Shown: in pieces, positions 1 to 64,000 of the stretch | Layout of the letters: each line of letters begins with the position of its first letter | Numbering within the stretch: the first letter of the stretch is position 1 | Translations under genes and position numbers: made by a program | Notes under the pieces: model-generated | Told to the model about the DNA's origin: nothing | Database searches by the model: none | Seen by the model: the letters and a program-made list of their open reading frames with translations, nothing else | Source: Nonlabens sp. Ci31 | GTDB lineage: Bacteria > Bacteroidota > Bacteroidia > Flavobacteriales > Flavobacteriaceae | Length of the DNA stretch: 64,000 bases | Assembly (NCBI RefSeq): GCF_012974865.1 | Contig: NZ_CP043633.1 | Coordinates: 2,408,501 to 2,472,500 of the forward strand | Reading direction: 5' to 3'

Positions 1-404
1 ACGATGTGTTGCAAAACGTTTTTATCAAGATATTCAAAGGAGTGAAAAACTTTAAAGGCGATAGTAAACTGTCTACATGGATGTTTAGAATTGCATATAA
101 TGAAAGTGTCACCTTTCTCAATAATAAAGCTAAAAGACTGCAGCTATCCTCTCAAGAATTACAAGATCATTTAACTGATAAGTTAGAAGCTGATGTGTAT
201 TTTACTAGTGATGAAATTCAGCTTGCTTTGAAAAAGGCATTAGCACAATTACCAGAAAGACAGCGAGAGGTTTTTAACCTTAGATACTACGACGATCTTA
301 AATTCAAGATCATTGCACAACTATTAGACTTAAGTGAAGGAGCTGTAAAAAGCACCTATCACATAGCAGCAAAAAAAGTAGAGCAATTTATTAAAGAAGA
401 TTAA
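1..404 (+). CDS. RNA polymerase ECF-type sigma factor (5' end outside window)
   Basis: The reading frame is open to the window edge, so the beginning of the gene (region 2 start) is missing; the GTG at 6 is an internal valine, not a start. Visible are the end of sigma region 2 (core binding and -10 recognition, with FKGDSKLSTWMFRIAYN) and a complete region 4 helix-turn-helix near residues 80-125 (LPERQREVFNLRYYDDL, then LSEGAVKS). The linker is short, as in ECF sigma factors. It is followed after 30 bp by a one-TM protein and a Spy-like periplasmic protein, the usual sigma/anti-sigma/envelope-sensor order. An envelope-stress role is inferred from this context. Confidence 0.9.
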   Translation, partial: DVLQNVFIKIFKGVKNFKGDSKLSTWMFRIAYNESVTFLNNKAKRLQLSSQELQDHLTDKLEADVYFTSDEIQLALKKALAQLPERQREVFNLRYYDDLKFKIIAQLLDLSEGAVKSTYHIAAKKVEQFIKED

Positions 405-434
405 ACTAAGTGACTTTATAAGAGTCATAACAAT

Positions 435-941
435 ATGAAAAAGAATAGCATACATACTCAAGCAGGTTTTAAAGTTCCCTGCGGTTACTTTGATCAACTT
501 ACTGATCGTGTGTTGGAAAATACCCAGGATCAAGAATTACAAGATCATGCTGGTTTTAAAATGCCAGAGGATTATCTCGTGTCTTTAGAAGATCGAGTAA
601 TGAGTAGGTTAGGACAGGAAACAAGAGTGATACCGTTGCCAGTTTCTAAGACAAAACAATGGCTTTATCCAGCTCTTGCCATGGCAGCTTTATTTATTGG
701 TTTTATAACTATAAATGGATTATTTACCCAGGACAAGGTTACTTTTGCAGATCTAGAAGACCAAGAAATTACCGACTTCTTAGTAGATGTTGATTTTATG
801 CAAGACGAGGAGTCTGTCGCATTACTTTTTGCTGACAATACTATTTTGAAGGAAATAGAAATGGAAGAGAATATAACAGATAAGGAGCTTTTTGACTACC
901 TCATGGAAGACGCTTCTTTGAATCAAATAATCATAGAATGA
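435..941 (+). CDS. Single-pass membrane protein, putative anti-sigma factor
   Basis: 168 aa with one clear transmembrane segment at about residues 76-96, a basic soluble N-terminal part and an acidic C-terminal part. The N-terminal half holds an internal duplication: GFKVPCGYFDQLTDRV (about 11-26) and GFKMPEDYLVSLEDRV (about 40-55). No zinc-finger (ZAS) motif is seen. The position between an ECF sigma gene and a Spy-like gene, overlapping the latter by 4 bp (ATGA), suggests it restrains the sigma factor. That role is inference; the sequence itself shows only the topology and the repeat. Confidence 0.7.
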   Translation: MKKNSIHTQAGFKVPCGYFDQLTDRVLENTQDQELQDHAGFKMPEDYLVSLEDRVMSRLGQETRVIPLPVSKTKQWLYPALAMAALFIGFITINGLFTQDKVTFADLEDQEITDFLVDVDFMQDEESVALLFADNTILKEIEMEENITDKELFDYLMEDASLNQIIIE

Positions 942-1411
942 AATATATATATATAATCTTATTTACCACATTGTGCTCGATAGGCATGAATGCGCAAAAT
1001 TCAGATAATACAGACCGTCAGGATCGTAAAGAAGAGATGAGAGACCGCATTAAAGCGCTCTCCATTGCTCATATAACTAAGGAATTAAACCTTAGCTCTC
1101 AAGAAGCTGAAAAATTTTGGCCATTATACAATAAGGTAAAAGAGGAGCACCATAGACTAGAGAAGGATAAGAAAAGGCTTATGAAGAAGCTAGAAAGTGA
1201 ATTTGAGACCATGAGCGAGAGTCAGGCGCTATCCTATGTGGATCAAATGGTAGCTCTAGATCAGAAAATAGTGGCAACTAATCTCGATTATAAACACGAG
1301 GAAATAATTAAAGTCATAGGTGCAAAGCGATTTCTTAAATTGAAAAAAGCCGAATTAGATTTCAGACGTAAGATGATTAAAGAATACCGAGACCGTAAAC
1401 GTAGAAATTAG
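938..1411 (+). CDS. Spy/CpxP-like periplasmic sensor protein
   Basis: 157 aa with a signal peptide ending at MNA|Q (about residue 19), followed by a very charged, entirely helical mature protein. It contains the motif LNLSSQEAEKFWPLYNK, which resembles the LTxxQ region of Spy/CpxP-type and heavy-metal-sensor-like periplasmic proteins. It is translationally coupled to the upstream membrane protein through an ATGA overlap and is the last gene of the sigma operon; a strong hairpin terminator follows at 1437. The likely role is sensing or buffering envelope damage and signalling to the anti-sigma protein; this is inferred from family and context. Confidence 0.7.
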   Translation: MKYIYIILFTTLCSIGMNAQNSDNTDRQDRKEEMRDRIKALSIAHITKELNLSSQEAEKFWPLYNKVKEEHHRLEKDKKRLMKKLESEFETMSESQALSYVDQMVALDQKIVATNLDYKHEEIIKVIGAKRFLKLKKAELDFRRKMIKEYRDRKRRN

Positions 1412-1436
1412 CCAGGTTTTATCGAATAGGTCTATT

Positions 1437-1466
1437 CCCTTTCTGTTATTTCAGAAAGGGTTTTTT
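1437..1466 (+). terminator. Intrinsic terminator of the sigma operon
   Basis: A 9-bp stem CCCTTTCTG / CAGAAAGGG with a short loop is followed directly by six T. It lies 26 bp after the Spy-like gene. Confidence 0.85.
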
Positions 1467-1532
1467 ATTTTATCACTTCTAGTTTTGATTAAAAACTACA
1501 AGTGCCTATTTTTAACCCATAAAATTACTATC

Positions 1533-1871
1533 ATGAAAAAAATACTGCTTATCCTTTCTATCGTATTGTTTGCGTGTTGCAAACAAACTCCTTCAGAAGC
1601 TACAACAGCTGCTGGTGATCCCATAACGAGTAGTGACATCTACAAAAAGTATGTGATCGCATATAATGACTATGCATCATGTAAGATGGAGCGTCCACAG
1701 CTTACTACAGATTTTATGGACCAAAAAATCACTCAAGAAGAATTTGCGGCTGCTTTAGAGCGCAACAATAAAACCTGTAATGTCAAAAAGGAAATCTTTA
1801 ATAAATACTATCAATTACTAGAAGCCGAATTTGAGAAAGCTGCGGTAGCTCATAAAATTATGGAAGAATAG
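1533..1871 (+). CDS. Small hypothetical lipoprotein
   Basis: About 112 aa from the ATG at 1533, chosen because MKKILLILSIVLFACC is a classical lipoprotein signal with cysteine at about residue 15; the open frame extends to 1485 but that part is not signal-like. The mature protein is charged and helical, with three further cysteines (in the SCK, KTCN and CC contexts). No family is recognised. It stands alone after a terminator and converges with the DUF4230 gene, whose stop codon begins at the very next base. Confidence 0.7.
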   Translation: MKKILLILSIVLFACCKQTPSEATTAAGDPITSSDIYKKYVIAYNDYASCKMERPQLTTDFMDQKITQEEFAAALERNNKTCNVKKEIFNKYYQLLEAEFEKAAVAHKIMEE

Positions 1872-2495
1872 TTAGAACAAGATGCTGTCCATCTCTTTGG
1901 TGCTGTTGATCTCTGCCTTTTTATAGTTGAGTTTCCAGCCCAAAGAATTACTGATTATATAAAGACTGCTCAATTCAGATAGTAACCTGTTTTGAGCATT
2001 TTTCATAACAGCATCTTTTTCAATCTCTTGTTTAAGATCTGTCTTTACCTTTCTTGTTATAGTATTATAGTCTTTACCTTCAAACCTGTTGAGCAAGCCG
2101 TTATCCATTTGATAGAAGGTGAGATTGGGATCTATAATCATTTCTGGTTTTGGAATATACTTGATGATGATTGTTTTGTCAGGCGCATTGATTTCATATT
2201 TCAATTTTTTCAAATCATAGGATATTTGAGCTCTTGCATTGGAAATAATTAAGGCTGTTTTTTGACTCTGGAAAAAATCCCAGCCGTAGGATTTTGTATT
2301 CTCATAATTGTAAACTTTAGCATACTTCATCTCTGTCACCACAAGCTTGCTCACGTTGTTGATCTCTTTTTCAATCAGTGCAGTTTCAGCAATAAGCTGC
2401 TCTTTATCTCTATTTCTTTCTAATAAACTAGAAACAAAATAAAAAACACTAACGGCTATAAATCCGCTAATAACGTATTTAAAAATAGTTTTCAT
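1872..2495 (-). CDS. DUF4230 family membrane-anchored protein
   Basis: 207 aa with an N-terminal anchor at about residues 5-23 and a soluble alpha/beta domain with the features I associate with DUF4230: the early VVTEMKYAKV segment, the middle DKTIIIKYIPKPEM and the C-terminal AQNRLLSEL. It starts directly where the upstream GSCFA gene ends, so the two are surely co-transcribed. The molecular function of the family is unknown. The protein is expected to face the periplasm or outside, anchored in the inner membrane. Confidence 0.75.
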   Translation of the reverse strand: MKTIFKYVISGFIAVSVFYFVSSLLERNRDKEQLIAETALIEKEINNVSKLVVTEMKYAKVYNYENTKSYGWDFFQSQKTALIISNARAQISYDLKKLKYEINAPDKTIIIKYIPKPEMIIDPNLTFYQMDNGLLNRFEGKDYNTITRKVKTDLKQEIEKDAVMKNAQNRLLSELSSLYIISNSLGWKLNYKKAEINSTKEMDSILF

Positions 2496-3413
2496 TTAGA
2501 GTTTTATTTGAGGATATTGAGAATTTAATTGTTCTTTCATTTTTGCTAACTGCTGTTGGTGAAGTTCCAGATCGGTTGCTTTGTGTTGCGACAGTTTTCG
2601 ATACTTCTCTACTGCTTTTTGTGGAGTTAAGGTGTTGGTGTTGATACCGCTTTCGCAAAAGCGAGACCATATAAAATCAATACCCAATTCATTGAGATGT
2701 ACCATGTCACGAGCATAGAATCGATAATCTCTCAACTCATCCATCGCAATTTCGTATGCAGGAAAATAACTGGCAAAAGTGCTCTCCACATGTATTTGAA
2801 TAGCTTCATGAAGTCTAGCTTTGCTGCGTTGATTTTCCATAAACCCATCCTTTAAATGACGCACAGGCGATAGGGTATAGGTAATGGCAATTTCCTTATT
2901 CCAGGTGGTGACCAATTCATAGATACGTTTCAAATCATTCTGGATGACATCAATAGAAAGCAACTCTTTGCGGAATAATTGCTGAGGTTGTTTATGACAG
3001 TTGGCCACGATCATGTCTTTCTCCACATGCCTATAAATCCAAGAAGTCCCTAAGGTAATAAATAAATGAGTAGCTTTTTTCAATGATTCTCTTAGGTTTT
3101 GTAAAGCAGTATTGAGGTTAAATACTAACTTTTCAGGATCTATAGAATTCAAATCAGAATGTACCAGATAGGAAAAATGATCGGTACAATCGGCCAAAGT
3201 AAAAGATTGATTTTTAATGGCGCGTTCCACAAGAATTCTCAGACTAGTAGAATTAAACACGATTCCAAACGGATTCACTGCTACATCAAAACCGTAGTAA
3301 GCTAACTTAGAACCTATATTTTCTGTAAAACAGCTGCCTAGTAAAACTACTTTAGAATGGTGATCTATAGGAACTGGCAAATTAGAAATAGGAACAGGTG
3401 TGGAGAGTTTCAT
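2496..3413 (-). CDS. GSCFA domain-containing protein (SGNH-like hydrolase fold)
   Basis: 305 aa. The family signature GSCF is at about residues 27-30 (LLGSCFTENIGSKLAYYGF), followed by VNPFGIVFNS; further on come LGTSWIYR and a C-terminal ARDMVHLNELGIDFIW resembling the DxxH block of SGNH esterases. Proteins of this family are presumed acyl-ester hydrolases; the substrate is unknown. No signal peptide is seen. A one-mismatch copy of the 16-bp palindrome lies in the C-terminal part at 2648. It forms an operon with the DUF4230 gene downstream. Confidence 0.88.
   Translation of the reverse strand: MKLSTPVPISNLPVPIDHHSKVVLLGSCFTENIGSKLAYYGFDVAVNPFGIVFNSTSLRILVERAIKNQSFTLADCTDHFSYLVHSDLNSIDPEKLVFNLNTALQNLRESLKKATHLFITLGTSWIYRHVEKDMIVANCHKQPQQLFRKELLSIDVIQNDLKRIYELVTTWNKEIAITYTLSPVRHLKDGFMENQRSKARLHEAIQIHVESTFASYFPAYEIAMDELRDYRFYARDMVHLNELGIDFIWSRFCESGINTNTLTPQKAVEKYRKLSQHKATDLELHQQQLAKMKEQLNSQYPQIKL
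2648..2663. repeat. 16-bp palindrome copy, 1 mismatch (in GSCFA gene)
   Basis: CGCTTTCGCAAAAGCG, differing from CGCTTTCGCGAAAGCG by one base. Inside the coding sequence. Confidence 0.7.
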
Positions 3414-3657
3414 TTTAGACAGTGTTGTTAGATTTCAAAGGTACGATCTTACTTTTTTAAACTTAAAAGTAAATGAAATTCCAGAACGAGTTATCACTGC
3501 ATTGGCTATCAAGAATAATTGTTATAAATAATTCCTAATAAATACCTAGCTTGTTCTAAACTTATTATCTTGAGCTAGATACAGTTCAATTCAATTGAGC
3601 CGTTGTTTGACAATAATATTGAAAAAATAAAAAGTAACGACTTAATTTTAGCCGTAA

Positions 3658-4491
3658 ATGGAAAATAAAGAAGTAGACGAAGCTATAGAGCATAAGTCTC
3701 AAAAGGAAGTGATAGAAGACCAAGACGATATTCTTGTAAAACAAATGTGCGAGGGACTTGATACCTATCGTAAAAACAGATTTTCTACATTTCTAAGTAG
3801 TTTTATGGCAGGTCTAGAAATTGGTTTCACTTTTTTGTTGGTAGCTATTGTCTATACCTTGTTTGAAGGTCAAATAGAAAATAGGTATATACCCTATGTC
3901 GCTTCATTTGTTTATCCTTTTGGTTTTATTTTAGTGGTTTTAGGGAAATCAGTATTGTTCACGGAGCAAACCTCTTTGTTATCCTTGCCTGTAATAAGTG
4001 GTAAAAAAACAATAGGTGAATTAATGTCTCTATGGGGAATTGTTATCTTGGGTAATCTGGTAGGGGGGTATCTTATAGGAGCTTCCGTAGTTTGGATCGG
4101 CCCCAAATTGGGAGTTATATCTTATCAAGGAATTGAGAACTTAGCTGCTCATGTAAACCATTACTCAAGAGATATTATTTTTGTAAGTTCTGTTTTAGCA
4201 GGGTGGTTGATGGCACTTTTATCATGGATCATCACCTCTACGGAAAGGGCGTCAGGTAAGATCATGATTATCTATATGATCACCTTTATTATAGCGATAG
4301 CCGGCCTTCATCACAGTATAGTTGGAAACATTGAAGTCTTTGCTGGCTTTTTAACATCTGATAAAATTAGCTTTGTGGATTACCTCACTTTTCAATTCAC
4401 TTCATTAGTTGGTAACGCGGTCGGTGGTGTTGTATTTGTTGCAATTCTTAAATATGGAGCTTTTCTTGCTAATAATAGCACAGTGAAGTAA
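3658..4491 (+). CDS. Formate/nitrite transporter (FNT) family channel
   Basis: 277 aa with about six transmembrane segments after a charged cytoplasmic N-terminus of about 45 residues. FNT features are visible: FLSSFMAGLEIGF near TM1, FVYPFGFILVVLGKSVLFTEQT (P and F/T-rich loop), GNLVGGYLIGA, and the segment IAGLHHSIVGNIEVF carrying the pore histidine. FNT proteins conduct small monovalent acids such as formate, nitrite or hydrosulfide. The substrate here cannot be told. It stands alone, with a 244-bp intergenic region upstream shared with the divergent GSCFA operon. Confidence 0.88.
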   Translation: MENKEVDEAIEHKSQKEVIEDQDDILVKQMCEGLDTYRKNRFSTFLSSFMAGLEIGFTFLLVAIVYTLFEGQIENRYIPYVASFVYPFGFILVVLGKSVLFTEQTSLLSLPVISGKKTIGELMSLWGIVILGNLVGGYLIGASVVWIGPKLGVISYQGIENLAAHVNHYSRDIIFVSSVLAGWLMALLSWIITSTERASGKIMIIYMITFIIAIAGLHHSIVGNIEVFAGFLTSDKISFVDYLTFQFTSLVGNAVGGVVFVAILKYGAFLANNSTVK

Positions 4492-4563
4492 TCTACTTTT
4501 AATAAAGTGGAGCTAGGTAAATATTAGGAAGCAAAAAGTACGTCAATAGATTGATCCCAAAAC

Positions 4564-4642
4564 TTTTGTCATTCCAGAAAATTTCAGAGAATGAGATTTG
4601 AATTAAAAAAAAGAGTGAGAACTGACATTTATCTGGAATCCA
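4564..4642. repeat. 79-bp direct repeat, copy 1
   Basis: Identical to 4787-4865 by eye. The unit begins near GTCATTCCAGA and ends with TCTGGAATCC, so its ends are inverted repeats (ATTCCAGA/TCTGGAAT), a REP- or MITE-like design. It lies in the 423-bp region between the FNT gene and alaS; no gene is seen there. Confidence 0.85.
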
Positions 4643-4786
4643 TTACAGATCGAAATCAATAAAATAACTGAGAATACTTATTGGATACTGAACAAATTTG
4701 CGTTTCAACATTTTCGATCATTTTAAATTTGAATCACGCCAATTTTCCAACACGACAGATCACATGAGCAGATTCTTTCCACAACT

Positions 4787-4865
4787 TTTTGTCATTCCAG
4801 AAAATTTCAGAGAATGAGATTTGAATTAAAAAAAAGAGTGAGAACTGACATTTATCTGGAATCCA
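4787..4865. repeat. 79-bp direct repeat, copy 2
   Basis: Second copy of the unit at 4564-4642, in the same orientation, with about 144 bp of unrelated sequence between. Fifty bases upstream of the alaS stop codon. Confidence 0.85.
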
Positions 4866-4914
4866 CAATGTATCGAGATTTTTAAATAAACTGATACTAC
4901 GTAACCAAATCAAA

Positions 4915-7536
4915 TTAAATCATTTCTTTCGCTGCCACTAGCGCCGTATCAATTCCAGCAGGATTCTTACCACCAGCAGTAGCAAAATGTGCTTGGCCAC
5001 CGCCACCTCCTTGAATGTGTTTTCCTAATTCTTGCACTATTTTACCAGCATCGAGACCCTTGTCTTCAATAATATCTTTACTTAGAATGACGGTAAGGGT
5101 TGCTTTATCACCATTATCTGCTCCTATGATTAAGAAAAGGTTCTCCATTTCTTTTTCAATGTCAAAGGCAAGTTCCTTTACTGATTTAGCATCAAGATCG
5201 GTTTTTGTAGCGATAAAGTTGACTCCGTTAATACTTGTTGCACTGGCTATTAAATCGCCTTTTAAGTTTCCAGCTTTAGCTTTAAGTAATTGCTCGATTT
5301 CTTTTTTCAAAGAAGCATTTTCATCTTGAAGCACAGCAATAGATTCTGCTGGATTTTTTGTTGGGTTCTTTAAGATGCTTTTGATCTCTTCAAATTTTTT
5401 CGATTGTTCTGTAAAGAAATCTTTAACTGCATCGCTAGAAATAGCTTCTATACGGCGTATTCCAGAGGCAACGGCACTTTCACTAGTGATTTTAAAATGC
5501 CAGATGTCTGCGGTGTTGTTTACATGAGTACCGCCACAAAGTTCCTGACTTTCACCAAATTTGATCGTACGCACCACATCGCCATATTTCTCACCAAACA
5601 ATCCTATCGCCCCTTCTTCCATAGCTTGGTCATAGGTGTTGCTGCGATTCTCTTCTAAGGGTAATTGTTCTCTAATACGGGCGTTTACAAAGTTTTCTAT
5701 TTCGGCCAATTCTTCAGCACTTACTTTAGAAAAATGCGAAAAGTCAAAACGTAAGCTAGCACTGCGTACCATAGAACCTTTTTGCTCTACGTGAGTTCCT
5801 AAAATCTTACGCAAGGCCTGATGAAGCAAGTGAGTAGCCGTGTGATTTGAGGCAGTACGCGCACGCTGATTCACATCCACAGTAACTTTAAACGCGCCGT
5901 TTATTTCATTAGGCAAGTTTTTAGTCAGGTGAACGGTTTGGCCGTTTTCTTTTTTGGTATCGATGATGTAAACCGTATCGCCACTTGTATTTTCTAGGTA
6001 TCCTTTATCACCTGTCTGTCCACCACTTTCTCCATAAAAAGGCGTCATGTTAAAAACTAATTGGTATAACTCGCCATCTTTTTTACTTATGACTTTGCGG
6101 TATTTAGAAATACGCACATTTGCTGTAAGTCTATCGTAGCCTATAAATTCCTGTGTATCATCTTCTTTTAAAACGGTCCAGTCGCTTGTTTCTGTAGCAC
6201 TTGCCTCACGAGATCCGTCCTGCTGTTTTTTAAGCGCTAAAGCAAATCCTTCTTCATCCATTTCCAGACCTTGCTCACTTAAAATTAATCGAGTCAGTTC
6301 TTTTGGAAAACCATACGTATCATTAAGTTCAAAAGCTTTTTTACCATCCAGAGTTTTAGAACTTTCTTTTTTCATGCTGCCTATCATAGAGTCGAGTAGT
6401 GCCAGCCCATTTTCTAAAGTTCGCAAGAAAGAAGCTTCTTCTTCTTTGATGACATTAAGAATCAGGTTCTTTTGAGCTTTAAGCTCGGGAAAGGCATCTC
6501 CCATTTGCTTAGAAAGGGTGTTCACTAATTGGTAGATAAACGGCTCTTTTTTATTCAAATAAGTAAATCCATAACGTATCGCACGACGCAAGATCATACG
6601 TATCACATAACCAGCGCCAGTATTAGACGGCAGCTGACCATCGGCAATGGAGAAAGAAACTGCTCTTACGTGATCTGCAATAACTCTAATGGCTATGTCT
6701 TCTTGGGTAGTTTTACCATAAGAATGACCCGTTATGGTTTCTATTTCTCTAATTAAAGGAGTAAAAACATCTGTATCGTAGTTGGATTGTACGTTTTGTA
6801 ATACCATAGCAAGGCGTTCAAAACCCATTCCTGTATCCACGTGTTGATTAGGCAGGTTTTTTAAAGAACCGTTTGCCATGCGGTTGTATTGTATAAAGAC
6901 CAGGTTCCAGATTTCTACTACTTGTGGATGGTCCATATTGACAAGAGAAGCACCATCTACTTTTGCCTTTTCTTCTTCGCTTCTTATATCTACATGAATT
7001 TCAGAACAGGGTCCACAAGGTCCTTGTGCGCCCATTTCCCAGAAATTATCTGCTTTGTTACCATTGAGGATGCGGTCCTCTGCAATGAACCCTTTCCACA
7101 AGTCGTAGGCTTCTGAATCCCGATCGAGGTTTTCACTTTTGTCACCTTCAAAAATAGTTACATAAAGACAGTCCTTATCAATGTTGTACACTTCGGTGAG
7201 TAATTCCCAGGCCCATGAAATAGCTTCTTTCTTAAAATAATCCCCAAAACTCCAATTCCCCAACATTTCAAACATGGTATGGTGGTAGGTATCTACACCT
7301 ACTTCTTCCAGGTCATTGTGTTTACCGCTTACCCGTAAACATTTCTGAGAATCGGTAACACGGTTGTTTTTAGGATCAGAATTCCCTAAAAAATATTCCT
7401 TAAACTGGTTCATTCCTGCATTAGTGAACATCAGGGTAGGATCATTTTTGATCACCATAGGGGCACTAGGAACAATTTGGTGTTTTTTATTTTCAAAAAA
7501 CTCAAGGAAGGTTTGGCGTATTTGTTTTGACTTCAT
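4915..7536 (-). CDS. alaS: Alanyl-tRNA synthetase
   Basis: 873 aa, full length for bacterial AlaRS. It charges tRNA-Ala with alanine in the cytoplasm. The class II catalytic core is N-terminal (motif 2 region [23 protein letters not shown]), the editing domain shows HTATHLLH and CGGTH zinc ligands (about residues 570 and 670), and the C-terminal C-Ala domain ends with the [14 protein letters not shown] glycine-rich motif. The start ATG at 7536 gives the usual [15 protein letters not shown] beginning. Transcribed alone; divergent from the M23 peptidase. Confidence 0.98.
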
Positions 7537-7604
7537 TCTAGCTGTAATAGCGGTTAATTCAATTTTCTTATTTTTGCTCTAGGTGATAAAATAGGTTAGA
7601 AGTT

Positions 7605-7620
7605 CGTTTTCGCGAAAGCG
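7605..7620. repeat. 16-bp palindrome copy, 1 mismatch (intergenic)
   Basis: CGTTTTCGCGAAAGCG in the alaS / M23 peptidase divergent intergenic region. Confidence 0.75.
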
Positions 7621-7690
7621 AAACAAACACTAACTTTTTTCTACTTATTTTTATATCCTAAGAGCGCACAAAAATAGCATAATAAAACAT

Positions 7691-8671
7691 ATGTCAAAGG
7701 TCAAGTATTACTACGATTCTGAAACTCTTTCTTACCGAAAGGTAGAGACCAAAAAAAGGAGGCTCTTTTTTAGGAGTTTACTGTTTTTGACAGTAAGTTT
7801 TTGTTTTGGATTGGTCTGTTTCTTTTTTGCAGACATGTTTTTAGTCTCGCCACAATTAAAGAAATCTCGTAGTAAAGCAGAGTATCTAGAGTTACAACTC
7901 GACGAAATGCGAGAAGATGTGACTCAATTATCCTCAGTGATTGAAAATGTTGAAGATCGCGATAACAACATCTATCGTATTTATTTTGATGCCAACCCTA
8001 TCCCTTCAGAGCAACGCCAGGCAGGTTTTGGTGGTGTGAACAGGTATATAGATTATGAAGGTGGCTATAGTGCAAAAAAGATTATTGAACTTAAGGAAGC
8101 CATCGATAAGCTTAAGAAAAGAACTGCGATACAATCAAAATCTCTAGATGAAATAGCTGCTCTTGCAGAAGATAAAGAGAAACTCCTTACTTCTATACCT
8201 GCGATACAGCCGGTACGTAATCAAGACCTTACACGTATGGCGAGTGGTTATGGTTACCGAACAGATCCTTTTAATAAAACCAGGAAATTTCATTACGGTA
8301 TGGACTTTACAGCCCCTCGCGGCACACCGGTATTTGCAACTGGTGATGGAGTTATCCTTCGTGCAGATGCTAATAGCTCGGGTTATGGAAATCATATAAG
8401 AATAGATCACGGATTTGGTTATATATCGTTATATGCTCATTTAAGATCAAGTAAACCTTATAATGTACGTCGAGGACAAAAGGTGAAACGAGGGGACATT
8501 ATAGGTTATGTAGGTAGTACAGGGAGGTCTCAGGGGCCGCATTTGCACTATGAAGTATTTAAAGATGAGGATCGCATCAATCCTATTAATTTCTATTACG
8601 GTAATTTAACACCACAAGAGTTTAATGCGCTATTAAAGAAATCTCAAATAGAAAATATTTCTTTAGATTAA
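7691..8671 (+). CDS. M23 family (LytM-like) peptidoglycan endopeptidase
   Basis: 326 aa. A basic cytoplasmic tail, one transmembrane segment at about 28-48, a coiled-coil stretch at about 55-80, then a C-terminal LytM domain from about residue 185 with the zinc ligands HYGMD and HLHYE and the core loop GYGNHIRIDHG. The protein is anchored in the inner membrane with its peptidase domain in the periplasm, where it should cut peptide cross-links of peptidoglycan. Complete catalytic ligands suggest it is active. It heads a small cluster with an 82-aa membrane protein and a MerR regulator, a gene order often seen in flavobacteria. Confidence 0.93.
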   Translation: MSKVKYYYDSETLSYRKVETKKRRLFFRSLLFLTVSFCFGLVCFFFADMFLVSPQLKKSRSKAEYLELQLDEMREDVTQLSSVIENVEDRDNNIYRIYFDANPIPSEQRQAGFGGVNRYIDYEGGYSAKKIIELKEAIDKLKKRTAIQSKSLDEIAALAEDKEKLLTSIPAIQPVRNQDLTRMASGYGYRTDPFNKTRKFHYGMDFTAPRGTPVFATGDGVILRADANSSGYGNHIRIDHGFGYISLYAHLRSSKPYNVRRGQKVKRGDIIGYVGSTGRSQGPHLHYEVFKDEDRINPINFYYGNLTPQEFNALLKKSQIENISLD

Positions 8672-8706
8672 TTTTAAAAATTAACTTTAAGGGCCATTTA
8701 ATTATT

Positions 8707-8955
8707 ATGAAAAATTTAATCGTTTATTATTGCTACATTTTAGTTCCCTTTGGAATACTGATTTGGTTGAGTAAAATGGAATGGATCAATCCTACTTTGT
8801 TTGTGGGATGTCTTTTGTTTTATGCTTTAGTCTATAGAACTTATACAGATGGTAAGAGGCTAGCTGCTAAAAAAGTTATTCCAGAAACAAAAATCTGGAA
8901 ACTGGTAATTCCAGGTACTCGCATCTATTACTTTAAGGAACTTTACCTCAAATAA
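8707..8955 (+). CDS. Small two-TM hypothetical membrane protein
   Basis: 82 aa with two predicted transmembrane segments (about 5-21 and 27-45) and a basic C-terminal tail. No family recognised. It sits 35 bp after the M23 peptidase and 18 bp before the MerR gene, so it is probably part of one transcript. Confidence 0.7.
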   Translation: MKNLIVYYCYILVPFGILIWLSKMEWINPTLFVGCLLFYALVYRTYTDGKRLAAKKVIPETKIWKLVIPGTRIYYFKELYLK

Positions 8956-8973
8956 CTTCACCTGTATCATATT

Positions 8974-9300
8974 ATGAACATAGAACTTCCAGAAAAACTA
9001 TATTACTCCATGGGAGAAGTAACTAAAGCCTTTCAAGTGAATGCCTCTTTGGTTCGTTTTTGGGAAAAAGAATTTGATGTATTGCAACCGAAGAAGAATT
9101 CGCGTGGTAACCGTAAATTCTCTAAGGATGATATTGAGAACCTAAAAACCATTTATCACTTGGTAAAAGAAAAAGGTTTTACACTAGACGGTGCTCAAGA
9201 TTATATGAAAAATCATAAAAGCGAGCTCCACACTTTTGATATCATTAGCAAGCTGGAGCATGTAAAGGCAGAGTTGCTTAAAATTAAAGCACAATTATAA
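8974..9300 (+). CDS. MerR family transcriptional regulator
   Basis: 108 aa. N-terminal MerR winged helix: YYSMGEVTKAFQVNASLVRFWEKEF, then the wing NSRGNRKFSKDDIENL, then a short dimerisation helix. There is no C-terminal ligand domain, so this is a minimal MerR, the type found beside M23 peptidases and sometimes near lipoprotein genes in Flavobacteriaceae. Target and signal are unknown. Confidence 0.9.
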   Translation: MNIELPEKLYYSMGEVTKAFQVNASLVRFWEKEFDVLQPKKNSRGNRKFSKDDIENLKTIYHLVKEKGFTLDGAQDYMKNHKSELHTFDIISKLEHVKAELLKIKAQL

Positions 9301-9346
9301 TTTTTCTAATACCAACTTAACTGCAGTGGCTTCTTTCTTAAATCAG

Positions 9347-9354
9347 TAGATTTG
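9347..9354 (+). promoter_or_regulatory. Possible -7 promoter box (TAGATTTG) of the polysaccharide operon
   Basis: Fits the Bacteroidota -7 consensus TAnnTTTG, 38 bp upstream of the ATG at 9393. A second match, TACATTTG, lies at 9379-9386, too close to the start unless the mRNA is nearly leaderless. No good -33 TTTG was found at the right distance. Confidence 0.4.
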
Positions 9355-9392
9355 CATTCATAAAAATGACCGATTAAATACATTTGCTTTTA

Positions 9393-10766
9393 ATGATCAA
9401 GTTTGAAAAACTGCCTTATCCCATACTAATCGCTGGACATATTGTGATCACTATTTTTATGATCGCACTTCCATTGCTGGTAAAGGTGTTTTTTTACGCT
9501 GCCATTATTTATTTTGTGTTGCGACTTTTTACAAGCGCCGATAAGAATCAAGAGGTGATTCTTGCTTGTGCCTATATCACCTGTTTGGAGGTGTTTTTAA
9601 AAATGAATGGCGGCTTGTTATTCTATGAGATGATTAAGTATATGGTCATCGTTTTTATGCTGGCAGGTATCCTTTTACGGGGCTTTTCTCTCAAGTCCAT
9701 ACCATTTGTGTTTTACTTGCTTTTACTAGTCCCCAGTATCGTCATAGCTTCTCAGAATATCCCGATTTCAGAATCACTAAGGAAAGCGGTAGCTTTTAAT
9801 TTAAGTGGTCCTGTGACATTAGGAGTGGTAGCTATGTACTGTTTTCAACGCAGGATTACGACTACGCGATTGGATGAGATCTTAAAGTTATGTGTAGGTC
9901 CCATAGTCATGCTGGCTTTTTATTTATTTGTAGTCACGCCAGATATTAGAGATGTAGTGACTAATACAGCTTCTAACTTTGCAGCATCTGGGGGATATGG
10001 ACCTAATCAAGTAGCAACAGCCTTAGGGATAGGGATGTTTATTTGTTTTATACGTTTCTTGCGTATTAAAAATACATGGATCAATGTATTAGATATTGTC
10101 TTGTTCTTAGGAATGACTTATCGGGGTTGGATCACCTTTTCACGTGGTGGGGTGTTAACTGCTTTTTTAATGATAGGAGCTGTGATATTCACCTTATTTT
10201 TCTTAAAACGGTCTGAGTTTAGATTTTCTTTTTTACCTAAGTTAGGGGTGATAGGTTTAGGATTAGTAATGGCATGGGGTTATACCTCTTTAGCAACGAG
10301 CGGTCTAATTGATAAAAGGTATGCAAATGAAGATGCTGCTGGTCGTGCAAAGGAGGACCTTTCCACGGGTAGAGCAGAACTTATATCAATCGAACTAGAG
10401 GCATTTCTTGAAAATCCCATTGCGGGAATAGGAGCAGGTCAAGTAAAACATTACCGAGCAAAAAAAGACGGTATAGTCGCTGCTTCTCATAATGAGACCA
10501 GTAGGTTGCTTTCTGAACACGGTAGCATTGGGATTCTTTCATTGCTTGTACTCATATTTACTCCGCTTATATTTAGGCTCAGTCATAAAGGGAACGTGTA
10601 TTTTTACGCATTTTTAATTTTCTGGATTGCCACTATAAATCACAGTGCCATGCGTATTGCTGCACCAGCGTTCTTTTACGGAATGGCATTACTTTATGTC
10701 GTAAAACCTAAGGTAAAAAAGAAAGGTATTCCAATCGAAAAAACACCAGATTTTGCTCCAGCTTAA
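9393..10766 (+). CDS. O-antigen ligase/polymerase-like membrane protein
   Basis: About 457 aa from the ATG at 9393; an upstream in-frame TTG at 9384 is less likely. Ten or more hydrophobic segments and a large periplasmic loop with a Wzy_C-type signature: TGRAELISIELEAFLENP followed by GIGAG and later SHNETSRLLSEHG, where arginine and histidine residues are those typical of lipid-linked-glycan ligases and polymerases. It should join or polymerise undecaprenyl-linked glycans at the outer face of the inner membrane. It overlaps the next glycosyltransferase by one base (TAATG), and a sugar-phosphate transferase follows. Confidence 0.8.
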   Translation: MIKFEKLPYPILIAGHIVITIFMIALPLLVKVFFYAAIIYFVLRLFTSADKNQEVILACAYITCLEVFLKMNGGLLFYEMIKYMVIVFMLAGILLRGFSLKSIPFVFYLLLLVPSIVIASQNIPISESLRKAVAFNLSGPVTLGVVAMYCFQRRITTTRLDEILKLCVGPIVMLAFYLFVVTPDIRDVVTNTASNFAASGGYGPNQVATALGIGMFICFIRFLRIKNTWINVLDIVLFLGMTYRGWITFSRGGVLTAFLMIGAVIFTLFFLKRSEFRFSFLPKLGVIGLGLVMAWGYTSLATSGLIDKRYANEDAAGRAKEDLSTGRAELISIELEAFLENPIAGIGAGQVKHYRAKKDGIVAASHNETSRLLSEHGSIGILSLLVLIFTPLIFRLSHKGNVYFYAFLIFWIATINHSAMRIAAPAFFYGMALLYVVKPKVKKKGIPIEKTPDFAPA

Positions 10767-11779
10767 TGAAGAATATTCTCTACATAGGTAATCAACTAGG
10801 ACAAAAAGGTAAGACGGCAACTAGCATAGATACTTTAGGTCCTTTATTGGAAAAAGAAGGGTATCAATTGCGTTATGCTTCTTCTGTTCCAAACATCAGC
10901 AGGCGTATGCTAGACATGATGTACACGACTTTCAAGAGTAAAAAATGGGCAGACGTAGTTTTGATAGACACTTACAGCACTAAAAACTTTTGGTTTGCGA
11001 TTCTTATCTCCCGTTTATGTACATCATTTAGTATAAAGTACATTCCCATTCTTCACGGCGGAAATTTACCGATTCGATTATCTAAAAACCCAAGGGTTAT
11101 GGGAGGTTTTCTTAATAACGCTCATGCTGTTGTAAGCCCTAGTGATTATTTGCGTTCCGCTTTCGCGAAAGCGGGTTACCACAACGTCACTAAGATCAAT
11201 AACTTTATAGAGATAGAAAACTATGCGTTTCTAGAACGATCTGTCCTTGAGCCAAAACTTCTTTGGGTACGATCATTTGCAGGTATTTACAATCCGCAAA
11301 TGGCGGTTCGTGTTCTTCACTTACTCCGGGAGAATTATCCTAAAGCTAGTCTGACCATGGTAGGTCCAGAAAAAGATGGGGCACTAGAAGCCTGTAAGTT
11401 GCTGGCTCAAGAATTACAAGTAGAAGTAAATTTTACCGGGTTGCTTTCTAAAAAGCAATGGATAGAAAAAAGTAAAGATCATTCTATTTTTATCAATACC
11501 ACCCATTTTGATAACCTTCCAGTAAGTTTAATCGAAGCGATGGCATTAGGATTACCAGTCGTGTCTACTGACGTAGGAGGTATCCCATACTTAATACATC
11601 CTAACGTCCACGGTAAGTTAGTTCCAGATAACGATGTAGGAGCAATGGTAGAAAATATTGAGCATCTAATAAGCCATCCTAAAGATGTTATGACTATAAT
11701 TACAAAAGCTAGGAAAAGGTCATTAGATTATTCTTGGAAAGAAGTAAGCCAGTTATGGAACTCATTACTGGAGTCATAA
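10766..11779 (+). CDS. Glycosyltransferase family 4 (GT-B fold)
   Basis: 337 aa. C-terminal GT-B signature at about residues 245-275: FDNLPVSLIEAMALGLPVVS then TDVGG, with the donor-binding E-x7-E-like region. The N-terminal acceptor half includes LHGGNLP and VVSPSDYL. It transfers a nucleotide-activated sugar to a growing polysaccharide on the cytoplasmic side. The start codon overlaps the stop of the ligase gene, showing translational coupling. The 16-bp palindrome lies inside the gene and is read as SAFAKAG. Confidence 0.9.
   Translation: MKNILYIGNQLGQKGKTATSIDTLGPLLEKEGYQLRYASSVPNISRRMLDMMYTTFKSKKWADVVLIDTYSTKNFWFAILISRLCTSFSIKYIPILHGGNLPIRLSKNPRVMGGFLNNAHAVVSPSDYLRSAFAKAGYHNVTKINNFIEIENYAFLERSVLEPKLLWVRSFAGIYNPQMAVRVLHLLRENYPKASLTMVGPEKDGALEACKLLAQELQVEVNFTGLLSKKQWIEKSKDHSIFINTTHFDNLPVSLIEAMALGLPVVSTDVGGIPYLIHPNVHGKLVPDNDVGAMVENIEHLISHPKDVMTIITKARKRSLDYSWKEVSQLWNSLLES
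11158..11173. repeat. 16-bp palindrome copy, exact (in GT4 gene)
   Basis: CGCTTTCGCGAAAGCG, extended to an 18-bp palindrome by a flanking C and G. Encodes AFAKA in frame. Confidence 0.85.
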
Positions 11780-11813
11780 CTTGTATATTTACATTTTTTA
11801 AAGCCTGTTTATA

Positions 11814-13199
11814 GTGTTATCTCCCATACATTTTGAAATGTCTGAACGCAAAATCTTATTGCGTATCATCGATGTGGTTGTCGTCTTGGGTGCCTTGCAT
11901 TTGCTGGGAGTTATATTTCATTTTAATTACTTTCTTATCAATGAGGAGCAATGGATGTGGTCTGTTATACTCGCTGCCTATTTATTATTTTTTGCAACCG
12001 TTTTTGAATTGTATAATTTACAACGAGCGAGTCGTATTACAGGGACATTGAGAAGTGCCGTTACTACAGGTTCAGTTACCTCGTTAATTTATTTGCTTAC
12101 TCCATTTTTCACTCCAGTATTACCAGAAAATAGAATTCAGATTTTATATTTTTATCTAGCGATAACTTTACCATTATTGCTTTGGAGATCTATTTATATC
12201 AAGTTTTTTGCGAGTTCTAGATTTAATAAAAATATTATCCTAATAGCAGATGCCAGTGACGCGGCTATGATTGCACAATCCTTGCAAGACGTTGATCCTA
12301 ATTATAAAATAAGCGGTTTTATAAACACTGGACCAGCGGTAGCATCAGGGCATTTTGTTGGTTTAAAAGTCATAGGAATTAAAGAAGCACATCGTTTATT
12401 TGAGGATAGATCTGTTACTGAAGTTGTGGTTGCTAGTAATGAAGCCGAAGGAATTACTTCTAATTTATACAGATGGCTCATTGAATTGGTAGAAAACGGC
12501 TATTCAGTTAGAGAGTATACTCAGGTCTATGAAGAAATGACAGACCGAGTTCCAGTACAATACGTAGGTAAGGATTTCTACAAGTATTTTCCTTTTGCTA
12601 GAAACAACCAAAACCGACTCTATTTAGTATACCACAGGCTTTTTGATATAGTGGCTTCTTTATGTGGCTTGATCATATTTGCAGCGATCATACCCTTTGT
12701 ACTTATTGGAAACTTATTCGGCAATCGAGGGCCTTTATTTTATGCCCAAGAACGAGTAGGTATCAATAGAAAATTATTTAAAATAGTTAAGTTCAGAACT
12801 ATGGAAAGGGATGCTGAGAAATCGGGAGCTCAATTTGCCGTTAAGAATGATGTGAGAATAACAAAATTTGGTAAGTTTTTAAGAGCGACACGTATAGATG
12901 AGTTTCCTCAATTTTGGAATATTCTAAAAGGAGAAATGAGTGTGATCGGTCCACGTCCAGAACGTCAGGTTTTTGTAGAACAACTTTCTGAGAAGATTCC
13001 ATTTTATGAAACTCGTCATGTGGTAAAACCAGGTTTAACAGGTTGGGCGCAAGTAAAAACAAAATACGGTGTTACGGATGGAGACCATCTGAGAAAACTT
13101 CAATACGATTTGTATTATATCAAAAAGCGCAGTGTTTTTCTTGATATCAGAATCATTGTTAAAACCTTAAGTACCATCATTTTCTTTAAAGGGCAGTGA
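11814..13199 (+). CDS. Exopolysaccharide polyprenyl glycosylphosphotransferase (WcaJ/WbaP family)
   Basis: 461 aa from the GTG at 11814, which keeps the LSPIHFEMSERK start; an ATG at 11838 is an alternative. Four N-terminal transmembrane segments, a Rossmann-like middle domain, a fifth hydrophobic segment at about 282-305 and the C-terminal bacterial sugar transferase domain with KIVKFRTM, EFPQFWNILKGEMSVIGPRP and KPGLTGWAQV. It loads the first sugar phosphate onto undecaprenyl phosphate, initiating capsule or exopolysaccharide synthesis. Last gene of the polysaccharide cluster; a hairpin and a tandem repeat follow. Confidence 0.92.
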   Translation: MLSPIHFEMSERKILLRIIDVVVVLGALHLLGVIFHFNYFLINEEQWMWSVILAAYLLFFATVFELYNLQRASRITGTLRSAVTTGSVTSLIYLLTPFFTPVLPENRIQILYFYLAITLPLLLWRSIYIKFFASSRFNKNIILIADASDAAMIAQSLQDVDPNYKISGFINTGPAVASGHFVGLKVIGIKEAHRLFEDRSVTEVVVASNEAEGITSNLYRWLIELVENGYSVREYTQVYEEMTDRVPVQYVGKDFYKYFPFARNNQNRLYLVYHRLFDIVASLCGLIIFAAIIPFVLIGNLFGNRGPLFYAQERVGINRKLFKIVKFRTMERDAEKSGAQFAVKNDVRITKFGKFLRATRIDEFPQFWNILKGEMSVIGPRPERQVFVEQLSEKIPFYETRHVVKPGLTGWAQVKTKYGVTDGDHLRKLQYDLYYIKKRSVFLDIRIIVKTLSTIIFFKGQ

Positions 13200-13247
13200 T
13201 TGCAGTAATGCGTTAACAGTCGAAGCTTCGGTCAACATTGGGAAGTG

Positions 13248-13270
13248 AGTTTTTAGCTTTGCTAAAAACT
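13248..13270. other. Perfect hairpin abutting the tandem repeat
   Basis: AGTTTTTAGC ttt GCTAAAAACT: 10-bp perfect stem with 3-nt loop, ending at the base before the first 13-bp repeat. Possibly a transcript end for the polysaccharide operon, although no T-run follows. Confidence 0.7.
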
Positions 13271-13621
13271 GAAAACTCCGTCTGAAAACTCCGTCTGAAA
13301 ACTCCGTCTGAAAACTCCGTCTGAAAACTCCGTCTGAAAACTCCGTCTGAAAACTCCGTCTGAAAACTCCGTCTGAAAACTCCGTCTGAAAACTCCGTCT
13401 GAAAACTCCGTCTGAAAACTCCGTCTGAAAACTCCGTCTGAAAACTCCGTCTGAAAACTCCGTCTGAAAACTCCGTCTGAAAACTCCGTCTGAAAACTCC
13501 GTCTGAAAACTCCGTCTGAAAACTCCGTCTGAAAACTCCGTCTGAAAACTCCGTCTGAAAACTCCGTCTGAAAACTCCGTCTGAAAACTCCGTCTGAAAA
13601 CTCCGTCTGAAAACTCCGTCT
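13271..13621. repeat. Tandem repeat, 27 identical copies of a 13-bp unit
   Basis: The unit GAAAACTCCGTCT is repeated 27 times without any change (351 bp), with a 6-bp partial copy after it. It fills most of the 435-bp space between the convergent glycosylphosphotransferase and lnt genes, ending 13 bp from the lnt stop. Thirteen is not a multiple of three and there is no gene in it. Confidence 0.97.
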
Positions 13622-13634
13622 GAAAACGCTCTAC

Positions 13635-15299
13635 TTATTTCCGCTTTATTTTCCCACGTCTAAAAACGCTGAAAAGCAATACAAACAATCCCATAAGACT
13701 AGCTATTCTTGCAATATAGTCCCCATGTGTGGTGTAAAAAGTGACTTTAGTTTTAGGATATACAATTCCTTTAATAACTCCTTCTGTACCGTATTCTAAG
13801 GATTCTAAGATGTTCCCACGCTCATCTATGACAGCACTTATTCCAGTATTGGCACTTCGCGCAATCCATCTCCTGTTTTCTATAGCTCGCAGTCTGGCAA
13901 GGCTTAAATGTTGTTGATGACCCTGGGTATTTCCCCACCAGGCATCATTAGTAATAATAGCCAGAAATTGCGCTCCATTTTTAACATAATCGGTGACATA
14001 TTCTCCGTAAACTGATTCATAGCAAATGATAGGTGCTACTTTAATACCGTTTTTAATTTGAAAAACAGAACGTTCTTTTTGAGTCGTTTTAGTAGCTACC
14101 GTGCCGCCTAAATCCAGCATCGCATCTCCTAAAATAGGCTGTAGGATATTTTTATAAGGAAAATTCTCAACCCCTACTACCAATTTAGACTTGTGATAAA
14201 CTTGTAAAGAGTCAGTAGCAGCTAAAAACATAGCGCTATTATAATCATTGTAAAGAGTTCTACCGTCGCGAGCTACATTAGTTTGCGTGGTAATTCTAGT
14301 GGTGTCTGTAAAGATTTCTGCAATGGAAATACCTCCTAAATAATACATATTTGGATACTCGTACAACGCTGCTCTAATTTGATTCACAGAGCGATCGTAT
14401 TCTAATTTGTCTAGTTGAGACAGTCGTACATTATCTGCAAGAACTGTTTCTGGTGTAATCATAAGATCTGTGAATGCATCCATTTCAGGTTGCGCCAAGT
14501 TCATGATCACCTTTACCACACTGTCGTTTGTGGTGTAATATTTCTGGCTATAAGGATCTATATTGGGCTGTACGATAACCACATTTGTTCCACCGCCTTT
14601 TTGAAAGGATAAAATATCAAAAACTAATATTTGGGAAATAACAATGGGTATGATGATCAAACCTAGAAGTACAGAAAATCGTTTGATAATGAATTTGCGC
14701 TTTGAAATAAGTCCGCTTTTTATTTTTTTAAATAAAAGTTTATCCTGAAGTTTCTCAGGACGAAAGGCTAACACACTTAAAAAGGCAAATATATTTACCA
14801 GCCATATCCATAAAGAACCACCAAAGGTCCCTGTGTATTCATACCACTGAATCCAAGAAGTCATCTCGCTGAATCCATTCCCCAAATTGAGCCACGGCCA
14901 AGAAAAATCCCATTCCAAATGCATGCGCTCAAAGCTGATCCACAAACAAGCGAGAAATGTCAAAGCGGCTCCTTGTGTAGCTCTACGAGCCAGTAAATGA
15001 TACCCTAAAAACACCAAGCTCATCAATGCAGCATTTGCTAAAACAGCAAACCACATTCCAAAAGGGGTTGAAAAATACAACCAGTAAGTAGTGGCTATAT
15101 TCCATATAAAAAAAGTGAGATAGGAGTGAAGGAATACTTTTCCTGCTTTGCGTTTTGTGGAAGAACTTCTGATGCGTTTTTCAGAAAGAAGTAGCGGTAC
15201 AAAAGCTATAAGTAATAGACCAGCAAAGCCGTAAGTAGGCCAGCCCAGCCACAATAGAATTCCTGATAATAAGGCTAGTAAAATACTGGTGAATTTCAT
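13635..15299 (-). CDS. lnt: Apolipoprotein N-acyltransferase
   Basis: 554 aa. N-terminal membrane domain with about six segments, then a periplasmic nitrilase-like domain from about residue 238 (VVIVQPNIDPY). The catalytic triad is visible: E in ITPETVL (about 284), K in KSKLVVG (about 370) and C in IICYESVYG (about 426). A final transmembrane segment closes the protein. It adds the third acyl chain to lipoproteins in the inner membrane. The length is usual for the family. The tandem repeat begins only a few bases beyond its stop codon. Confidence 0.96.
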   Translation of the reverse strand: MKFTSILLALLSGILLWLGWPTYGFAGLLLIAFVPLLLSEKRIRSSSTKRKAGKVFLHSYLTFFIWNIATTYWLYFSTPFGMWFAVLANAALMSLVFLGYHLLARRATQGAALTFLACLWISFERMHLEWDFSWPWLNLGNGFSEMTSWIQWYEYTGTFGGSLWIWLVNIFAFLSVLAFRPEKLQDKLLFKKIKSGLISKRKFIIKRFSVLLGLIIIPIVISQILVFDILSFQKGGGTNVVIVQPNIDPYSQKYYTTNDSVVKVIMNLAQPEMDAFTDLMITPETVLADNVRLSQLDKLEYDRSVNQIRAALYEYPNMYYLGGISIAEIFTDTTRITTQTNVARDGRTLYNDYNSAMFLAATDSLQVYHKSKLVVGVENFPYKNILQPILGDAMLDLGGTVATKTTQKERSVFQIKNGIKVAPIICYESVYGEYVTDYVKNGAQFLAIITNDAWWGNTQGHQQHLSLARLRAIENRRWIARSANTGISAVIDERGNILESLEYGTEGVIKGIVYPKTKVTFYTTHGDYIARIASLMGLFVLLFSVFRRGKIKRK

Positions 15300-15374
15300 G
15301 TAGAAGTAATGAAGTGCTAATTTAAGTTCTTTGGAATCAATTACGAATTCTGAGTTCGGAATTCTGAATTCATT

Positions 15375-16445
15375 TTACCTATTAAAAACAGAAAGATCAA
15401 TGTTAACAGAGAATACATTAGAATACAAGGCCTCGCTAGAGTCTCCTATATCTGTAAGTGCATAATCTACGGAAATGCCCTTGTATTTAAAGCCTATACC
15501 TATATTAGGTTGGAAGGTGGTGCTGTCATTACCATCCAGTTGCTGGATGTTTTGAAAATTACCGACTCCTGCACGAACAAATACCAGGTCGGTAAAACCA
15601 TATTCCAATCCTAAAGCAGGAGTAGCGCTTACTGCACTGCTTGAAATAATGTCATTGGTCTGTATAAAACGCATGTTGAGATCCACCTCTGCGGTGAGTT
15701 TATGATCGTAGTGAAAGGTAAAAGTTCTTGCGAGTCCTAATTGAAGTTTAGGTAACGTAATCTCTGTTGTTTCTGGTAATTCCTGATTTTGATTTTCAAC
15801 GGCACCGCTTATTTCGGCAAATTTCTCTTCGTTTATAGTCCAGGTGTTGTAAGTAGTGGTGATATCACGAGCCATCAATCCCACTTGCCAGTCGCCACGT
15901 TTAAATTGCAAGCCTACATCAAACCCAAAACCCCAAGAGTTAGCAAACTCGCCTATGACTCTGCGTATGACTTTGGCATTGACACCATAGGAGAAACCGT
16001 CTAGTTTTGCTTCACGTGCATAGGAGAAGGTAAAAGCCCAGTCTGCAGTGGAAAAAGTAGAAATACGATCGTAATTGATGTTTCCTTGATCGTCTATTAA
16101 TTGAGTGGTATTTAAGATGTCATCTACAGAAAAACGGATCACGGAGAAACCAAAAGCACTGACATCATCTATAGGCATAGCAAAGGCACCATAATTGTAT
16201 TGAGCAATATTTGCAAAGTAACTCGAGTGCATCAAAGAAACTTCTTGTTCTTCCATTTTCATTAATCCGGCCGGATTCCAGTATACGGAGTTGACATTAT
16301 TACTGCTTGCCACTACCGCATTGCTCATTCCCAAAGCCGCTGCATCGACTCCTATGTTTAGGAATTCGTTAGAGTATGCTCTAGAGGTTTGCGCTTTCGC
16401 GAAAGCGGAACAAACAACAATCAATAAATAAAAGTAATTTTTCAA
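15375..16445 (-). CDS. PorV/PorQ-like outer-membrane beta-barrel protein
   Basis: 356 aa. A signal peptide ends at SAFAKA|QTS (about residue 20), and the cleavage region is encoded by the 16-bp palindrome. The mature part begins with EFLNIGVDAAALGMSNAVVASSNNVNSVYWNPAG, the start typical of PorV/PorQ-type barrels linked to type IX secretion, and ends with alternating beta strands and a terminal aromatic-rich strand. PorV-like proteins shuttle or anchor cargo of T9SS, but many paralogues exist, so the exact role is open. No T9SS genes are adjacent. Confidence 0.8.
   Translation of the reverse strand: MKNYFYLLIVVCSAFAKAQTSRAYSNEFLNIGVDAAALGMSNAVVASSNNVNSVYWNPAGLMKMEEQEVSLMHSSYFANIAQYNYGAFAMPIDDVSAFGFSVIRFSVDDILNTTQLIDDQGNINYDRISTFSTADWAFTFSYAREAKLDGFSYGVNAKVIRRVIGEFANSWGFGFDVGLQFKRGDWQVGLMARDITTTYNTWTINEEKFAEISGAVENQNQELPETTEITLPKLQLGLARTFTFHYDHKLTAEVDLNMRFIQTNDIISSSAVSATPALGLEYGFTDLVFVRAGVGNFQNIQQLDGNDSTTFQPNIGIGFKYKGISVDYALTDIGDSSEALYSNVFSVNIDLSVFNR
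16392..16407. repeat. 16-bp palindrome copy, exact (signal peptide of PorV-like gene)
   Basis: CGCTTTCGCGAAAGCG, read on the minus strand as AFAKA just before the predicted signal peptidase site. Confidence 0.85.
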
Positions 16446-16562
16446 GCAGGATTTTTAATAAGTAGCAAATATCTTAGTTTCTGAGTTAATAACTATGAAA
16501 ATCTATTGATATTGCCTAAAAAGATAGCAAAACACATCACTAAAAAACTGCATATTTGTAAG

Positions 16563-17324
16563 ATGAAGAATTGGATACCTAATATCATCACTTTACTGAA
16601 TCTACTTTGTGGATGTATTGCAGCTATTTATGCGTTTAACGACCAGCTTGTTCTCGCAGGTGTTTTTGTAGCCGCGGGAATATTTTTTGACTTTTTTGAC
16701 GGTCTTGCTGCCAGATTTTTACATGTTTCTAGTGAGCTGGGAACCCAACTCGACTCCCTGGCAGATATGGTCACTAGCGGTCTCGTGCCAGGAATTGTGA
16801 TGTACCAACTCTTGAGCGATGCGATCGGTTTTAATTTGATAGATCAAGAACAAAGCTTCACATCAGGATCTCAAGATTATTGGATCAGTCATCCCTATCT
16901 GCCTATCCTAGGTTTCCTTATCACCTTAGGAAGTTGCTACCGACTGGCAAAATTCAATATAGACAACAGACAGACCGATTCTTTTATAGGAGTGCCTACT
17001 CCAGCAAATGCCATTCTGATCATCTCCTTAGGCCTTATAGCTCAAGACACCGACTTAAGCTGGTTGTATTACGGATTGACTAATCCCTATATTCTTATAG
17101 CAATAACCTTATTCAGCGTTTACATTCTCAATGCAGAACTACCTTTATTTGCTTTAAAGTTTAAAAGCTTTGGGTGGAAAGGAAATGAGATGCGCTGGGT
17201 TTTTATAGCGATTTGTATCGCACTGATGATCACTTTACAAATTTATGCTGTGCCTTGTATCATTATTATTTATATATTGATGAGTGTGGTGAATAATTTA
17301 AGAGCTGAAAGGAATAGTGTTTAA
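16563..17324 (+). CDS. pssA: CDP-diacylglycerol-serine O-phosphatidyltransferase
   Basis: About 253 aa from the ATG at 16563, which gives the usual MKNWIPNIITLLNLLCG start; the frame extends to a TTG at 16506. The CDP-alcohol phosphotransferase signature D-x2-DG-x2-AR-x8-G-x3-D-x3-D is complete (DFFDGLAAR ... GTQLDSLAD, about residues 41-65). Several transmembrane helices. It makes phosphatidylserine from CDP-diacylglycerol, the precursor of phosphatidylethanolamine. The C-terminus meets the truncated Rhs gene: the Rhs frame is open across the pssA stop. Confidence 0.93.
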   Translation: MKNWIPNIITLLNLLCGCIAAIYAFNDQLVLAGVFVAAGIFFDFFDGLAARFLHVSSELGTQLDSLADMVTSGLVPGIVMYQLLSDAIGFNLIDQEQSFTSGSQDYWISHPYLPILGFLITLGSCYRLAKFNIDNRQTDSFIGVPTPANAILIISLGLIAQDTDLSWLYYGLTNPYILIAITLFSVYILNAELPLFALKFKSFGWKGNEMRWVFIAICIALMITLQIYAVPCIIIIYILMSVVNNLRAERNSV

Positions 17325-18408
17325 CTATGTATATCCATATAAAGACCACTTAGGAAACGTTAGACTCTCCTATAAAAACACCAGCAATACTGGCGTTAAC
17401 CTACAAATACAGGAAGAGAATAATTATTATCCTTTTGGACTTAAACACAAAGGGTATAATAACGTGATTACTGGACGTGACCATAAATACGGCTTTGGTG
17501 GTAAAGAAGAACAAGATGAACTTGGATTAGACTGGATAGATATTACTGCTCGTAATTACGATCCTGCTCTTGGACGTTGGATGAACATTGATCCACATGC
17601 AGAGAGCTATCATAGTTTTTCTCCTTTTAACTATACGGCAAATAATCCAGTAGTTTTTACAGATCCAGACGGTAAAGATATCAGGATCGGTATAAGTGAA
17701 GGCAATGCGGCTTATTATAAAGATGGAAAGTTATATACTGATAATACATAGGAGACAGAATATACTTCTGGTGAAGGTTTTGATGATGATGGTAATATGA
17801 CTGGATTTCTAGAAACAGCATTTAATGCGCTAAAGTCTATTCAAGATTCGAATATTACAGTTAAAGGAAAGGAAATAATATCAATTCTTCAAGAGAGTTC
17901 TATGCAAGAAGGTGGAATGACAACCAATATACGTAAAGGGTCTAGATCAAAAATAACTGATCCAGTAAAAATGGGTAAAGGTATGGCTCAAGTTATTACT
18001 ATTGGGAAGGATGTATTTGATGAGTTAATGACTGATGACCCATATAAAGAGAGACAAAGATCAAATGTCAATCTTGCTCTGTCTCACGAAGTAGGTCATG
18101 GAGTAATGAACGCACTAAATATTAAATCTCCATTATCTCCCGGTAAAATAGGCAGGAGAGTTGTCGATGGATCTGAATTTTTCGCCTCATACATAGAAAA
18201 TAGATATCGCCATGCGAATAATATATCACTTAGCACTCACTACGGTTTCTATCCAAATGCTCCTCATGAATATGGACAACCAACACCAGCAATTAGGCTA
18301 CTAAATTCATCTTATTATCCTACAAAAGGTAGTAGTAGAGAAACGAGGTCAATAAAGAGTGTTGATAATGGTACAATTTCCTACTTTCAATTTAATTTTA
18401 GACAATAA
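17317..18408 (+). pseudogene. Truncated Rhs core with zincin-like C-terminal toxin, interrupted by TAG
   Basis: The first part (to 17751) is the conserved Rhs-repeat-associated core: DHLGNVRLSY, YYPFGLKHKGYN, ITARNYDPALGRWMNIDP, NNPVVFTDPDG. The long N-terminal shell is missing and the frame begins within 10 bp of the pssA stop. A single TAG at 17749-17751 then interrupts the frame, which continues unbroken to 18408 as a variable C-terminal domain with the HExxH zinc-protease motif HEVGH at 18085-18099 and a downstream EFFASYIENRYRH. If the TAG were sense, this would be a typical polymorphic toxin tip. Either a decayed orphan tip or a separately translated toxin starting at ATG 17797. Confidence 0.8.
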
Positions 18409-18983
18409 TGAGGTGTAAAATTCGCTATTTTATTGCACCACTCTTATTTTTATGTAGTTGCAATTCACTAAAAGAAAATGATTTAGTTAAAAAAAATGTA
18501 TTAGAATATATTTTTGAATCTCAGCTGTTTCAAAATGATAGATTAGGAGATTTATATAGTAATCGGTATCAAAATCCAGAAAACAATAAATATAAACCTA
18601 CATCTGCATTTTATTTAAAGTTATTATATGATTATCGTAAATCACTAAAATTAGAATGTTTAAATAATAATGATCTAAAAGAAAACGAAATTATATTTAT
18701 TGATATTGAAGACTATGACGACCCACAAGTTGTTTACTTGTTCACAAAAGATTCTTTATCAAACTCATCGGTTATTTATAAATGTAAAAACGGAAATTGT
18801 GAAGAAACGGAGGTTTTGCATAATAAAATATCAGAAATTCTTACTTCGATAAAAAATCATTCTTTCAAGCCAGAAATTTTGAGAAATGATTTTAATTTCA
18901 AAAGCGATCATGAGGTTATAGTATTAACGCGTATATCTATAAAAGATATGGAGATTAATGATTTTGATTTTATCATTTTATAA
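18408..18983 (+). CDS. Lipoprotein, candidate immunity protein for the zincin toxin
   Basis: 191 aa. The start codon overlaps the toxin stop (TAATG), as in toxin-immunity pairs. The N-terminus is a lipoprotein signal (PLLFLCSCNS, cysteine at about residue 19). The mature part is charged, AT-rich in codon use and has no family I recognise. Position and coupling suggest an immunity lipoprotein that blocks the toxin in the periplasm. Inference only; low sequence conservation is normal for such genes. Confidence 0.6.
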   Translation: MRCKIRYFIAPLLFLCSCNSLKENDLVKKNVLEYIFESQLFQNDRLGDLYSNRYQNPENNKYKPTSAFYLKLLYDYRKSLKLECLNNNDLKENEIIFIDIEDYDDPQVVYLFTKDSLSNSSVIYKCKNGNCEETEVLHNKISEILTSIKNHSFKPEILRNDFNFKSDHEVIVLTRISIKDMEINDFDFIIL

Positions 18984-18987
18984 ATCT

Positions 18988-19045
18988 CCAGCTGGCGCGA
19001 GCGTAATTAGCCAGAACGGCTAGCGCGAGCATCTTGCTCGTGCCC
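18988..19045. repeat. REP-like palindromes upstream of transposase copy 1
   Basis: A half-unit CAGCTGGCGCGAGCG followed by a complete hairpin, GCGCGAGCA tct TGCTCGTGC (19023-19043). The 25-bp core and about 60 bp downstream recur ahead of transposase copy 2, which links palindrome and transposase as a REP-RAYT pair. Confidence 0.8.
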
Positions 19046-19093
19046 TCAAAGAAAAGTAAACTGATTTTTATCTATTTTTACTAAAAAGAGTTA

Positions 19094-19592
19094 ATGAGCC
19101 GAAAGTATAAATTTGCAGATAAATTTGGTGCATACTTTATAAGCTTTGCTACTGTGAACTGGATAGATGTATTTACTAGAGACGCTTACTTTTGGTGTAT
19201 GGAGAATCGTTAGATTTTTGCAGAAAAAATAAAGGCATGGAGCTTTATGGTTATTGTATCATGCCAAGCCACGTTCATTTAATTTTTCGGTCAGCATTAA
19301 ACGATCCATCAGGATTAATAAGAGATTTTAAAGGGTTTACTTCAAAGAAAATAGTTAAAATCATTGATGATAATCCACACGAAAGCCGAAAAGAATGGAT
19401 GCTCTGGATGTTTGAACGTGCTGGCAAAAAAAATAGCAATGTTGCCAATAAACAGTTTTGGCAGCAGAATAATAAACCAATAGAGATTTGGTCATTAAAC
19501 GTATTTGAGCAGAAACTAAAATACATACACAACAATCCTGTTGTATCAGGCTTTGTGACCAATCCAATAGATTGGAAATTTAGCAGTGCAAG
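19094..19592 (+). pseudogene. REP-associated tyrosine transposase (RAYT), copy 1, frameshifted and 3'-truncated
   Basis: Begins MSRKYKFADK at ATG 19094. It carries the Y1 transposase hallmarks: the HUH motif MPSHVHLIF and the C-terminal KYIHNNPVVSGFV. Compared with copy 2, one base is lost near 19200, which shifts the frame (the downstream part is open from 19192). After about 19592 the match to copy 2 stops abruptly and another gene tail begins, so the last about 15 codons were replaced. It catalyses single-strand transposition of REP palindromes in related systems; this copy is surely inactive. Confidence 0.88.
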
Positions 19593-19735
19593 TTACTGCC
19601 GCAACAGCAACGACTGGTAAAATGCTAGAGAACGTTCCAGCTGCTTTAAAATGGGGTGCAGGTTTAATTGGTTCTGGATCTGTTATTGTATCTCAATACG
19701 TGCAAAATAGAGAGAATAAAAAACAAGGAAAATAA
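19592..19735 (+). pseudogene. C-terminal tail of an unknown, probably toxin-type, protein
   Basis: An open 47-codon tail without its own start, joined directly to the broken transposase copy 1. It includes a glycine-rich hydrophobic stretch (AALKWGAGLIGSGSVIVSQ) and a basic end (NRENKKQGK). It ends a few bases before the next gene, the position expected for the last codons of a toxin tip followed by its immunity gene. No family recognised. Confidence 0.5.
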
Positions 19736-19749
19736 TCAAATGAATATTT

Positions 19750-20234
19750 ATGAATTTAAACAAGATTAAAAAGTACTTAATTAATAGATTTTTATCAAAA
19801 AAAAAACTCCGAATGAATACATCCAACAATTCCTTAATCAAGCTTCAAACACACCTATACAATTAGAATTATATTATAACAAAGAGCCTTTGTTACTTTT
19901 GCAGTCACTTAAATATTCGAATCTGTGGTATGGATGGTGTGATGTGCCACAAGCGGAGTTTCCAGATGGAATAGTATTATCTTATTACTTAAAAAAAGAG
20001 ATGATTAATTTTGAGGAATACTATGCATCTAGCGAAGAGCTATCGGTAAAATTAGGATTGAGAAAATTTGAAGATGTAGAGAATGGAATGATAAATTTTG
20101 TCCTTTTTTTAAAACAAGAAACCTCATTTAATGAATTGATTAACTGTATGCAGAGAATAATTTTTGGACATCGGTCTTTTTCAATTTCTAATCCAAAAAT
20201 CACTTATATATTAAGAGAATTGAATCCAATATAA
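19750..20234 (+). pseudogene. Candidate immunity gene with frameshift at an A10 tract
   Basis: An ATG at 19750 opens a frame (MNLNKIKKYLINRFLSKKK) that runs out of frame at a run of ten A (19797-19806). The other frame continues as TPNEYIQQFLNQ and is open to 20234, ending LRELNPI. One added A would join them into about 161 aa with a central VENGMINFVLFLKQETSFNEL. Either the gene is broken, or slippage at the A run restores the frame. Placement after a toxin-like tail suggests an immunity protein; no family is recognised. Confidence 0.55.
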
Positions 20235-20283
20235 CCGTAATCCAAGTCGCGCGCTTTCGCACTAACGGAGCTCTGCTACCAAC

Positions 20284-20324
20284 GAGTCTCTTTTAAAATA
20301 GACGGTCCTTTATAAGGGATGTGA
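20284..20324. repeat. Diverged 41-bp direct repeat, copy 1
   Basis: Sequence ending ATAAGGGATGTGA, after CTCTTTTAA; matches 21414-21453 at most positions. It follows a gene unit in both places. Confidence 0.55.
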
Positions 20325-20376
20325 TTCAATTAGAGATAGTTATGAAAAGGACTATTTAAAGAGTATTTGAATTTAT

Positions 20377-20406
20377 AAAAGGAAAGTCTAGATAGGCTTT
20401 CCTTTT
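20377..20406. terminator. Hairpin terminator, first of three related copies
   Basis: AAAAGGAAAG ... CTTTCCTTTT around the core TCTAGATAGG. Closely related hairpins occur near 20715-20738 and 22308-22336. Symmetric, so it could serve both strands. Confidence 0.65.
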
Positions 20407-20640
20407 ACTGTTTTTGATCAATAACAGTAATAATCTCATCAAAATTAATTTGATACATTTCTTTAGCTAAAAGTAAAGCTTGTTTAGTACTGGTCTTATT
20501 GTTGTGTTTATAATAATCTACAGAGAGTTCTTGATAAGCGTTTAACAGTCCATTAATAAGTTCAGAGCTTATCTGTTCTGCGTTTTCTAACTCAGAGAGC
20601 TGTCGAGTTAGTTTTTTGTACTCCTGCTGGTGCGAGTATA
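20405..20640 (-). pseudogene. Start-less fragment of an unknown helical protein
   Basis: On the minus strand a frame of about 78 codons is open from about 20640 to a TAA at 20405-20407, ending FDEIITVIDQKQ. It is helical and charged (LTRQLSELENAEQISSELIN). No start codon is present; its 5' end runs into the REP element. Possibly the end of a gene cut by REP insertion. Confidence 0.35.
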
Positions 20641-20769
20641 ATTAGCTGGAACGGCTAGCCCCAGCTGGCGCGAGCGTCTCGCTCGTGGTCTACACAATAA
20701 GAGTTAAGATTAAAAAGGAAAGTCTAAAACGGCTTTCTCCCCTGCTAGCGCGAGCATCTTGCTCGTGCC
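20629..20769. repeat. Cluster of REP-like palindromes upstream of transposase copy 2
   Basis: Three elements: GCTGGTGCGAG half-unit at about 20635, GCGCGAGCG tct CGCTCGTGG at about 20669-20688, and GCGCGAGCA tct TGCTCGTGC at about 20747-20767. The last is the same hairpin found before copy 1. Stem bases change together (GCG/CGC against GCA/TGC), as in true REP families. A related terminator-like hairpin lies between them. Confidence 0.8.
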
Positions 20770-20818
20770 CTCAAAGAAAAGTGAACTGATTTTTATCTAT
20801 TTTTACTGAAAAGAGTTG

Positions 20819-21352
20819 ATGAGCCGAAAGTATAAATTTGCAGACAAATCTGGTGCGTACTTTATAAGCTTTGCTACTGTGAACTGGATAGATGTATTTA
20901 CTAGAGACGCTTACTTTTGGTGTATTGTAGCATCGTTAGATTTTTGCAGAAAAAATAAAGGCATGGAGCTTTATGGTTATTGTATCATGCCAAGCCACGT
21001 TCATTTAATTTTTCGGTCAGCATAAAACGATCCATCAGGATTAATAAGAGATTTTAAAGGGTTTACTTCAAAGAAAATAGTTAAAATCATTGATGATAAT
21101 CCACACGAAAGCCGAAAAGAATGGATGCTCTAGATGTTTGAACGTGCGGGCAAAAAAAATAGCAATGTTGCCAATAAACAGTTTTGGCAGCAGGATAATA
21201 AACCAATAGAGATTTGGTCATTAAACGTATTTGAGCAGAAACTAAAATACATACACAACAATCCTGTTGTATCAGGCTTTGTGACCAACCCAATAGATTG
21301 GAAATTTAGCAGTGCAAGAAATTATGGTAATGATGACCATACCATTTTGTAA
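20819..21352 (+). pseudogene. REP-associated tyrosine transposase (RAYT), copy 2, two nonsense codons
   Basis: Full-length 178-codon frame (ATG 20819 to TAA 21352) with the RAYT start MSRKYKFADK, HUH motif PSHVHLIF, and YIHNNPVVSGFV. Two point changes relative to copy 1 make stops: TTA to TAA at 21023-21025 and TGG to TAG near 21131-21133. There is no frameshift. Apart from these it is almost identical to copy 1, so the duplication is recent. REP palindromes flank it on both sides, in opposite orientation. Confidence 0.9.
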
Positions 21353-21373
21353 ATTGATATAAATTAGATAATT

Positions 21374-21399
21374 TGTACGAGCGGGACGCTCGCACCAGC
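21374..21399. repeat. REP-like palindrome downstream of transposase copy 2 (inverted)
   Basis: GTACGAGCG gga CGCTCGCACCAGC; the reverse complement GCTGGTGCGAGCG... matches the upstream units, so the transposase is bracketed by inverted REPs. Confidence 0.75.
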
Positions 21400-21413
21400 C
21401 GGGGCTATCTACG

Positions 21414-21453
21414 TGGCTCTTTTAATATAGGCCGTTCCTAATAAGGGATGTGA
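21414..21453. repeat. Diverged 41-bp direct repeat, copy 2
   Basis: Related to 20284-20324 (CTCTTTTAATATAG ... ATAAGGGATGTGA). Confidence 0.55.
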
Positions 21454-21604
21454 ATAATAATGGCTCTGTAAAAAGTGATGAGATCAAGGAGGTCCATCCT
21501 TTAAAATAGCATTAAGAACAGTTTATATGAATAATTATTGATACGTTATGTGTATATCTAAATAGCTGTTTTAAACTTATCTATGAGCAATCAAGAATAT
21601 TGAT

Positions 21605-21612
21605 TAACTTTG
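21605..21612 (+). promoter_or_regulatory. -7 promoter box of the toxin-antitoxin pair (TAACTTTG)
   Basis: Perfect TAnnTTTG match 26 bp before the antitoxin ATG. No clear -33 box. Confidence 0.5.
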
Positions 21613-21638
21613 TTATGTGAACAGTAAAAACGATAGTT

Positions 21639-21878
21639 ATGGATTTACAATCAGAAATAAAGTGGATAGAAGCAGCACTATCTGAATCTAAAGACCCAAC
21701 CTTTATAAAAGCTGTAAAAAACATGATCCAGTCGATGAGAAAAGTAAAGCAATCCATGTCTACAGAACGTATAAGTATTGAACAGTACAATCGTGAATTA
21801 GATGAATCCATTGCTCAAATCGAAAATGGTGAATTCCACACACAAGATGAAGTGGAGAAAATGGCTAAAGAGTGGTAA
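21639..21878 (+). CDS. Antitoxin of a type II toxin-antitoxin pair
   Basis: 79 aa, acidic and helical (MDLQSEIKWIEAALSESKD ... TQDEVEKMAKEW). No DNA-binding motif is obvious by eye, but the size, the charge and the 7-bp overlap with a ParE/RelE-type toxin fit an antitoxin that wraps the toxin. It closely follows a good -7 box. Confidence 0.75.
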   Translation: MDLQSEIKWIEAALSESKDPTFIKAVKNMIQSMRKVKQSMSTERISIEQYNRELDESIAQIENGEFHTQDEVEKMAKEW

Positions 21879-22171
21879 AACTCCAAGTGGTTTGGAGTGA
21901 TAATTCATTATTCCAACTTAAGGATTCCTTGGAGTATTTAAAAGAGAAATCACCTAAATCAGCTTTTAAAGTTAAAAGTGCCTTATTAAAAACGGCTAAG
22001 GATTTATCAAAAAACTCCGAGACTTATGCCTTTGATAGGTTTAGAAAAGATAACGATGGAAGTTTTAGGAGTTTTGAAAAATACAGCTTTCGAGTAACTT
22101 ACCAAATTAAAGACATGCAGGTTCTAATTTTACGAGTTCGCCACACAAGTAGAGAGCCATTAGAGGATTAA
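21872..22171 (+). CDS. RelE/ParE family toxin
   Basis: 99 aa with the RelE/ParE pattern: WSDNSLFQLKDSLEYLKEKSPKSAFKVKSALL (first helices), then the beta sheet with SFRSFEKYSFRVTYQIKDMQVLILRVRHTSREP, whose final RVRHTSREP matches the usual R-x-RH end. The family either cuts mRNA on ribosomes or inhibits gyrase; which one cannot be told. Intact, unlike its decayed neighbours. Confidence 0.88.
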   Translation: MVKLQVVWSDNSLFQLKDSLEYLKEKSPKSAFKVKSALLKTAKDLSKNSETYAFDRFRKDNDGSFRSFEKYSFRVTYQIKDMQVLILRVRHTSREPLED

Positions 22172-22307
22172 ATCCAACGGACTCTAGCCCCACATGCTTT
22201 GGCTGTCTGCTTACCATCGCTCACGCAGCACCATGTCTCGAGCGTTTGCTACTCGTTCGTATGAACTGAGCATTTGCAACACGAAATTCCTACTAAAACA
22301 GCGTGAG

Positions 22308-22336
22308 AAGGAAGGTCTAAATAGGCTTTCCTTTTA
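22308..22336 (+). terminator. Hairpin terminator after the toxin-antitoxin pair
   Basis: AAGGAAGG tctaaatag GCTTTCCTTTTA; third member of the hairpin group at 20377 and 20715. The open frame over it (22194-22388) looks non-coding. Confidence 0.6.
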
Positions 22337-22431
22337 TTTACAGGATAGATTTAAAGCAAAGCACCTATGTATTAAAGAAGTCTTTTAATTTTTTCACATA
22401 TTCAGTTCAAGCCTGCATTAAAAAAAAGACC

Positions 22432-23178
22432 CTACTCAAAAATCTTCTTCTTCCTCAACTCAAAATTCTGTCCTAAATAAACCCGACGCACCACTTCATC
22501 TTCAGAGAGTTCTTCTGGCGATCCATGCTTTAAGATCTTACCTTCAAACATAAGATACGTACGGTCGGTAATCGCAAGGGTTTCTTGTACGTTATGGTCG
22601 GTAATCAGAATACCTATGTTTTTCTTAGTGAGTTGAGCGACAATTCTTTGAATATCTTCTACAGCAACAGGATCTACTCCCGCAAAAGGCTCATCGAGCA
22701 ATATAAATGTAGGGTCTGTAGCCAGTGCGCGTGCGATTTCTGTACGTCGTCGTTCTCCACCACTTAATAAATCACCGTTTCTATGGCGTCGGTCTTGTAA
22801 ACCAAATTCCTCTAGCAACTTCTCACAACGTTCTTTTTGTTCTTTTTTAGACAGCTTGGTCAATTGTAAAACCCCTAATATATTTTCTTCTACAGTTAGT
22901 TTTCTAAAGATAGAAGCTTCCTGTGCGAGATAACCTATACCAATCTGTGCACGTTTGTACATAGGGTATTGAGTGATCTTCTTATCGTCCAGCCATACAT
23001 CACCTCCAGTAGGTTTTACAAGTCCTACCGTCATATAGAAAGAGGTGGTTTTACCGGCGCCATTAGGTCCTAACAGACCAACGATCTCCCCTTGGTTGAC
23101 CTCGTATGAAACGCCTTTTACCACTGGGCGACCTTTATAGGATTTCTGTAAATTATCAGCTCTTAATTTCTTTAACAT
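22432..23178 (-). CDS. lptB: LPS export ABC transporter ATP-binding protein
   Basis: 248 aa ABC ATPase: Walker [11 protein letters not shown], signature [16 protein letters not shown], Walker [14 protein letters not shown] and switch histidine TDHNV. The [19 protein letters not shown]-loop and the [14 protein letters not shown] segments are typical of LptB, the motor that pulls LPS from the inner membrane with LptFG. Other lpt genes are not next to it, which is common in flavobacteria. Confidence 0.93.
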
Positions 23179-23285
23179 AGAACAAATTTAATGGTTTTGA
23201 ATTCAATTTTTACTCAAGTTATGACTTCTTAATTCTCACTAATGATTAAATTGCATCTATTATTAGAAATTCAACTATTCATTTT

Positions 23286-23513
23286 ATGGAACTTCCTAGA
23301 TTTCTTATGGGCGATAACGTTCATTATCCTGAAGATATTTTTGTCATTCATTTAGATTATCCACGTTTTATCATCAATCTTAAAGATGATGAAGTGGAGT
23401 TCCTGGAAGAAGTCACAGAAGCTGATGCAGAAGAACTGGAAGAAGAGACTAAAAACTTAATTGAAGAAGCCAGTCGTTTTTACGATGAGCAAATGAAGTT
23501 ATACGAGCAATAA
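23286..23513 (+). CDS. Small acidic hypothetical protein
   Basis: 75 aa, strongly acidic with a C-terminal Glu-rich helix (ADAEELEEETKNLIEEASRFYDE). Found just before PAP2 genes in flavobacteria as far as I recall, but the family has no known function. Overlaps the PAP2 start by one base. Confidence 0.75.
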   Translation: MELPRFLMGDNVHYPEDIFVIHLDYPRFIINLKDDEVEFLEEVTEADAEELEEETKNLIEEASRFYDEQMKLYEQ

Positions 23514-24091
23514 TGGAAAATATTAAAGAATTAGATTGGGACGCTACCTTATTTCTTAACGATTGGGGTAGTGATGCGATAGATCTGTTTTTTAATATCA
23601 TCACGCATAAATTTTATGCGATCCCGTTGTATGCATTTGTTCTTTTTATACTTTATAGAAAACTGGGTATTCGCAACTTAGCGATCGCATTGATTGCTAT
23701 TGCTTTGTTAATTGCTTGTAGCGATCAACTAGCCAACCTTTTTAAAAATAGTTTTGAAAGATTAAGACCTTTTCGAGAGCCAGCTTTAGAAGGATTGATT
23801 TCTAAGGTCGGTAAAAGTGGTGGTACTTATGGTTTTTATAGCGGTCATGCGAGTAGTGCTGTTGCGTTTGCTACGTTCCTATGGTTTATTTTGAGAAGAA
23901 AGCATAAAACCATAGGTATTGTTATGATTATTTGGGCTGTTCTCGTTGCTTATAGTCGCGTTTATCTGGGCGTTCACTATCTAGGCGATGTGCTTATGGG
24001 AGCGTTTATGGGGACTTTACTAGGTTTATTTTTTGCTTGGGTGTACGCTTTCGCGAAAGCGAGATACGGAGTTTCCACAACGATTAATTAA
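23513..24091 (+). CDS. PAP2 family phosphatase (membrane)
   Basis: 192 aa with about five transmembrane segments and the three acid phosphatase motifs: KNSFERLRPF (K-x6-RP), YSGHAS (PSGH-like, with Tyr for Pro) and SRVYLGVHYLGDVLMG (SR-x5-H-x3-D). It would dephosphorylate lipid phosphates such as undecaprenyl pyrophosphate or phosphatidic acid. The C-terminus holds an exact copy of the 16-bp palindrome, read AFAKA. Coupled to the small upstream gene by TAATG. Confidence 0.9.
   Translation: MENIKELDWDATLFLNDWGSDAIDLFFNIITHKFYAIPLYAFVLFILYRKLGIRNLAIALIAIALLIACSDQLANLFKNSFERLRPFREPALEGLISKVGKSGGTYGFYSGHASSAVAFATFLWFILRRKHKTIGIVMIIWAVLVAYSRVYLGVHYLGDVLMGAFMGTLLGLFFAWVYAFAKARYGVSTTIN
24046..24061. 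repeat. 16-bp palindrome copy, exact (C-terminus of PAP2 gene)
   Basis: CGCTTTCGCGAAAGCG, read as AFAKA near the protein end. Confidence 0.85.
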
Positions 24092-24101
24092 AGACTGATC
24101 T

Positions 24102-24560
24102 ATGAAAAAGCAATTCTTATTTGAAGTGCTGACCCAATGGAAAAAAGGAGACCATAAAAACGCTAAAACACATACTTCTAAAATTGCAGAAAAACCAGAT
24201 TTAAAAATTTCTGCGGCCCGCAAATTCAAAGGGGAAGCCAGCAAACACAATCCAGAAGATTTACTGCTCAGCGCACTTTCTTCTTGCCATATGATGTCCT
24301 ATTTGTATGTGTGCCAGCAACATGGAATTGAGGTGGTAGATTATAATGACAACGCCATAGGAACACTAGAACTGCGCACTGACTTAAGCGGGGGTTTTAC
24401 TAAAGTTCAATTACATCCTGCCGCAACTATTACAGATGTTACTCAAAAAGCACTTGCTTTAGATTTGCATAAAAAGGCACATGAGCTTTGTTTTATAGCC
24501 AACTCTGTGAATTTTGAGGTGGTTATTGATCCAAGTGTTACAACTTTAGAAAGTGAATAG
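24102..24560 (+). CDS. OsmC-like peroxiredoxin
   Basis: 152 aa, the short OsmC/YhfA type. Both redox cysteines are present: SSCHMM (about residue 66) and HELCFIANS (about 128), with the NPEDLLLSALSSC helix. It should reduce organic hydroperoxides in the cytoplasm. It lies 10 bp after the PAP2 gene, probably in one transcript. Confidence 0.9.
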   Translation: MKKQFLFEVLTQWKKGDHKNAKTHTSKIAEKPDLKISAARKFKGEASKHNPEDLLLSALSSCHMMSYLYVCQQHGIEVVDYNDNAIGTLELRTDLSGGFTKVQLHPAATITDVTQKALALDLHKKAHELCFIANSVNFEVVIDPSVTTLESE

Positions 24561-24749
24561 CTTTATTTTTTTTGATCAAAACATAAGCGCCTTGAATGCG
24601 TAAGGCAAAAAAAATAGGATTTATATTCTTTACGATATGCTAAACAGTGATATAATCGTAATGGTTAGTTGTCAACTAGGTGTTTGAAAATAGAATACTC
24701 TAAGCTGCCATCAAGTAGAAAGCACGCAATTTCTTAAATACATTACAAC

Positions 24750-27700
24750 TCAATTTTTATCTTTTTTAAGTTTTATATCATAGTTGTCGATAGTACCTTT
24801 TATGTTGAGGTTGACGTACCTGATTCTTTTTGTAGAATCAACTTTTATGATTTTATCTTTTGTTTCAGGATCATTCTCTTTTGCGCCAAATATTTTATTC
24901 TTAGTTGCATTCCACAATACACGCAAAGGAATGCGCATATAATAGTCTATTTCGTCGTTCATATTTTGTGTTCCAGATATTTCCATGTGTCCTAAAGTCG
25001 ATTCAATGGTCATATTAGGAATAGTGATTGCGCCGTTCACAATATCCATGTGGTTTTGGAGTGTGTCAAATTTAATTTGAGTCAGGTCTTTATCTCCAAA
25101 ATACTCAGAGAGCATCTTCACGGGCTCGTAGTTTTCTAATCGACCCTTTAAAATTTCTGCATCTATATGTACTTCAGATTGATCAAGATCAACGACTAAA
25201 TCTGGATACACACGAATTTTTCCTGTAATACTTGTATTTAACTTGCCGTGTAGGTTTTCGGAAAGGATAACGTCTTGTCCAAAATTTTCAAATTTGAATA
25301 GCAGCTGGTCTAAGTCCACGTTTGTCATTTTCAAGTTCGGTTCTAGAAAGATGTGTTCTGGGTCGCTGCCATTAAAATAGCCATTTAATGAAATGTGTCC
25401 TCCAGCTGCATCTAAGTTTACATTATCTAGGTAGATATAATGATCTTTAGTGGTACGCAGTTGACCTAAAATATTTTTAAAATCAAGCCTGTGGTACACA
25501 AAATGACCTATATCAACATTAAACTGCATATCGGTAAATGGTAATTCATAGATATTAAACACCTCTGCATGCTCGGGTACATCTGCGCTTTTGTTTTTAG
25601 GTGTAGGTTTAGTATTTGATTGAGAAGTTGCTTTGAGGCTATAATTTGAAAGTGCATCAAAATCGATATAATCTGATTTCAGGGTAAATGAGTTGTCTCT
25701 TTTCTGAATAGCAACATCTTCCCCAAGATAATAATTCATACTAATCTCAAACTTAGTAAACCCCATTTTTCCCTTGAAATTAGGAATCAATAAATGATCT
25801 TCTTCATATTGAAATGTACCGTTAAAGTTTTCAAAGCGCAAGGGGTGAACGCGCATCTTACCCTCAAATTTATCGAGGTCTACCTTAATATTATGCAGTG
25901 TATTGGTTTCATAATGCCAGGTACTTTTAAAATGTAATTCTAAGTCTTCTATTTGTTCATGGCGGTAGTCTTCTGGTACATAATTTTCGCCTTGGTAGGT
26001 AAACAGGTTATCAAACTTCAATAAATTTGAAGTAAGGGTCAGGTCAAAATCAACATTACCATTAAGCTCATCTTGCATCCATGAGCTGTAGTCGTATATA
26101 TTTCCATTGATATAAAAATCAGTAGTATCCACAAAACCGGTGAAATTTTTAATATTCAAATCATCTTCTGTCACTAAAACATCAGCATGAAAGTCATGCA
26201 ATGTATGTGGGTAATGTTTTAAAACGGCATAGAAATCATCGATAAAAAATTCACCTTTAGGTAAGTGCTCAAACTCTGTAAATGCATTTCCTAATGTATT
26301 AAATGAAAAAATAAGGCTAAGATTTTCCATTTGCTCATTTACTCCCACCTTGTCGACTTTAGAGTACTTAGTAAGCTCTGCAATATCTAAAAGGCTTGAC
26401 TTTATTTCTAACTGTGCAATTACAGGTGTTTCACTTTGATGAATAATGGCGGGTAAATCTGACAGCGACCCGGTAATAGATAGATTAGAGTTCCCCAGTG
26501 AAATATTAAATTTATGGAGTTGGGCTTTTTCCCCATTCATTTCTAAATGCAGATTTAAATCTTTTAAAGGAGTGGGGAGTTTTTCAGAGCTAAATGCGAG
26601 GTTTTCGATTTTAAGTTCTGCATAATATGCTTGATTTAAATCTTCTAATGCTTTTTGAGGGTTATTGAAATCAATAATATCATGAAACCTTAGTTTCATT
26701 TTTACGCTGCCTTTTACATCTTTTGCCTCTGTCAAATTTAAAAAACCAACTAAAAAAGGAATGTCAAAATCAGCGTCCAGCTGCATATCAATTTCGGGAG
26801 CTTCAAAGTTTTTAACAAGTAGGTTTCCAGTAAATTCCCCTTTCTCCAAATTAGCAGAAAAATCATTTAGCGAAAACTCCATGGTTTGTAAATTCCGGTC
26901 TTTCCCATTAGTAAAATGACCAGAGAAGCCCATTTTATCAATTCTTTTATTTACTTCAAAATTTTCAAGGTACGCTTCTGATGCTCCAAATTTCACCTCT
27001 ATTAAAGGCTGCCTTCCATGAGTCGTGGGTCCTTGAAGAGTTGCATTAAAATAAATGTTGCCTTGGTTTTCATAACGTTCTAAGGTAGGGATCAATGCTG
27101 TAGGAGCAAAGGCAATAAACAGATCAAAATTGGGTTTGGTCCCATTTACAGCAATATCTAATGTCATTTCATTCTTGGTATCTACACTCCCTTGAAGCTG
27201 AAAATCTCCTTGTTCCATGCTTATGCCCGATGGTTCAAAGACCAACAACCCATCTGTTTCATTATAAACCAGATCTGTGTGAAATTCAAAGTGCTTGTGC
27301 TTAAAGTAGGTTGTATCCTTGTCTTTAATAACGTTAAGTTCAAATTCACTGTCTATATGTGCTGCGATTTTGTCCTGACGACTATTAAAACCTCCTTTAG
27401 CCCAATAAACGAGGGTTTCAATGTCTATATTAGTGGATTCATCTCGCTTGTGGATATCTAAATTCCTGAGTTCTATTTTTTTTAGATGAATATCTAAAGC
27501 TTTTTCATCACTATTCTCAGTAGTGGTAGAGAGGGCATTTTCAAGATTAGTTTTCCCGTCTTTATGAAGTACTAAATCAAAAAAACCGTCTTGAATGATC
27601 AACGAGTGAATGTCATAATTGCCAACTACCATATCCCAAAAATTAAACCCTATAAAAATATCAGCAATATCTAAAATGACACTTGCGTCAGTTTCTTTAT

Positions 27701-27935
27701 TCTCACGGACCACTACATGATCAATCTTAATGGCAATGTCTGGGAAGTTTGCAAAGGGTGCTAGATGGGAATCACCAACACTAATTTCACCTTGATAATT
27801 ACTATTAAGCGCAGTGATTTGAGATTGTACAATCGCATCTTGTCTTGAATAAATAATCAATAATACCATAGCAAATACAGCGAGAGGAATCGTAAAAACC
27901 CAAAATAAAATACGCGTAAAAAGTTTTAATCTCAT
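24750..27935 (-). CDS. AsmA family protein (large, membrane-anchored)
   Basis: 1061 aa. One N-terminal transmembrane segment (about 8-28), then long beta-rich repeats with many D/N turns, and a C-terminal AsmA-like region: LDQLLFKFENFGQDVILSENLHGKLNTSITG and NGAITIPNMTIESTLGHMEISG. AsmA-type proteins form long grooves bridging the envelope and are linked to lipid transport to the outer membrane. Large flavobacterial members like this are common. Transcribed alone on the minus strand. Confidence 0.87.
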   Translation of the reverse strand: MRLKLFTRILFWVFTIPLAVFAMVLLIIYSRQDAIVQSQITALNSNYQGEISVGDSHLAPFANFPDIAIKIDHVVVRENKETDASVILDIADIFIGFNFWDMVVGNYDIHSLIIQDGFFDLVLHKDGKTNLENALSTTTENSDEKALDIHLKKIELRNLDIHKRDESTNIDIETLVYWAKGGFNSRQDKIAAHIDSEFELNVIKDKDTTYFKHKHFEFHTDLVYNETDGLLVFEPSGISMEQGDFQLQGSVDTKNEMTLDIAVNGTKPNFDLFIAFAPTALIPTLERYENQGNIYFNATLQGPTTHGRQPLIEVKFGASEAYLENFEVNKRIDKMGFSGHFTNGKDRNLQTMEFSLNDFSANLEKGEFTGNLLVKNFEAPEIDMQLDADFDIPFLVGFLNLTEAKDVKGSVKMKLRFHDIIDFNNPQKALEDLNQAYYAELKIENLAFSSEKLPTPLKDLNLHLEMNGEKAQLHKFNISLGNSNLSITGSLSDLPAIIHQSETPVIAQLEIKSSLLDIAELTKYSKVDKVGVNEQMENLSLIFSFNTLGNAFTEFEHLPKGEFFIDDFYAVLKHYPHTLHDFHADVLVTEDDLNIKNFTGFVDTTDFYINGNIYDYSSWMQDELNGNVDFDLTLTSNLLKFDNLFTYQGENYVPEDYRHEQIEDLELHFKSTWHYETNTLHNIKVDLDKFEGKMRVHPLRFENFNGTFQYEEDHLLIPNFKGKMGFTKFEISMNYYLGEDVAIQKRDNSFTLKSDYIDFDALSNYSLKATSQSNTKPTPKNKSADVPEHAEVFNIYELPFTDMQFNVDIGHFVYHRLDFKNILGQLRTTKDHYIYLDNVNLDAAGGHISLNGYFNGSDPEHIFLEPNLKMTNVDLDQLLFKFENFGQDVILSENLHGKLNTSITGKIRVYPDLVVDLDQSEVHIDAEILKGRLENYEPVKMLSEYFGDKDLTQIKFDTLQNHMDIVNGAITIPNMTIESTLGHMEISGTQNMNDEIDYYMRIPLRVLWNATKNKIFGAKENDPETKDKIIKVDSTKRIRYVNLNIKGTIDNYDIKLKKDKN

Positions 27936-28191
27936 GTGCTGGAATTAAATATCAAAATTGGAATTAAAAATATTACATTTTATCGGTTTTAATGAATAGT
28001 TGATGACAGTTTAATAGGCTGGTTGGTAAAAATTATAAAACCACCTTTAGAAGATTCATTCTACTATGCAGTGTATTCTTTCTACAGGAGGTTATATGTT
28101 TATATATGCCAGTAAAATGGATCAGTTGATTCTAGCATTATACATTCTTGAAAGGAGAGTGCATTTGTAATTCATCAGATCTTTTTACTTT

Positions 28192-28815
28192 TTAATTAAA
28201 AACGTCAAAGGATAATTTAAGTCCCTGGATAATCATGTTGGTTCCTATAATCGCAATGATCAATCCCATCAACTTCCCGATTACCGAAATCACATTATCA
28301 CCTATCTTTTTTGCAATGATGTCGCTTAATGTAAATGCAATGTAGTTGAGAAAACACATCAATGCAAAAACGAGGATAATAACGGCTATGTTCATATACG
28401 ATGTAGTATTGGCAACAAAGTTAGTTGCCGTTACGATCGTTCCTGGACCTGCTAGAATAGGAATTGCCAGCGGAGAAATAGCAATATTTTCATCAATATT
28501 GACGGTTTTAAGATGCTTGATGTTTGATTTTTTAGACTGTAACATCTCAAATCCAACAAAGAAGATCAAAATCCCACCAGTAATTTTAAATGCGGGTATG
28601 GTGATACCGAATAAGTCAAAGATATAATTACCAAGCAATACAAATACAGTAACTATAATAAAAGCAACCAGAACGGCTTTTAAGTTGATTCTTTGTTTGG
28701 TCTCTTTATCAGCTCCTTCTGTTAAGGTCAGGAATATAGGCATATTAGAAATTGGATTCATAATGGCAAAAAAGCCAGTGAAAACGGTAATTGCAAAAGT
28801 TGCTAATTCATTCAT
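28192..28815 (-). CDS. MarC family membrane protein
   Basis: About 207 aa from the ATG at 28815 (MNELATFAITVFTGFFAIMNPISNMPIFL), the family start; the frame reaches 28881 but a perfect promoter box overlaps that upstream part. Six transmembrane segments, with the NP motif (IMNPISNMP) and PLAIPILAGPGTI in the second half. MarC proteins are transporters of unknown substrate; early links to multidrug resistance were not confirmed. Confidence 0.88.
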   Translation of the reverse strand: MNELATFAITVFTGFFAIMNPISNMPIFLTLTEGADKETKQRINLKAVLVAFIIVTVFVLLGNYIFDLFGITIPAFKITGGILIFFVGFEMLQSKKSNIKHLKTVNIDENIAISPLAIPILAGPGTIVTATNFVANTTSYMNIAVIILVFALMCFLNYIAFTLSDIIAKKIGDNVISVIGKLMGLIIAIIGTNMIIQGLKLSFDVFN

Positions 28816-28878
28816 GTAACTAGGGTCTAATTGAAAAGTATTAGAGATGCGTGCATACACCTTCTTAATTTCAGCGTG

Positions 28879-28886
28879 CAAAAGTA
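28879..28886 (-). promoter_or_regulatory. -7 promoter box (TACTTTTG) of the MarC gene
   Basis: Perfect TAnnTTTG on the minus strand, with ATTG 18 bases upstream as a weak -33 box. Transcription would begin near 28872, which argues for the 28815 start. Confidence 0.55.
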
Positions 28887-28994
28887 GTCAAAAGGAACCT
28901 TTTACAATTTAAAGATTAGGGATTTTAGGAGAATATAGAAATATGTCGATTTTTAGATGAGATGCTGTTGAACAAAATGCTCGAACACTTGCTA

Positions 28995-31292
28995 TTAAAA
29001 CGCCATAGCACCTTCAGTCATGTACTTTGGAATATCAAAAGCATCTACGAGGTGCTGACTTTCTTCTTTCAATTCTTTACAAAGTTTTGAAACCAACTTG
29101 TTTATCGCTAATGATTTGGAGCCTGAGATATAGTCGTGTTCTAGATACCAGCCTTTATGAGTCTCTATACGATGTAGTGCATATAGGTTTTTTAGCGAGG
29201 TCAATATTTTTTTAACATTAGGATCTTCTTCCTGATGAATTGTGTTGATGAATTGTTCTAAAACTACTCGATCAATATAAGCACTGGCCATATCAATTAA
29301 ATGAATTTGAACGTCTAGAAATGCATCATAACTATCCATACCATTTTTAATCTTTTTACTGAGACGCATGGCTAGCGTGCGCAAAGAAAACTCTTCTCGA
29401 TAAGTAAAAGCTTCCAACTGAAACTCGCTATCTAGCAAATGCTCTTCAGAAGTATTTCTGGTAATTATTGGGTTCAATTGACTCATATTAGATGATGCAA
29501 TGGTAGAAATATATTTGAGTGTATCCCACCAATCCAATTTTCCAAACTGCTTTTTAAAATAGGTCAATCGGCTTTTTGCAGTGAGCTGTAATAAAACGGT
29601 ATTATCTCCTTCAAATGTGGTAAATATATCAGTGTCTGCTTTTAAACGATCAAAGTACATTTCGCTCAAATAACCTTTTCCACCACAGGCTTCTCGGCAA
29701 GTTTGTATGGTTTTAGTAGCGTTCCACGTACTCAAGGCTTTTAATCCAGCAGCGAGAGCTTCAATTTCTTGCTGATTTGTATGCGTATTGTGGGCATATT
29801 TTTTTAATAAATGATCATGTGCAAAATCAAATGCATACGCATTGGCAATCAATGGCATCAGCTTTTTTTGATGCGTGGGATAATCCATTATGGATTGCTC
29901 TGGTTTTCCTGGTGGACCGAACTGTTTGCGATCTAAGGCAAAATATACGGCCATATTTAAGGCTTTTTTTGCCGCCGTTTGTCCAGCAATAGGTACACAA
30001 AGTCTGCCGCCTACTAGAGTTCCTAACATGGTAAAAAATCGTTTTGAAGAACTGCTTATTGGGCTAGTGTATTGACCAGTTTTATCAATAGCACCAAATT
30101 TATCCAGTAAATTTTCTTTTGGAATCTTTATAGTATTGAAATGTAACGTACCGTTATCCACTCCATTCAGGCCCATTTTATGACCATTATCTCCTATGGT
30201 AATCCCTGGTAATGAATCACCTTGCTTATTTCTTATAGGTATTAAAAAAGCATGAATACCATGTTTTTCGTTATTTACAATAAGTTGCGCAAATACCGTT
30301 GCCATCGTTGCGTGCATAGCTGCGTTACCTATGTAGGTTTTCCTATCATACTGTGTAGGTGTGTTGATTATAAAAGTTTTATCTTCTGGTTGGTAAATAG
30401 CCGTGGTTTGTAGTGCTTTTACATTGCTACCATGATGCATTTCAGTCATTGCAAAACAACCTGGCAATTCCATTGTGCCTATGTCTTTTAAATACTTATC
30501 CTGGTGTTTTTTAGTTCCTAGTGATGCCACACTGCCACCAAACAATCCATAATGAACACCAAACTTAATCGTCAGGCCCAAATCGTACTTGGCTATTTCT
30601 TCAAATACGGCAGCGTATTGTTCTAAGGACTCAGAGCCTCCATATTCTAGGGGATAAGCTAAACTACCAAGTCCAGCCTGTGCTAGTTCTTTACACCATT
30701 CCAACACCTTTTCTCTGCGTGTGTTTAAATCGTCATCATGACTTTCAATGCCATCTTTATGTGGATCGAGTATGTTTTTAACCTTAGTTTTTAAAGCGGC
30801 ATTTCCATGTTGTAATAACTCTTTGAGTGGTTGAGAATATGCTTTGTCTGTCTTATGTGGAGTAGCTTGATAGCTAGAAGAAACTGGATCATTCTCATAA
30901 ACCGACCGAATGGCATCGTTACTCACAATACCTAAATAATCCTCGATGAGATGTAACGATTCTCTGGTTTCATCATTTACCCATTCTTTGCTGTCTTCTC
31001 TTTTTGCGAGTAAGCTACCTATAGAGAACAAATCTAATTTCTCCGTATGGTTTAATAAATCAGCATTTTCTTTGATATAACCTTTCCAATAAGCCAGCTC
31101 TCGCGCTGATGGCGGGTTTTGAGGATCCAACCATTTACAAACCAAGTTTTTTGTTTCTGGTTTAATGGTGTTATTCTCCTTAATTTTTTGATTGATAAAA
31201 TCAATTTCATTTTCCTCAAGAACACCGTCAGCCCAAGCGATATATAATAATGGTAAGAATGGCAATAGAGAATCTGGAATGGAAACTGACAT
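28995..31292 (-). CDS. Acyl-CoA dehydrogenase/oxidase with N-terminal TerB-like domain
   Basis: 765 aa from the ATG at 31292 (a TTG at 31307 is also in frame). The N-terminal 80 residues (LPFLPLLYIAWADGVLEENEIDFI) resemble a TerB/DjlA-type helical domain. From about residue 185 comes an acyl-CoA dehydrogenase/oxidase fold: GCFAMTEMHHGSNVKALQTTA (FAD/substrate), middle beta domain, FFTMLGTLVGGRLCVPIAG, and CREACGGKGYLSEM near the C-terminal half. The length and features are closer to peroxisomal acyl-CoA oxidases than to short ACADs. It should oxidise the alpha-beta bond of acyl-CoA with FAD. Confidence 0.85.
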   Translation of the reverse strand: MSVSIPDSLLPFLPLLYIAWADGVLEENEIDFINQKIKENNTIKPETKNLVCKWLDPQNPPSARELAYWKGYIKENADLLNHTEKLDLFSIGSLLAKREDSKEWVNDETRESLHLIEDYLGIVSNDAIRSVYENDPVSSSYQATPHKTDKAYSQPLKELLQHGNAALKTKVKNILDPHKDGIESHDDDLNTRREKVLEWCKELAQAGLGSLAYPLEYGGSESLEQYAAVFEEIAKYDLGLTIKFGVHYGLFGGSVASLGTKKHQDKYLKDIGTMELPGCFAMTEMHHGSNVKALQTTAIYQPEDKTFIINTPTQYDRKTYIGNAAMHATMATVFAQLIVNNEKHGIHAFLIPIRNKQGDSLPGITIGDNGHKMGLNGVDNGTLHFNTIKIPKENLLDKFGAIDKTGQYTSPISSSSKRFFTMLGTLVGGRLCVPIAGQTAAKKALNMAVYFALDRKQFGPPGKPEQSIMDYPTHQKKLMPLIANAYAFDFAHDHLLKKYAHNTHTNQQEIEALAAGLKALSTWNATKTIQTCREACGGKGYLSEMYFDRLKADTDIFTTFEGDNTVLLQLTAKSRLTYFKKQFGKLDWWDTLKYISTIASSNMSQLNPIITRNTSEEHLLDSEFQLEAFTYREEFSLRTLAMRLSKKIKNGMDSYDAFLDVQIHLIDMASAYIDRVVLEQFINTIHQEEDPNVKKILTSLKNLYALHRIETHKGWYLEHDYISGSKSLAINKLVSKLCKELKEESQHLVDAFDIPKYMTEGAMAF

Positions 31293-31293
31293 A

Positions 31294-31545
31294 TTATTGA
31301 TTTTCAAAATTTGGAGTTGTAATAATCCCTGTAAGATACTTTTTATTTTTGTTCATAGAGTTCCTAATATTCTTTCTTAATAAATGACATGAATTTTGGC
31401 TTATAAATATTTCATGATTACCGTCATCTTTGTCCAAAAGTAAAAAACTCCCTTCTTTTTTCATTAGGGCTCTATATTTCACAGCTGCTTGATATGGATG
31501 ATCAAAGTCATAAAGTTTCCCTGATTCTTTGCCCACCTTTCCCAT
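31294..31545 (-). CDS. Possible small hypothetical protein reaching into the repeat array
   Basis: 83-aa frame whose first codons lie in the first array unit and whose body (KLYDFDHPYQAAVKYRALMKKEGSFLLLDKDDG) is unique sequence and plausibly protein-like. No family recognised and no clear ribosome binding site. It abuts the acyl-CoA gene downstream. Perhaps a real small gene whose 5' end was overwritten by the repeat. Confidence 0.3.
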   Translation of the reverse strand: MGKVGKESGKLYDFDHPYQAAVKYRALMKKEGSFLLLDKDDGNHEIFISQNSCHLLRKNIRNSMNKNKKYLTGIITTPNFENQ

Positions 31546-32996
31546 CCCAGAAATTTGTCTTCACAAATTATCAAGGAATAAGTAAAGGAGCTTTTTTTAA
31601 GTTCGAGGTTTAAAAGCTCCTCGCCTAAGGATAGGCGAGGACAGATTGGCCTCGCAGCGCATGCTGTGATGCAATCAGGAGTGGTTGCTGCGGTATTTAA
31701 ATATGGAGATAAAATTGAAATTTGAATAAAATTACAGCATCGCATTAACCTTTCCGACCAAAACTCGCTTTGCCCACCTTTCCTATAATTAGGAAAGGAG
31801 CTTTTTAAATCGGGATTTCGCAGAAATCTCGGAGTGGTTGCTGCGGTATTTAAATATGGAGATAAAATTGAAATTTGCACAAAATTTTAATACCGTATCA
31901 ACCTTTCCGACCAAAACTCGCTACCGCTCGCTTTGCCCACCTTTCCTATAATTAGGAAAGGAGCTTTTTAAATCGGGATTTCGCAGAAATCTCGGAGTGG
32001 TTGCTGCGGTATTTATCTTCGTGTATCAAGCTAGTTTTGTTCTCATTTCCAACACCTTACTCCACCTTTCCTATAATTAGTAAAGGAGCTTTTTTTAAGT
32101 TCGAGGTTTAAAAGCTCCTCGCCTAAGGATAGGCGAGGACAGATTGGCCTCGCAGCGCATGCTGTGATGCAATCAGGAGTGGTTGCTGCGGTATTTAAAT
32201 ATGGAGATAAAATTGAAATTTGCACAAAATTCTAATACCGTATCAACCTTTCCGACCAAATTTACGCAAGCTCCAATTTGCCCACCTTTCCTATAATTAG
32301 GAAAGGAGCTTTTTAAATCGGGATTTCGCAGAAATCTTGGAGTGGTTGATGCGGTATTTATCTTCGTGTATCAAGTTAGTTTTGTTCTCATTTCCAACAC
32401 CTTACTCCACCTTTCCTATAATTAGTAAAGGAGCTTTTTAAATTCGAGATCTAGAAGCTCCTCGCCTAAGGATAGGCGAGGACAGATTGGCCTCGCAGCG
32501 CATGCTGTGATGCAATCAGGAGTGGTTGCTGCGGTATTTAAATATGGAGATAAAATTGAAATTTGCACAAAATTCTAATACCGTATCAACCTTTCCGACC
32601 AAATTTACGCAAGCTCCAATTTGCCCACCTTTCCTATAATTAGGAAAGGAGCTTTTTTTAAGTTCGAGGTTTAAAAGCTCCTCGCCTAAGGATAGGCGAG
32701 GACAGATTGGCCTCGCAGCGCATGCTGTGATGCAATCAGGAGTGGTTGCTGCGGTATTTAAATATGGAGATAAAATTGAAATTTGCACAAAATTCTAATA
32801 CCGTATCAACCTTTCCGACCAAATTTACGCAAGCTCCAATTTGCCCACCTTTCCTATAATTAGGAAAGGAGCTTTTTAAATCGGGATTCAAAAGCTCCTC
32901 GCCTAAGAAGCCTTCATCTCGCGAGCTTTTTTGCGAGAGGAATGCATTGGACAGATTTAGCAGCTTTGCTGCAAATCAGGAGTGGTTCAGAGATAT
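31532..32996. repeat. Mosaic structured repeat array 1 (8 units)
   Basis: Eight units, recognised by the anchor CCACCTTTCCTATAATTAGG or its variants, begin at about 31532, 31773, 31936, 32061, 32281, 32406, 32624 and 32844. Spacings fall in size classes (125, 163, 218-220, 241 bp) because each unit chooses between alternative segments. Common to the units are the palindrome CCTTTCCTA taat TAGGAAAGG, a variable hairpin insert, the block GTGGTTG(C/A)TGCGGTATT, and a later partly complementary block such as AATACCGTATCAACC. No protein-coding gene is credible inside. The array ends 28 bp before the meaB stop. Confidence 0.93.
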
Positions 32997-33024
32997 TTAT
33001 ACGTAAGATAAACTTTATTAAAAA

Positions 33025-34038
33025 CTACAACCCCAACAACTCACTAGCCGCATCAAAAGGACTCTTCACTTTACCTAAAACCTCTTTTTCTAAAACAGCC
33101 AATTTTTCTATGACCTCAGGTCGGTTGTAGAAGTTGGTTTTTAGGGCATCCTCTACCGTTTGATGGAACCAGTAGAGTTCTTGTGAGTGGCGTTTTTTGG
33201 TAAAGCTTTTATTGGCTAACGCGTGTGCGGTGTAGTTTTCTATTTCTTCGATGACCTCTGTGAGACCTATGTTGTTGAGACCGCTGCAGGTGAGTACTTG
33301 AGTAGGCCAGTTGTGGTCTTTTTGAGGCATAAGGTGCACGGCGTTTTTGAATTCGCGTCGGGCATGTTTTGCGGCGAGTTGGTTATCACCATCTGCCTTG
33401 TTGATGATGATCGCGTCAGCCATTTCCATGATGCCGCGTTTAATACCTTGCAGGTCGTCGCCAGCTCCAGCGAGTTTGAGGAGTAAGAAAAAGTCGGTCA
33501 TGCTGTGGACTGCGGTTTCGCTTTGTCCTACGCCCACGGTTTCTACGATGATAAAGTCGTAGCCTGCTGCTTCACATAAGATGATCGCCTCACGTGTTTT
33601 GCGTGCCACACCGCCTAGCGTGGTTCCAGCAGGACTAGGTCGTATAAATGCTTGGTGGCTTTTCACTAGTTCTTCCATTCTGGTTTTATCGCCCAAAATG
33701 CTGCCTCTTGAGATGTTGCTCGATGGATCTATCGCGAGTACGGCCACTTTTTTGCCGCGTTCTATAAGCTGTCTTCCCAGCGATTCTATAAAGGTGGATT
33801 TTCCCACGCCTGGCACTCCAGTGATTCCTAGTCTAAAGGATTTTCCTGAATAGGGTAGGGATAGTTGTAATACCGCTTTCGCGAAAGCGGAATCGCCACC
33901 AGCAGTGCTCTCCACTAAAGTAATCGCACGACTCAATGCACTCACCTGGCCAGAATGCAACTCGCTAAAAAGTTGTTTTACATCTACAACTTCTTTCTTG
34001 CGTTTTAAGTTGGGATTGATATGAGGTTGTGTAGCCAA
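33025..34038 (-). CDS. meaB: Methylmalonyl-CoA mutase-associated GTPase MeaB (G3E family)
   Basis: 337 aa. The Walker A motif GVPGVGKST is at about residues 74-82, the DPSSNISRGSILGDKTRM switch region follows, then ETVGVGQSE and the guanine-binding NKADG. MeaB/ArgK protects methylmalonyl-CoA mutase and gates its adenosylcobalamin loading. The mutase itself is not in the window, but a PduO-type cobalamin adenosyltransferase lies 7 kb away. The gene and its small neighbour are enclosed by the two mosaic repeat arrays. An exact 16-bp palindrome is read SAFAKA near the N-terminus. Confidence 0.95.
   Translation of the reverse strand: MATQPHINPNLKRKKEVVDVKQLFSELHSGQVSALSRAITLVESTAGGDSAFAKAVLQLSLPYSGKSFRLGITGVPGVGKSTFIESLGRQLIERGKKVAVLAIDPSSNISRGSILGDKTRMEELVKSHQAFIRPSPAGTTLGGVARKTREAIILCEAAGYDFIIVETVGVGQSETAVHSMTDFFLLLKLAGAGDDLQGIKRGIMEMADAIIINKADGDNQLAAKHARREFKNAVHLMPQKDHNWPTQVLTCSGLNNIGLTEVIEEIENYTAHALANKSFTKKRHSQELYWFHQTVEDALKTNFYNRPEVIEKLAVLEKEVLGKVKSPFDAASELLGL
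33874..33889. repeat. 16-bp palindrome copy, exact (in meaB)
   Basis: CGCTTTCGCGAAAGCG, 18-bp palindrome with flanking C and G; read AFAKA. Confidence 0.85.
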
Positions 34039-34039
34039 T

Positions 34040-34459
34040 TTATGATTTTTTAGAAAATTTCAAAGCCAGTTTTCCACCTAACCACGCCATAGGAATATAC
34101 GCCAAAACGATATCTGCAACAGTAAACCAGGTAGGTCCGGGAAGTAGGTAATTCATGTAAATGCCACCCAAAAGAAAAAAACAACCTATACCAAGAGCAA
34201 ATTTCATTTTATAAGAAACAGGGATTACAGCAGCTACCAAAGCACCGATGAAGGTCCCTATTGCATGTCCTAAAAAAGGAAAAAGAAAGTAATGCGCTTC
34301 TAAAGTGGGCATGATACTGGCGTAAGCGTTCATGTCGTTGATGTCAATCCCTTCTATAGGGAACATACTATTTCCTATAGTAATCAAAATCATATTCACA
34401 GTGCTTCCTAATATCAAGCCTACAATGACAGCAATGATGTTCCTGAGTATGGGTTTCAT
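34040..34459 (-). CDS. Hypothetical four-TM membrane protein
   Basis: 139 aa with about four transmembrane segments, glycine-rich (IVGLILGSTVNMILITIG, GHAIGTFIGALVAAVI). It ends directly before meaB, so both are one transcript. No family with known function recognised. Confidence 0.75.
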   Translation of the reverse strand: MKPILRNIIAVIVGLILGSTVNMILITIGNSMFPIEGIDINDMNAYASIMPTLEAHYFLFPFLGHAIGTFIGALVAAVIPVSYKMKFALGIGCFFLLGGIYMNYLLPGPTWFTVADIVLAYIPMAWLGGKLALKFSKKS

Positions 34460-34523
34460 GAGAATAGGTTTTAAGATTTAAAAATACTATTTTTCTATAG
34501 AATCGTCGTGTTAATTACCACCA

Positions 34524-34554
34524 AACCCCAAAGGTTTACAAAATCTTTGGGGTT
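34524..34554. terminator. Hairpin at the left edge of array 2
   Basis: AACCCCAAAG ... CTTTGGGGTT, stem extended inward by GTTT/AAAT. Related in sequence to the 32-bp palindrome at 37226, which stands at the other end of array 2. Confidence 0.6.
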
Positions 34555-34582
34555 GATAATATGCTTCTATTAATTTTAGCAC

Positions 34583-37190
34583 AGCCTCCACCTTTCCGGC
34601 CAAAAGTCGCTACCGCTCATTTTGCCTACCTTTCCTATCCCAGAAATTTGTCTTAACAAATTATCAGGGACTGAGGAAAGTAGCTTTTTAAATTCGAGAT
34701 TTAGAAGCTCCTCGCCTAAGAAGCCTGCATCCGACGCGCTTTTTTGCGAGAGGAATGCATTGGACAGATCGGCTAGCTTTCTAGCGATCAGGAGTGGTTG
34801 ATGCGGTATTTAAATATGGAGATAAAATTGAAATTTGCACAAAATTCTAATACCGCCTCCACTTTTCCGGCCAAAAGTCGCTACCGCTAACTTTGACTAC
34901 CTTTCTTATAATTAGGAAAGGAGCTTTTTAAGTTCGAGATCTAAAAGCTCCTCGCCTAGGGATAGGCGAGGACAGATTGGCCTCGCAGCGCATGCTGTGA
35001 TGCAATCAGGAGTGGTTGCTGCGGTATTTAAATATGGAGATAAAATTGAAATTTGAATAAAATTACAGCATCGCATCAACCTTTCCGACCAAAACTCGCT
35101 ACCGCTCGCTTTGCCTACCTTTCTTATAATTAGGAAAGGAGCTTTTTTAAATCGGGATTTCGCAGAAATCTCGGAGTGGTTGCTGCGGTATTTAAATATG
35201 GAGATAAAATAGAAATTTGAATAAAATTACAGCATCGCATCAACCTTTCCGACCAAAGCTCGTTGCACTCTCTTTGCCCACCTTTTCCATCCCAGAAATT
35301 TGTCTTCACAAATTATCAAGGAATAAGTAAAGGAGCTTTTTTTAAGTTCGAGGTTTAAAAGCTCCTCGCCTAAGGATAGGCGAGGACAGATTGGCCTCGC
35401 AGCGCATGCTGTGATGCAATCAGGAGTGGTTGCTGCGGTATTTAAATATGGAGATAAAATTGAAATTTGAATAAAATTACAGCATCGCATTAACCTTTCC
35501 GACCAAAACTCGCTACCGCTCGCTTTGCCCACCTTTCCTATAATTAGGAAAGGAGCTTTTTAAATCGGGATTTCGCAGAAATCTCGGAGTGGTTGATGCG
35601 GTATTTATCTTCGTGTATCAAGTTAGTTTTGTTCTCATTTCCAACACCTTACTCCACCTTTCCTATCCCAGAAATTTGTCTTCACAAATTATAAGGGAAT
35701 AAGGAAAGGAGCTTTTTTTAAGTTCGAGGTTTAAAAGCTCCTCGCCTAAGGATAGGCGAGGACAGATTGGCCTCGCAGCGGATGCTGTGATGCAATCAGG
35801 AGTGGTTGCTGCGGTATTCAAATATGGAGATAAAATTGAAATTTGAATAAAATTACAGCATCGCATTAACCTTTCCGACCAAAACTCGCTACCGCTCGCT
35901 TTGCCCACCTTTCCTATAATTAGGAAAGGAGCTTTTTAAATCGGGATTTCGCAGAAATCTCGGAGTGGTTGATGCGGTATTTATCTTCGTGTATCAAGCT
36001 AGTTATGTTCTCACTTCCAACACCTTACTCCACCTTTCCTGTAATTAGGAAAGGAGCTTTTTAAGTTCGAGATTCAAAAGCTCCTCGCCTAAGGATAGGC
36101 GAGGACAGATTGGCCTCGCAGCGCATGCTGTGATGCAATCAGGAGTGGTTGCTGCGGTATTTAAATATGGAGATAAAATTGAAATTTGAATAAAATTCTA
36201 ATACCGTATCAACCTTTCCGACCAAATTTACGCAAGCTCCAATTTGCCCACCTTTCCTATAATTAGGAAAGGAGCTTTTTAAGTTCGAGATCTAAAAGCT
36301 CCTCGCCTAAGAAGCCTGCATCCGACGCGCTTTTTTGCGAGAGGAATAAAAGATATAAGGAAAGTAGCCTTTTAAGTTCGAGATCTAAAAGCTCCTCGCC
36401 TAAGGATAGGCGAGGACAGATTGGCCTCGCAGCGCATGCTGTGATGCAATCAGGAGTGGTTGCTGCGGTATTTAAATATGGAGATAAAATTGAAATTTGA
36501 ATAAAATTACAGCATCGCATCAACCTTTCCGACCAAATTTACGCAAGCTCCAATTTGCCCACCTTTCCTATAATTAGGAAAGGAGCTTTTTAAGTTCGAG
36601 ATCTAAAAGCTCCTCGCCTAAGGATAGGCGAGGACAGATTGGCCTCGCAGCGCATGCTGTGATGCAATCAGGAGTGGTTGCTGCGGTATTTAAATATGGA
36701 GATAAAATTGAAATTTGCACAAAATTCTAATACCGTATCAACCTTTCCGACCAAAGCTCGTTGCACTCGCTTTGCCCACCTTTCCTATAATTAGGAAAGG
36801 AGCTTTTTAAATCGGGATTTCGCAGAAATCTCGGAGTGGTTGCTGCGGTATTTAAATATGGAGATAAAATTGAAATTTGCACAAAATTCTAATACCGTAT
36901 CAACCTTTCCGACCAAATTTACGCAAGCTCCACTTTGCCCACCTTTCTTATAATTAGGAAAGGAGCTTTTTAAATTCGAGATTCAAAAGCTCCTCGCCTA
37001 AGGATAGGCGAGGACAGATTGGCCTCGCAGCGCATGCTGTGATGCAATCAGGAGTGGTTGCTGCGGTATTTAAATATGGAGATAAAATTGAAATTTGCAC
37101 AAAATTCTAATACCGTATCAACCTTTCCGACCAAAGCTCGTTGCACTCACTTTGCCCACCTTTCCTATAATTAGGAAAGGACCTTCTTCT
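34583..37190. repeat. Mosaic structured repeat array 2 (about 13 units)
   Basis: Anchors near 34626, 34896, 35115, 35277, 35528, 35653, 35904, 36030, 36248, 36558, 36776, 36938 and 37156. It uses the same segment alphabet as array 1, plus a long hairpin segment seen in full only in a few units (for example 34700-34790 and 36290-36350). The anchor stem has two forms: the short CTTTCCTATAATTAGGAAAG, and a form with an extra inner hairpin AATTTGT cttc ACAAATT (34640, 35290, 35665). The last anchor ends at a unique sequence before the palindrome at 37226. Confidence 0.93.
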
Positions 37191-37225
37191 AGACCTTAAT
37201 TTTAAAATTAAAGTTGCTTTCCCTC

Positions 37226-37257
37226 CAACCCCAATGGTTTTAAAACCATTGGGGTTG
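37226..37257. terminator. Perfect 32-bp palindrome at the right edge of array 2
   Basis: CAACCCCAATGGTTTT followed by its exact reverse complement. Could act as a transcript end or boundary; it resembles the hairpin at 34524. Confidence 0.7.
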
Positions 37258-37273
37258 GCTTCATTTAATTCAA

Positions 37274-37306
37274 CAAAAAAATGCCTCACTTTTCAGTAAG
37301 GCATTT
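37274..37306 (-). terminator. Intrinsic terminator of secA
   Basis: On the minus strand AAATGCCTTACT gaaa AGTGAGGCATTT followed by a T-run, downstream of the secA stop. Confidence 0.8.
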
Positions 37307-37315
37307 TGTTTTTCT

Positions 37316-37331
37316 CGTTTTCGCGAAAGCG
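37316..37331. repeat. 16-bp palindrome copy, 1 mismatch (downstream of secA)
   Basis: CGTTTTCGCGAAAGCG, intergenic. Confidence 0.75.
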
Positions 37332-37392
37332 GAATTAAATCCATTTAAATTTCAATTTTGAAAGTAAAATTGAAAGCGGAATTGTTATCTAA

Positions 37393-40300
37393 CTAAGCTT
37401 TCTTATCCAGTACCCATTCTCCTTTATTGATCAAAGGAAGTGCAGATTTAAACTTTGTCTCTTTGGTTTCTCCAGTCATAACATTCTTGATCACCACTTT
37501 ATCGTTACGACCTATCTTAGGTTGATCACGAGTGATCGTTTCTGTAACTTGAGCACGTTGTTGTTGCTGACTTGCTCCGGCGCCCACAGCTCTTGCTTGA
37601 GCAGCTTGCTCATCGCTATTTAAAACCTCTTCTTTTTGAGTGCTTGTTTTTTCTGTTTGGCGTTGTCTGGCCTCACTTATTGCCGCAGCATCTCTACTAG
37701 GAAGATCGCCCTTGAACATAAAACCAATAACGTCTTTATTTACTTTATCTATCATCACTTTGAATAATTCGAAGGCTTCAAATTTATAAATAAGTAATGG
37801 ATCTTTTTGCTCATGAACGGCAAGTTGCACACTTTGCTTTAACTCGTCCATTTTGCGTAGGTGTGTTTTCCATGCCTCATCAATAATGGCTAGCGTAATA
37901 TTTTTTTCAAAGTCAGTCACTAAGGAACGACCTTCACTATCATAAGCTTCTTGTAGGTTTGTTGCTACATTTAAGGTTTTGATACCGTCTGTAAAAGGAA
38001 CTGCGATACGCTCGTAATTGCGCTCGTCGTTTTCCATTACATTTTTAATTACGGGATAAACCTCTGAAGCGGTGCGCTCCATTTTCTCCTTATAATGATC
38101 ATAAGCAGCTCTATAGACGATGTCAGTAACGGTCTTATCGTCTTTATCGGAAAACTCTTCCTCAGAAACAGGACTGCTCATGGAGAAGTAACGAATCAAT
38201 TCAAACTCAAAGTTTTTGAAATCTTGTGCTATTTTATTTCCTTCGGTAATATTCTCAGAAATATCGTAGATCATATTGGCGATATCTACTGCAAGGCGAT
38301 CTCCAAATAAGGCGTTGTGACGTCGCTTGTAAATCACTTCACGTTGGGCGTTCATGACATCATCATATTCTAGCAACCTCTTACGAACACCAAAAGCATT
38401 CTCTTCTACTTTAGTTTGCGCACGCTCAATAGATTTAGAAATCATAGAATGCTGAATCACTTCACCTTCTTTCATTCCTAGTCGGTCCATTGTTTTGGCC
38501 ATACGTTCAGAACCGAAAAGTCTCATCAAGTTGTCTTCTAGAGACACATAAAATTGTGAACTTCCAGGATCCCCTTGACGACCGGCACGACCACGTAACT
38601 GTCTGTCTACACGACGAGAATCATGACGCTCTGTACCTATAATGGCAAGTCCGCCAGCAGCTTTTACTTCAGCAGATAATTTGATGTCTGTTCCACGACC
38701 GGCCATGTTGGTAGCGATCGTGATCTGTCCTGGGTTTCCAGCTTCTGCAACGATGTCTGCTTCACGTTTGTGTTGCTTTGCATTCAGTACGTTGTGTTCT
38801 ATTCCTGCGCGTTGTAATGTTCTACTCAGTAGCTCAGAAATATCTACAGAAGTAGTACCTATAAGCACTGGGCGACCAGCTTCTTTAAGTTTTGTTACTT
38901 CTTCTATTACGGCACCGTATTTTTCGCGTTTTGTTTTATATACAAGATCTTGTCTGTCATCGCGAGAAATAGGTCTGTTAGTAGGAATTTCTACGACATC
39001 TAGTTTATAGATTTCCCAGAATTCTCCAGCTTCAGTTACGGCAGTTCCCGTCATACCAGAAAGTTTCTTGTACATACGGAAATAATTTTGCAAGGTAATG
39101 GTGGCAAAGGTTTGTGTCGCATCTTGGATTTTTAAATTCTCCTTAGCTTCAATGGCTTGGTGCAATCCATCACTATAACGACGGCCATCCATGGCACGAC
39201 CAGTTTGTTCATCTACGATCTTAACGATCATTTCAGATTCTATTCTAACACCCCCGTTTCCGTTAGGTACTTTCTTTTCTTGAGCATCTACGATGTATTC
39301 CGTATCTTTTTCAAATAATGTGTAGGCTTTAAGCAGCTGATTCAAGGTGTGAATGCGTTCAGATTTTACGGAGAACTCACGGAATAATTCTTCTTTTCTT
39401 TCAGCTTCTTCTTCTTTAGAAAGTCCAGCGTTTTCGATACGGCTTATTTCCATACCTACCTCTGGCATTACAAAAAAGTCAGGCTCGTCTTCACCAGAAA
39501 GGAATTCAATTCCTTTGTCGCTCAACTCTACTTGATTGTTTTTTTCATCGATTACAAAGTAAAGTGCCTCATCTACTTTAGGCATTTCACGGTTGTTATC
39601 TTGCATATAAAAATTCTCAGTTTTTTGGAGCAAGGTTTTTATTCCCTCTTCACTTAAGAATTTAATAAGAGCTTTGTTTTTAGGAAGACCACGGAAAACT
39701 CTTAGTAATTGTTTCCCACCTTCTTTAGTGTCTCCTTCAGCAATTAGTTTTTTAGCTTGAGCGAGTGTTTGTACCAGCTCTTTTCTTTGAACCTCTACAA
39801 TATTTGCAACAGGAGCTTTTAATACATCAAACTCTTGACGATCTCCCTGTGGGACTGGTCCAGATATAATTAAGGGTGTACGTGCATCATCGATAAGAAC
39901 AGAATCGGTCTCATCAATAATGGCATAATTGTGTTTGCGTTGTACCAGATCTTTAGGCGCATGAGCCATATTATCTCTCAAGTAATCAAAACCAAATTCA
40001 TTGTTCGTTCCGTAAGTAACATCTGCTAGATATGCTAGACGTCTTTCTTCAGAATTAGGCTTGTGGTAATCGATACAATCTATAGTCAGACCATGAAATT
40101 CAAATAAAGGACCAATCCATGCACCATCACGTTTTGCTAAGTAATCATTTACGGTTACCACGTGAACACCATTACCGGTAAGTGCATTGAGATAAACAGG
40201 TAAAGTAGCAACAAGTGTTTTTCCTTCTCCAGTTTGCATTTCTGCAATTTTACCGCTATGCATGGTTGCTCCACCTATAAGCTGAACATCATAGTGAATC

Positions 40301-40812
40301 ATATCCCAAGTAATAGGTTTACCAGCAGCATCCCATGAATTGCTCCATACCGCTTGATCACCGTCCAGTTTTACATAGTCTGTTGTTCCAGATAATTCAC
40401 GATCTCTCGCTGATGCGACAACACGTATTTCTTCATTATGGAAAAAGCGTTTGGCAGTTTCTTTCATTACAGCAAAAGCTTCTGGCATGATCTCGTTGAG
40501 AATTTCTTCCCCTTGCTGATAAGCCACCTCTTGTAATTGATCTATTTCATTATAGATTTCTTCACGTCTATCAATGTCTTCTTCCTTCTCAGCTGTTTCC
40601 TTTAAGCGGGCAATATCAGATAGAGTCTCTGCTTTTGCCGCAGCAATTCTCTCCTTAAATTCTGTTGTTTTATGACGCAATTCATCAAAATTAAGCTGTT
40701 CTAGTCCAGGCTCAAATTTGAGTATTTTGTCAACAATAGGTTGAATTTCTTTTATATCTTTCTTTGACTTATCGCCAACGAAGACTTTTAATACGGAATC
40801 TAATAGTCCCAT
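37393..40812 (-). CDS. secA: Protein translocase subunit SecA
   Basis: 1139 aa, the long Bacteroidota form (about 240 residues above E. coli). The DEAD-motor signatures are present: MQTGEGKTLVATLP (Walker A), DETDSVLIDDARTPLIISG, TNMAGRGTDIKL and HDSRRVDRQLRGRAGRQGDPG. It has large insertions near residues 330-420 and a Q/E-rich C-terminal linker; the last 60 residues lack the zinc-binding SEC-C cysteines. SecA drives preproteins through SecYEG at the inner membrane. A terminator follows at 37274. Confidence 0.97.
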   Translation of the reverse strand: MGLLDSVLKVFVGDKSKKDIKEIQPIVDKILKFEPGLEQLNFDELRHKTTEFKERIAAAKAETLSDIARLKETAEKEEDIDRREEIYNEIDQLQEVAYQQGEEILNEIMPEAFAVMKETAKRFFHNEEIRVVASARDRELSGTTDYVKLDGDQAVWSNSWDAAGKPITWDMIHYDVQLIGGATMHSGKIAEMQTGEGKTLVATLPVYLNALTGNGVHVVTVNDYLAKRDGAWIGPLFEFHGLTIDCIDYHKPNSEERRLAYLADVTYGTNNEFGFDYLRDNMAHAPKDLVQRKHNYAIIDETDSVLIDDARTPLIISGPVPQGDRQEFDVLKAPVANIVEVQRKELVQTLAQAKKLIAEGDTKEGGKQLLRVFRGLPKNKALIKFLSEEGIKTLLQKTENFYMQDNNREMPKVDEALYFVIDEKNNQVELSDKGIEFLSGEDEPDFFVMPEVGMEISRIENAGLSKEEEAERKEELFREFSVKSERIHTLNQLLKAYTLFEKDTEYIVDAQEKKVPNGNGGVRIESEMIVKIVDEQTGRAMDGRRYSDGLHQAIEAKENLKIQDATQTFATITLQNYFRMYKKLSGMTGTAVTEAGEFWEIYKLDVVEIPTNRPISRDDRQDLVYKTKREKYGAVIEEVTKLKEAGRPVLIGTTSVDISELLSRTLQRAGIEHNVLNAKQHKREADIVAEAGNPGQITIATNMAGRGTDIKLSAEVKAAGGLAIIGTERHDSRRVDRQLRGRAGRQGDPGSSQFYVSLEDNLMRLFGSERMAKTMDRLGMKEGEVIQHSMISKSIERAQTKVEENAFGVRKRLLEYDDVMNAQREVIYKRRHNALFGDRLAVDIANMIYDISENITEGNKIAQDFKNFEFELIRYFSMSSPVSEEEFSDKDDKTVTDIVYRAAYDHYKEKMERTASEVYPVIKNVMENDERNYERIAVPFTDGIKTLNVATNLQEAYDSEGRSLVTDFEKNITLAIIDEAWKTHLRKMDELKQSVQLAVHEQKDPLLIYKFEAFELFKVMIDKVNKDVIGFMFKGDLPSRDAAAISEARQRQTEKTSTQKEEVLNSDEQAAQARAVGAGASQQQQRAQVTETITRDQPKIGRNDKVVIKNVMTGETKETKFKSALPLINKGEWVLDKKA

Positions 40813-40884
40813 GATGTTTTATTTGTTTGATTTACAGCAATTTAAAATATACCTACTGCTACTGCTAATATCCAAAATTAAAGC

Positions 40885-40914
40885 AAAAAAAAAGCCTCTT
40901 TACGAGACTTTTTA
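40885..40914 (-). terminator. Intrinsic terminator downstream of the DUF2795 gene
   Basis: Minus strand AAAAGTCTC gtaaa GAGGCTTTT followed by a T-run. It separates the small gene from secA. Confidence 0.8.
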
Positions 40915-40929
40915 TCCGATTAAGGATTG

Positions 40930-41151
40930 TTAATACTCATCCTCATTCCAGAGGTAGTCGTCGTCTGTAGGGTAATCTGGCCATATTTCTTGAATAGACT
41001 CGTATAAGTCTCCTTCATCTTCAATGGCTTGTAAATTTTCCACTACCTCTAACGGTGCTCCTGTACGAATTGCGTAATCGATCAATTCATCCTTCTCAGC
41101 AGGCCAAGGTGCATCACTTAAATAAGATGCTAGTTCTAGTGTCCAATACAT
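40930..41151 (-). CDS. DUF2795 domain-containing small acidic protein
   Basis: 73 aa: MYWTLELASYLSDAPWPAEKDELIDYAIRTGAP..., the short DUF2795 fold, with a very acidic C-terminus (DYPTDDDYLWNEDEY). Often next to secA in flavobacteria, from memory. Function unknown. A separate transcript by the terminator at 40885. Confidence 0.85.
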   Translation of the reverse strand: MYWTLELASYLSDAPWPAEKDELIDYAIRTGAPLEVVENLQAIEDEGDLYESIQEIWPDYPTDDDYLWNEDEY

Positions 41152-41371
41152 ATTTTTACTCGTTAAGTTTTTTGCAAAAATAAACTTCTCGTCGATTTAT
41201 GCAAGTTATTTTTACTTTGATTTCAAGATTTGCAAGAGCGTATAAGCTTTTGAAAATCAAAATGTTTGCTGAAAATACTCATCAGTTGCCCCACATTTTA
41301 TTTCTTTCTAACCAGAAGTTACTGTAATACTGCGTTTCAAGCGCTTTCAACAGATTCTGAACGAAATGAAA

Positions 41372-41944
41372 TTAGTACTTTTTTGGGATCCATTTTATCT
41401 CTTCGGCTTCCAAAACTTTAGACAATTTACGTGCCAACACAAATAGATAGTCAGAAAGTCGGTTGAGATACTTCAAAACTTGTGGATCTACAGGTGCATG
41501 TTCGTTAAGCTCTGTCGCCAGACGCTCTGCACGGCGACATACGGTTCTGGTAATGTGACAATATGACACAGCAGGATGTCCGCCAGGAAGTATGAAATGT
41601 GTCATTTCAGGCAGCTCCTCATTCATAAGGTCCATTTCGCTTTCTAATAAGCTAACCTCTTCTTCACTAATTTTAGAAATGTTCAAACGGTCTTTGCCAT
41701 TTTTTAAAACTTGCTTTTCTGGAGGGGTTGCTAGAATAGCGCCTATAGTAAAAAGATTGTGCTGTATGGAGTTGATGATTTTGCTTGTATGTTCATCTAT
41801 CTCTTGATCACGTATCAATCCCATCCAAGAATTCAGCTCGTCTACAGTACCATAACTATCGATTCTTAAGTTGTGCTTAGGAACTCGTGTGCCGCCAAAT
41901 AAGGCTGTAGTACCCGTATCACCTGTTTTTGTATATATTTTCAT
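41372..41944 (-). CDS. Cob(I)alamin adenosyltransferase (PduO type)
   Basis: 190 aa with the PduO signatures KIYTKTGDTGTTALFGG at the N-terminus, SYGTVDELNSWMG, and RTVCRRAERLATEL at about residue 135. It transfers the adenosyl group of ATP to cob(I)alamin, making adenosylcobalamin, the cofactor of methylmalonyl-CoA mutase. This fits the presence of meaB 7 kb away. Transcribed alone. Confidence 0.93.
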   Translation of the reverse strand: MKIYTKTGDTGTTALFGGTRVPKHNLRIDSYGTVDELNSWMGLIRDQEIDEHTSKIINSIQHNLFTIGAILATPPEKQVLKNGKDRLNISKISEEEVSLLESEMDLMNEELPEMTHFILPGGHPAVSYCHITRTVCRRAERLATELNEHAPVDPQVLKYLNRLSDYLFVLARKLSKVLEAEEIKWIPKKY

Positions 41945-42090
41945 TTCTATTATTTCATTTTTATTTTAATCTAATTTCTGTTTTCAAGAGCGGTGGTCAA
42001 GCGTATCCTTTTTTAAGTGTGGTTGTGTCACTTACTTCTAGTTAATAAGTTGATATTAAAAATTCATGTATAACTCCGTTAACACAGGGG

Positions 42091-42522
42091 TTAAATTTTT
42101 TCTAGTTTTTCTATTAAATTAATGATTGCTTGCTCATCTAGTTGTGCGGTAAGTTGAGTTTCTGCAGCATCCACCTTTTGGTCTAAAATAGTAAGTACTT
42201 CCATACCGTTTTTTGTAATAGTGAGTTCTATTTGTCTTCTGTCTGTTGGACATTGTACGCGATCTACAAATTTTTTATCTACCAGTTTATCAATCACTCG
42301 AGTAGTATTTGAATTGGCATGAATCATATCTTTGCTCACATCTTGAAGGCTCGCAACCTTTCCTTTGCGGCCTCTCAAAATACGAAGTACATTAAATTGC
42401 TGTATCGTGATTCCATGCTCTTTTAGGGTATGACTTATCGTCTCAGTTGCTTCTGTACCCTTTTTAATAAGAGTAGTTATTAGCTTTCGCGAAAGCGGAA
42501 TAGAAATCATATCCTTACTCAT
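42091..42522 (-). CDS. MarR family transcriptional regulator
   Basis: 143 aa with the winged helix of MarR proteins (QFNVLRILRG, ASLQDVSKDMIHANSNTTRVIDKLVDKKFVDRVQCPTDRRQIEL, the DRR wing). In flavobacteria such regulators often control an adjacent YceI gene; here a YceI gene exists but 7.5 kb away. A one-mismatch palindrome lies at its 5' end (42482), read as IPLSRKL on the coding strand rather than AFAKA. Confidence 0.9.
   Translation of the reverse strand: MSKDMISIPLSRKLITTLIKKGTEATETISHTLKEHGITIQQFNVLRILRGRKGKVASLQDVSKDMIHANSNTTRVIDKLVDKKFVDRVQCPTDRRQIELTITKNGMEVLTILDQKVDAAETQLTAQLDEQAIINLIEKLEKI
42482..42497. repeat. 16-bp palindrome copy, 1 mismatch (start of MarR gene)
   Basis: AGCTTTCGCGAAAGCG. 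Read on the other frame, giving PLSRKL. Confidence 0.75.
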
Positions 42523-42696
42523 AAATTTATATTACATTTACATTAATTGTTGCTACAAATTTATTTTAACTTGTGGCCAAGGAACAATATTTAATGTTAA
42601 AATTGCTTTTTGTGTAGGGCGATCCTCTCTTGGCTTTATTAAAAGTCTTTTGTTCAATATTTGAATTGTTCTTGCGTTAGGAGTTAAAGGATAAAT

Positions 42697-43278
42697 ATGA
42701 AAAAGTATATGTTAATGGGCTTTTTACTGATCTGCACGACAGTAATGGCTCAAATGGAAAGTGGATTAGGAGTTACTGCGGGGCTTAATTATGGTTCCAC
42801 AGGTGATTTAAGGGAGAACGGACAAACTATTATTGATAACCCTGACGAGAAGATAGGGTACCATCTAGGGGTTTACTGGAAAATAGATCTTGATTTCTTA
42901 TATCTAAGGCCAGAATTAAAGTACACAAAGTTGAGTAATGAATATAACGGGAGTCAGTTTGATGTTCAAAAAATAGATGTACCTCTACTGTTAGGAACTA
43001 ACATCATCGGACCTTTACATGTCTTTGCTGGACCTTCATTACAGTATATAGTTGACACAAAATTACAAGATACAGCGCTGAGTGATGTTCAAAATGAATG
43101 GAGTGTTGGTGCTCAATTTGGTGTTGGAGTGAACTTAGGGGATTTGGGAATAGATGTACGCTATGAACGTGGTTTTACTAATAATGAAGTCCGTTTTATA
43201 AGAAATAATATAGCTGCTCAAGGAACACTAGATACCCGACCAGAGCAAATTATTCTCGCATTAAGTCTACGTCTTTAA
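42697..43278 (+). CDS. Outer-membrane beta-barrel protein (porin-like, OMP_b-brl family)
   Basis: 193 aa with a signal peptide ending at VMA|QM (about residue 19). The mature protein has the pattern of an eight-stranded barrel: GLGVTAGLNYGSTGD, YLRPELKYTK, VFAGPSLQYIVD, WSVGAQFGVGVNLGDLGIDVRYERG, and it ends with ILALSLRL. The specific function is unknown. No partner gene is close; the MarR gene diverges upstream. Confidence 0.85.
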   Translation: MKKYMLMGFLLICTTVMAQMESGLGVTAGLNYGSTGDLRENGQTIIDNPDEKIGYHLGVYWKIDLDFLYLRPELKYTKLSNEYNGSQFDVQKIDVPLLLGTNIIGPLHVFAGPSLQYIVDTKLQDTALSDVQNEWSVGAQFGVGVNLGDLGIDVRYERGFTNNEVRFIRNNIAAQGTLDTRPEQIILALSLRL

Positions 43279-43540
43279 ATCTATCTTTACAAGAAATAAA
43301 TACGGACTCTGAAGGCAGGGTAAAAAAAGTTTTATCCATCAACCTTTCACATCCTTAAGGATATTTTCTATGGACTGAATTTTATACCTATCTGAAAATC
43401 TACTTTAATTTGGAGAAGAACTTTTTTTATTCATCCCATCTGGTAGTATTTCCAACATAATCATAGGTAATTACTCTCTTTATCAATAGTAATTTTCAGT
43501 CATTCTACTGAACAAAAACAGGTGTTGTTCTTAAACAAAA
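43279..43540. other. Intergenic region with no gene seen
   Basis: AT-rich; I see no credible ORF, tRNA or repeat here. A hairpin follows at 43541. Confidence 0.6.
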
Positions 43541-43577
43541 ACACCAGACACTGCTCTCTATAAGAAGTGTCTGGTGT
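43541..43577. terminator. Bidirectional hairpin terminator
   Basis: 12-bp perfect stem ACACCAGACACT / AGTGTCTGGTGT with a 13-nt loop, flanked by A-rich and T-rich sequence. It separates the barrel gene from the convergent CIA30 gene. Confidence 0.75.
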
Positions 43578-43619
43578 CTATTTGTTTGTGGTATTAAAGA
43601 AGTTGTTCTTTAATGGTGT

Positions 43620-44144
43620 TTATTCCAATTCAATCTTATCTATCAGCAGGTTAAATGATACTTCATCATTACCTATAAAAAAGGATAGTTCATCAATGAA
43701 AGTATGATCAAAATTATCCATGTTCAATTGGCTACCTTTAAAAGAGGGTACCATTTCGGCTAATTCTAATTCTACAGTTTCCCATTCTCCACTGGTAGGG
43801 AAAGCTATTATGTATGAATGCCCGTCAGAAGCAGTTTCTTTAAAACGCAATTGATACTCGTTACCATCGCCCTTAATCCTTAATAGGGCCTTAGTAGCAT
43901 CCCCTAATTTAGTGTCTGGGCAATTGTACCTTACTGAGGCAAAACCACCATTTTTTTCTAAAGAAACCTTTCCTTTAAAATTTGCATGTCCATCTTTGGT
44001 AAGCTCTATCGAGCTTGAAGAAACGCCACCCATGACAGTGTCGTTTACAATGGTCCAGTCTTCTAATTCTGTCTCAGAATTAAAATCTATTAATGTAGTG
44101 TTGATCATCATAAGCGGAAAGATAAAGTATAGTATACATTTCAT
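43620..44144 (-). CDS. CIA30 family protein
   Basis: 174 aa with an N-terminal hydrophobic segment (signal-like) and a CIA30 beta-sandwich: EDWTIVNDTVMGGVSSSSIEL, GKVSLEKNGGFASVR, LRIKGDGNEYQLRF, FPTSGEWETVELEL. Bacterial members of this family have a galactose-binding-like fold and unknown function; the name comes from a mitochondrial complex I assembly factor. Confidence 0.88.
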   Translation of the reverse strand: MKCILYFIFPLMMINTTLIDFNSETELEDWTIVNDTVMGGVSSSSIELTKDGHANFKGKVSLEKNGGFASVRYNCPDTKLGDATKALLRIKGDGNEYQLRFKETASDGHSYIIAFPTSGEWETVELELAEMVPSFKGSQLNMDNFDHTFIDELSFFIGNDEVSFNLLIDKIELE

Positions 44145-44189
44145 TCTTGTTAAAGTCCACTTTTCTACGAGAACTTTCTAGTAAAACTC

Positions 44190-44498
44190 CTAATCGGGAG
44201 CCCACATCTTAAAAAAACGGAATTGCTTCGTGAATTCTACTCGAGGAACAAAAGCTACGGCTACTTCACGATTATCAAGAGAAGACTCTGTAAGCAATAC
44301 GTACTTTCCATCTTTTAAAGAATTTTGAAATTCTTTTTCATCCACTTTGCAAACTACTTTTTTGAATATAGAATTGACCCATTCTATCATATCTGGATCA
44401 TCTTTATACTTTTTATAACAAGCAAGTGAGGCATGGGCAGCTATTACTGGAGCCATCTTTGTAGGAACGTCATCCTTAATTAAAATATACATTTTCAT
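44190..44498 (-). CDS. PTH2-like (peptidyl-tRNA hydrolase II fold) small protein
   Basis: 102 aa. KMYILIKDDVPTKMAPVIAAHASLACYKKY resembles the first strand and the A-x-x-AHAS helix of Pth2, and KKVVCKVDEKEFQNSL the next strand/helix. The canonical Pth2 ending with DAGxTQ is not present, so catalytic activity is uncertain. It starts 45 bp upstream of the CIA30 gene and may share its transcript. Confidence 0.6.
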   Translation of the reverse strand: MKMYILIKDDVPTKMAPVIAAHASLACYKKYKDDPDMIEWVNSIFKKVVCKVDEKEFQNSLKDGKYVLLTESSLDNREVAVAFVPRVEFTKQFRFFKMWAPD

Positions 44499-44675
44499 AA
44501 TCGCTACTATTTAGTATTTGAATTTACTGAAATAGATCTTCTTTCCTTTCTATCGTGAGATAAGTCTCATCAGTATAAAAAATCATAACCACTGTTATTT
44601 TTTATTTCATATAATTTAAAGAATTTGTGGCATGGAACCTTTTCTTCTCTCGTAAAGTTAAATAAAAAGCGGGGA

Positions 44676-46265
44676 TTATTTCTTTTTAACCCTTGTCAGA
44701 TTCAGCATATTAACAGCGTTACTCTTTAGGTTAAGGACTTTTTTAGATATGAAACGTACGCTTTGGTCATAGTACAATGGTACAATAGGAGCTTCTTCTA
44801 TGATAATACTGTCCATTTTTATGTACAGACTTTTTCTTATTTCTGGATCACTAGCGCTAAGGGCATTTTCATAAAGCAAGTCATAAGCGGCACTTTTAAA
44901 ATGAGTGTAATTAGGACCACCTGGAGCAAAGTTTTTAGAGTAAAATAAAGAAAGGTAGTTTTCGGCATCAGGATAGTCTGCGATCCAGCTGCTTCTAAAT
45001 ATATCTAACTGTCCATCTTTACGCGCCTGCCTTAATGTTGATGGCGTCAGGACATCGATTTGAACTTGAATACCTATTTTCTGAAGTTCTTTCTGTATGA
45101 ATTCACATAAATCTAAGTAATTTGCCCCTGTACTGATCGTTATGGCGGGGTTTTTATCTCCAGTTTCTTCACTATAAGCAGTGACGAGCGACCTAGCACG
45201 ATTAGGGTCATAGGTAAAACCTTTTACGACACCGCCCGCAGGAATGCCTCTAGGAATGAAACCGTTGTGCGCTGGCGTACCTATGTTATTGCGCAGGTAT
45301 TTGATCATTTTATCTCTGTCAAAACCTAAATTAATAGCTTGTCGCAATTTCTTGCTTTGTAACTCTGGTGATTTGCTGTCTACTTTTAGTCCTAGATACT
45401 CGGTGTTTAAGAAAGGGGCTTTTTCAAGAGTTACTGTAGGGATATATGCCTGTTTTAATTCGCCAGATGTTGTCAGTAACTCATCTTTATAACTGGGATC
45501 GATGGCATTTATAAAATCTAAATTCCCTTGGGCAAATTCTAAAAATTCACTTTGCTTGTCTGTTTTAAAGCTAATGGCAACCGCCTCTAAATAGGGCAGT
45601 GCGTTTCCTTCTTTATCTTTTTCAAAGTACAAATCATTTTTGCGCAATACCATTTTTACATTCTCCTGCCATCTTTTTAAATAAAAGGGTCCTGTACCTA
45701 TGGGTTGCTCTCTTAAGTCGTTACTTCCTTCAGGTACGACACTGCAATATTTCATCGATAGCAATCCTAAAAATGCTGGAAATGCTTGTTTCAACGTAAT
45801 TTGAAGTTCTAGTGGCGCTATGGCTTTGATACTTTCTACGTTTTTCATAACCCATTCTCCGGGAGAGGCAATCTTAGGGTCTGTTAATCGCTCTAAGGAA
45901 TATTTAAAGTCTTGTGCTGTTACGGTTCTCGCTTTCGCGCCATGCTTGCCGGCAGGCAGGAAAGCGTCATTAAAATAAACGCCTTCTTTTATATAAAAGG
46001 TATAAATAGTAGCTGTTGTATCAATGTTCCAATGAGAAGCTAGATCAGGAACCACTTCTAGGTCTTTATCCAGCTTTACCAGCCCATTGTAAAGAAGGTT
46101 ACACACCCAAATATTACGTTGATCCTTTGCAAAAGCAGGGTCTAGACTGGTCACATTTGCATGCTCATTATATCGAAAAACAGTCTTTAAATCAATTTCT
46201 TGTTCTTGATTCTGACATGTAGTGAGTATCATAAAAGGCAGTAAAATAAAGAGGTATTTATACAT
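44676..46265 (-). CDS. ABC transporter substrate-binding lipoprotein (peptide, SBP_bac_5)
   Basis: 529 aa with lipoprotein signal MYKYLFILLPFMILTTC (cysteine at 17). Family-5 features: RYNEHANVTSLDPAFAKDQ, FDRDKMIKYLRNN, IGTGPFYLKRW and a C-terminal IVPLYYDQSVRFISKKV. It binds peptides or similar ligands in the periplasm for an ABC importer; no permease is adjacent, so it may work alone or with a distant transporter. A seven-residue insert (LPAGKHG) splits the palindrome-encoded AFAKA near residue 105. Confidence 0.9.
   Translation of the reverse strand: MYKYLFILLPFMILTTCQNQEQEIDLKTVFRYNEHANVTSLDPAFAKDQRNIWVCNLLYNGLVKLDKDLEVVPDLASHWNIDTTATIYTFYIKEGVYFNDAFLPAGKHGAKARTVTAQDFKYSLERLTDPKIASPGEWVMKNVESIKAIAPLELQITLKQAFPAFLGLLSMKYCSVVPEGSNDLREQPIGTGPFYLKRWQENVKMVLRKNDLYFEKDKEGNALPYLEAVAISFKTDKQSEFLEFAQGNLDFINAIDPSYKDELLTTSGELKQAYIPTVTLEKAPFLNTEYLGLKVDSKSPELQSKKLRQAINLGFDRDKMIKYLRNNIGTPAHNGFIPRGIPAGGVVKGFTYDPNRARSLVTAYSEETGDKNPAITISTGANYLDLCEFIQKELQKIGIQVQIDVLTPSTLRQARKDGQLDIFRSSWIADYPDAENYLSLFYSKNFAPGGPNYTHFKSAAYDLLYENALSASDPEIRKSLYIKMDSIIIEEAPIVPLYYDQSVRFISKKVLNLKSNAVNMLNLTRVKKK
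45930..45966. repeat. 16-bp palindrome split by a 21-bp in-frame insertion
   Basis: Plus-strand CGCTTTCGCG at 45930-45939 and AAAGCG at 45961-45966 rebuild the exact 16-mer when the 21 bp at 45940-45960 are removed. The insert centres on GCTTGCCGGCAGGC, itself nearly palindromic. Confidence 0.8.
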
Positions 46266-46456
46266 GAAGTAAAGATATTAGGAACCTGCTAGTATGGGGC
46301 ATATATATGTTGTTTTTCTTACTAAATCAGTCCAAAAGCGGGTGTTTCTTTTACTTTAGGTCAGAATTTAAAGAGGTCTAGAGTCGCAGTGACTATTCTG
46401 CTGTACTCTTAAAATGGATACAAGGCTTAGTTTTAAAGAAAGTGAAATTTTCTTTT

Positions 46457-47422
46457 TTAATAGGTTAAGTTAATTTGAGAGCGAATCAGATCTAAAGTTT
46501 TTATCAATTCACAACTATTCTGAAGGCTCATTTTATCACTTTCTAGTCGACCAGAAAGAAAGCAGTTTTTCACTTCCTCAATTTCGTGCGTGTAACCGTT
46601 ATTTATAAGGGGAGCTGCAATTTGATAGGGTTCTTTATCATGGGTTTCTACTGTTATTTTCTCTGTATGGTGAAAAGGCGCGTGCATGGTAATTTTTCCT
46701 TTATTACCGAAGATGACAGCTTTATTAGAAGTTTCGGCAAGGAACGACGATTCTAGAATGGCGGTTGCTCCGTTTTTAAACTTCATGAGCATCGCACAAT
46801 GTTGGTCTATTCCAGTTGTCGTTAATTGTGCTATGGATTTTGTTTCTATTGGTATTCCTAATAATAACAAGCTTATAAAAACAGGATAGATCCCTATATC
46901 GAGTAAGGAGCCACCACCTAATTCTTTTGCCATAAGTCGACTACTGGGATCTGTTGTTGCTACGTAACCGAAGTTTGCCTGAATGGAGTAGATCTCACCT
47001 ATGGTGTTTTGATCCATAAGTTCCATCACTTGAAGAGTGCCAGGAATAAAACGTGTCCATAAAGCCTCCATTAAAAAGAGTTTTTTCTCTTTAGCGGTTT
47101 TGATCATGATTTCAACCTCTTTAAGGTTCATCGCAAATGGCTTTTCACAAATAACAGCTTTACCAGCGTGAAGACACATCATGGTATGGTCAAAATGAAA
47201 AACATGCGGTGTGGCAATATAAATAACGTCTATTTCGGGATCAGCGGCGACTTCTTCATAGCTCGAATAATACTGTCTTGCTTGATAGGTAGCCGCAAAG
47301 TCTTTCGCTTTAGTCAGGTCCCTTGAGCCCACCGCCTGTAAAAAGCAACCATCAACTCTAATAAGATCCTGTGCAAATTTATTTGCTATTTTTCCTAGAC
47401 CTATAATTCCAAATTTTATCAT
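46457..47422 (-). CDS. Gfo/Idh/MocA family oxidoreductase
   Basis: 321 aa. N-terminal Rossmann domain (FGIIGLGKIANKFAQDL), the family motif CEKPFAMN with catalytic lysine at about residue 94, and the C-terminal alpha/beta domain with GGGSLLDIGIYPV. NAD(P)-dependent dehydrogenase of a sugar or related polyol; substrate not assignable. Transcribed alone. Confidence 0.92.
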   Translation of the reverse strand: MIKFGIIGLGKIANKFAQDLIRVDGCFLQAVGSRDLTKAKDFAATYQARQYYSSYEEVAADPEIDVIYIATPHVFHFDHTMMCLHAGKAVICEKPFAMNLKEVEIMIKTAKEKKLFLMEALWTRFIPGTLQVMELMDQNTIGEIYSIQANFGYVATTDPSSRLMAKELGGGSLLDIGIYPVFISLLLLGIPIETKSIAQLTTTGIDQHCAMLMKFKNGATAILESSFLAETSNKAVIFGNKGKITMHAPFHHTEKITVETHDKEPYQIAAPLINNGYTHEIEEVKNCFLSGRLESDKMSLQNSCELIKTLDLIRSQINLTY

Positions 47423-47627
47423 GATGCTTCTATTCCTATTCTATTTAACGAAGATAGAAAACACCTGATGATTAAGAGTTTCCTTTGGATAATAACTCTT
47501 CTCCTTGATGATCATTCCATCCTTTTTACAATTCAGTAACCAAATCATACAGTTGGGTAATTAGAATTATTATCAAGTGAAAGTGTGCTGCATATTTGTC
47601 TTGTATAACAAACTAAACACAATTATT

Positions 47628-48038
47628 ATGAAAACCTTATTTACAACACTCACCGTATTATTATTCTCTTTTGTGCTTAGTGCTCAAGAAACATTCACTT
47701 TAAAAGTAACTGTTAATAACGCCTCTGGGGACGAAGGGAAGATGGTTTACAGCTTGAGTACGGAAAACCAATTTATGAAAGCAGCCCCTTTACAAACAGC
47801 CAGTATTGAAATTAAAGATGGAGTTGCCACCGCCACTTTTGAAAATGTACCACCTGGAGATTATGCAGTCATAGTTCTCCATGACAAAAACGGTAATGAA
47901 AAAATGGATTTTAGTTCCAACGGAATGCCACAAGAAGCATATGGGACCAGCAATAATCCTATGAGTTATGGTCCACCTGCATGGGCCGATGCCAAATTTA
48001 CTGTAGCTGGTGATAAAGAAATTATAGTGCGCTTGTAG
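47628..48038 (+). CDS. DUF2141 domain-containing secreted protein
   Basis: 136 aa from the ATG at 47628, which gives a clean signal peptide (MKTLFTTLTVLLFSFVLSA|QET); the frame extends to 47577 without a better start. The mature domain holds FENVPPGDYAVIVLHDKNGNEKMD and the conserved YGTSNNP region of DUF2141. Function unknown; exported to the periplasm or outside. A hairpin terminator follows. Confidence 0.85.
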   Translation: MKTLFTTLTVLLFSFVLSAQETFTLKVTVNNASGDEGKMVYSLSTENQFMKAAPLQTASIEIKDGVATATFENVPPGDYAVIVLHDKNGNEKMDFSSNGMPQEAYGTSNNPMSYGPPAWADAKFTVAGDKEIIVRL

Positions 48039-48067
48039 AAGAAAGAATGAGCCAAAAGTACTAGTTA

Positions 48068-48109
48068 GAAACCGGTAATGACCTCAAGAGGCCTTATCGG
48101 TTTCTTGTT
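48068..48109 (+). terminator. Terminator after the DUF2141 gene
   Basis: GAAACCG ... CGGTTTC stem with an inner TAA/TTA pairing, then TTGTTAATTT. T-run is weak. Confidence 0.6.
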
Positions 48110-48162
48110 AATTTAGTCCAAAGAAGATAGGGTTCTATCACTTTGAGAATTAAATTCGTAGT

Positions 48163-49074
48163 ATGGTTGTACTTATCACAGGAGCTACTGGTCTAGTAGG
48201 CTCAAAAATTTCAGAAGATTTACGCTCACAAGGTCATAGGGTTCATTATTTGACGACAAGAAAAAGCGCTGTTAAAAACGAAGCTGCGTACAAAGGTTTT
48301 TTATGGGATGTAAAGAAAGGCACTATAGATGCTTCTTGTATTCATGGTGTAGAAGCTATTATTCATCTTGCTGGAGAAACAGTTTTTCAAAAATGGACGG
48401 ATGACGCAAAAAAACGTATTCTCAACAGCCGTATTAACAGTACAGAATTGCTGTTGCGTTTGCTTCAAGAAAGCGATCATCAAGTAAAACAGGTGGTTAC
48501 AGCAAGCGCCATAGGGATTTATCCTGACGACCAAAATGGACAAGCCCTAAGAGAAAATGAAATTCCGCCTACAGCAACAAATTTTTTAGCAGATGTTTGC
48601 ATCGCCTGGGAAGAAGTAGGAGCAAAGTTTCAAGATCTAGGGCTAAAACATGCCGCAGTACGCATAGGTATTGTCCTTTCTGATAAAGGAGGTGCGTTAG
48701 ACCAAATGGCAAAACCTGTAAAGTTTTATGCTGGAACCGGATTCGGCAATGGTAAAATGTGGCAAAGTTGGATCGCAATAGAAGACCTTTCTGGGATATT
48801 TATCCACATTCTCAAAAACACATTAGAAGGAAACTATAATGCGGTGGCTCCACATCCTATCAGAAATAGACCTATGATGGAGCTCATAGGGAAAGTTTTA
48901 GGAAAGCCAGTATTCTTGCCTAATGTGCCAGAATTTGTCATGAAATTAATGCTGGGAGAAATGTCTTCCATAGTTCTTGCTAGCCAGCATGCGAGTAGTG
49001 CAAAAATTCAAGAAAAAGGATATCAGTTTCACTATCCAGAACTGGAAGGAGCCTTAAAAGAATACCTGGAGTAA
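48163..49074 (+). CDS. TIGR01777 family epimerase (SDR39U1/YfcH-like)
   Basis: 303 aa. NAD(P)-binding ITGATGLVGSKI at the N-terminus, IIHLAGE, the atypical SDR catalytic zone SAIGIYPDD, and the C-terminal DUF1731 region (GKVLGKPVFLPNVPEFVMKLMLGEM). A nucleoside-diphosphate-sugar epimerase-like fold with unknown substrate. Convergent with the next gene, 6 bp apart. Confidence 0.92.
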   Translation: MVVLITGATGLVGSKISEDLRSQGHRVHYLTTRKSAVKNEAAYKGFLWDVKKGTIDASCIHGVEAIIHLAGETVFQKWTDDAKKRILNSRINSTELLLRLLQESDHQVKQVVTASAIGIYPDDQNGQALRENEIPPTATNFLADVCIAWEEVGAKFQDLGLKHAAVRIGIVLSDKGGALDQMAKPVKFYAGTGFGNGKMWQSWIAIEDLSGIFIHILKNTLEGNYNAVAPHPIRNRPMMELIGKVLGKPVFLPNVPEFVMKLMLGEMSSIVLASQHASSAKIQEKGYQFHYPELEGALKEYLE

Positions 49075-49080
49075 AATCAG

Positions 49081-49878
49081 TTAGTTATTAAATTGATCCC
49101 ATTCTTTTTGTTGGTTCTTTTTGTTTTTTCTAACTATAAGAAAAACGACAAGAGCTAAAAGAACTATAATAATTCCTATACATAAAAAACCTGTCATAAA
49201 TTCTCCGATAGCATAGCCGGTGTCGTAAGCACTGCTGCCAGTAGAATTATCTTGATCATTATTAAAAAGTAGGTCAAAGCTGTTGCACTCGGTAAACTGA
49301 TTTTGTAGCTGGTAATCCTTGCTTATTTCAATGCTTTTGAAAAACAAATCGTTTCTTGATTTGCTCTTTGTTTTTAAAGGTTGAACAATTCCTATTTGAT
49401 AAAAATTTTCCTTGATTTGAATAATACGGTAATCATTATGAGTCATTTGATCCAGTTCCTCATCGTATTGATTGAAGCTAAACTCGGCTTGGTACACCCG
49501 GTTTGCTTTATAGATCAGGTTGCTTAATTCTCTTAAACCTACTTCACTATCTTTCCATCCATCTATAGCTTCTTCATAGTGCGCCTCCAGCTCGGTTTGA
49601 TTAGATACGCATATTTTTTCATCGATTTTAGCGCGATGTACCATAAAGGTCATATCATCTTCACCGTAACCTATCCAGTAATCAGAATGTACGTCATCTT
49701 CCTCATCGGTTGATTCAAAAAATTCAATAGGCAACCTTATGGAAAGAATAGAATCCACTTCTACTTGCTCGTATTCGTAAACGATTTCTAGCAAGTCTGT
49801 ATCGATCAGTTCCTCTTCCTGAGCGATAGTGTTTGTGACTATAAAAAGACTAAAGAAAGTGATTAAAAGAGGTTTCAT
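49081..49878 (-). CDS. Hypothetical protein with signal peptide and C-terminal membrane anchor
   Basis: 265 aa. Signal peptide ending at TIA|QEE (about 19), an acidic extracellular domain, and a C-terminal transmembrane segment at about 226-248 followed by a lysine-rich cytoplasmic tail (VRKNKKNQQK). The rest shows no recognised family. It would be anchored in the inner membrane with the large domain in the periplasm. Confidence 0.75.
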   Translation of the reverse strand: MKPLLITFFSLFIVTNTIAQEEELIDTDLLEIVYEYEQVEVDSILSIRLPIEFFESTDEEDDVHSDYWIGYGEDDMTFMVHRAKIDEKICVSNQTELEAHYEEAIDGWKDSEVGLRELSNLIYKANRVYQAEFSFNQYDEELDQMTHNDYRIIQIKENFYQIGIVQPLKTKSKSRNDLFFKSIEISKDYQLQNQFTECNSFDLLFNNDQDNSTGSSAYDTGYAIGEFMTGFLCIGIIIVLLALVVFLIVRKNKKNQQKEWDQFNN

Positions 49879-49924
49879 AAATGGAGATTGGACGGGTAAA
49901 AATACAGTACTCGATATAAATAAG

Positions 49925-49956
49925 AAAGCCTTGCAATCTTTGATGGCAAGGCTTTT
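49925..49956 (-). terminator. Intrinsic terminator of the YceI gene
   Basis: AAAGCCTTGC / GCAAGGCTTT stem, symmetric, just past the YceI stop on the minus strand. Confidence 0.75.
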
Positions 49957-49979
49957 ATAAAAAAGGTAATCTTCAGTAA

Positions 49980-50645
49980 TTACTTAGTAGCAACTAAGTT
50001 TACTGTAAGTTTAATATCATCAGAAATTGCTTTGTTAGCAACTATATCTGTAAAGGTACTAGAACCGTACTGTATTCCCCAGTCTGTTCTGTCAATGGTA
50101 AACTCTTCACTAGTCAACATCATTTGATCACCATCATATTTTACATTTACTGGAAAAGATACGTTTTTAGTAACATCTTTAAGAGTAAGGTTTCCTTCTA
50201 ACATAATCTTAGCTCCCACAGTAGATAATCCTGTAACAACAAATTTTGCTGTAGGGTATTTAGGAGTATTAAAGAAGTCTGTTTCTTTACCTTCTACCGT
50301 TCCCTCTAAGTGAGATTTCAGATTTAATGCAGAATCTCCTTCAAGATCAGTCACTTCAATAGAAGTCATATCTATAGTAAACTCTCCACTCTCTACCACT
50401 TCACCATTTACTTTTAGCATACCGCTAGAAAGAGCTATGTTACCTGTGTGATCTTCTGTAGGTTTAGAACCTACCCATGCAATATTAGAAGCCTCTGTAT
50501 CTACCGTATAAGTAACTGCAGCAACAGTTGCTTCAGCAGCCTCAGCCTCAGCCGTCGCGTCTACTTCGTTTTTGTTGTCTTTACAAGCAACTGTAAAAGC
50601 GATTACTGCTGCCATTCCTGTGATTTTAAAAAAATTATTTTTCAT
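49980..50645 (-). CDS. YceI family lipoprotein
   Basis: About 221 aa from the ATG at 50645; the frame reaches 50744 but the chosen start gives a lipoprotein signal (MKNNFFKITGMAAVIAFTVAC). After an alanine/glutamate-rich linker comes the YceI lipocalin-like barrel: YTVDTEASNIAWVGSKPTEDHTG, HLEGTVEGKETDFFNTPKYPTAKF, DRTDWGIQYG. YceI proteins bind long isoprenoid or amphiphilic ligands in the periplasm. Often stress-regulated. Confidence 0.93.
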   Translation of the reverse strand: MKNNFFKITGMAAVIAFTVACKDNKNEVDATAEAEAAEATVAAVTYTVDTEASNIAWVGSKPTEDHTGNIALSSGMLKVNGEVVESGEFTIDMTSIEVTDLEGDSALNLKSHLEGTVEGKETDFFNTPKYPTAKFVVTGLSTVGAKIMLEGNLTLKDVTKNVSFPVNVKYDGDQMMLTSEEFTIDRTDWGIQYGSSTFTDIVANKAISDDIKLTVNLVATK

Positions 50646-50806
50646 AGTTAAATTTTGATTTATTAAAGCGTCAAAATTAAATGTATATACAAATAAGTAA
50701 GTTAAATCTATATTAATTAATTGTTGTGACATTTTGACACGCAAATTGGTATGGCAGCACTTTTGCCATATCGCGCGTAGGTAGGTGAAGATTATTGTGA
50801 CTATCT

Positions 50807-50822
50807 CGCTTTCGCGAAAGCG
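50807..50822. repeat. 16-bp palindrome copy, exact (upstream of grpE)
   Basis: CGCTTTCGCGAAAGCG, 62 bp before the grpE start, so possibly in the grpE leader or promoter. Confidence 0.8.
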
Positions 50823-50883
50823 TAAACATTATAAACACCTCGATAAAAACGTGTTGAATTTATTTAAAATATACCGTCAGAAA

Positions 50884-51423
50884 ATGGCAAAGGAAAAACA
50901 AGAGAAGGACCTGCAAGAGCAGGATGCACCAGAAGTAGTGGAGCAAGAAACGGAGGAAGTGCAGGAGGAACCCAGTGAGGTTGAAATTCTTGAAGAGCAA
51001 TTGCAAGTAGAGAAAGATAAATTCTTACGTCTCTTTGCAGAATTCGAGAATTTTAAAAGACGCACCGCAAAGGAACGCATGGAACTTTTTAAAACTGCTG
51101 GAGAAGGAGTTTTAAAGGACATGTTGCCAGTGTTGGACGACTTTGACAGAGCGATGACGGAGATCAACAAATCTGAAGATGAACAACTCACCAGCGGTAT
51201 TAAATTAATCTCAGGTAAACTGCGCAATACTTTAATCAATAAAGGATTAGAAGAATTTGACGTAAGAGCTGGAGATACTTTTAATGCAGACATCCATGAA
51301 GCGATTACCCAAATACCAGCACCTAGTGATGATATGAAAGGTAAAATCGTAGATGTGATTGAAAAAGGATATAAACTAGGAGACAAGATTATTCGTTTTC
51401 CAAAAGTAGTGATAGGACAATAA
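50884..51423 (+). CDS. grpE: Nucleotide exchange factor GrpE
   Basis: 179 aa from ATG 50884 (MAKEKQEKD); the frame opens earlier at 50785 but that part is not GrpE-like. Long N-terminal Glu/Gln-rich coiled coil, then RLFAEFENFKRRTAKERMELF, LPVLDDFDRAM and the C-terminal beta-wing ending KVIDVIEKGYKLGDKIIRFPKVVIG. It exchanges ADP on DnaK. dnaJ follows after 2 bp; dnaK is elsewhere. Confidence 0.96.
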   Translation: MAKEKQEKDLQEQDAPEVVEQETEEVQEEPSEVEILEEQLQVEKDKFLRLFAEFENFKRRTAKERMELFKTAGEGVLKDMLPVLDDFDRAMTEINKSEDEQLTSGIKLISGKLRNTLINKGLEEFDVRAGDTFNADIHEAITQIPAPSDDMKGKIVDVIEKGYKLGDKIIRFPKVVIGQ

Positions 51424-51425
51424 TT

Positions 51426-52565
51426 ATGGCAGATTTTTATGACGTATTAGACATTCAAAAAGGAGCAACTGGACCAGAAATAAAAAAGGCCTACAGGAAA
51501 AAGGCTATTCAATACCATCCAGATAAAAACCCAGGTGATGCAGCTGCAGAAGAGAACTTTAAAAAAGCTGCAGAAGCTTATGAAACTTTAAGCGATCCTC
51601 AAAAGAAGTCCCGCTACGACCAGTTAGGTCATCAGGCTTATACTTCTGGAGGTGCCGGCGGCTTTGGCGGTGGTGGCGCTGCAGGCTTTGATATGGATGA
51701 TATATTCAGTCAGTTCGGTGATATATTTGGCGGCGGCGGCGGCGGCGGCGGATTCTCAGGTTTTGGAGGATTTGGCGGTGGTCGTGGCGGACAACGTAGA
51801 GTAAAGGGAAAAGATTTACGAATCAGAGTTTCTCTTACTTTAGAAGAAGCGGCAAATGGTGTCGATAAAAAAGTAAAAGTAAAACGTAAAAAGCAAGCGC
51901 CAGGAGTTACTTATAAAACTTGCGGTACTTGTAATGGTAGTGGTCAAGTAACCAGAATTCAGAATACTATTTTGGGTCGTATGCAAACCGCAGCTCCATG
52001 TAATGTATGTGGAGGAGCAGGGCAAAGCATCGATAATAAACCAGACGGAGCAGATGATCAAGGTATGGTCGCTATTGAAGAAACCGTGACTATTCAAATC
52101 CCAGCAGGAGTAGAATCAGACATGCGTCTCAAAGTTTCTGGAAAAGGAAATGATGCCCCAGGAAACGGAATAAGTGGGGATTTATTAGTAGATATTGAAG
52201 TGAAACCTCATGCAGAGTTACAAAGAGAAGGGAATAACCTTCATTATGATATGTATGTAAGTGTTCCTGAAGCAGTATTAGGAACTTCTAAAGAAATCCA
52301 AACCGTCACAGGTAAGGTGCGTATACCAGTAGAAGCAGGTATTCAAAGTGGGAAAATACTAAGACTACGTGGTAAAGGAATGCCTAGTCTCAATGGTTAT
52401 GGAACAGGTGATCTATTAGTACATGTAAATGTATGGACACCACGTAGCTTAACTAAGGAACAAAAGGACTTTTTTGAGAGCATGATGACAGACTCCAACT
52501 TTGAACCAGCTCCAGAAAAAGGCGATAAATCTTTCTTTGAAAAGGTAAAAGATATGTTTTCTTAA
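51426..52565 (+). CDS. dnaJ: Chaperone protein DnaJ
   Basis: 379 aa. J domain with HPDKNPGD (HPD at about residues 32-34), a long G/F-rich region (about 75-120), a shortened zinc region, and the C-terminal substrate-binding domains. Only two CxxCxGxG-type motifs are present (CGTCNGSG and CNVCGGAG), corresponding to zinc centre II; the outer pair that makes centre I is missing, which seems to be the rule in flavobacteria. It delivers clients to DnaK. Operon with grpE. Confidence 0.96.
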   Translation: MADFYDVLDIQKGATGPEIKKAYRKKAIQYHPDKNPGDAAAEENFKKAAEAYETLSDPQKKSRYDQLGHQAYTSGGAGGFGGGGAAGFDMDDIFSQFGDIFGGGGGGGGFSGFGGFGGGRGGQRRVKGKDLRIRVSLTLEEAANGVDKKVKVKRKKQAPGVTYKTCGTCNGSGQVTRIQNTILGRMQTAAPCNVCGGAGQSIDNKPDGADDQGMVAIEETVTIQIPAGVESDMRLKVSGKGNDAPGNGISGDLLVDIEVKPHAELQREGNNLHYDMYVSVPEAVLGTSKEIQTVTGKVRIPVEAGIQSGKILRLRGKGMPSLNGYGTGDLLVHVNVWTPRSLTKEQKDFFESMMTDSNFEPAPEKGDKSFFEKVKDMFS

Positions 52566-52658
52566 AGAAAACTTAATGATTTAGAAAAATTTGTATATAT
52601 TTACTGTAACGAACAGTCAACCAACTGTTTGTTATTTTTCTTTTTCATAGCAATTTTT

Positions 52659-52692
52659 CCACCTCTTGTTTTTACAAGAGGTGGTTTTTTTT
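52659..52692 (+). terminator. Intrinsic terminator of grpE-dnaJ
   Basis: CCACCTCTTGT tttt ACAAGAGGTGG followed by eight T. Confidence 0.92.
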
Positions 52693-52844
52693 ATGGCATT
52701 TTGTTACGGATATGATGGGATGGAACGACAAAGTATCTTATTCTTCTTCTTATCGCGACCATTTAACAAATTTTCCTATTAAAATCTTCTAAATCCTTAG
52801 TAATACCATATCCTTCTTATTAATTTAGCACAATTAATTACTGC

Positions 52845-53774
52845 ATGGGAAACGCGCTAGAAGCTATACGTATAAAAAAGGATTATGGAGATTACACAGC
52901 ACTTAATGATGTGTCTATAACTGTTCCTAAGGGGAGTGTTTACGGATTATTGGGTCCTAACGGAGCTGGTAAAACATCACTGATCAGAATTATCAACCAG
53001 ATCACTATGCCAGATCAAGGATACATCCTTCTCAATGGGGAACAATTAAAACCTCAGCATATAGAAGATATAGGGTACATGCCAGAAGAGCGTGGTCTTT
53101 ATAAATCAATGAAAGTAGGAGAGCAATGTATTTATCTCGCTCAACTAAAAGGGCTGACTAAAACCCAGGCAAAGGAGCGATTGAATTATTGGTTTGAAAG
53201 ATTAGGAATAGAAGGTTGGTGGAATAAAAAACTCCAAGAGCTTTCTAAAGGAATGGCTCAAAAAGTACAGTTTATTGTTACGGTAATGCACGAGCCAAGC
53301 CTGTTGATTTTTGATGAGCCCTTTTCTGGTTTTGACCCAATGAATGCAAATCTTATTAAAGATGAGATTTTAAAATTACGTGATGATGGAGCGACCATAA
53401 TTTTCTCCACACACCGTATGGAAAGTGTCGAAGAAATGTGTGATCATATTGCATTGATCCACAAATCAAATCTAGTGCTCGAAGGTAAATTAAGCGAAAT
53501 AAAACAACAATATAGGGATCGTAATTATGCGGTGTCTTTAATTTGTGAGAATAATGATCTGGCATTTCAACAAATTCCAGCAGAATTTGATCCTCAGCCT
53601 ATAGCTTTATCGGGTTTAGATAATACCTTAGACATTCAAATTAAAATTCCCAATGAGGTAGCTGTTCCTATCGCATTGAATCGATTATTAAAATTAGGCG
53701 AACTCACACATTTTAGTGAGGTGATACCTAGTGTTAATGATATTTTTATCAAAACTGTACAGCAACATGGATAA
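52845..53774 (+). CDS. ABC transporter ATP-binding protein (NatA-like)
   Basis: 309 aa: Walker [10 protein letters not shown], signature LSKGMAQKVQF, Walker B LLIFDEPFSGFDP, and a C-terminal DUF4162-like tail. It powers the ABC-2 type permease that overlaps its end by 8 bp. Together they look like a NatAB-type exporter, perhaps of Na+ or a drug. Confidence 0.92.
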   Translation: MGNALEAIRIKKDYGDYTALNDVSITVPKGSVYGLLGPNGAGKTSLIRIINQITMPDQGYILLNGEQLKPQHIEDIGYMPEERGLYKSMKVGEQCIYLAQLKGLTKTQAKERLNYWFERLGIEGWWNKKLQELSKGMAQKVQFIVTVMHEPSLLIFDEPFSGFDPMNANLIKDEILKLRDDGATIIFSTHRMESVEEMCDHIALIHKSNLVLEGKLSEIKQQYRDRNYAVSLICENNDLAFQQIPAEFDPQPIALSGLDNTLDIQIKIPNEVAVPIALNRLLKLGELTHFSEVIPSVNDIFIKTVQQHG

Positions 53775-55062
53775 ATTGTGGCTTATTATAAAGAGAGAAT
53801 ACCTAAATAAGGTAAGAAACAGAACATTTATAGTTATGACTTTTGTAAGTCCCGTTATATTTGTTGCTGTAGCATTATTGATAGGATGGCTGACCAGTAT
53901 CAACTCTGATACGGCTAGAAAAATTGCTGTTCTTGATCAAACTGATGCTAATTATGTAGCACTTTTTGAAACAAATGACCGTAATGAATACATCGTACTA
54001 GACGGGCTTTCTAAAGAGGCGGCTATCGCTGCCAGTAAGGAGGCCGATTATTATGGATTGATACTTATTGAAGCAAGGGAACAGCAGCTGGCAGATATTA
54101 GTTTTTATTCTGATGATTCTCCTTCTCAAGGTTTTTTAGAGTCTATTGAAAATAAAATCAACAAACAAGCCACTGCAAATAACTTAGAAGATGCTGGAAT
54201 TGATCTTAATGTGATTAAAGAGCGCACCGTGAATAAGGAGTTGCAACTACAGGATTTTACCGGTGAGAAAACCAGTAAAATGTCTGGATGGATTAAAATT
54301 GCGGCCGGTGGAGCTGCAGGATATTTATTGATGATGTTTATCATTATATATGGTAACATGGTTATGAGATCTGTGATAGAAGAAAAGACCAATCGCATTA
54401 TAGAAATTATTGTGAGTAGTGTAAAGCCTATCTATTTAATGATAGGTAAGATTACTGGAACGTCACTAGCTGGAATCACACAGTTTTTGATTTGGGTAGT
54501 CGTAGGTTTTATTCTCATGCTCGTAGCCACTACTTTTTTAGGAGTTGATGCTTTTTCAAATCCAGCAAATGCTGATGTGATGCTGCAAGCTCAAGATATG
54601 AGTAAGATGGAATTGATTTTTAACGACATCGCTCAGCTTCCTATTTTGAAACTATTAATATGCTTCTTCATATACTTTATGGGCGGTTACTTTCTATATG
54701 CTTCTATTTATACAGCTATAGGTGCAGCAGTTGATAATGAAACGGATACCCAACAATTTATGTTGCCAGTGATATTGCCTTTAATGCTAGCTATATATGT
54801 AGGGTTCTTTTCAGTAATGGATAATCCACATGGAACAACTGCCGTTATATTTTCTTATATTCCGCTTACTTCTCCTATCGTGATGTTGATGAGAATACCT
54901 TTTGGAGAAATAGCATGGTGGGAGATTGCAATAAGTATGTTGCTATTATATGTTAGTATTATAGGTGTAGCAATACTTGCTGCAAAGATTTATAGAATAG
55001 GAATATTAATGTACGGAAAGAAAACTAACTGGAAGGAACTGTATAAATGGTTGCGTTACTAA
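53767..55062 (+). CDS. ABC-2 type permease (NatB-like)
   Basis: 431 aa from the ATG at 53767 (MDKLWLIIKREYLNKVRNRTFIVMTF); the frame extends to 53731 in the ATPase gene. One N-terminal TM, a large external domain of about 140 residues, then five more TM segments, the usual plan of ABC-2 exporters with DUF3526/NatB type. Next gene starts 2 bp after its stop, so the operon continues. Confidence 0.9.
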   Translation: MDKLWLIIKREYLNKVRNRTFIVMTFVSPVIFVAVALLIGWLTSINSDTARKIAVLDQTDANYVALFETNDRNEYIVLDGLSKEAAIAASKEADYYGLILIEAREQQLADISFYSDDSPSQGFLESIENKINKQATANNLEDAGIDLNVIKERTVNKELQLQDFTGEKTSKMSGWIKIAAGGAAGYLLMMFIIIYGNMVMRSVIEEKTNRIIEIIVSSVKPIYLMIGKITGTSLAGITQFLIWVVVGFILMLVATTFLGVDAFSNPANADVMLQAQDMSKMELIFNDIAQLPILKLLICFFIYFMGGYFLYASIYTAIGAAVDNETDTQQFMLPVILPLMLAIYVGFFSVMDNPHGTTAVIFSYIPLTSPIVMLMRIPFGEIAWWEIAISMLLLYVSIIGVAILAAKIYRIGILMYGKKTNWKELYKWLRY

Positions 55063-55064
55063 TT

Positions 55065-55949
55065 ATGAATATAAATTGGGATAAAATAGAGGAATTCTTC
55101 ACCTACCCTATAGTAGGATCTAGAAACTCGGACGGTTTCCATTTTGATACTTGGATGCTCATTCTGGCTGTTCTAGCCATTGTGATTACTACTTTAGTTT
55201 TAAGAGGAATTAAAAAAGTGATTACTCGCAAAATGGATACTACAGACAAATTAAAGTTTGATAGTGTTTTTAAGTTTTTCAACTACCTGGTTTACATCAT
55301 CGTTATCATCACCGTTTTACATTCCAGTGGGGTGAGGCTCACGGGACTTCTTACGGCAAGTGCTGCATTATTTGTAGGACTGGGTTTTGCTTTACAAGAT
55401 TTATTTAAAGATATTATTGCGGGAATCACCATTCTTACTGATAGATCTGTATTAGTAAACGACGTTATTGAAATGAATGGTAAAGTAGGACGTGTATTTG
55501 AGGTGAAGCTGAGAAGTACTAGAATTGTTACTAGAGATGATAAGATTTTGATTATTCCTAATCACCTTTTTATGTCGGAGTCCGTTTATAATTATACTCA
55601 AAATCACCCTAAAACTAGAGAGCATGTGCTAGTAGGTGTTGCTTATGGAAGTGACACAGAGTTAGTAGAAAAGCTTTTGGTAAGTTGCGCAAGTGAGCAA
55701 AAGGGAATTCTTAAAAGTCCAGAACCATTTGTTATGTTTAATGATTTTGGCGATAGTTCATTAAATTTCGGAATTTATTTTTTTGTAAGAGACTCTTTTG
55801 CAGAGCCTCGTATTAAAAGTGCTTTGCGTTTTGCTATCGACAGAGCCTTTAGAGAGAATGGAGTTACCATTCCTTTCCCACAAAGGGATTTACACATTAT
55901 CTCTCGACCTTCCGGCAGTGAAGGATCTAACGATATGAGTAATGACTAG
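55065..55949 (+). CDS. Mechanosensitive channel of the MscS family
   Basis: About 294 aa from ATG 55065 (MNINWDKIEEFF), 2 bp after the permease stop; another ATG at 55047 overlaps it. Three TM segments, with the pore-lining helix AALFVGLGFALQDLFKDIIAG, then the beta domain with VEMN-like GKVGRVFEVKLRSTRI and the C-terminal mixed domain. It opens under membrane tension to release solutes. Confidence 0.92.
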   Translation: MNINWDKIEEFFTYPIVGSRNSDGFHFDTWMLILAVLAIVITTLVLRGIKKVITRKMDTTDKLKFDSVFKFFNYLVYIIVIITVLHSSGVRLTGLLTASAALFVGLGFALQDLFKDIIAGITILTDRSVLVNDVIEMNGKVGRVFEVKLRSTRIVTRDDKILIIPNHLFMSESVYNYTQNHPKTREHVLVGVAYGSDTELVEKLLVSCASEQKGILKSPEPFVMFNDFGDSSLNFGIYFFVRDSFAEPRIKSALRFAIDRAFRENGVTIPFPQRDLHIISRPSGSEGSNDMSND

Positions 55950-56835
55950 AGTAATGGATATGCTTAAAATAAATGTGTTGGTGTTGTGTGTTCTCGTTTT
56001 CGCGAAAGCGCACGCCCAAGGAACAGACTTATTTAGAGCAGAGTATACCTATTTCCCTCAGAGTAAATCTGATAATAGCTTTAGAAGGTTTAGGACGTTT
56101 GCAAATGTGCCGCTTAAAGTAGGTGAAGGAACTTATGTAGTGCCTTTTTTAGAATATAGGAATGTAGAATACATTGTAAAAGATGATTTTATACTAACTG
56201 ATTTTGGGTCTGACCGTTACGAAAGTTATGAAGTAGGATTAGGTTACACATTTCCTATGAAAAACAACTGGAGGTTTGGAGCTCGAATAGGGATCCTTGT
56301 AGCTTCTAATTTTGATGAGGGAAAAGCAAAATCTGACGACTATTTTCTAACCGGAAGCGTTTATTTTATAAAAAGTGAAAAGAATAGAGAAGATGGAGGC
56401 AAGCCATGGCGACTTGTACTAGGGGTTCAATATGCTACCACTGCCGGCAGACCTTTTCCATTGCCTTATCTCAATTATTTTAGAGAGTTGAATGATAGCT
56501 GGAGCTTTACATTAGGGGTCCCCAAGATGAATTTGAAATACAGGTTCAATGAAAAGAACAATGTGCAACTGTATGCCAGACTGGATGGTTTTTATGCAAA
56601 CATTCAAAATGATGAGCCTACCACAAGAGGTGTCGCTGAGGATGTTTCCATGACGATTGCTATGATAGGTCCAGGATATGAGTATAATTTCACTAAACAT
56701 ATTTCGGCTTATATTTATGCAGGCTATACCTTTATAAACGATATACGTTTGAGAGATAATAATGGTGATGATGTAGTCACGCTTAATGATACCAATACAT
56801 TTTACTCACGAGTAGGATTAAAATTCAAAATTTAA
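55942..56835 (+). CDS. Outer-membrane protein, DUF6268-like
   Basis: About 297 aa; the ATG at 55942 overlaps the MscS gene by 8 bp, and ATGs at 55954 and 55960 are also in frame. A signal peptide ends at VFAKAHA|QGTD, the palindrome supplying the VFAKA codons. The body is beta-barrel-like (YRNVEYIVKDDF, YEVGLGYTFPM, GARIGILVASN, HISAYIYAGYTF) and ends FYSRVGLKFKI. DUF6268 assignment is from memory and tentative. Within the MscS-to-response-regulator operon. Confidence 0.72.
   Translation: MTRVMDMLKINVLVLCVLVFAKAHAQGTDLFRAEYTYFPQSKSDNSFRRFRTFANVPLKVGEGTYVVPFLEYRNVEYIVKDDFILTDFGSDRYESYEVGLGYTFPMKNNWRFGARIGILVASNFDEGKAKSDDYFLTGSVYFIKSEKNREDGGKPWRLVLGVQYATTAGRPFPLPYLNYFRELNDSWSFTLGVPKMNLKYRFNEKNNVQLYARLDGFYANIQNDEPTTRGVAEDVSMTIAMIGPGYEYNFTKHISAYIYAGYTFINDIRLRDNNGDDVVTLNDTNTFYSRVGLKFKI
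55995..56010. repeat. 16-bp palindrome copy, 1 mismatch (signal peptide)
   Basis: CGTTTTCGCGAAAGCG, read VFAKA at the end of a signal peptide. Confidence 0.8.
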
Positions 56836-56837
56836 AA

Positions 56838-58001
56838 ATGGCAAATATTCTCCTTATAGAAGATGAAAGCGCAATACGTCGCGTTTTAGGTAAAATCTTA
56901 ACTGAAGAAAGTAAAGATTATGTCGTGACAGAGGCTGTTGACGGTCTGGAAGGAATAGAACTCATTAGAGATAATGATTACGATCTAGTGCTCTGTGATA
57001 TTAAAATGCCTAAGATGGATGGTGTTGAGGTTTTGGAAGCTATGAAGAAAATCAAGCCAGAGATTCCTATAGTGATGATTTCGGGACATGGAGATCTAGA
57101 TACTGCGGTACATACCATGCGATTAGGTGCTTTTGATTATATCTCTAAACCGCCCGACTTAAATAGACTTTTAAATACCGTACGCAATGCTCTTGACAAG
57201 AAAAGTCTTGTTGTAGAAAACAAGCGCCTTAAGAAAAAGGTGAGCAAGAATTACGAAATGATAGGCGATAGTGAGTTGATCCTGATCATTAAAAATATCA
57301 TAGAAAAAGTTGCTCCTACAGACGCTAGAGTTCTTATTACTGGTGCAAACGGAACAGGGAAAGAACTTGTGGCGCATTGGTTACATGAAAAAAGTGATCG
57401 CTCTAACGGCCCTTTTATAGAAGTGAATTGTGCCGCTATACCTAGTGAGTTGATAGAGAGCGAACTCTTTGGCCATGTAAAAGGAAGTTTTACTGGCGCT
57501 AATAAAGATCGCGCAGGAAAATTTGAAGCTGCAAATGGCGGTACGATTTTCCTTGATGAAATAGGTGATATGAGCGCAAAAGCCCAAGCTAAAGTTCTTA
57601 GAGCACTACAAGAAAATAAAATACAACGTGTAGGAAGTGATAGAGATATTAAAGTGGATGTTAGAATTCTAGCAGCGACTAACAAAAATTTAAAACAAGA
57701 AATTGAAGACAAAAAGTTTAGAGAAGATCTATACCACAGACTTGCTGTTATTCTAATTAATGTTCCTACGCTCAACGATAGAAGAGATGATATACCTCTT
57801 TTAATCAATCATTTTGCAGCAAAAATCGCAAAAGAACAAGGGAATTCAACCAAGAAATTTGAAGATAAAGCATTCAAATTGCTAAAAGAATATGACTGGA
57901 CAGGAAACATACGCGAGTTGCGCAATGTTGTAGAACGTTTGATTATTTTAGGAGGTAGTCAAATCAGTGAAAAAGATGTAAAACTTTTTGCTAGTAAATA
58001 A
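56838..58001 (+). CDS. Sigma-54-dependent response regulator (NtrC family) lacking the HTH
   Basis: 387 aa. Receiver domain with phosphorylation Asp in LVLCDIKMPKMDG (about residue 53), then the AAA+ domain from about 140: Walker A TGANGTGKELVA, the loop ELFGHVKGSFTGA (GAFTGA variant with Ser), Walker B GGTIFLDEIGDM and RREDI-like KFREDLYHRL. It stops at ISEKDVKLFASK, without the Fis-type DNA-binding domain. It may act from solution or with a partner. It starts 2 bp after the previous gene. Confidence 0.92.
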   Translation: MANILLIEDESAIRRVLGKILTEESKDYVVTEAVDGLEGIELIRDNDYDLVLCDIKMPKMDGVEVLEAMKKIKPEIPIVMISGHGDLDTAVHTMRLGAFDYISKPPDLNRLLNTVRNALDKKSLVVENKRLKKKVSKNYEMIGDSELILIIKNIIEKVAPTDARVLITGANGTGKELVAHWLHEKSDRSNGPFIEVNCAAIPSELIESELFGHVKGSFTGANKDRAGKFEAANGGTIFLDEIGDMSAKAQAKVLRALQENKIQRVGSDRDIKVDVRILAATNKNLKQEIEDKKFREDLYHRLAVILINVPTLNDRRDDIPLLINHFAAKIAKEQGNSTKKFEDKAFKLLKEYDWTGNIRELRNVVERLIILGGSQISEKDVKLFASK

Positions 58002-58008
58002 ATAGTCT

Positions 58009-58878
58009 ATGACATCAGATGATTATAAAGCAACAGAGCAGCTTCAACTTTCAAAGCTAGCCACACTCTTAAAAAAATCTCCTTCAAAAAAAAAGGCTGA
58101 AAAGGAACTCGATAAAGTAAGAAGAGATCTGGCTCATTTTCAAGCGAGGTTGTATGCACATGACCGTCATGCCATTTTGGTTTGTTTTCAAGGAATGGAT
58201 ACCTCAGGTAAAGACAGTCTGATACGCGAGGTATTTAAAGACTTTAATGTAAGAGGTGTTGTACAGCACAGTTTTAAAGTGCCTACAAATATCGAATTAT
58301 CACAAGGTTATTTATGGAGGCATTATATCGCATTACCGTCTAAGGGTCATTTTGGTATTTTTAACCGGACACATTACGAGAATGTGCTGGTTACCAGAGT
58401 CCATCCAGATTACTTAATGGCTGAAAATCTTCCAGGATTTGATAGCCCCGAAAAGGCGACAGAAGACTTTTGGCAAATGCGTTACCAACAGATCAATAAC
58501 TTTGAGAAAGAGCTTGTTGAAAACGGAACTTTTATTTTTAAATTTTTTCTCCATCTCAGTAAAGAAGAGCAAAAAAGCAGGCTGTTAAGAAGGTTAAATA
58601 CGCCAGAGAAGAATTGGAAATTCTCAAAAGATGATCTTAAGGAGCGTAAATTATGGGAAAACTATATGCATTGCTATGAACAAGCTATACGCCACACAAA
58701 TACAGATATCGCTCCATGGCATATCATCCCAGCCGACGATAAGCCTGTGGCAAGACTTTTAGTAGCAAAAATACTTTTGGAGACCTTGTCCCAGTTTAAG
58801 GAAATACAAGCACCTCAATTAAATGATGAAGTATCTGGAAATATTAATGAATACATAAAAGCTTTAGAAAATGAATAA
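58009..58878 (+). CDS. Polyphosphate kinase 2 family protein
   Basis: 289 aa. PPK2 Walker A GMDTSGKDS at about residues 62-70, then GIFNRTHYENVLVTRVHP and lid-like KFFLHLSKEEQKSRLLRR. PPK2 enzymes move phosphate between polyphosphate and nucleotides; class (I/II/III) cannot be fixed here, but one domain and this length fit class I or III. Overlaps the next gene by 8 bp. Confidence 0.92.
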   Translation: MTSDDYKATEQLQLSKLATLLKKSPSKKKAEKELDKVRRDLAHFQARLYAHDRHAILVCFQGMDTSGKDSLIREVFKDFNVRGVVQHSFKVPTNIELSQGYLWRHYIALPSKGHFGIFNRTHYENVLVTRVHPDYLMAENLPGFDSPEKATEDFWQMRYQQINNFEKELVENGTFIFKFFLHLSKEEQKSRLLRRLNTPEKNWKFSKDDLKERKLWENYMHCYEQAIRHTNTDIAPWHIIPADDKPVARLLVAKILLETLSQFKEIQAPQLNDEVSGNINEYIKALENE

Positions 58879-60280
58879 AATATACATCATAGGATTACTT
58901 GTTTTAATAGGTTCCGCTTTCGCGAAAGCGCAAGTCCTACCAACATCAAAGTCAGATTCACTTATGCTGAGAAGCATTTATGACTTCAACCTTACAGAAT
59001 CTAAAAGTTATGAGTGGCTCGATTATTTATCTAACACCATAGGAGGAAGGTTATCGGGATCCCTACAAGCCGAACGAGCAGTAACTTATACCGAAAAGGA
59101 AATCAAAAAATTTACTAATAGAACAGAATTGCAGTCGGTACTAGTTCCTAAATGGACAAGAGGTACACCAGAATTTGCCTATATACAACTGAATGATCTA
59201 TCTACTATCAACGTTAATGTATGCGCTTTGGGGGGTTCCATCCCAACTAGAGAAGCTGGGATAAAAGCCCCAGTAATAGAGGTTACTTCTTTACAAGAGC
59301 TTTCTGAGTTAGGAAGAGAACAGGTAGAAGGTAAAATTGTTTTTTACAACCGGCCTATGGATCCTAAAAAGATTCAAACTTTTGAGGCTTATGGAGGTTG
59401 TGTGGATCAACGATACAGCGGTGCAGAAGAAGCAGGTAAATACGGTGCTGTTGCAGTAATAGTGAGATCTATGAATCTAAGACTAGACGATTATCCCCAT
59501 ACGGGCGCAATGAGCTATGGGGACTCCGACGTTGAGAATTATATTCCGGCAGCTGCGATCAGTACAAATGATGCAGAAAAGTTGCACACTTACCTAGCAC
59601 TAGATAAGAATGTACAGTTTTATCTAAAACAAGACTGTACCGTATGGGGAGATGTAGAAAGCCATAACGTGATAGGCGAAATTAAAGGAAGTACCTATCC
59701 TAACGAAGTGATCATCGTAGGAGGTCATTTAGATTCATGGGATTTAGGTGACGGTAGTCATGATGACGGTGCTGGAGTGGTGCAGTCCATGCAAGTATTG
59801 CACACCTTGAAAGCATTAGGTTATAAACCACTACGTACGATACGAGTAGTTCTTTTTATGAATGAAGAAAATGGATTAAAGGGCGCCCGAGAATATGCAA
59901 AACAAGCGGCACTTAAAAATGAGAATCATATTTTTGCTTTGGAAAGCGACTCTGGAGGTTTTACGCCTAGAGGTTTCAGTTTTGACACTAGTGAGGATCA
60001 AATGAAAGTTATAGAATCTTGGAAGCCCTTATTCAAACCTTACTTGATACATTATTTCGAGCAGGGCGGCAGTGGAGCAGATGTAGGCCCATTAAAAGCC
60101 TCCGGTACAACCTTAGCAGGCTTACGACCAGACTCTCAAAGATATTTTGATTTTCATCATGCAGCAAACGATACTTTCGATGCTGTTAATAAGCGGGAGT
60201 TAGAATTAGGTGCTGCAACAATGACCAGTTTGATCTATCTTTTTGATCAATATGGAATAGTTAATAAAAGGATGGATTAG
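58871..60280 (+). CDS. M28 family zinc aminopeptidase-like peptidase
   Basis: 469 aa. Signal peptide ending SAFAKA|QVLP (about residue 21), with the cleavage region encoded by an exact copy of the 16-bp palindrome. A PA-domain-like insert covers about 130-250. The M28 ligands follow: GGHLDSWDLGDGSHDDGAG (H and D), MNEEN (catalytic and ligand Glu), ALESDSGG and FHHAANDTFD (His). A secreted exopeptidase of the PSMA/Q-type. Coupled to PPK2 by overlap. Confidence 0.94.
   Translation: MNKIYIIGLLVLIGSAFAKAQVLPTSKSDSLMLRSIYDFNLTESKSYEWLDYLSNTIGGRLSGSLQAERAVTYTEKEIKKFTNRTELQSVLVPKWTRGTPEFAYIQLNDLSTINVNVCALGGSIPTREAGIKAPVIEVTSLQELSELGREQVEGKIVFYNRPMDPKKIQTFEAYGGCVDQRYSGAEEAGKYGAVAVIVRSMNLRLDDYPHTGAMSYGDSDVENYIPAAAISTNDAEKLHTYLALDKNVQFYLKQDCTVWGDVESHNVIGEIKGSTYPNEVIIVGGHLDSWDLGDGSHDDGAGVVQSMQVLHTLKALGYKPLRTIRVVLFMNEENGLKGAREYAKQAALKNENHIFALESDSGGFTPRGFSFDTSEDQMKVIESWKPLFKPYLIHYFEQGGSGADVGPLKASGTTLAGLRPDSQRYFDFHHAANDTFDAVNKRELELGAATMTSLIYLFDQYGIVNKRMD
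58915..58930. repeat. 16-bp palindrome copy, exact (signal peptide of M28 gene)
   Basis: CGCTTTCGCGAAAGCG, read AFAKA just before the predicted cleavage site. Confidence 0.88.
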
Positions 60281-60333
60281 AGCATATCTCTATTGCACAT
60301 TCTATCTACTTTTACGCCTTTTGAGAAATCACT

Positions 60334-61689
60334 ATGGCATTAAAAGATTACACTAAAGAATTTCCTAAAAACCTCCATATAGCGGTGCCTTTAATGGTAG
60401 GTCAAATTGCCCATTTATTAGTTGCATTAGCAGATAATATAATGGTAGGGAAGTTGGGTGCAGCACAGCTAGCTGCAGTATCACTAGGGAATACTTTGAT
60501 TTTTATAGCCCTTTCTGTAGGAATAGGGTTTTCATTTGCTATAACACCTCTGGTGGCTGAGGCAGATGCTCAAGGAGATTCAGACAGAGTAACCTCTATT
60601 TTTCATTTAGGGTTTTTAATGTCGTTTATCATGGGTGTTTTGTTAATGCTTTTGATGTTCCTAAGTGAGCCCATACTTTACATGCTCGATCAACCTAAAG
60701 AGGTTGTTGATTTAGCTATTCCTTATATGAGGTGGGTAGCATTTTCCTTAATACCTTTAATGATGTTTCAGGCGGTGAAACAGTTTATAGACGGTCTTTC
60801 TAAAACTACCTATTCCATGATCGCTTCTATAGTAGCAAACATTATTAATGTATTGTTGAATTATGTTTTTATCTATGGGAAATTTGGATTTCCGAGATTA
60901 GAAGTAGAAGGGGCTGCTATTGGAACATTTGTGGCAAGGATATTAATGTTTTTAATCCTAACTGTTTTGCTTTTTTTCAACAAACAGTTTAAGAGTTATT
61001 TTTTCTTATTAAAGAATTATTCTTTTGGGGTAATAAATAAATTATTTCATCTGGGTCTTCCTACAGCGCTTCAAATGTTGTTTGAGGTTTCGCTATTTAC
61101 GGCTGCCATTTTCTTATCTGGTACACTAGGCACCAATAGTCAAGCAGCAAATCAAATTGCGTTAAACTTATCTGCTTTGACATTTATGGTAGGAGTAGGC
61201 TTAGGGGTAACAGCTACTATTAGAGTAGGTAATCAAAAGGGACTTGGTCATATCTCAGACTTAAAGAGAATTGCAAAATCTCTATTTTTATTGACCTTGA
61301 TGTTCGAATTAGTTTTTGCTTTTTGCTTTTTACTTTTTAGAAACCAATTACCTCTTATATATATAGATAATATAGATGTGGTTGAGTTAGCATCGAAGAT
61401 TTTAATAATTGCAGCTTTCTTTCAGTTAAGTGATGGTTTTCAAGTGGTTTTATTAGGAGCTTTACGAGGCTTCCAAGATGTCTGGATCCCAACCCTTATT
61501 TGTTTTATAGCATATTGGATAGTTGGATTTCCATTTTCATTTATTTTGAGCAGCTATTATGACTTTGGAGTTCAAGGCATATGGATGGGATTATTAATCG
61601 CTTTATCACTTTCGGCTGTTTTGATGTTTTTGAGGTACAGGTATTTATTGAGACGTTTTGATGCAGCTGCGGGTAAGAAGATCACTTAG
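60334..61689 (+). CDS. MATE family efflux transporter
   Basis: 451 aa with about 12 TM segments in two homologous halves. MATE features: VPLMVGQIAHLLVALADNIMVGKLGAAQLAAVSLGN at the N-terminus and GAAIGTFVARI in the middle. It exports cationic drugs or metabolites with Na+ or H+ antiport. 54 bp after the M28 gene; end of the gene run before the rRNA operon. Confidence 0.93.
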   Translation: MALKDYTKEFPKNLHIAVPLMVGQIAHLLVALADNIMVGKLGAAQLAAVSLGNTLIFIALSVGIGFSFAITPLVAEADAQGDSDRVTSIFHLGFLMSFIMGVLLMLLMFLSEPILYMLDQPKEVVDLAIPYMRWVAFSLIPLMMFQAVKQFIDGLSKTTYSMIASIVANIINVLLNYVFIYGKFGFPRLEVEGAAIGTFVARILMFLILTVLLFFNKQFKSYFFLLKNYSFGVINKLFHLGLPTALQMLFEVSLFTAAIFLSGTLGTNSQAANQIALNLSALTFMVGVGLGVTATIRVGNQKGLGHISDLKRIAKSLFLLTLMFELVFAFCFLLFRNQLPLIYIDNIDVVELASKILIIAAFFQLSDGFQVVLLGALRGFQDVWIPTLICFIAYWIVGFPFSFILSSYYDFGVQGIWMGLLIALSLSAVLMFLRYRYLLRRFDAAAGKKIT

Positions 61690-61804
61690 GTAAGGTTTAC
61701 AAGGGTATTGGAATAAGATATCAAATCATTTCAAATAGTAGTTTACTGTAAATGAGGTGTTTGTTTTTCATTTCAAATTATTTTCATTTTTTCTCATTAA
61801 AAAG

Positions 61805-61837
61805 TTTGGTTTGTAACAGATAGTGTCTGTATATTTG
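61805..61837 (+). promoter_or_regulatory. rRNA operon promoter
   Basis: A -33 TTTG at 61805 or 61810 and -7 TATATTTG at 61830-61837 match the Bacteroidota consensus TTTG/TAnnTTTG. AT-rich sequence lies upstream, as in strong rrn promoters. It is within a 414-bp gene-free leader; the rest of that region has no ORF. Confidence 0.8.
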
Positions 61838-62055
61838 CACCCGCTAAGGAAAACAGGTATATGTTTAACGAGGCAAATGTTCTTCAAAAAGGCTAAAAGA
61901 TCAACAATAAAATCGTGAAGATTTATGGTAAGATTTTAGTTTTAGATTTTGAAGATGTTCATTGAGATATTGATTGACAGCACAAATTAGAGTTATCACT
62001 TTAGGGTGGTAATTATAGTTATATAATAAATTTAGATAAGCACAATGCTAATTAA

Positions 62056-63656
<1,601 letters not shown>

Positions 63657-63756
63657 AAGAGTGATGTAATAATGAGTTACTTAATTAGTGTGTTTATTTA
63701 TTTTATATTAGAATTGTCAATTAAGAGAAGCCGCGAGGTTTTGTTCAATGATTTAG

Positions 63757-63830
63757 AGTCTCATAGCTCAGCTGGTTAGAGCGCTACACTGATAATGTAG
63801 AGGTCGGCAGTTCGAGTCTGCCTGAGACTA
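63757..63830 (+). tRNA. tRNA-Ile (GAT)
   Basis: 74-nt cloverleaf with 7-bp acceptor stem AGTCTCA/TGAGACT, D arm GCTCAGCTGGTTAGAGC, anticodon loop CTGATAA (anticodon GAT at 63791-63793) and T arm with TTCGAGT. In the 16S-23S spacer. No CCA encoded. Confidence 0.97.
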
Positions 63831-63943
63831 CTTTTTATGTGGTTTTGCCACATTTGTTCATTTAAAATAATAAGGAAACTTTAGATGTTGAGGATTATAT
63901 TCCATATTCATAATTTTGAATTTATTTTCTAAATTTCTGAAAT

Positions 63944-64000
63944 GGGGGATTAGCTCAGCTGGCTAGAGCGCCTGCCTTGCACGCAGGAGGTCATCGGTTC
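63944..64000 (+). tRNA. tRNA-Ala (TGC), 3' end outside window
   Basis: Starts GGGGGATTAGCTCAGC; anticodon loop CTTGCAC gives TGC at 63978-63980. The T arm begins with GGTTC and is cut by the window edge. Followed presumably by 23S. Confidence 0.95.

Follow-up and report, generated by a model that had tools for sequence, protein, structure and literature searches.

MITEs are elements with inverted ends and no gene of their own that occur beside full copies coding for an enzyme, and HEARO/IscB omega-RNA elements tie a nuclease gene to a structured sequence. In the accessible text of PMC3116915, REPs and REPINs are small extragenic palindromic modules that occur as singlets, inverted doublets, clusters or tandem arrays and have a linked enzyme gene. 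Homing endonucleases are often embedded inside other elements, according to the excerpt of PMC3943268. The protein VsrA of Caulobacter is of the PD-(D/E)XK type, bears a DUF559 domain and causes an SOS response in cells without cytosine methyltransferase; the sections of PMC12907096 drawn on here present the gene as one of repair type and say nothing of hairpin repeats beside it.

The window analyzed here, a stretch of 64,000 nucleotides of the Nonlabens sp. Ci31 genome, carries two arrays of hairpin-rich units around meaB. They are best read as REPIN-like selfish elements in which a DUF559 nuclease stands where REPINs have a tyrosine transposase. More fully, we favor with some reservation the view that the arrays are tandem selfish elements with inverted homologous hairpin ends, whose full form carries in its spacer a gene for a DUF559 (Vsr-like, PD-(D/E)XK-type) protein. 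The elements are built of left (L) and right (R) halves, are dispersed, harbor DUF559 in a fixed orientation in the spacer of some copies, and recur in other genera; DUF559 is the putative mover of the hairpin element.

As with REPs and REPINs, a palindromic module is found as singlets, inverted doublets and clusters and has a linked enzyme gene, and gene-less pairs and single halves stand to DUF559 as REPINs and REPs stand to RAYT transposases. However, the module is here ~56-78 nt long with two hairpins, against 20-40 bp in the excerpt of PMC3733652, and a DUF559 nuclease gene within the doublet takes the place of an adjacent RAYT (Y1) gene. Inverted ends common to gene-less and enzyme-coding copies are shared with MITEs, which differ from the present elements in that the latter have complex hairpin ends, frequent single halves, no general target duplication among direct repeats of at least 11 nt at 24 boundaries, and DUF559 as partner gene instead of a recognized transposase. 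In contrast to HEARO/IscB elements, the gene is flanked on either side by a palindrome, the two being inverted, and folding favors neither strand. EDxHD/Vsr-like homing endonucleases such as I-Bth0305I are likewise encoded inside a host element, as in homing elements with gene-less versions, whereas DUF559 is here a bare domain of ~123 aa embedded among palindromes rather than in an intron, and no homing site was found. With VsrA and PDB entry 3hrl the proteins share the family PF04480, the profile match to 3hrl reaching E 1e-23.

Organization of the arrays at meaB

Array 1 (31533-32987, plus strand, ~1.46 kb) and array 2 (~34572-37185, plus strand, ~2.6 kb) bracket meaB (33025-34038, minus strand, 337 aa) and a gene for a 139-aa membrane protein (34040-34459, minus strand) situated between meaB and array 2. 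This is where a preliminary description, from which the name meaB and the membrane nature of the small protein are taken, had placed them. Array 1 is flanked by the stop of meaB and by an acyl-CoA dehydrogenase-like frame, and array 2 by the membrane-protein gene and a secA-like frame, both frames being named by eye. A meaB match is present in all 23 genomes of the genus.

In both arrays R and L halves alternate, array 1 starting with a truncated R and ending with a long-stem L that adjoins meaB. The 22 anchor hairpins delimit 20 anchor-to-anchor units within the arrays; the arrays described earlier are real, and the earlier figure of about 21 units becomes 20. In the arrays the GGAGTGGTT motif occurs 20 times. 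Right halves likewise number 20, of which 16 include the usual P5 region and four are shorter. L and R are both present in 19 of the 20 units; that of 93 bp (36278-36370) is a fragment, and unpaired leftover halves are situated where the arrays end. The units measure 93, 125 (three units), 156, 163 (two), 194, 210, 217-220 (ten) and 240 bp, in agreement with the length classes proposed beforehand. Repeat copies span 119-300 nt at 60-100% identity, far above chance expectation. Similarity between units of one array reaches 100%; for three of the 12 units classed as full or long, the closest counterpart lies in the other array, in one case at just 78%. Units of 93-240 bp that share spacers set the arrays apart from CRISPR, with its identical short repeats and unique spacers, as had been recognized from the start.

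The L and R halves are inverted homologous modules, mostly of ~65-75 nt, with two hairpins each, and at five places a model of the L half recognizes an R half on the other strand (rough E-values of 4e-4 to 0.0075). The full L half at 31612-31687 (plus strand) consists of AAGCTCC, a hairpin closed by TCGCC and GGCGA, GGACAG, a second hairpin and CAGGAGTGGTTG. Ten more were located on the plus strand by nhmmer with a profile of A2, at 32110-32185, 32454-32528, 32673-32748, 34943-35018, 35357-35432, 35733-35808, 36076-36151, 36387-36462, 36605-36680 and 36985-37060. A short left half without the outer hairpin lies at 31814-31840 (plus strand; GATTTCGCAGAAATCTCGGAGTGGTT), and six others start at 31977, 32322, 35156, 35569, 35945 and 36816. 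Long-stem left halves occupy 32893-32987 (plus strand), next to meaB, and 34706-34800, with a fragment at 36297-36359. The R half at 31900-31967 (plus strand) is composed of AACCTTTCCGACC, the P5 hairpin, GCCCACC, a hairpin closed by TTTCC and GGAAA, and GGAGCTTTTT. Fifteen more lie at 31747-31804, 32245-32312, 32588-32655, 32808-32875, 34590-34685, 34864-34927, 35078-35145, 35242-35337, 35492-35559, 35868-35935, 36211-36278, 36522-36589, 36740-36806, 36902-36969 and 37120-37185, the ends of those at 34590 and 35242 having been stretched by eye across a long outer hairpin. Short right halves lacking P5 are found at 32046-32091 (plus strand; starting TTTCCAACACCTTACTCCACCTTTCC) and from 32391, 35638 and 36014.

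Two spacers join L to R. Type A (31696-31746, plus strand, starting TTTAAATATGGAGATAAAATTGAAATTTG) is present in 15 copies and occupies the position at which the DUF559 gene resides in other copies. Type B (32014-32045, plus strand, starting TATCTTCGTGTATCAAG) is present in four, only with a short L and a short R. Since these four units combine the type B spacer only with a short L and no P5, the segments are linked and do not combine freely, and the idea that each unit makes one choice per segment set holds only in part. RNAalifold recovered just 7 pairs from each MAFFT alignment of the halves because the variable hairpins fail to align, and P5 was then folded separately. Its stem strands come in 19 different forms among 22 halves, with a mean fold z of -3.4, and in six of the 22 the z-score does not drop below -1.

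At the site of array 1, the closest relative by MeaB (G009) has one decayed copy of the element. Its alignment with the long-stem L stretch adjoining meaB scores 48, against a maximum of 31 in 300 dinucleotide shuffles. Three of the four window stretches compared with this site scored above all shuffles, the one adjoining meaB being the best, and the type B stretch did not. On the strength of this one alignment, array 1 probably grew from a single ancestral copy that is still visible, in decayed form, in G009.

Dispersal of the halves and association with DUF559

The preliminary description had proposed to look for copies elsewhere, in the same and in related genomes, and for a linked transposase. 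One array unit yields 54 BLAST matches in its own genome, which apart from those at meaB fall at ten places, and occupied sites differ between species. R halves are present in 17 of the 23 genomes of the genus, and halves are found singly, as inverted pairs (spacer mostly 48-68 nt) or in tandem, as in a 227-bp array at another locus. Half counts are lower bounds, with at most 150 candidates per genome scored in the genus and 42, under stricter filters, in 18 further genomes. Judged visually and by the closest predicted frames, copies are intergenic, and the genes neighboring 71 of them are convergent in 21 cases, divergent in 12 and tandem in 38, with no clear bias of orientation. A direct repeat of at least 11 nt within 400 nt was detected at two of 24 element boundaries, shorter repeats being beyond the reach of the method; there is thus no clear insertion footprint, which counts against a mobile element.

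A linked gene does exist, and it encodes a DUF559 nuclease rather than a transposase. Ten DUF559 genes in seven genomes of the genus lie beside halves, nine of them between R and L, in one shared orientation; two of these nine are frame-broken. All seven proteins tested match PF04480, and their pN of 0.17-0.39 compares with a pS of 0.76-1.02. L and R flank gene-less and DUF559-bearing copies alike, the former being far more numerous. In one case (L096), part of the 3' end of the neighboring gene is repeated after the DUF559 copy, over ~45 bp by eye. Several counts weigh against the favored reading: 39 of the 51 DUF559 matches of the genus are not beside halves, five genomes have halves and no DUF559 match (G001, G003, G008, G011, G021), and two have DUF559 and no halves (G004, G014). 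Copy number tends to follow the presence of DUF559 in an element, a suggestive relation that is not significant (one-sided p 0.064). The 64,000-nt window itself contains no DUF559 match.

The arrangement of halves and DUF559 also occurs in Maribacter, in Gelidibacter gilvus and in an uncultured Flavobacteriaceae, within a search of other genera that may miss near relatives of the source genome; in G. gilvus, one of the tandem ~242-bp units has DUF559 inside. Across 80 DUF559 loci, 14 have an R half in the conserved orientation directly upstream of the gene (12 without the two seed loci) and four have one there on the other strand; 14 have an L half downstream in the conserved orientation (again 12 without the seeds). 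Counted against this are L-profile matches at other positions, in 10 loci downstream on the other strand and in 8 and 13 loci upstream, by strand. Elsewhere in these loci, R occurs in 7 and 3 and L in 2 and 6, by strand. In nine of 18 further genomes, an R half and a DUF559 match are no more than 200 nt apart, and four of these nine genomes have just one R match in all; none of these nine loci was used to build the model, and three are also among the 80. Eight of the 18 have no R half within 500 nt of DUF559, including those with the most halves (G034, G121, G140).

Inverted repeats in the flanks (score of at least 40) accompany 13 of 49 DUF559 frames, compared with 4 of 152 neighboring frames (Fisher p 3e-6); a motif gave these 49 frames in 48 of the 80 loci, 32 having been lost to motif, length or flank filters. 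All 21 DUF559 frames of the genus loci, real elements included and some genes counted twice, score below 40 in this test. Flanks were long enough in 75 of the 80 loci, and 23 lie above the 95% level for mismatched pairs; repeats that genera have in common inflate this null. In several genera with diverged half sequences, DUF559 keeps the same place and direction with respect to R.

Competing explanations for the spread of the element

Of the roles listed in the preliminary description, a selfish hairpin family fits best: the halves are scattered, and in several genera they are in physical linkage with a nuclease gene. According to this reading, the DUF559 protein would recognize the hairpin ends, either as such or when extruded or single-stranded, and cut DNA, whereupon repair would copy the element into new sites. 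Gene-less copies would be served in trans, and arrays may lengthen and swap units through ordinary recombination between near-identical copies.

The element could instead be moved or amplified by an unknown enzyme or by host recombination, with DUF559 as a homing-endonuclease-like passenger in the spacer, a parasite of a parasite. Such a passenger would fit the excess of gene-less copies, the five genomes of the genus with halves and no DUF559 match, the halves away from DUF559 in eight of the 18 genomes of other genera, and the frequent embedding of homing endonucleases mentioned above. Moreover, the DUF559 set of the elements has weak profile similarity (E 0.034) to the mobile intron protein 3r3p, which we take to be I-Bth0305I. 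Nevertheless, we consider the passenger unlikely, as the constant placement of DUF559 relative to R despite diverged halves suggests long co-evolution, and R and L matches cluster around DUF559 and not elsewhere in the 80 loci.

It is more doubtful still that the units are a family of functional RNAs or bidirectional terminators retained for gene regulation. The region has 22 terminator-like sites against 6.7 expected, 20 of them in units and directed outward from both ends; stems vary yet still pair, and one unit folds with a z-score of -5 on the plus strand and -1.9 on the minus strand. Initially, L folded better on the plus strand in 16 of 20 cases and R on the minus strand in 33 of 34. Over all halves, however, the difference in fold energy between strands equals that of dinucleotide shuffles, and structured RNA was for this reason dropped as the main reading. 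Both strands fold on average ~3 standard deviations better than dinucleotide shuffles, as expected for Watson-Crick palindromes in DNA, and 38 full elements have no strand preference (p 0.82). At gathering score, Rfam recognizes only rRNA and tRNA in the window, the arrays giving weak sub-threshold matches only, which leaves the structured-RNA array suggested earlier unsupported. The orientation of neighboring genes and the variation of occupied sites between species likewise speak against a regulatory role.

A local satellite, in which slippage or unequal crossing-over enlarged a duplicated hairpin region without any mobile element, is very improbable. It would explain the near-identical units inside an array and the tandem arrays found away from meaB, the 227-bp array among them, but accounts for array growth only; single and paired copies dispersed in 17 of the 23 genomes demand more than local slippage and refute it as the whole story. 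Finally, ordinary REPs or REPINs moved by a Y1 (RAYT/IS200-like) transposase are the least credible of all, for despite their REPIN-like organization into singlets, inverted doublets and clusters (in the accessible text of PMC3116915) and Y1 matches in 17 of the 23 genomes, no half (E 1e-3) was found in 33 Y1 loci with flanks of up to 1.5 kb, out of 54 Y1 matches, and four genomes have halves and no Y1 match (G001, G008, G019, G022).

Significance for DUF559 proteins and palindromic repeats

Tentatively, and with less assurance than for the arrays themselves, the selfish elements may represent a new class of bacterial mobile DNA, in which DUF559 would copy its own gene together with gene-less hairpins in Flavobacteriaceae, possibly in the wider Bacteroidota, with no known transposase, the arrays at meaB being a burst of the family. 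Within the open-licence part of PubMed Central, no literature linking DUF559 to palindromic or inverted repeats was found. DUF559 is still labelled a "protein of unknown function", and a constant tie to palindromic ends across several genera would assign such genes a role. It would likewise account for a family of intergenic repeats in flavobacteria, and REPIN-like systems would gain a member that runs on a nuclease and not on a tyrosine transposase. The spread of palindromic repeats without a known transposase thereby becomes testable.

Two inverted halves in most array units

The two repeat arrays bracketing meaB and a small membrane-protein gene (array 1, window 31533-32987; array 2, about 34572-37185) are present as the preliminary description had them, and parsing replaces its count of about 21 units by 20, each 93-240 bp long, and finds 22 anchor hairpins. 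One left (L) and one right (R) hairpin half are found in 19 of these units; the remaining one, of 93 bp, is a fragment, and the array ends carry leftover halves. On the plus strand, L reads AAGCTCC-[TCGCC hairpin GGCGA]-GGACAG-[hairpin]-CAGGAGTGGTTG and is followed by a spacer, after which R reads CAACCTTTCCGACC-[P5 hairpin]-GCCCACC-[TTTCC hairpin GGAAA]-GGAGCTTTTT, P5 being its inner hairpin. What had been called the anchor stem corresponds to R's outer hairpin, the middle inserts to variants of L (11 full, 7 short and 2 long-stem), the arms to spacer types and the linkers to P5 variants. Such segment sets do exist, but the free choice from each that had been proposed does not: choices are linked, spacer B being confined to units in which both L and R are short.

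Reversed, R shares the layout of L (AAGCTCC-hairpin-GG...-hairpin-...GGTTG), and the L-half model matches the opposite strand of R halves at five places in the genus (G018, G002 twice, G010 and G011; E 4e-4 to 0.0075); the element thus consists of two homologous modules in inverted orientation. Most of the gene-less copies read have a spacer of 48-68 nt, some one of 80 or 89 nt and three one of about 149 nt by coordinates, and in several copies the inner edges of L and R are complementary (GGTTGATGCGG...CCGCATCAACC).

A comparison of 22 R halves, drawn from the genus and from other genera, shows a conserved skeleton of the outer hairpin. P5 occurs in them with 19 different stem strands and keeps its folding in most (mean z over the set -3.4), six lying at z about -1 or above. 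Composition alone accounts for the strand difference in fold energy of the halves, and good folding is seen on both strands, which speaks for palindromic DNA rather than for an RNA whose sense strand is fixed; transcripts may still be produced.

Dispersal and origin of the meaB arrays

Copies at other loci, which the preliminary description had proposed to seek, do exist: one unit gives 54 matches in the genome of strain Ci31 (G000), at ten loci besides meaB that include an array of 227-bp units and another at 800-802 kb. The 227-bp-unit array (G000:C1:2494780-2497137; L031 2801-5136) holds eleven R halves with a different left part. Among the 23 genomes of the genus set, R halves occur in at least 17 and L halves in at least 15, both counts being lower bounds. 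R halves are often solitary, with at least 25 such places among those listed, three or more of which probably represent one ancestral copy across genomes and one of which was counted in two overlapping loci. Half copies are intergenic as far as seen, and the 71 half clusters that have frames to their left and right lie between convergent (21), divergent (12) or tandem (38) frames. In G002, six dispersed, closely similar MITE-like copies (L191-L195 and L198; ends CGTGAGTTCGATATAA...) have an L half in their middle: here another mobile element has captured a half.

MeaB is matched in all 23 genus genomes. At the secA-side site, G003 and G006 carry an R half and G021 an L remnant, and G009, the closest by MeaB (93% identity), has no half match. 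The distant member G008 has arrays of halves (L204, L205), one of them about 1 kb upstream of meaB. At its other meaB site, G009 holds a single decayed element, against which the best of four window stretches, the long-stem-L stretch adjoining meaB, scores 48 (shuffle maxima 27 for 200 mononucleotide and 31 for 300 dinucleotide shuffles); two further stretches score 31 and 41, above all their own shuffles, 31 only narrowly, and the type-B stretch, at 23, is not above all shuffles. Because G009 keeps a decayed single element matching the meaB-adjacent stretch, array 1 probably grew from one inherited copy. For three of the 12 full or long units, the most similar unit lies in the opposite array (at only 78% for unit 34687), which points to exchange between arrays 1 and 2 or to a common source.

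Several other features lie nearby. The palindrome CGCTTTCGCGAAAGCGGAAT occurs inside meaB (window 33874-33893) and, in a form with a single change, beyond array 2 (37316-37335), and its core was seen in several other genus loci read. Similar hairpins (CCCAAAGG.../CCCCAATGG...GGGGTTG; 34527-34555 and 37229-37257) flank array 2 on both sides, the second having been called terminator-like. Two frames resembling Y1 (RAYT/IS200-like) transposases, one with an internal stop, stand some 10 kb or more away from array 1 (19201-19383 and 20945-21106).

A DUF559 gene in the spacer

In the 800-802 kb array of G000, the spacer holds, twice, an intact 123-aa gene of DUF559, a Vsr-like nuclease family (PF04480), encoded on the opposite strand from the repeat. 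Fourteen of the 23 genus genomes together contain 51 DUF559 matches; by coordinates, 12 of them, representing ten genes in seven genomes, adjoin halves (two genes in G000, three in G002, and one each in G005, G018, G019, G020 and G022). R and L flank nine of the ten, only L having been found for the tenth (G002, 2152 kb), and the start of DUF559 lies toward the R half in all nine, two of which, both in G002, are frame-broken. The seven proteins tested all match PF04480, and their codons indicate purifying selection; among solved structures, 3hrl comes nearest by profile (E 1e-23), followed by a weak match to 3r3p (E 0.034), a mobile-intron protein. By eye, another DUF559 gene of G000 (L077; G000:C1:124582-124899) adjoins tandem hairpin repeats of similar layout and different sequence (AACCCCTTAT-hairpin-ATGTTCC-hairpin-GGGGAAAGCTTTT).

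The association recurs in other genera. A scan with a DUF559 alignment gave 80 loci, nearly all from Bacteroidota according to their record titles. Flanking inverted repeats scoring at least 40 accompany 13 of 49 DUF559 frames and 4 of the 152 frames neighbouring them (Fisher p 3e-6), on a blunt measure by which none of the 21 frames scored in genus loci, a set that contains real elements, reaches 40. Maribacter arenosus has an R half (AAAAAGCTCCTTCCC...GGGAAGGTGG-[hairpin]-GTCGGAAGGGT) immediately before DUF559 and an L half after the gene; Gelidibacter gilvus has a tandem array of about 242-bp units, one of which contains DUF559. Cross-genus R and L profiles, for which these two loci served among the seeds, place R in the conserved orientation at most 220 nt upstream of DUF559 in 14 of the 80 loci (12 without seeds; on the other strand, 4); L lies downstream, likewise in the conserved orientation, in 14 (12 without seeds). 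R matches also lie 3' of DUF559 on the same strand in 15 loci, and L matches are more scattered (10 loci downstream on the opposite strand; upstream, 8 and 13 by strand). The cross-genus R model matches 20 of 120 family genomes, two of them within the genus. Nine of the other 18 have an R match and a DUF559 domain match no more than 200 nt apart (G029, G075, G081, G098, G105, G113, G118, G122 and G158); none of these nine loci served for model building, and three (G081, G098, G118) are also among the 80. G082 is a tenth, within 500 nt, and the other eight, including G034, G121 and G140, which have the most halves, show no R match within 500 nt of DUF559. In Pontibacter (L257, L259, L272, L276, L286 and L290), palindromes of the type CCAACCACCCC...CCTCCTT-loop-AAGGAGGGGAGCTTTT stand on both sides of DUF559; they are simpler and face the opposite way, and the link between DUF559 and palindromes may therefore be wider than the hairpin-half family.

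Proposed copying and the likeness to REPINs

The hairpin element shares the organisation of REPs and REPINs (PMC3116915), clusters beside an enzyme gene being among the common features. The linked transposase that the preliminary description had suggested seeking did not appear, however: no half lies in the 33 Y1 loci fetched from 54 Y1 matches, and four half-bearing genomes (G001, G008, G019 and G022) have no Y1 match. The element thus behaves as a REPIN system does, yet it does not belong to that group.

We propose that DUF559 would act on the element ends and drive copying, that gene-less copies would use it in trans, and that arrays would enlarge by recombination; array growth at an inherited site is supported. 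As no clear target duplication was found at element boundaries, there is a hint that break-and-repair copying fits better than cut-and-paste with a staggered cut. G008 carries arrays of halves, and its genome has no DUF559 or Y1 match. DUF559 may instead be a passenger, homing into a pre-existing hairpin element, which seems less likely to us. Should copying driven by DUF559 be demonstrated, the hairpin element would deserve a class of its own.
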